20,066 nucleotides of DNA, taken from the IMG/VR virus record IMGVR_UViG_3300035698_006584, positions 1 to 20,066 of that record. One strand, 5' to 3'. Every line of letters starts with the position of its first letter. Position 1 is the first letter of the stretch. The notes beneath the pieces were generated by a model. That model was given only the letters and a program-made list of their open reading frames with translations, did not search any database and had not been told where the DNA came from. Below are positions 1 through 20,066 of this stretch, one piece after another. The position numbers were made by a program, and so were the translations under genes. This stretch comes from a virus.

Positions 1-346
1 CATACTCTTCTTCCTCAACCTCAGGACAGATAGTTTCAAGGTCTTCAGGGTTCAAATCATCAACCTCAATTCCTACTTGGTCAAGAAAATAAAGTAATCT
101 CTGCATTCCAAATTCTGCTTCGATTGGGAACATATCACGAACACTAGCTCCTTTATGTTCTCCTTCGGTTACAACTGACTCTCTAAATACTGCCAAAGTT
201 TCGTTTGACGTTTCACCCATTTCGAACCTTGTCAACTTCAGGCTATAAACACCTGCTGGTATATCTAAACCAAATGCGTCGCTGTAACTTTCTTTTGCTG
301 CGTTAAAACTTTCCTTCATTTTCTTCAGTTTGCTTTTAAAAGACAT
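1..346 (-). CDS. ssDNA-binding-like protein (DUF669-like), 3' end outside window
   Basis: The first 115 residues are visible; the C-terminus runs off the window at position 1. After a Lys-rich start, the pattern IPAGVYSLKL, then ETLAVF, then VVTEGEHKG followed by a hydrophobic stretch is the OB-like layout of DUF669-type phage proteins, which accompany recombinases and bind single-stranded DNA. The visible end turns acidic (EVEEEEY), as in many SSB-type proteins. Two ATGs stand in tandem at 349 and 346. GGAGG lies only 2 nt before the first and 5 nt before the second, so I chose 346. It follows the Sak4-like gene by about 25 nt, which supports a recombination role. The family call is by pattern only. 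Confidence 0.6.
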   Translation of the reverse strand, partial: MSFKSKLKKMKESFNAAKESYSDAFGLDIPAGVYSLKLTRFEMGETSNETLAVFRESVVTEGEHKGASVRDMFPIEAEFGMQRLLYFLDQVGIEVDDLNPEDLETICPEVEEEEY

Positions 347-371
347 CATGTCCTCCGTTTAGTTTTTTTGT

Positions 372-1238
372 TTACTTTTTCTTCTTTGCGAACTTTTTCT
401 TTCTGGTAACTAATTCCTTCTTTACTGACTCCTTCTCCTTTGGTTTTATTAGTTTATTATTGAATGCTTTTGCTAAATTCTCATACGCCTCTTTCGAGTT
501 GGTTCCCATGGATATATTCATAACTGGTTCACCATCTGTATATAAGAAATTCTCAGTCATCCTGACACCTGCCTCAACATGAGAATCACCACGTATCGTT
601 AGTATCCTTGAACCATCTGTGTCATAATGATAGTATGCAATGATGTCCACGATTCCACAGTAAAATTTATAAGGTGAACCACTCAGGTCAACTGATAGCT
701 TATGGTATGACTCTCCATTCCTTCTTTGAACCTGCTTAATTTCACTATGTGCTGTGATTATGAAACCAAGACCCATATTAAAGATTTTCTCATGTACTCT
801 CTTGAACTCATCTGCAACAAGTCTCCACCCTTTTCCATACTCTCCATCACTGGGATGGGTCATTCCTTCTCTTGCGCAGACATGTTCCATGCATCTGTCG
901 TATGCAACTGCACCAGTATCCATCACAACAGTATCGCAGTAATCAGGGTTCTTTTCTAGTTGCACCAAATACTCAAGAAACTGATTCCAACTCCCAATGC
1001 TTACTTGCCTAATTCTCATTGCATTACCACCCGGCTCAAACATGAAAAACAATGGGTTACCTGCATGGGATGCTAATGATGACTTACCTATTTTTCTTTC
1101 CCCGAAAATAAGCATCATGTACTCATGCAATTTTTGCTTTGGTTCTGATAGTCCAGTAGGAAGGGTTACTTTCGTAACAGTTTTCCTTTTTACTTTGCTC
1201 GCTGACCTCTTAGGTTTACTAACCTTTTTTGCTGCCAT
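372..1238 (-). CDS. Sak4-like RecA-fold recombinase/ATPase (AAA_24 type)
   Basis: This 288-aa protein has a Walker A motif GERKIGKSS (residues 46-54), a Walker B strand ending in D107 (CDTVVMDT) and a TAHSE motif near residue 162. That is the arrangement of Sak4-type phage ATPases, RecA-core proteins that promote single-strand annealing with an SSB. Both ends are Lys-rich: SKPKRSASKVKRK at the start and RKKKFAKKKK at the end, suggesting nucleic-acid contact. The ATG at 1238 follows AAGGAGA at 6 nt and lies 11 nt after the stop of the RecB/Cas4-like nuclease. An ssDNA-binding-like gene follows. Annealing activity is inferred from the family and neighbours. A plain phage NTPase of the same fold is the alternative. 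Confidence 0.75.
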   Translation of the reverse strand: MAAKKVSKPKRSASKVKRKTVTKVTLPTGLSEPKQKLHEYMMLIFGERKIGKSSLASHAGNPLFFMFEPGGNAMRIRQVSIGSWNQFLEYLVQLEKNPDYCDTVVMDTGAVAYDRCMEHVCAREGMTHPSDGEYGKGWRLVADEFKRVHEKIFNMGLGFIITAHSEIKQVQRRNGESYHKLSVDLSGSPYKFYCGIVDIIAYYHYDTDGSRILTIRGDSHVEAGVRMTENFLYTDGEPVMNISMGTNSKEAYENLAKAFNNKLIKPKEKESVKKELVTRKKKFAKKKK

Positions 1239-1249
1239 TTTGTCTCCTT

Positions 1250-2248
1250 CTACTTTTTACTTTTTAACTCATTGAATAGTTGCTTATCTATGTAGTAATT
1301 TTGAAGTGAACCTGTCGTGCAGGCATCCAAGTAATCACAAGTCCACTTTCCCAGACATGCAACTTGGTTTCTATAAAACACTTTACATGGTTTAGTTTTC
1401 TTGCATGCTTCAAGCTTAAAAAATATGTCTTTAATCTTTCTAGATAGTTCATCTTTAAAGTCTGCTTTATTCTTATCACTGAATGGTGCCTCTATCCTAA
1501 TGAAATAGTGCTCAGGGTCTAATCTAATTTTCTCCCTCAACCTTTCAACGAAATCTGCAGGGTCTTCGTTTTGCTTCGGTTTGCTTCCGGGATTTCTAAT
1601 CACATCATAAAGAACACCTACGATATTCTTACCTGTTAATGCTTCCTTGGCAATCGTATAATATAAAGACTGGAAATCCATTGTTAGATATGTAATTAGT
1701 GGTTCTAATTGTATCTGCCCTTTTGTCTTCCTTTCAAGTAACCATTCCTTACCAGATTTTCTAGGTGAGAATTGACCATCAATCTTTCCCCTGCGTCTTG
1801 CATATATCCCATCTACCCCTGCTGGCACATCAAATATCTCTTCTGGTTCACCATACTTATTTTCCTTAAAGTCATTCTTATAAAACTCAACGTATTCTGC
1901 TAACACAGCAAATGCTTTTGTTGCAATGTCCTCCCGTTGTCTGTCTAGTATGGTTTCTGTCAAATTATCACATGCTATATCTATTGCCTTATCAATGAAA
2001 TGCTCACTGGTTTTCTTTTGTGAATAAACCATGTCTAAAACGTCATGCACTATATTACCAAAGACTGTGCCTGTTCCTGATGTTTTCTTTTTGACCTTAT
2101 TTATGCTAAATAGGAATGCTCTAGGGCAGTCCATAAAAGTATTTATCATACTCTGACTTAATCCTGTTTCAGCTAATGAAAAACCATTAGTATCTAAATC
2201 CGATACCCTTAAAAGCTTTCTTTTCCTTGGTAATTTTTTCTTTTTCAA
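1250..2248 (-). CDS. PD-(D/E)XK nuclease, RecB/Cas4-like, with probable Fe-S cluster
   Basis: In this 332-aa protein, SQSMINTFMDCPRAF (31-45) is the typical entry to the AddB/Cas4/RecB nuclease fold. H68 follows in FGNIVHDV, then GKIDG (D157), LLERKT (E172, K174) and a QSLYY motif near 193. Cys41 with Cys298, Cys304 and Cys310 in a C-terminal cluster could hold a 4Fe-4S centre, as in Cas4 and AddB. The start is TTG at 2248, chosen because a perfect AAAGGAGG lies 6 nt upstream and no ATG precedes the conserved core. The gene overlaps the end of the UDG-like gene by 62 nt. Next to Sak4 and an SSB-like gene it probably resects DNA ends for recombination or packaging. Confidence 0.8.
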   Translation of the reverse strand: MKKKKLPRKRKLLRVSDLDTNGFSLAETGLSQSMINTFMDCPRAFLFSINKVKKKTSGTGTVFGNIVHDVLDMVYSQKKTSEHFIDKAIDIACDNLTETILDRQREDIATKAFAVLAEYVEFYKNDFKENKYGEPEEIFDVPAGVDGIYARRRGKIDGQFSPRKSGKEWLLERKTKGQIQLEPLITYLTMDFQSLYYTIAKEALTGKNIVGVLYDVIRNPGSKPKQNEDPADFVERLREKIRLDPEHYFIRIEAPFSDKNKADFKDELSRKIKDIFFKLEACKKTKPCKVFYRNQVACLGKWTCDYLDACTTGSLQNYYIDKQLFNELKSKK

Positions 2249-2708
2249 TTCTTGCCTCCTTTAATCTTTTTAGCATCATGTAATAGTATGAACCACCTGT
2301 GCCACCGTCCTCTGCAATATATCGTAAATCCATAATGGACACAACATCAGGAAATGTCTTACCGTAAAACTCTTTAACCACAGTGCCTATTAGTATAACA
2401 GTATCACAACCACTTTTATCGTAAATTTCCATGATGTGTTGGGAACAGGCAATTTTACTCTTATCACTAATCTCACCATCACTTCGGCATAATACTATGT
2501 TAGTGAAGTAACAATCTGCCAAATCTATGTCTGCTGCAAGTAACAAATGTTCTAATATCTGTTTCTTCAGGCCAAGAAACGGCAGTCCTAACGATTCTTC
2601 GGCTCTAGTAATGCCATTGCCTACAATAAGGTAAGAACACGGAAGATTGCCTGTTCCTCTAACAATTCGTTTCCTTGTTTTGGACAATATGCATCGGGTA
2701 CAGTTCAT
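2187..2708 (-). CDS. Degenerate uracil-DNA glycosylase homologue (family 4/5-like)
   Basis: The 173-aa protein follows the family-4 UDG plan. It opens with CTRC (Cys3, Cys6), then YLIVGNG (26-32), LGLPFLG (40-46), TNIVLCRSD (69-77, Cys74), Cys88 and VILIG. The four cysteines that bind the 4Fe-4S cluster in family 4 appear to be kept. The active enzyme's GExPG loop reads GNGIT here, and no HPS/HPA loop is visible near the C-terminus, so uracil excision is doubtful. The ATG overlaps the stop of the upstream hydrolase as ATGA. The last 62 nt are shared with the nuclease gene. A base-binding protein, a glycosylase of altered specificity or an inactive homologue are all possible. Confidence 0.65.
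   Translation of the reverse strand: MNCTRCILSKTRKRIVRGTGNLPCSYLIVGNGITRAEESLGLPFLGLKKQILEHLLLAADIDLADCYFTNIVLCRSDGEISDKSKIACSQHIMEIYDKSGCDTVILIGTVVKEFYGKTFPDVVSIMDLRYIAEDGGTGGSYYYMMLKRLKEARIEKEKITKEKKAFKGIGFRY
2255..2262 (-). promoter_or_regulatory. Shine-Dalgarno AAAGGAGG for a TTG start
   Basis: AAAGGAGG on the minus strand is followed after 6 nt (CAAGAA) by the TTG at 2248. It lies inside the UDG-like coding region and decides the nuclease start. Confidence 0.75.
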
Positions 2709-3292
2709 ATTATAGTACCTTGGTTTATTTCAAATTTGAAATTAGGTTCTTTCATAACTAGTTCATGTGGTTTAATGTGTTTTAGCTTACCATCTGTATA
2801 AAAATTATTTCTGCAAAAATTTATGGCTTCTGAGCAATATTGTTTTTTATTTAATTTGTACTTTGCTTTCCTACTAATTTGCCTAATTGCAGCTTCTAAG
2901 TCATAAGGGTCTCCAATAAGGTTAACCATATTGTTAATGAATTCACCTAAACCATTTGCCCTTTCTTTACCTAGAGATATTTTAGGTCTAATTATGAATA
3001 ATCTACCTTTGAATCCATGGTACTCTTTAGAGAATCTGACAAGTTCAACTTTTTTTGACCCAAATAAACTCCAATTAGCTTCAATGATAAATAGTTGAGT
3101 TTTGACCCAAATAAACATACCAACATGGTTCATTTCACACTTTTCACTATTTATAAAATCACCTTTCCCAGCAGTAAACCACTTGATACATTTAGCAATT
3201 ATTTTTTTGCCCGAAGTACTTAGAATATCACCATCTTTAATACTTTTTCTTAAAAGAATATATGAATTTTTCCTACACTCATAACCACTCAT
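2705..3292 (-). CDS. Permuted papain-like (YiiX/NlpC-P60-type) hydrolase
   Basis: In this 195-aa protein, GDILST (21-26) precedes NHVGMF (His56), FIIEA (Glu71) and, much later, QYCSEAI (Cys153). A His-first, Cys-last order is the mark of circularly permuted NlpC/P60-like enzymes, which cleave peptidoglycan peptides or amide/thioester bonds. No signal peptide or cell-wall-binding repeat is seen. The ATG at 3292 was chosen because AGGAG lies 7 nt upstream; an ATG at 3319 lacks an SD. The stop overlaps the UDG-like start (ATGA). It sits among DNA-metabolism genes, away from the structural module, so an endolysin role is possible but not the obvious one. Confidence 0.65.
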   Translation of the reverse strand: MSGYECRKNSYILLRKSIKDGDILSTSGKKIIAKCIKWFTAGKGDFINSEKCEMNHVGMFIWVKTQLFIIEANWSLFGSKKVELVRFSKEYHGFKGRLFIIRPKISLGKERANGLGEFINNMVNLIGDPYDLEAAIRQISRKAKYKLNKKQYCSEAINFCRNNFYTDGKLKHIKPHELVMKEPNFKFEINQGTII

Positions 3293-3349
3293 TAGTTTTC
3301 TCCTATACTTTATTGACATATAATTTTATTAGTTTGATACTAGTTTCTA

Positions 3350-3481
3350 CTACTTTTTTAGTTGGTTATTAAATCTCATAACTAGTTGAAATTCTTTTAA
3401 ATCTTCCTTTAGCTTACTACTTCTCAACTTATCGCCAAAAGACCAAGGAGGATCTACATATATTATTTCGTATTTCTTCAT
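3350..3481 (-). pseudogene. N-terminal remnant of an MT-A70 family adenine methyltransferase
   Basis: The 43-aa frame begins MKKYEIIYVDPPWSFGDK. That matches the start of MT-A70-type N6-adenine methyltransferases, whose DPPW tetrapeptide is the catalytic motif. Intact members run to roughly 180-200 residues or more. Here the frame stops after a low-complexity tail, and the next gene starts about 60 nt later with nothing resembling the rest of the enzyme. AGGA lies upstream of the ATG, so the peptide may still be made. I read it as a decayed gene; a short functional peptide cannot be excluded. Confidence 0.6.
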
Positions 3482-3517
3482 TATTCGTTCCTATGTTTAT
3501 TATCAATTTAAACCAGA

Positions 3518-3688
3518 TTACAACAAGGGCAAAAGCTTTCGGATATTCATTAGTTTGTCTTGCTCTTCTTGTATTATTTTTAATATATCACCGTGATCTT
3601 CTGCTGTCATTGTTTTACTTCCAATGTATAATGCAGTTATACTATATCCTATATTCCTAAATGTTTGTTCTACTTCTTTTTTCTTCAT
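3518..3688 (-). CDS. Hypothetical 56-aa protein
   Basis: The frame runs from MKKKEVEQTF to RKLLPLL. AAGGA lies about 7 nt before the ATG. The second half (GDILKIIQEEQDKLMNIRKLL) is probably helical and charged; there is no Cys and no membrane segment. I do not recognise a family. It stands between the zinc-knuckle membrane gene and the methyltransferase remnant in a patch of short genes. Confidence 0.55.
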   Translation of the reverse strand: MKKKEVEQTFRNIGYSITALYIGSKTMTAEDHGDILKIIQEEQDKLMNIRKLLPLL

Positions 3689-3728
3689 ACCATATCCTTA
3701 GTTATTTTTGCCCCAGCGTTATCGGAAA

Positions 3729-3935
3729 TTAGTCAATTATCCAAACTATCAATCCTAATATTGCAAAAATTATTGTTATTATTATTGGAGTTCCTACTAC
3801 TATCAGTATTGCTATTTGCCATAATTCCATAATTTTTCTCCTGTATGTTTTATTGCATATATTACAAGGTATGCTTTCACATCCACTTAATCCTGTGTTA
3901 TCTATCCATCCACTTCCATTACATTGGCAATTCAT
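3729..3935 (-). CDS. 68-aa zinc-knuckle plus transmembrane protein
   Basis: The N-terminus carries Cys3, Cys5, a GSGW turn, Cys19 and CNIC (Cys24, Cys27), resembling one DnaJ-type zinc knuckle. After a basic YRRK come about 30 hydrophobic residues forming one membrane helix, ending in WIID. The ATG at 3935 has AAAGGGA about 6 nt upstream. A longer TTG-started frame from 3971 has no SD. An in-frame ATG at 3830 has its own good SD and would give the membrane segment alone (33 aa). Function unknown; zinc binding is inferred from cysteine spacing. Confidence 0.6.
   Translation of the reverse strand: MNCQCNGSGWIDNTGLSGCESIPCNICNKTYRRKIMELWQIAILIVVGTPIIITIIFAILGLIVWIID
3838..3842 (-). promoter_or_regulatory. 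Internal Shine-Dalgarno AGGAG for an in-frame start at 3830
   Basis: AGGAG is followed by 7 nt (AAAAATT) and an ATG at 3830, in frame within the zinc-knuckle/membrane gene. The product would be a 33-aa membrane peptide beginning MELWQIAI. Confidence 0.5.
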
Positions 3936-4025
3936 ATTATTCCCTTTTAATATAACTATCCGATAACTCAAACTTCAAACGGTATTTTACTCGTCTCCGT
4001 TGTGTTACAGATTAGCTGATAAAAT

Positions 4026-4199
4026 TTACTTATCATTTTCTTCAAGTGCTTCAATTATATCAATTACTTTACCTGTGTGTAACATAATCATATTAAAATC
4101 TTGATTTTTTCTATGTTTACCATCGTCCATACAAACTTTTAGAATTTTGACTGTCTCAAATCGTAATTCTTTTATTGCAATTTTTTCTAAGTTGTTCAT
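4026..4199 (-). CDS. Hypothetical 57-aa protein
   Basis: The frame MNNLEKIAIK to ALEENDK is preceded by AGGAG at 6 nt from the ATG, a strong start. It is charged, with one Cys and no membrane segment, and probably mixed alpha/beta. It follows the RuvC-like gene after 77 nt of AT-rich DNA that holds a 7-bp inverted repeat (AAGTTTA, loop GCTG, TAAACTT on the minus strand, roughly 4225-4245). About 90 nt downstream up to 3936 carry no other gene. Family not recognised. Confidence 0.6.
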   Translation of the reverse strand: MNNLEKIAIKELRFETVKILKVCMDDGKHRKNQDFNMIMLHTGKVIDIIEALEENDK

Positions 4200-4276
4200 C
4201 TTTATCTCCTATTATTTTAAATTTTAAGTTTACAGCTAAACTTTACTATTTTTTTAAACTTTAACATTATTTATCC

Positions 4277-4765
4277 TTATAGTTTCCCCATTTGGGCTAA
4301 TCCAATTCCCACTGCGTCATAGATATGGTCAGAAATCTTACCCTTTGTATAGTTTAGGGTACAGATGTCCTTTACTCTCTTCTCAACCACTTCCTTTGGT
4401 AGGTTCCCCTTCCACTCTCTTGGTGTTACTATTTTTACTTCCAATCCATACTGGTTACACAATTGGCAGTATCCACCTACTAAGTAGGACAGTTTTGAAA
4501 GATCTCCTCTAACACTTGCTGTCCTGCTTTTTAGTGAACCTCCCCAATTCTCAACTCCTTCAATTACAACCAGTTCTATGTTTAGGATATTATCAGAAAT
4601 AAAATACTCAAACTTGTCCCACATGTCCACTAGCTTATCACCTAAAGTTTTAATCTTCTTTCCCGTTGAAACATTTATCCCCAGAATTTTAGGTTCTAGG
4701 TCACCATCCCATAATGCTAAACCTGTATGGAAGCCTGGGTCAACTGTTAGTATTTTATCTAACAT
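4277..4765 (-). CDS. RuvC-like Holliday-junction resolvase (RNase H fold)
   Basis: This 162-aa protein is close to RuvC in length. The acidic catalytic set is visible: Asp9 in TVDPGFHTG, Glu69 in VVIEGVE, and Asp146/Asp150 in SDHIYDAVGIG. In phages such enzymes cut branched DNA before packaging. The start follows AAGGAG at 8 nt and overlaps the zinc-ribbon stop by 7 nt, so the two are probably translated together. A SNF2-type helicase lies just upstream in the same operon. Confidence 0.75.
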   Translation of the reverse strand: MLDKILTVDPGFHTGLALWDGDLEPKILGINVSTGKKIKTLGDKLVDMWDKFEYFISDNILNIELVVIEGVENWGGSLKSRTASVRGDLSKLSYLVGGYCQLCNQYGLEVKIVTPREWKGNLPKEVVEKRVKDICTLNYTKGKISDHIYDAVGIGLAQMGKL

Positions 4766-4896
4766 AGTGTTCTCCTTGTGTTTCGAGCATGAGCTCTACA
4801 ATTAGGGCACTTAGTGAAAGTAATTGACCTCCAAGTATGCTTACAAGCAATGCAATGGTAACTACTTAGTGTATTCTTTTTCTTCTTATTTATCAT
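4759..4896 (-). CDS. 45-aa zinc-ribbon protein
   Basis: The frame begins MINKKKKN, then YHCIACKHTW and KCPNCRAH: two CxxC knuckles 12 residues apart, a compact zinc ribbon, followed by a basic tail (ARNTRRTLC). GAGG lies upstream of the ATG. It overlaps the helicase stop as ATGA and the RuvC-like gene by 7 nt, so all three appear translationally coupled. A DNA-binding accessory of the helicase or resolvase is a reasonable guess from position only. Confidence 0.65.
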   Translation of the reverse strand: MINKKKKNTLSSYHCIACKHTWRSITFTKCPNCRAHARNTRRTLC

Positions 4897-6239
4897 CTTT
4901 TGTTCCTCTGTATAGTAGTTATTATTCTATGAGCAATTTGGGATTCTACCTCATTCTTCCTAATGCCCTGTAGTATTGATTCTTCAACAGTATCCTGAGT
5001 CACAAAGTCAATAATTAGTAATGACTTGTCTTTACCAATCTTAACAAATCTATCCTCACTTTGTGCCCGTGTTTCACTATATGGTGTTGAGTAGTAAATC
5101 ATTGTATCAGAAACAGACAAATCTGTCCCATATTTAAAGCAGGTAGGTTGTCCTATGAAATACTTAACTCTTTTGCTCATAAAATCTTTTCTTGCCTGCT
5201 CTCTTTTTGCAGGGTTAATCTTTCCATATACTGGGATAGAGTTAGGCAGTATTTCATGTAACCTTTCAATCTCATCAATAAACATACACCAGATAATCAC
5301 TTGCTCGTTTTTCAGCTCACCATTTAGTAGACTTAGTAATTCCTGTTCCTTGTGATTAAATTTATGCTCCCCCTCAATAAAGCCACCGCATAATCTACGC
5401 ATCCATAAAAACTTTTCCATACTCCAGATAGTTGACTTATGTACCTCATTGTATTCGAGTATAAATTCCTCCTCAATTTTCTTATAAACTTTTCTAAATC
5501 CTTTCTTAGGTCGTATCAATCTTGTCCTGTATATTTTCTCACCACCTAAGCCAACATCATCTCGCTTGAGAAAGAAGCACTTTTCTGCTAAAATTTTATA
5601 TAGTTTCTCCCTGGCCTTCCTTCGTATAAAATAACCTGCTCCTGTTTCTACAAACCATTTACTCCTAAACTCCCAGAAGTTCTTAAAACCAAGGATATTT
5701 GGGTCAAGAAAAAACAGTTGACAAAAATAATCCATCTCACTATTTACCATCGGTGTCCCTGTAAGAATCCACTTGTACTTTACATGAGCAAACTTAGTAC
5801 AGTAATAATGAGTGACTTGTGGTGAATATTTGCCTGTCTGTTTATTTCGTTTCCATGGTGTCTTTATAAAGGTTGACTCATCAAGCACAACCACATCCCA
5901 GTCATAGTCACATAGTTCGGGAAGATTCAGAAATCCTTCTTTGTTAATTAGGTAGTATTTAGCATCAGATTTGAAGAACTCAGGGAGCGCTGAGCTTCTT
6001 TCTTCGCCTGTACCTGACACCAAAAAACTACCGTTATCACCAATCTCTGTCTGCCAACCAAATAGAACAGAATAAGGCCCTACAACTAATACTTTCTTAA
6101 CACTAGATGGGTATGAGTTTATCCGTCTTACAGCGACTAGAGTCTTCCCCAACCTCATTTCCATAAACAATGCAGGAGTATCTGTGTTACGGGAGTACCT
6201 AAGGGCCTGTACCTGATATGGTCGTAATATCTTATTCAT
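4893..6239 (-). CDS. SNF2-type superfamily 2 helicase/ATPase
   Basis: In this 448-aa protein the Q-motif-like RPYQ is at 6-9, motif I MRLGKT at 28-33, motif II DEST at 120-123, motif III LTGTP at 159-163 and motif VI QSEDRFVKIG at 393-402. A C-terminal TVEESILQGI segment follows. This is the compact phage SNF2 form with DES in place of DEAH. It translocates on or remodels duplex DNA in replication or recombination. I chose the ATG at 6239, which overlaps the upstream stop by 8 nt with GGAGAG upstream. A longer frame from 6341 would run about 110 nt into the previous gene. Confidence 0.8.
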   Translation of the reverse strand: MNKILRPYQVQALRYSRNTDTPALFMEMRLGKTLVAVRRINSYPSSVKKVLVVGPYSVLFGWQTEIGDNGSFLVSGTGEERSSALPEFFKSDAKYYLINKEGFLNLPELCDYDWDVVVLDESTFIKTPWKRNKQTGKYSPQVTHYYCTKFAHVKYKWILTGTPMVNSEMDYFCQLFFLDPNILGFKNFWEFRSKWFVETGAGYFIRRKAREKLYKILAEKCFFLKRDDVGLGGEKIYRTRLIRPKKGFRKVYKKIEEEFILEYNEVHKSTIWSMEKFLWMRRLCGGFIEGEHKFNHKEQELLSLLNGELKNEQVIIWCMFIDEIERLHEILPNSIPVYGKINPAKREQARKDFMSKRVKYFIGQPTCFKYGTDLSVSDTMIYYSTPYSETRAQSEDRFVKIGKDKSLLIIDFVTQDTVEESILQGIRKNEVESQIAHRIITTIQRNKR

Positions 6240-7326
6240 AAAATTCTTTACTCTCCATAACAACCTTTCTAAATGCTGACAAGTTATCCCATTGTTTATA
6301 AAACTTTTCTGTCTTATCAGGTGAACCTTTTCCAAGAACATAATATCTATAATTAGTCATTAACTTTCTATTCATCTTTATGCCCTCATTTGCATAACCA
6401 ATACCTAACAATCTATACTGCAATCTAAGTATCGCCTTATGCAGTGTCATTATTGGGAAACTCTCGCTTGGATATATCACTTCCCATTTATCATAAACTA
6501 TGTCTTCAATCTTCCACTTAGAGTTACCACTCATTATTGTATTTACCATGGTAACAAAGCCCCAGAATCCTGCTGTTGCTCTAGACAGTTTTTCATTCAC
6601 TTCTGAGTAACCATCTGGTAGTGACCTTAGAACACTATTTCTAGTCATCATGTCCTCCGATGTTTTATCTAACTTTTTAGTGTACTCATATATCTGTTCT
6701 TTCATTTTGTCCATGACCACTGGGTGAAGATCAGGATACATTGACAAACCAAGCTTAGCGAAACCTGCTTTCCTTGCCTCCTCATAAATCTCCTTGTCTG
6801 GTGTGATAGTATATCCTTTTATATGACCAAGATTCTTTAGCAATTTACCAGCAGAAATTATTGCTTCAAGTGGTTCAGCTTTTGGTCTAAAATTGAATAC
6901 TATGTAGTCATATTTTATCAGTGTGAAGAAACGCACTATTATTCTTTCAACATACAACAGGTAGGCTTCTAATACATAACCAAGAATCTTTGCGTTTCCT
7001 ACTGCGTCATACATCGTGTAGGGATAGCAATTATCATACTGTAAAGGTATAATTCCTCCCGATGAGCAAACCATGAAGTCAACACTACTTAATTCAGTCA
7101 AAAAATTCTTCCATTTTCTACCCTTTGAATAAGGACGTGTCATAGTACATAAGGACATAAAAGCTATCCTATGCTTTGGTACAAATTGTTTTAGAATTTC
7201 TTCCTGTGCTTGAGCAACAACAGGATGGTTTATAATAGGCTCTACTGTACCACTGATTTCTTCCTTTGGAACCCAATCTTCTTTAGGTACTAATTTAGTA
7301 GAACCCCAGTTGTTAGTCTTCTTCAT
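6232..7326 (-). CDS. DUF5591-like (archaeosine-synthase-type domain) protein
   Basis: In this 364-aa protein, residues 34-107 follow the DUF5591 pattern of archaeosine synthase. HP.V (34-37) is followed by SLCTMTRPYSK (58-68, cf. PC..KPYS), CSSGGIIP (87-94, cf. SSPLGVVP) and YPYTMYD (101-107, cf. YPA..YD). The His after KPYS.S in the archaeal family appears to be a Trp here. The C-terminal ~170 residues are unassigned. The ATG at 7326 follows GGAGG at 12 nt and overlaps queC by 14 nt; a longer TTG-started frame from 7359 is less likely. Coupled to QueC, it probably acts on preQ0 or a preQ0-bearing nucleotide. Reaction unknown. Confidence 0.6.
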   Translation of the reverse strand: MKKTNNWGSTKLVPKEDWVPKEEISGTVEPIINHPVVAQAQEEILKQFVPKHRIAFMSLCTMTRPYSKGRKWKNFLTELSSVDFMVCSSGGIIPLQYDNCYPYTMYDAVGNAKILGYVLEAYLLYVERIIVRFFTLIKYDYIVFNFRPKAEPLEAIISAGKLLKNLGHIKGYTITPDKEIYEEARKAGFAKLGLSMYPDLHPVVMDKMKEQIYEYTKKLDKTSEDMMTRNSVLRSLPDGYSEVNEKLSRATAGFWGFVTMVNTIMSGNSKWKIEDIVYDKWEVIYPSESFPIMTLHKAILRLQYRLLGIGYANEGIKMNRKLMTNYRYYVLGKGSPDKTEKFYKQWDNLSAFRKVVMESKEFYE

Positions 7327-8029
7327 AATTAGTTGGGTCCTCCACCCTTGCAAGTTCAAATGCTTCTTTACGCTCTACACAGGTGCCACATTTACCACAG
7401 TGCTTTTCACCACCCTTGTAACAACTCCACGTATTTGTGAAGTCTACTCCCACCTCATGACCAAGGGATACTATGTTTGCTTTATTGTACGACAGAAAAT
7501 CTGAACGAATCTGAACCTTATTGTAGGTACCATAAGCACCTGCCTCACTCATTGTTCTAATAAAAGTATTCCTGCAGTCAGGGTATATTGCATGGTCACC
7601 ATCGTGTGCCCCAATTAGAACATACTTCAGATTGTTACTTTCAGCCAACCCGATTGCTATACTTAGCATAATACCATTCCTGAATGGGACTACTGTGCTT
7701 TTCATTGTGCTATCCTCATAATGCCCCTCAGGGATTGCACCACCAGATTTTAGCAAACTACTCTTAAAGAATTTATTCATAAACCCTAAGTCTATTACAT
7801 GATGTGGAATCCTAAGTTTAACGCAGTTTAATTCCGCCTTTGCAATTTCTTTACTGTTATGTTTGGCCCCATAATCAAAGCTCACTGCAAGTGCAATACG
7901 TTCCTTATTCTTATGCAACATTACTGTACTGTCTAATCCTCCTGAATATATGAGCACAGAATCCTTCATTCTTGCCCTCATTTCTGACTTGACTTCCCTC
8001 TTTATTTCTAGAAAGGTATCTTCACTCAT
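7313..8029 (-). CDS. queC: 7-cyano-7-deazaguanine synthase QueC
   Basis: QueC converts 7-carboxy-7-deazaguanine to preQ0 using ATP and ammonia. The 238-aa protein has the PP-loop SGGLDST (29-35) and the C-terminal zinc site Cys203, Cys211, Cys214, Cys217 (HCGKCGTCVERKEAF), all expected for an active enzyme. The N-terminus is about 20 residues longer than usual, but GGGGAGGG 4-5 nt before the ATG supports it. The start overlaps the 49-aa gene as ATGA. No QueD, QueE, FolE or DpdA is visible here, so CDG must come from elsewhere in the phage or from the host. In phages QueC normally serves 7-deazaguanine DNA modification. Confidence 0.9.
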   Translation of the reverse strand: MSEDTFLEIKREVKSEMRARMKDSVLIYSGGLDSTVMLHKNKERIALAVSFDYGAKHNSKEIAKAELNCVKLRIPHHVIDLGFMNKFFKSSLLKSGGAIPEGHYEDSTMKSTVVPFRNGIMLSIAIGLAESNNLKYVLIGAHDGDHAIYPDCRNTFIRTMSEAGAYGTYNKVQIRSDFLSYNKANIVSLGHEVGVDFTNTWSCYKGGEKHCGKCGTCVERKEAFELARVEDPTNYEED

Positions 8030-8175
8030 TCTGCCCTCCCCATTTTATTTTTGACTTTTAACATCTTTTTAAATCTTTTTAACTTATAAAATATCCTGGT
8101 CTTCTCAATAGCATTTGCTGCTGTCTGCTCCTCTGTTAGTTCAGCTATTTTTCTAATCAGCAAATCCTTTCTCAT
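8026..8175 (-). CDS. Hypothetical 49-aa basic protein coupled to queC
   Basis: The frame MRKDLLIRK to KMGRAE starts directly after the stop of the 62-aa gene, with AAGGAGG 8 nt before the ATG. It ends in an ATGA overlap with queC. It is rich in Lys/Arg and mostly helical (ELTEEQTAANAIEKTRIFYKL). Tight coupling on both sides makes it a real gene. Function unknown. Confidence 0.65.
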   Translation of the reverse strand: MRKDLLIRKIAELTEEQTAANAIEKTRIFYKLKRFKKMLKVKNKMGRAE

Positions 8176-8364
8176 CTACCTGTCCTCCTTACCAAAGCTT
8201 GACATCCAATACTTTAGTATCTCCCCTGCTTCATTACTACCAATACCAAACTCATCTTCAATGTAGGTTCTTGCACCAAACATATTGACCACTCCTGACT
8301 TCCTTAATTCATCTAGATAAGTCAAATGCTCATCTGTTACCACATCTGGTCTTCCTTCACTCAT
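8176..8364 (-). CDS. Conserved 62-aa phage protein of unknown function
   Basis: The protein reads VTDEHLTYLDELRKSG, then VVNMFGA, then IGSNEAGEILKYWMSSF. I recognise this as a small helical family seen in many tailed phages without a known role. AAAAGGAGCAG precedes the ATG. The stop abuts the next ATG with no gap. It is soluble, with no Cys. Confidence 0.7.
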   Translation of the reverse strand: MSEGRPDVVTDEHLTYLDELRKSGVVNMFGARTYIEDEFGIGSNEAGEILKYWMSSFGKEDR

Positions 8365-8379
8365 GTTCTGCTCCTTTTG

Positions 8380-8517
8380 TTATACTAAAATTTTAAAGAT
8401 AATATATACTGCTACCCACATCACTATCCCTATTACAACTAGATGCCAGGTTGGCATGCTATCCTGTTCTTCACATTTGTCTTTAGACTCTTGCAATCGT
8501 TTTCTATATGATTCCAT
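8380..8517 (-). CDS. 45-aa single-pass membrane protein
   Basis: A charged N-terminal half (MESYRKRLQESKDKCEEQD) is followed by one hydrophobic helix (HLVVIGIVMWVAVYIIFKILV). AAGGAAA lies about 6 nt before the ATG. The next gene starts 15 nt later. It is the first gene after the hairpin/promoter boundary. Function unknown; small phage membrane proteins of this kind include inhibitors, exclusion factors and lysis accessories. Confidence 0.65.
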   Translation of the reverse strand: MESYRKRLQESKDKCEEQDSMPTWHLVVIGIVMWVAVYIIFKILV

Positions 8518-8552
8518 GATGTTTCCTTACGTTTCTAATTGATTTCCTTATA

Positions 8553-8583
8553 AATATATCATGCTACACCTGATGCTCAGCAA
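8553..8583 (-). promoter_or_regulatory. Candidate extended -10 promoter for the queC operon
   Basis: On the minus strand TGATATATT (8561-8553) is an extended -10 (TGn plus a 5/6 match to TATAAT). A weak -35, TTGCTG, sits at 8583-8578 with a 19-nt spacer. It lies just after the hairpin at 8602-8622 and about 36 nt before the 45-aa gene. AT-richness makes chance matches common. Confidence 0.35.
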
Positions 8584-8601
8584 ATGCCTGTTATAAACAC
8601 T

Positions 8602-8622
8602 GGGAAGGAATTGCACCTTCCC
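8602..8622 (-). terminator. Hairpin, probable terminator of the 106-aa gene
   Basis: GGGAAGG, a 7-nt loop (TGCAATT) and CCTTCCC form a perfect 7-bp stem starting 9 nt after the TAA/TGA region of the 106-aa gene. It is far more GC-rich than its surroundings. The following AGTGTTTATAA is only a weak U-tract, so termination may be partial. The loop resembles a tRNA T-loop, but no tRNA can be folded around it. Confidence 0.45.
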
Positions 8623-8631
8623 TTCAAATTA

Positions 8632-8952
8632 TCATGACTTTTTCAATGCGCCATCTTCATTCTTTTGGTGGCAAATTGATAAATGGTTAATTGCCTGTGA
8701 GATGACTGCTTCAAATTTATTCTTTAGTTCAGTAAATTTATCATAATCCTTCTGACTAAATTTATACTTATTCCGGAGTGGATTAAGTTGGTTGAATAAA
8801 CCATCTAATGCTTCTGCCCTTGCCTTTGTCTTTTCCTCATCATACTTCCATTCATCTGTCAGCATGCCCTGAGTCGAATAAACCGATTGGTGTACATTGG
8901 TAATACTGTTACTGTTGTAGGAAGTGAATGGTGTTACTTTAATCGTTGCCAT
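8632..8952 (-). CDS. Hypothetical 106-aa protein, probably its own transcription unit
   Basis: The protein begins MATIKVTPFT, then has Tyr/Ser/Asn-rich residues to about 30. A helical region follows (KTKARAEALDGLFNQLNPLRNKY, KDYDKFTELKNKFEAVISQAINHL). AAGGAG stands 8 nt before the ATG, among the strongest starts in the window. With 335 gene-free bases upstream and a GC-rich hairpin downstream, it looks separately controlled and possibly well expressed. I recognise no family. Confidence 0.65.
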   Translation of the reverse strand: MATIKVTPFTSYNSNSITNVHQSVYSTQGMLTDEWKYDEEKTKARAEALDGLFNQLNPLRNKYKFSQKDYDKFTELKNKFEAVISQAINHLSICHQKNEDGALKKS

Positions 8953-9287
8953 AGTTAACTCCTTGTATGGTTTTTTTGTTGTGCCTATTTCAATGAACGA
9001 TAAGGAAATCTACATTAAAATTTATGTCTATGCAAGGTTTTTTTAATTTAATTTGCTATTGATGTTGTATCTCACAGATATTTAATTAGATAGAATTTTG
9101 TTATTTTAAAAAATATTACTTTTACTCATGAAATGCCATCATTTTGCCATTCTCAATAGGTATATAGTAGGGGTCTTATTATATCTCTTATAGAAATTAA
9201 GATATACTTACATGAAATAATACTTATACATACATAATAGATATGTCGTTTTAATGGCACTTCGTGATTAGCGACTGCATGGTAGGA
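8953..9287 (-). promoter_or_regulatory. Gene-free AT-rich region between late module and queC side
   Basis: No frame with a usable start is seen on either strand. It lies past the last late gene and before the 106-aa gene, so promoters are expected. Candidates on the minus strand are TTGCAT, 17 nt, TAGATT (9035-9007) and an isolated TATAAT (9183-9178). A direct repeat ATGGCA..ATGGCA lies near 9130-9150. AT-richness limits confidence in each. Confidence 0.4.
9178..9206. promoter_or_regulatory. Inverted repeat overlapping a TATAAT box, possible operator
   Basis: TATATCT (9180-9186 on +) and AGATATA (9200-9206) form a 7-bp inverted repeat around a 13-nt centre. One arm overlaps the minus-strand TATAAT at 9183-9178. 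A repressor site is possible, but AT-rich dyads arise easily by chance. Confidence 0.25.
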
Positions 9288-9638
9288 TTATTTTTCTTTA
9301 TCAGTACTAGAAATATTTATATGGTCATTTATATTTTTTATGTCTTCCCTATGCCACACTATTATAAAAACTGAAAAAGCAAAGCTACCAAGAAGCAAGG
9401 TGAGCAGGAGCCATGTCACCCACTTTGGTAGTTTTCTCTTCGCAATTTCAGCTTCCATTGTTTCAAGGCATTTAGGATCCGGTTTCTGCCTATATTCAAG
9501 TAATGCTATTTTTAAATCATTTACTGACATTCTATTTGTAAATTCTTTGTAGTTAGCATCCATTTTAGTTACTAACTTTTCTCCCAGTTCTTCAATTTTA
9601 CTATAAACATCTTTCAATTCAGACATGGCTATTCTCAT
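9288..9638 (-). CDS. Small coiled-coil/membrane protein, possible holin-like
   Basis: The protein has 116 aa from the first ATG or 112 from the second (9626); neither has a clear SD. A helical, heptad-like N-terminus (DVYSKIEELGEKLVTKMDANYKEF) leads to basic AKRKLPK, one membrane helix (WVTWLLLTLLLGSFAFSVFIIVW) and a charged tail. It follows the fibre gene by 8 nt as the last gene of the late module, where lysis genes often lie. The layout resembles XhlA-type haemolysin/holin accessories but with a longer tail. The lysis role is inferred from position. Confidence 0.5.
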   Translation of the reverse strand: MRIAMSELKDVYSKIEELGEKLVTKMDANYKEFTNRMSVNDLKIALLEYRQKPDPKCLETMEAEIAKRKLPKWVTWLLLTLLLGSFAFSVFIIVWHREDIKNINDHINISSTDKEK

Positions 9639-9646
9639 AATTACTT

Positions 9647-10618
9647 TTAGTCATTAGTGTTGTCAATCCAACCACTAACTATTATTTTTATTGTCCTGGT
9701 TTGTTCAGAGTACACGCGTATTCTATAAGTATTAGCTGATGCAACTATTACTGCCTTTCTTCTATCTAACATAGCTGTACTACTAGTTACTCCTGCCATA
9801 GGAACACGTTGACCCATCCCTGCTACATAGGTACTTCCATGATCATAACTCATTACTTCAAGACCATATCCAGTGGTAGGATACACAGTATATATCGGTA
9901 AAAATTCAAAAAATACTGGAATACTAATTAAAGGTGGTGCTAAGTCAGGTGTACCAGTCTGTGTGCCTTTGACTTGCATAACACTTAAAGTAGTTATTGT
10001 TAATGCTATAGATGCTGTTTGCCTATCTGCTAAGTAGTCAGCTATATTAAAATACCCATTACTACTTATGATATTCATTAGCCTAGCCGTCCCAGAAATA
10101 GGTATTGCTAACTCTAACTGATAAGCAACTCTTTTCCACATAGTATAACCACTAACTGATTCAATCGAACTTCCTACAATGTTAGTGCCTGCTGCATTAT
10201 CATCCATACAAACATCAAATGCTAAAGTAGTAGGGTTGTAAAGAACAAAAACATACCACCACTGATTACTACCTATCGCTTGTGACCCAGGAACTCTACA
10301 AGGTGATGTTGAGCTATCACCAGCAACCCAAGTGGTTGCACTAAGTAGTTTATCTATATTAAAAGTTCCTTTCATTAGCCCTTTAACTGATGACTGGGAA
10401 GACAAAGTACTACCTATGATACTTATACGATACGCTCCTCCTGCACTCATCCCACCATTATATTGAATTCCTTTATTAGCTTCATAGTTAAGCAGGTTAG
10501 CCTCAACTGCTTCAATATCACTATTTAGTGCAACAGAATTTCCTTCAATTCTATTCAGGTCATCAGCTTCGATGCCATCATTAGTATCCCAATCTGTTTT
10601 AGGCGTAATCCATGCCAT
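9647..10618 (-). CDS. Tail fibre/baseplate-type structural protein
   Basis: This 323-aa protein begins MAWITPKTDWDTNDG, then DDLNRIEGN. This W..PKTDW plus DLNRIE opening is shared by many phage tail-fibre and baseplate appendage proteins and probably docks on the tail tip. The rest is Ser/Thr/Gly-rich and beta-like, and ends TIKIIVSGWID. The start overlaps the stop of the tail-tip gene by one base (TAATG), consistent with coupled translation. The C-terminal region (about 200-323) may meet the receptor; that is inference. Confidence 0.65.
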   Translation of the reverse strand: MAWITPKTDWDTNDGIEADDLNRIEGNSVALNSDIEAVEANLLNYEANKGIQYNGGMSAGGAYRISIIGSTLSSQSSVKGLMKGTFNIDKLLSATTWVAGDSSTSPCRVPGSQAIGSNQWWYVFVLYNPTTLAFDVCMDDNAAGTNIVGSSIESVSGYTMWKRVAYQLELAIPISGTARLMNIISSNGYFNIADYLADRQTASIALTITTLSVMQVKGTQTGTPDLAPPLISIPVFFEFLPIYTVYPTTGYGLEVMSYDHGSTYVAGMGQRVPMAGVTSSTAMLDRRKAVIVASANTYRIRVYSEQTRTIKIIVSGWIDNTND

Positions 10619-13600
10619 TATATTTTCCTCCCATCTGTAATTTGTCTTAAAGTTCCATCATATTCAATTTGATTTTTGAATACTTTAAAATCTTCTTGAA
10701 CTAGAGTTGAGCCTCTTTCATAAGTAGTGACTTTAATAACATCAGCTAATTCTAATGATGGATTTCCTCTCCAGTCTGTACTAATATCTTTTCGATATAT
10801 TTTATACGAAGCTAGTAATTTATCTACTATCAGTTGAGCAATATCACTACTTTGCACTAAATGATTATTTGGATAAGAATATTTTTGTAAGTAATTACCT
10901 AAAATGCTATCAGGGTCTTCTGCAAAAATTGTTTCCTTTCCTTGAACCTTCATTGCATAACCATTAACTACAACATTTCCTACTTCTGTTAAAGCACTTC
11001 CATTCTCAATAATAATTATAGCTCCCCAAGGATAAAATGTTGAGCTAACAACGCTTATACTGCCTCCTGGGTTATCTTCAATGCTAGCTACTGAACCTAC
11101 TACAAGAACAGGTTGGTCTTTATATTCTATAGTTAGTGTTTTCAACTCACCAGTGGTCAATGTAATTAGTGAACTAGTTTTATAAACTTCTGACGTGGTA
11201 CTTTCAGGCTGTAAAGGTTGCGTGGTTACTTCAACTCTATTAACTAGCTCTTCTGACTTTGCTGGTTGTTCTCTTGCGAAGTAATCATCTTTTCCAATAG
11301 TTAGCACTGATGTTACTGAACTTGTCAGGACACTAGGTCCTTCTATAATTAGCACATCATCTTTACTCATATATGCTTGACCCATACAAGCCTCGGCAAT
11401 TTGCTTGATAGTCTTAAAATAATCTTGTATTGGAAACCATGCATATCCAATTTCGTAATTCTCAAGTTCAATATCTATTGACCATACTAAGTTTGGCATT
11501 GGTATATTAGTCTTTGCATGATTTAATATATTATCTAATATGTCGTAAAGATTTTCATCAATAAATAAAGTAGATGTTTTGTATTCAGCTTTCCTAAGTA
11601 GCTCCATTCTATCTCTACATGAAACTGATGCTAAAAAATCCTGTTCACTAACCTCCCAATCTCCAGACCAAAATACACCTAATTTAACATACTCAATAGT
11701 ATTATCACTAAGTAAGAATCCAATATAAGGTTCTACTCTTCTATTTTTTCTAATTAGCTCATAGAATAATGAGTTTAAATTTGCTGGGAAAAATGGGTCA
11801 ATAACATCCGTGCCATCAACATCAATAGAAATGTTATTTAGTACAATATCTAACTCATTACTTGAGATATTACCAATAGGCATAGAGCCATCACCAATTA
11901 CTCTTTCCTCTAATAAGCTCATTGAGACTATTTCATCTCCAGCAAATGTTTGCGAAAATCCGGTATAAAATTCTGTAATTTTGACTATTTCATTTGGAGC
12001 ACTCCACTTACTGATAGTTAGTGTCATTTTAGTTATACTAGCTAGTGATAAATTGGATACATTTTTTGACCAAATTTGTAAGGCATTACTAGTTATTGTT
12101 TCTGTATGTTCCAGGACTGTCCCACCAGCACCACTATATAGGTTTATTGCAAAGTCTACTGGATACTCATTATTATAATCATCTCCTGCAACTAACAAAG
12201 ATACTACTGGTCTGGAATCGAATTCTATAATTAGTATTGGCGGTGCAGTCAAAATTCCTAATAAGTTACTTCGAGAATTACCATACCAACCAACTTGTTC
12301 AAGTAGTCCACTAGTTAGTGGGTTTGGCATCAACTTATAAACTCCATCTGCCTTAATTTTTCCATCAAGATATGCCCATTTTTTAGGTGTAGTTAGGTTT
12401 GCATCATATATTTGTGATAAATTAGCAGCTCTGTTAGGTTCGTCTCTTCCTAAGTAGTAGCAATCCGATTGAGTATAATTTATAGATTGATTATAGAAAG
12501 TTGAGGCCGTTACGTTCTCAGGAACAGCGTCATTTCCATTGCCTGAATAGTCAAGTATATTTCCTGAAGCTTCGTTACATCTATAATAAGCTAAACAGAC
12601 TGTTAAATCAGTTGGTTTATCAGTCATTAGATTATAATCTTTTGAGTATAATTTGGCAACATCGTCATCTGAGATAAGTTTATTATAAATAATTATATCA
12701 TTTGAACTTTCTCCATACCGATAACTACTTGATGCTATTGTTCTACGACTACCTAACAAAAAGCCTAATGAACTGGTAATACTTGGCGAAGTTAAAGTTC
12801 TACTTGAGTATGTTATATCAGAAGTTTTTTCAACTCCATTTACCCATACTCTTCCAGTAGAAGCACCTGATGAATATATTTGCTGAACTACTATATGATA
12901 CCAACCACCACTAGATGCTAATGATGGCAATCCACCATTACTTATCCAAGCTAAAGACCCACTAGCTCCTCGACTATTTATGAAACGAATATTAGCATTG
13001 GGATGACTAGCACCATTTTGAGGTGAAGCTATAAGACAAACCCCAAAATCACCAGAAGTATAATCACCTATTACTGTTTCTATAAACCCAAAATCATTAT
13101 TATTATGATTTATCCAAAAACTAAAAGTAGCATTTCCTGTACTTCCTATTGTATTTATTGGTGTTTGAACGTAGTCATCAACACGGTCAAATAACAAACT
13201 ACCAGTTATGCTACTTACATACCAAGCAAATGCCTTTTCAATATTTAAAGGGTCTTGCCTTACTATAGCATTTTCACTCCATAGTGCTGTACCTACGTTG
13301 TCTATAAACTGAGTAGCACCATCTGTAATTATAAATCCTGAAGTATTTGCATCATTGACTAGTGTTGAAAGAGTTTTCCAAGTATCAGTATCTACTACGT
13401 CAGAAATTTCAAGTATAGTACCTAGTGAACCTGCTATATGCTTTCCGTTTTCTTGATTTATATACCATTCCTCACTAGCAAATTTTATCCTAGAAACATT
13501 TGTATTATAAATAAAACTAGGTCTAAATCTCCATTCATATTGATAAGCATTTATAGTAATTGGCGCATCTGGCAAAGTTCCGTAAGCTACTGTTCTATCA

Positions 13601-14079
13601 ACATCAATTTGAATTCCACTAGCTAGGTCAAACAATTTTATGATTAAATTTGTCCCACTTTTCGTAAAAGTACATGTAAACCAATGACCTCTATATGCGC
13701 CTATCTGAGCTGCTGTGAATATCGTAGTTGAACTCACATTGTAATATATGATTAAACGACCATCTGAGTAGTCACGCATACGTATAGACGTACTAGCATC
13801 CCTAACATAAATAGGATAAGAATCCTCAGTAGGTCTATTTTCATAATCAATTTCAAAACTTTCACCTTCCGCTAAGTCTCTAAAAGACAAATTAGTTCTT
13901 ATAACATTAAAATTAGACCGAGTAAGGTTTGCAAAAATTCCTATTCTTTGAGTCACAGTGGCAGATGTACTAATTGAAGAATCCTCAGTGGGTGAAGTCC
14001 AAATAATATCAAGTTTCGCTTTGACCTTTCTAATTGTATCTTTTGCTGCTGTTAAAAAATTAGCACTAGTACTAATCAT
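10618..14079 (-). CDS. Tail-tip/hub protein with two LamG-like domains
   Basis: I chose the ATG at 14079 (1153 aa): it is 1 nt after the upstream stop with GGATGAGG just before it. A start at 14127 would overlap by 47 nt. Residues ~70-200 (GESFEIDY, HWFTCTFTKSGTNLIIKLFD) and ~293-476 (LLFDRVDDYVQT, TFSFWINH, GWYHIVV, GRVWVNG) look like concanavalin A/LamG beta-sandwiches. These often bind sugars. From ~710 (SMSLLEERVIGDGSMP, VSCRDRMELL) the sequence resembles phage tail-hub/receptor-binding proteins. Its place after the tape measure and distal tail genes fits a tail tip. Glycan binding is inferred. Confidence 0.7.
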   Translation of the reverse strand: MISTSANFLTAAKDTIRKVKAKLDIIWTSPTEDSSISTSATVTQRIGIFANLTRSNFNVIRTNLSFRDLAEGESFEIDYENRPTEDSYPIYVRDASTSIRMRDYSDGRLIIYYNVSSTTIFTAAQIGAYRGHWFTCTFTKSGTNLIIKLFDLASGIQIDVDRTVAYGTLPDAPITINAYQYEWRFRPSFIYNTNVSRIKFASEEWYINQENGKHIAGSLGTILEISDVVDTDTWKTLSTLVNDANTSGFIITDGATQFIDNVGTALWSENAIVRQDPLNIEKAFAWYVSSITGSLLFDRVDDYVQTPINTIGSTGNATFSFWINHNNNDFGFIETVIGDYTSGDFGVCLIASPQNGASHPNANIRFINSRGASGSLAWISNGGLPSLASSGGWYHIVVQQIYSSGASTGRVWVNGVEKTSDITYSSRTLTSPSITSSLGFLLGSRRTIASSSYRYGESSNDIIIYNKLISDDDVAKLYSKDYNLMTDKPTDLTVCLAYYRCNEASGNILDYSGNGNDAVPENVTASTFYNQSINYTQSDCYYLGRDEPNRAANLSQIYDANLTTPKKWAYLDGKIKADGVYKLMPNPLTSGLLEQVGWYGNSRSNLLGILTAPPILIIEFDSRPVVSLLVAGDDYNNEYPVDFAINLYSGAGGTVLEHTETITSNALQIWSKNVSNLSLASITKMTLTISKWSAPNEIVKITEFYTGFSQTFAGDEIVSMSLLEERVIGDGSMPIGNISSNELDIVLNNISIDVDGTDVIDPFFPANLNSLFYELIRKNRRVEPYIGFLLSDNTIEYVKLGVFWSGDWEVSEQDFLASVSCRDRMELLRKAEYKTSTLFIDENLYDILDNILNHAKTNIPMPNLVWSIDIELENYEIGYAWFPIQDYFKTIKQIAEACMGQAYMSKDDVLIIEGPSVLTSSVTSVLTIGKDDYFAREQPAKSEELVNRVEVTTQPLQPESTTSEVYKTSSLITLTTGELKTLTIEYKDQPVLVVGSVASIEDNPGGSISVVSSTFYPWGAIIIIENGSALTEVGNVVVNGYAMKVQGKETIFAEDPDSILGNYLQKYSYPNNHLVQSSDIAQLIVDKLLASYKIYRKDISTDWRGNPSLELADVIKVTTYERGSTLVQEDFKVFKNQIEYDGTLRQITDGRKI

Positions 14080-14080
14080 A

Positions 14081-14449
14081 CTAAACCTCATCCAAGGTAA
14101 TTTCAACATTTCCCCAGAGACCATCAATTCTAGCTATAATCCTTTCATAATCAAAAGGGCTAAGTAGAACAGTATAGTCTGTGTACCCATCGTCTCTCTC
14201 ATCTCTAAGTATCAATTCCAAATTTTCAGCACGTAAATCAATAAAAGTTTGCAAATTAGAATCGTCAATTAGTTCATACGATAATGAGAACTTTTTCTTT
14301 GTTGCAATTATATCTTTTACTAATTTTGCAGATGCAGTCCTGCCACTTCTTGAATGCTCTACGTCTGTAATTCTATATGTTCTACTTAGTGGTGTCAATA
14401 ATTGCAGAGTACCAATAGAAGTTCCTAAACTCAAATTAGCTTTTGACAT
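14081..14449 (-). CDS. Small distal tail-type protein
   Basis: The protein has 122 aa. The stretch RTASAKLVKDIIATKKKFSL (37-56) followed by SYELID is a pattern I associate with short phage tail proteins placed directly after the tape measure gene; they cap the tube or join the tip. It ends GNVEITLDEV. GGGAGAG precedes the ATG, which lies 2 nt after the tape measure stop. No enzyme motif. The exact role is inferred from gene order. Confidence 0.5.
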   Translation of the reverse strand: MSKANLSLGTSIGTLQLLTPLSRTYRITDVEHSRSGRTASAKLVKDIIATKKKFSLSYELIDDSNLQTFIDLRAENLELILRDERDDGYTDYTVLLSPFDYERIIARIDGLWGNVEITLDEV

Positions 14450-14451
14450 AA

Positions 14452-17202
14452 TTACTCTCCCTTCCTAGTTTCTTCTGATACTCGGAATTTATATAAAGTT
14501 TTTTCAAGGTTTTTAAGCCCCTGTTTATCAGCAACTAATGTCCCAATATGTATATGCTGCTCTACTGCTTTTGAACCTGAATTTCCACCCCCATTTCCTG
14601 CCATTGCCAATGACTGTCTACCATTACCTGGGACAAGTGTGTCTGTAATTATGCTCATTATCCTGTCTGCTATTTCAAACGCACCTTTCCTCATTGGAAG
14701 TACAGTTTCCTTTTCACCTGCCTCACCAATGGTAACATTAGTACCACCCATTGATGGCATGATAGTCGCACCACCTGCTAACTGTGGTAATGGTTTTGCT
14801 GCTATTGCTGCAACCTTTGCTAGTCCAAGTGCAGTAGCAAAACCACCAGCAATTAGGCCATTTGGTATGAATGGTATGGTTAGGAATCCATTTATAGCAA
14901 GTTGGACTGCACTAACACCTGCTGAGAATATTGCCTGTGTCTTATCCCTTTTTGCTTGCTTCATTTGTAGTTCTTTCTTCTTCTTATCTGCCTCCTCATC
15001 CATCTCAGCAAATGCAGTATTCTTTTCTTCCTCACTAAGTTTGGTTGTATCAAGTGCCTCTTTTTCCTTTTCAAGTTCAGAATCTATCAGTGCAATTTTA
15101 CTATCTGTGCTGCCTGACATTGCACCAAATATAAATCCTATTGCTGCTATTGAACCACTAATTATAACTGACCACATTTTCTTGTTATCTTCTTCTTCCT
15201 CCCTTAGTAGTTCCTTTTTCTTTTCATAGGCTTCGTCGAGAATCTTTTGCTTTTTATCAGCTGACTCCTTTTCTAATGCTATTTCCTTATTATCAGCATC
15301 ATTCTGAAGTTCAAATCTTTTTATATAGTAGTAATCCCTTATTTCCTGTAATTGCTCTTCTGATGCCCTCAATTTTCCTGCTTTTTCTAGTTCCTTCTTT
15401 TCAGTCAAATCTAGTAACTGCATTTCAGTCAAAACTGCCTGCTCAATTTTAGTCGAGTAACCATCCATAAAGGCAATTCTTTCTACACTTAGTTTCTTAT
15501 CTAATTCTAGTTGTTTAGCAATTCTTTCTTTTTTCCTTTCAAGGGCAGCGATTTCCTCAGCTTCTTTCAACTCCTCAGCAGCTCTTTCGGCATCGGTCAT
15601 ATTGTATCTTTTCCTGAAAGCTGCCTTTTCGGCATCGGTCATATTTTTTATTCTATCTATCTTTTCCTGTATGCTCTTTATAGTTTTAGCTGTGTGTTTG
15701 TCTCTTTTCGCCTGGTCCTCATCAAGTTTGTTTAGTGACTTTCTTAAGTCCTCAGTTGCCTGTTCCATATCTCTAATAGTATTATTAGTTGAAATAACAG
15801 CGGCTGCTAATGCTCCTAACGCTATTATGGCAAGCCCTATTCCACTCATAGCCAATGCACCATTAAAACCAACTACTGCTAACTTGGCAGCTGTTACCAT
15901 AGTTGTGACTATTTTAATTGAACTAATTAGTTTTCCTATTACGAGTAACATCGGTCCTGCTGCTGCAACAAAAGCAATTAAACCAATGACTGTATTCTGC
16001 AACCCATTAGGTAGATTTTGAAACCATTTTGCTATTCCCTGTATCTTGCCTAATAGTGACTCAAGTATGGGTATAACTTTATCTTTAATTACTGGGAGAA
16101 GAACTTTAGAAAATGTTATTGCTACGTTAATAAGCTTATTCTTAACAACCTTTAGTTGGTTATTAAAACTTTTCATCTGTTTGTCTGATACTTCTTGAGT
16201 TGTGCCACCTGCATTTCTTAGTTCCTTTTCATACTCCCTAATTGCATCCGATGTACCAAGCAGAGTTAACATTGCGGAAATTGACCTGTCTTGAAAACCA
16301 AGTGTAGTCAATTCAGCTCTCTTTTGCTTATCAGACATGCTGGTTAAACGCACCTCAAGGTCACCAATAATATCAGCCATATTATTCATGTCGCCTGAGC
16401 TATCATATACGGCTATTCCTGCCGTCTTAAAAGCATCGCCATTCTTAAGTGCGGATGTCTGTAAATCTCGCAGGACTATGTTTAACTGATTTCCTGCAAG
16501 CTCCCCTTTTACACCTTGGTCGGCATAAGCTGCTAATACTGCTACCCCTTCCTCAACATCTTTATTAAGTATTCTAAGTGCCGAACCAGCTTTAGTTGTC
16601 AATGACTTACTAAACTGTTCAACTGTTGCATTTGCCAAAGTATTTGCCTTGACTAAAACATCAGAAACTCTAATCATGTTTTCTTGGTCTTTGGTTACAT
16701 CCTTTGTACTTAGTCCCAATGCACTTTGGGCATCTGTTAATAGGTCAGTTGCCAATGCCATTTCAAAATTACCAGCAGTTGCAAACTTTGCCACCTCAGG
16801 AAGCAATGCTATTGACTGTGCTGCTGTCTTACCTGCAGATGCTAAGAAGAAATAGGAATCTGCAGCAACTTTTGCACTTTGTGGTAATTTCTCAGACATT
16901 CTCAATGCAACATCTTCCATCTTTGTTCTCATCTCGTCCGAGACATTTCCCATGATTGCTAGAGAATTAGTCATGGCATGGTCAAAGTCTCCTCCGAACT
17001 TAAGAACAGCGGCGCCTGCAAGGGCAACTGGTATAGTAAATGCTTTAGTCATCCCCATACCAATGCCTGCTATTTGTTTACCAAATCTTTCAATAGGCCG
17101 GATTGCCTTTTTCATCTTCTTTTCGAAAGTACCCATCTTCTCAGATGCCTTCTGAAGACCATCAATCTTTACTACTCCGACTAGTTCAAATAATCTTTTC
17201 AC
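14452..17202 (-). CDS. Tail tape measure protein (TP901-type)
   Basis: This 916-aa protein has the TP901 core at ~65-350 (GGDFDHAMTN, KVAADSYFFLASAG, FATAGNFEMA). Two long hydrophobic segments (~400-490), Lys/Glu-rich coiled coil (~490-680), a single membrane-like helix, further hydrophobic stretches and the usual C-terminal GGTNVTIGEAGEKETVLPM motif follow. The GTG start at 17202 has AAAGGA 7 nt upstream and overlaps the chaperone stop as GTGA. At the roughly 0.15 nm per residue seen in other siphophages, the tail would be near 135-140 nm. A 14-residue repeat (MTDAEKAA../MTDAERAA..) lies within the coiled coil. Confidence 0.9.
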   Translation of the reverse strand: MKRLFELVGVVKIDGLQKASEKMGTFEKKMKKAIRPIERFGKQIAGIGMGMTKAFTIPVALAGAAVLKFGGDFDHAMTNSLAIMGNVSDEMRTKMEDVALRMSEKLPQSAKVAADSYFFLASAGKTAAQSIALLPEVAKFATAGNFEMALATDLLTDAQSALGLSTKDVTKDQENMIRVSDVLVKANTLANATVEQFSKSLTTKAGSALRILNKDVEEGVAVLAAYADQGVKGELAGNQLNIVLRDLQTSALKNGDAFKTAGIAVYDSSGDMNNMADIIGDLEVRLTSMSDKQKRAELTTLGFQDRSISAMLTLLGTSDAIREYEKELRNAGGTTQEVSDKQMKSFNNQLKVVKNKLINVAITFSKVLLPVIKDKVIPILESLLGKIQGIAKWFQNLPNGLQNTVIGLIAFVAAAGPMLLVIGKLISSIKIVTTMVTAAKLAVVGFNGALAMSGIGLAIIALGALAAAVISTNNTIRDMEQATEDLRKSLNKLDEDQAKRDKHTAKTIKSIQEKIDRIKNMTDAEKAAFRKRYNMTDAERAAEELKEAEEIAALERKKERIAKQLELDKKLSVERIAFMDGYSTKIEQAVLTEMQLLDLTEKKELEKAGKLRASEEQLQEIRDYYYIKRFELQNDADNKEIALEKESADKKQKILDEAYEKKKELLREEEEDNKKMWSVIISGSIAAIGFIFGAMSGSTDSKIALIDSELEKEKEALDTTKLSEEEKNTAFAEMDEEADKKKKELQMKQAKRDKTQAIFSAGVSAVQLAINGFLTIPFIPNGLIAGGFATALGLAKVAAIAAKPLPQLAGGATIMPSMGGTNVTIGEAGEKETVLPMRKGAFEIADRIMSIITDTLVPGNGRQSLAMAGNGGGNSGSKAVEQHIHIGTLVADKQGLKNLEKTLYKFRVSEETRKGE
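15585..15644 (-). repeat. 18-bp direct repeat inside the tape measure gene
   Basis: ATATGACCGATGCCGAAA (minus strand) occurs at 15644-15627 and again at 15602-15585, exactly 42 nt (14 codons) apart. It encodes MTDAEKAA and MTDAERAA at the same phase of the coiled coil. Confidence 0.7.
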
Positions 17203-17965
17203 TTGGTATTCCTTTTCGAGTTGTCAATTCTTTTTTTGTCGGCATTCATTATCTTTTCTGCTAATTGGTCAGCCCTATCATTCAGAACCTTTATTTCTTT
17301 CCCAGTCAATTTGCTATCGCCCTCAACAAGACCTAACATCTTACAGTGGTCATTAAAGTTTTCCTTTCTTTTAATAGGCTGTAACCATACCATATAAGCT
17401 GCACTGACTAACATACTATTCGTCTCCTTGGATTCACCATCAAATATCATTCTACTGAAAAAGTCAACTTCACTATACCTTAACTGGTCAAAATCCTCAT
17501 TAGAATACTTTAGATGGAATCTTACTTTGTCTTCAGTTAGCCTTGCTTGTGAAGATACTTTTTTGTCTTGTTGTATAAGTGCAAGGCTTTGGTAAAAAAA
17601 TTCGATGCTTCAGGTGCGTTAACAATTTGGTTAATAATCTCTGGTTCTGTGTCTAGCGGTAAAGTTAAAAATACTTCTTTGTCAACACCAATTAGGTTAG
17701 CAAACCACTCGTGTGTTTCTTCCTCAAATGTCTGTAGTATGCTTTGGATAATTTCAACACCAAGTTTTACGTAAGCGTCTGTATCCTTTTCCTCACCAAC
17801 GACTTCACCTTCCTCACTAGAAGATGCTTTTGGAACCTGGGAGGAGATAAGGGAGCTATAATCCGTCCCCTTAATCTCACCAGATACCTTAATTATTAGT
17901 TGTGATAATTTCTTTCTGTCTGCCACAGTTAGTGGTCTTATTTTAATCTTCGTTTCTTCTATCAT
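17199..17965 (-). CDS. Tail-assembly chaperone G-GT, -1 frameshift product
   Basis: A -1 shift at A AAA AAG (17564-17558) joins the 142-aa G frame to a second frame open from there to 17199, giving a 255-aa protein. The added part (KVRFHLKYSNEDF, then VDFFSRMIFDG, then YMVWLQPIK) resembles the T domain of G-T chaperones, which recruit tail tube subunits to the tape measure. The internal ATG at 17450 has no SD, so the second frame is unlikely to be made alone. The gene sits between tail tube and tape measure, exactly where lambda-type G/GT pairs lie. The frame relation was checked by position: the second frame is -1 relative to the first. Confidence 0.75.
17537..17965 (-). CDS. Tail-assembly chaperone G (unshifted product)
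   Basis: This 142-aa protein starts MIEETKIKIRPLTVADR, with a mixed region and an acidic stretch (SSSEEGEVVGEEKD) around 50-62, and a helical C-terminus. It ends at a TAA 19 nt after the A AAA AAG heptamer. AAGGAG stands 6 nt before the ATG. It lies directly after the tail tube gene. The family is too divergent to name; the call rests on size, position and the frameshift. Confidence 0.7.
   Translation of the reverse strand: MIEETKIKIRPLTVADRKKLSQLIIKVSGEIKGTDYSSLISSQVPKASSSEEGEVVGEEKDTDAYVKLGVEIIQSILQTFEEETHEWFANLIGVDKEVFLTLPLDTEPEIINQIVNAPEASNFFTKALHLYNKTKKYLHKQG
17558..17564 (-). promoter_or_regulatory. Slippery heptamer A AAA AAG (-1 frameshift site)
   Basis: Codons ACA AAA AAG place the heptamer in the zero-frame register needed for -1 slippage, the same sequence as in E. 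coli dnaX. The zero-frame stop follows after 19 nt. A 6-bp inverted repeat (TCTTCA/TGAAGA) begins 2 nt later but is weak. A second register-correct heptamer, T TTT TTT, lies upstream at 17600-17594. Confidence 0.75.
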
Positions 17966-18008
17966 ACTGGCTCCTTGAAATTTACTAATTATTGGTTAAC
18001 TAATACTG

Positions 18009-18572
18009 CTATGTGGGCCACCTAAGTTCCCAAGGTTCAGTGTCCAGGTCTGCAGGGTCAAAGTGTGCCTTAAATTGAATTGATAATACTGACTCATCAT
18101 TCTCAACCAAACCAAGTTCAAAATTCCCATCTGCAATTACATTCTTTAGTATTCCTACTAAATATGTTGAGGCTTTACCTGATACTTGGGCAACGATTGC
18201 CACATTTGTCAAATAGTCCCCTGCTGCCACATCTAACGCTCTAGTAATTGAGTCATGTGTCTTTGTTGGAGTATCAGGATAATCTGCTATGTCTGCACCT
18301 GTCAATGCCTTAACAAAAAGGGCACCACTTAACTCAACCATATTTACAGTTAGAATTGCCTCTACTTTTGTAATTCTTCTACTACCTTTAACAGGTCCTT
18401 TTGCCCCATCAACTGACATCTCTCTATACTCAGTATTTATTGACAAAGTACTACCACCCCTTGTGGCACCTAAGTTCGCTTCACCTACCTCACCATAATT
18501 CATAACCAACTTACCTGCATCAAGTACAATCTTATCATAAGATGTGCTGGTCACTCCATGTTGTCTTGCCAT
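18009..18572 (-). CDS. Major tail tube protein
   Basis: The 187-aa protein begins MARQHGVTSTSYDKIVLDAG. It continues with beta-rich segments (NTEYREMSVDG, RITKVEAILTVNMVEL, LTNVAIVAQV, FELGLVENDESVLSIQFKAHF) typical of siphophage tube subunits, which stack in hexameric rings. GGGAGA precedes the ATG. It sits between the tail terminator side and the chaperone pair, the usual place. No Ig-like C-terminal domain is present. Confidence 0.75.
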   Translation of the reverse strand: MARQHGVTSTSYDKIVLDAGKLVMNYGEVGEANLGATRGGSTLSINTEYREMSVDGAKGPVKGSRRITKVEAILTVNMVELSGALFVKALTGADIADYPDTPTKTHDSITRALDVAAGDYLTNVAIVAQVSGKASTYLVGILKNVIADGNFELGLVENDESVLSIQFKAHFDPADLDTEPWELRWPT

Positions 18573-18603
18573 GATTTCTCCCTACTATTTATTATTTTAC
18601 TAA

Positions 18604-18939
18604 TTAGTCTGCTACACTGATTGCTGCTACTGTGACATCTGCCTCGTCATCATAAGTAATCTGTGCCTCACCATCTGAGTCATTGAATCTGTTTATTGAA
18701 AAGAATCCAACCATCTCCTCGCTACTTGCAGGTACTGTGACTACAACATTGTGAGTCTCTCCTTGGTTGCATTCTACTTGGGATGCTATTGTGACTGTTC
18801 TAGATGCAACTGCCTCATTCTTTATATACAGTAAAATCTTTCCTGTATTTGCAAATGAGTCACCACCACTTGCTGCTGCTGTAAATTCTGGTGTAAGTGA
18901 AGCACCTACACTCACATTCTGTACTGTTAATTCTGCCAT
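18604..18939 (-). CDS. Small beta-rich structural protein
   Basis: The protein has 111 aa, acidic and Ala/Val/Thr-rich: MAELTVQNVSVG, then GGDSFANTGKILLYIKN, VTVPASSEEM and a final AISVAD. The (N/G)GDSF.N.G....VKN pattern is common in small phage decoration or head-tail structural proteins. AGAAGGAGAG stands just before the ATG. It lies between the tail terminator-like and tail tube genes. A virion protein is likely; the exact site is not determined. Confidence 0.55.
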   Translation of the reverse strand: MAELTVQNVSVGASLTPEFTAAASGGDSFANTGKILLYIKNEAVASRTVTIASQVECNQGETHNVVVTVPASSEEMVGFFSINRFNDSDGEAQITYDDEADVTVAAISVAD

Positions 18940-18954
18940 AATTCTCTCCTTCTA

Positions 18955-19395
18955 TTAGCTAGTTAAATTATCAATCCATCCTTTCCTACAAGCACGAGCA
19001 TTAAATCTTGCAATGAAATGCTGGGCTCTAGGGTCATCGTCTTCGCTATCTCTACCTGCCTGAAAACTGTGCTCACTATTTATCCTGATATTCTTATAAT
19101 ATTCATGTTCCATTTCTGTCTTATCCAAAAGCTCTCCTAATCTCCTTATTGCCAACCTTGCCCGCTTACCAGATTGGTTGAAGTCAAATACTGCTATCTG
19201 AACGTCATAAACTTTAATTACTGAGTCACTAGGACTTGAAACTTCATCTATGGTAAATACTATGTAAGGAAAAGGAGTATTCTCTGGGGCAGAAGAGCTA
19301 AATATCGAAGGCACATCAGTATCACCAATGGTTGACACGTATGCAATAAGTTTAGCATCATTTATCAATTTGCTATATAGTGAACTTTCCCACAT
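18955..19395 (-). CDS. DUF3168-like tail terminator/completion protein
   Basis: The protein has 146 aa from the ATG at 19395. LYSKLINDAKLIAYV, then FPYIVFTIDEV and YDVQIAVFDFNQSGKRARLAIRRLGELLD follow the DUF3168/gp17 tail-terminator plan, which closes the tail tube at the head end. The chosen ATG overlaps the upstream stop (TAATG) with AGGAGG 10 nt before it. The ATG at 19404 lies only 1 nt after AGGAGG, too close. The order after the HK97-gp10-like gene supports the call. Confidence 0.65.
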   Translation of the reverse strand: MWESSLYSKLINDAKLIAYVSTIGDTDVPSIFSSSAPENTPFPYIVFTIDEVSSPSDSVIKVYDVQIAVFDFNQSGKRARLAIRRLGELLDKTEMEHEYYKNIRINSEHSFQAGRDSEDDDPRAQHFIARFNARACRKGWIDNLTS

Positions 19396-19757
19396 TAGAA
19401 CCATGCCTCCTGTAGTATTTTCATTACTGCTAATGAGTTGCTTTCCATTGTTCTAAATATCCAAGGATTTGCTGCTATATGACCAGTACCTTTTCCTGAC
19501 TTCTTAAATCTTGAATCTGTACCAAACTCTATCAGGTGTGCTGCGTATGCTTTAGGGCCAAAACCTACCAAGGATGAGAATTTGGTATGCTTGTGGTTAA
19601 TACCCTTTGTAATATTTGAACTTGCACCAAATAGTGAAGTGGTTTTTTCTTTCAACTTTTTCTTAAGAAATCTAGCAGCTTTCATACGTGCCTTTCTTTC
19701 AAACTTATCCAAGTCTCTTTGGATGTCCTTTAGGTATGAGTGGAAACTTACTTTCAT
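19395..19757 (-). CDS. HK97-gp10-like head-tail connector/tail protein
   Basis: The protein has 120 aa. A basic helical N-terminus (DLDKFERKARMKAARFLKKKLKEK) leads to VGFGPKAYAAHLIEFGT and AANPWIFRTMESN. The A..LEFGT and .A.PF/W motifs are the signature of the HK97 gp10 family of head-tail joining proteins. AGGA stands 6 nt before the ATG, 7 nt after the preceding stop. The downstream neighbour is the tail terminator-like gene, the usual order. Confidence 0.8.
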   Translation of the reverse strand: MKVSFHSYLKDIQRDLDKFERKARMKAARFLKKKLKEKTTSLFGASSNITKGINHKHTKFSSLVGFGPKAYAAHLIEFGTDSRFKKSGKGTGHIAANPWIFRTMESNSLAVMKILQEAWF

Positions 19758-19764
19758 GGTTATC

Positions 19765-20066
19765 CTAGTTTTTAATTAGTTCGATATCAAAACAACATGC
19801 AATAGATGCTGCTGTTATACTAGCTAGTGCTTGTACTGAAAAACAAATATCTACCTTTTCACCGAACTCTAATCCTTTTGGATATGTATGGCTAGTTGAT
19901 GAACTAGCTCTATCGCTAATTGCACTTATATGTTTTAGCTGCCATGCCTTCCCATACTCTCTTGCCCTCATCCTAATCAGATATTCTGATACCTTACTTG
20001 CTCCTGCAGTGCTTGCATTCCAGATTAGCATTCTTCCTGTGTAGCCTGCTGGGATAGTATATAAAG
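19765..20066 (-). CDS. Phage structural protein, 5' end outside window
   Basis: The frame stays open upstream of the ATG at 20031 to the window edge and reads LYTIPAGYTGRMLIW. This is a recurrent beta-strand opening (YT.PAG.TG) in phage virion proteins, so the true start is outside the window. The visible ~100 residues are beta-rich and end ACCFDIELIKN. It precedes the HK97-gp10-like gene and so belongs to the head-tail region. Name and full length cannot be given. Confidence 0.6.
   Translation of the reverse strand, partial: LYTIPAGYTGRMLIWNASTAGASKVSEYLIRMRAREYGKAWQLKHISAISDRASSSTSHTYPKGLEFGEKVDICFSVQALASITAASIACCFDIELIKN

Follow-up and report, generated by a model that had tools for sequence, protein, structure and literature searches.

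A stand-alone viral DUF5591 protein coupled to QueC as a candidate preQ0-nitrile tailoring enzyme

The chemistry of archaeal archaeosine synthase (ArcS) on preQ0 is established, and in Thermococcus kodakarensis the enzyme, which forms a working complex with RaSEA, attaches lysine to preQ0 (PMC11298593). Related bases occur in phage DNA; for example, dPreQ0, dADG and dG+ amount to 0.11%, 0.035% and 0.02% of G in Vibrio phage nt-1 (PMC6884629), and dPreQ1 reaches 15% of G in the QueF-bearing phage 6E351A (PMC12028318). The function of the phage 'ArcS homolog' was called unclear by Hutinet et al. 2019 (PMC6884629). No report of a viral DUF5591 protein being assayed biochemically was found, although later work on phage ArcS homologs may exist.

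The nt-1 ArcS of that study is evidently VPFG_00169 (YP_008125320), which we infer because no second DUF5591 gene was found in nt-1 and because DpdA2 is named separately (YP_008125322). The protein described here is encoded in a linear fragment of 20,066 bases from an IMG/VR virus record (the window, meaning the whole stretch that was analysed). Like VPFG_00169, a DUF5591 protein within a preQ0/DpdA2 cluster, it carries the same motifs, Trp included, and the two share about 38% identity over 209 residues. Unlike the window protein, VPFG_00169 has 226 aa, lacks a tail and keeps an Arg-Asn pair, and QueD, FolE and DpdA2 adjoin its gene. To call the activity undescribed, as the original prediction did, was therefore too strong, since a homolog had evidently been named ArcS already (PMC6884629).

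The gene pair and its surroundings

The features of the locus are collected in Table 1. The 14-nt overlap noted earlier between the genes for QueC and the DUF5591 protein (7313-7326) was borne out. The likely ATG of the SNF2-type helicase at 6239 creates an 8-nt overlap with the DUF5591 stop (ATGAATAA, 6232-6239), so that helicase and DUF5591 protein are probably co-translated; the helicase is not thought to be part of the preQ0 pathway. Elsewhere in the window, a uracil-DNA-glycosylase superfamily protein (2187-2708, minus strand; PF03167, 28 bits) scores 52 bits against the UDG family 4 model, below the cut-off, and apparently lacks the usual motifs, and the gene at 2705-3319 (minus strand) gives a weak match to YiiX-type permuted papain-like amidases (20.5 bits, cut-off 27).

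Table 1. Features of the QueC/DUF5591 locus in the window
Feature	Position	Strand	Details
SNF2-type helicase	4893-6239	-	Pfam SNF2-rel_dom 46 bits; phrog_62 8e-81
DUF5591-bearing protein	6232-7326	-	364 aa; ATG at 7326, stop at 6232
C-terminal extension of DUF5591 protein	6232-6675	-	residues 218-364; predicted all-helical
DUF5591 / viral ArcS-core domain	6676-7326	-	residues 1-217 of the 364-aa protein
Codons 151-152, Glu-Pro	6871-6876	-	alignment columns against viral relatives
QueC (7-cyano-7-deazaguanine synthase)	7313-8029	-	238 aa; TIGR00364, Pfam QueC, motifs
GGAGG, ribosome-binding-like, within queC	7339-7343	-	12 nt before ATG at 7326; read from sequence

The identification of QueC by its SGGLDST loop and four zinc cysteines agrees with TIGR00364 (1.8e-52, 177.8 bits, cut-off 150.3), with Pfam QueC (7.9e-58, 195.8 bits) and with the motifs, as the SGGLDS P-loop, VPFRN, YPDC and all four cysteines are kept and only YxQxHxxE is altered, to YGAKHNSKE. 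The alteration is a clade trait, since a large group of related QueC proteins (L150-L173 and others), which belong to otherwise complete preQ0/DpdA clusters, share its form at this place (YGSNH.., as in YGSNHNKRE); degeneration of QueC alongside its partner was thus rejected. The closest viral relatives of the window QueC (59-63% identity) also sit in preQ0/DpdA clusters, but these are without DUF5591, and on such sequence comparisons the QueC-DUF5591 pair looks mosaic. A separate oddity concerns the QueC proteins of L121 (8235-8999), L122 (8639-9403), L133 (9136-9891) and L128 (8879-9580), in which none of the four zinc cysteines is left (SYDGKYPPTDMNHAN; DYDG..LESNPAT) while the P-loop and YGQxH persist; the loss seems to have happened in two lineages independently, and the genes belong to full preQ0/DpdA/DUF5591 clusters.

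In six frames of the window, profiles built from relatives found no DpdA, QueD, QueE or FolE, FolE and DpdA2 searches of the record gave no match, and no TGT fold with a DSGG/DSGA motif was detected. The earlier observation that no DpdA-type transglycosylase is visible in 20 kb was thereby confirmed for a record that is a fragment. In most relatives, unlike the window, QueD, QueE, FolE and DpdA lie within a few kb of DUF5591. When the helicase was used to look for a more extended contig from this phage, no match was obtained, and the loci of relatives of the tape-measure protein held no pathway genes. A link to archaeal tRNA function was rejected, the window having no TGT, RaSEA or tRNA genes.

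Domain identity and relation to archaeal ArcS

The assignment of the 364-aa protein to DUF5591 was upheld by a Pfam match to residues 41-147 (2.7e-7, 31 bits, cut-off 26; 1.8e-9 in a search of its own genome) together with the expected RPYSK, CSSGGIIP and YPYTMYD motifs. A profile search over 6232-7326 hence placed DUF5591 above its cut-off and the curated NCBIfam ArcS model far below (14 bits against 440). The domain also carries the viral signature LCTxTRPY, KW, S(N/S)GG..P, YP and YD. Residues 1 to about 217 were modelled with pLDDT of about 90-97 over most blocks, and the best Foldseek matches of the domain were the nt-1 DUF5591 protein (2.3e-19) and Archaeoglobus AF0587 (PDB 2q07, 7.5e-4). 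AF0587 is also the best solved relative of a profile of 13 viral sequences (7.7e-12), and comparison of viral DUF5591 with archaeal ArcS by hhalign gave 1e-11. AF0587 is presumably to be classed near the uracil-DNA glycosylase fold, and weak SMUG1 matches from the Foldseek side of the structural search agree with a UDG-like fold and are not significant.

Archaeal ArcS, a lysine transferase working with RaSEA, shares with the viral protein the DUF5591 domain, the C..(K/R)PY core and the G(I/V).P, YP and YD positions, but it has a TGT half, a His and the Arg of the PRE motif, which the viral protein is without, and a PUA domain, which was not detected in the viral protein. The absence of the TGT half had been noted before and is supported by the lack of such a Pfam match and by a helical tail; likewise, no PUA domain was detected with Pfam. 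When the window protein was aligned with 11 archaeal ArcS proteins, the PC...KPY..S..H motif of ArcS was not found in it (LCTMTRPYSKGRKW). Cys60, (K/R)PY, Pro94, Pro102 and Tyr106 are kept between viral and archaeal DUF5591, whereas the viral copies have Leu for Pro before the Cys and Trp (once Tyr) for His, and nearly all of them, the window copy included, have lost the PRE Arg. Trp in place of the family His is indeed present (Trp72), but it is a trait of the viral family and not of this copy, since 22 of 23 viral sequences have Trp. RaSEA (TIGR01210) was found in none of 18 viral records, the window included, many of which are fragments. Judged by homology and context, the viral protein would work like the core of ArcS, but by its defining features it is not ArcS.

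The short stand-alone DUF5591 proteins of Archaea (~230 aa) and AF0587 resemble the viral proteins in having no TGT half, but they keep the His and PRE motifs, and the viral proteins form a clade of their own (100/99 in a tree with archaeal proteins). All 13 methanogen genomes searched, chosen as McrA-bearing, gave DUF5591 matches; 12 encode both a full-length ArcS-like protein (174-212 bits) and a short stand-alone one (54-70 bits), and the remaining genome gave a weak match only. Beside ArcS, methanogens (L107-L114) thus carry a protein of about 230 aa whose neighbours, as far as seen, are not preQ0 genes.

The viral family and the window copy

The viral set comprises 22 distinct sequences besides the window, nt-1 included, most of them from IMG/VR; among 50,697 phage records, the only clear and only annotated relatives are those of Vibrio phages nt-1 and CZ01. 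A motif search for relatives in cellular organisms confirmed none. Identity of the window domain to the viral relatives is 29-49%. Because the relatives were found via the DUF5591 motif and not via QueC, their neighbouring genes were not selected for. QueC nevertheless lies in the same stretch in 20 of 22 cases and a DpdA/TGT-like gene in 19 of 22 (of the three exceptions, one is truncated where its contig stops and a second comes from a contig of 4.7 kb), usually along with QueD, QueE and FolE. The DpdA-like genes were called by PHROG 887 (queuine tRNA-ribosyltransferase; 3e-50 and 4e-46) and by PHROG 10773, which holds the published nt-1 DpdA2; profile comparisons gave 1.3e-8 and 2.6e-5, and one comparison between groups was weak. 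In KVP40-like phages and in several DUF5591 clusters, QueC is immediately followed by a small Gat-like gene of PHROG 12378 (L002 11651-12259; L013 5367-6041; L136, L138; KVP40.0125), an arrangement that looks like a split Gat-QueC.

The closest DUF5591 relatives (47-49%), from the IMG/VR clusters L004/L010, L006 and L128, have QueC and DUF5591 in one operon, and in L004 and L006, as also in L121, the two genes overlap as in the window. They differ from the window in their complete DpdA, QueC, QueD, QueE and FolE sets and in their proteins of 208-228 aa, which keep Arg-Asn. The window copy has Glu-Pro at residues 151-152, where 21 of the other 22 viral proteins have Arg-Asn; Asn152 is invariant in those 22 and Arg151 is absent only in L134. 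Homology with the viral relatives reaches about residue 217, so that the C-terminus said to be unassigned remains so, at ~147 rather than ~170 residues. The open reading frames of the relatives are about 208-252 aa long and none therefore has such a tail. No relative of residues 218-364 was found in Pfam, PHROGs, phage records, IMG/VR, the PDB or the open reading frames of the fetched viral loci, and structure models of this part were of low confidence. As far as the sequences indicate, Glu-Pro in place of Arg-Asn and the tail are particular to this copy among its viral relatives.

These features bear on the main rival explanation, which takes the window copy for a remnant, in decay or put to another use, in a phage whose pathway is incomplete, the original catalysis of DUF5591 having been lost. 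The window branch, with an end branch 0.78 long, groups with L004, L006, L010 and L128 (support 99/97), and since these sisters keep the pair, the most parsimonious view is that it was lost, and the tail gained, in the window lineage alone. Furthermore, no other pathway gene lies within 20 kb, and the sole other copy without the Arg (L134, 9938-10669, Arg replaced by Ile) is an orphan in a 192-kb contig lacking QueC and DpdA2, with FolE far off. However, the open frame of 364 aa is undamaged and has a good start site, the fold of the domain is predicted with confidence, and the coupling is to a QueC retaining nearly all motifs. Some archaeal ArcS proteins (L102, L103) also lack the Arg, so its loss need not abolish activity. 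Decay or repurposing is on balance somewhat unlikely.

A possible role in preQ0 tailoring

We favour the reading, with a probability of roughly one half, in which the window protein is a stand-alone enzyme of the viral DUF5591 (ArcS-core) family that tailors the nitrile of preQ0 in place of QueF, with DpdA outside the fragment. QueC would make preQ0 from CDG, the DUF5591 protein would turn the nitrile into an amidine, for example archaeosine, by adding an amine (ammonia or that of an amino donor) across it, a step that would replace QueF in some phages, and insertion of the base into phage DNA would fall to a DpdA-type transglycosylase encoded beyond the 20-kb fragment. Observed are the domain, the coupling to QueC, the linkage of the family as a whole to preQ0 and DpdA genes, and the exchange with QueF among Vibrio phages; the reaction, the order in which the steps occur and a DpdA gene in this phage are inferred. 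The gene order is QueD-FolE-DpdA2-QueF-QueC-Gat in KVP40 and 6E35.1a, with QueF confirmed by Pfam, and QueD-DUF5591-FolE-DpdA2-QueC-Gat in nt-1; DUF5591 stands in for QueF in nt-1 as compared with the KVP40-type clusters. The QueF model gave weak matches in 17 DUF5591-bearing records, and all that could be placed fell on the related FolE; co-occurrence of QueF with DUF5591 in these records was rejected. The nucleoside contents published for nt-1 and 6E351A are in keeping with different tailoring in DUF5591 and QueF phages.

Against nitrile tailoring stand the loss from the window copy of both the family Arg-Asn pair and the archaeal PRE Arg, the absence of DpdA, QueD, QueE and FolE from the window, and the finding that nt-1 dG+ is only 0.02% of G and could be supplied by VPFG_00173, the Gat-like gene of nt-1. 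Because Gat is common to KVP40-type phages and nt-1, DUF5591 is the better candidate for nt-1 dG+, though unproven. It is also conceivable, but very unlikely, that DUF5591, like bacterial DpdC, converts the nitrile by hydration or hydrolysis into the amide ADG rather than forming an amidine. The presence of dADG in nt-1 DNA would agree with this route, which Hutinet et al. 2019 raised for phage ArcS, but dADG was also detected in phages that have no ArcS homolog, and the same authors named natural oxidation as a source of it (PMC6884629).

The original prediction that the protein either alters preQ0 or helps to place it in DNA stands as regards a role in 7-deazaguanine chemistry, given the QueC and DpdA context of the family. 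Alteration of preQ0 fits better than help with placing it, since DpdA is a separate gene in the clusters and KVP40-type phages have QueF in place of DUF5591. A role as partner subunit of DpdA, the transglycosylase, in recognition or dimerisation would explain the near-constant linkage to DpdA and the arrangement in the 306-kb jumbo phage contig L123 (286018-305993), where two DUF5591 genes directly precede two DpdA2 genes. The same contig has two further, more distant DpdA2-like genes, four in all, so there is no strict DUF5591/DpdA pairing; moreover, KVP40-type phages have DpdA2 without DUF5591, and none of roughly 65 QueC loci, many of them with DpdA, has DUF5591. A partner role is distinctly improbable.

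Within the tailoring reading, the amine donor may stay attached to the base made by the viral enzyme, as searches of DUF5591-bearing viral records found no RaSEA, and the window copy, with its altered pair and added tail, may use a further donor or substrate; we consider this quite unlikely. If the donor were kept, an as yet undescribed base would be present in phage DNA (e.g. preQ0-lysine or another amino-acid amidine). The function of the phage ArcS homolog was left open in 2019, and some two dozen viral DUF5591 clusters, the QueF swap and the invariant residues make it directly testable, with the window copy as a natural test of the need for the Arg-Asn pair.
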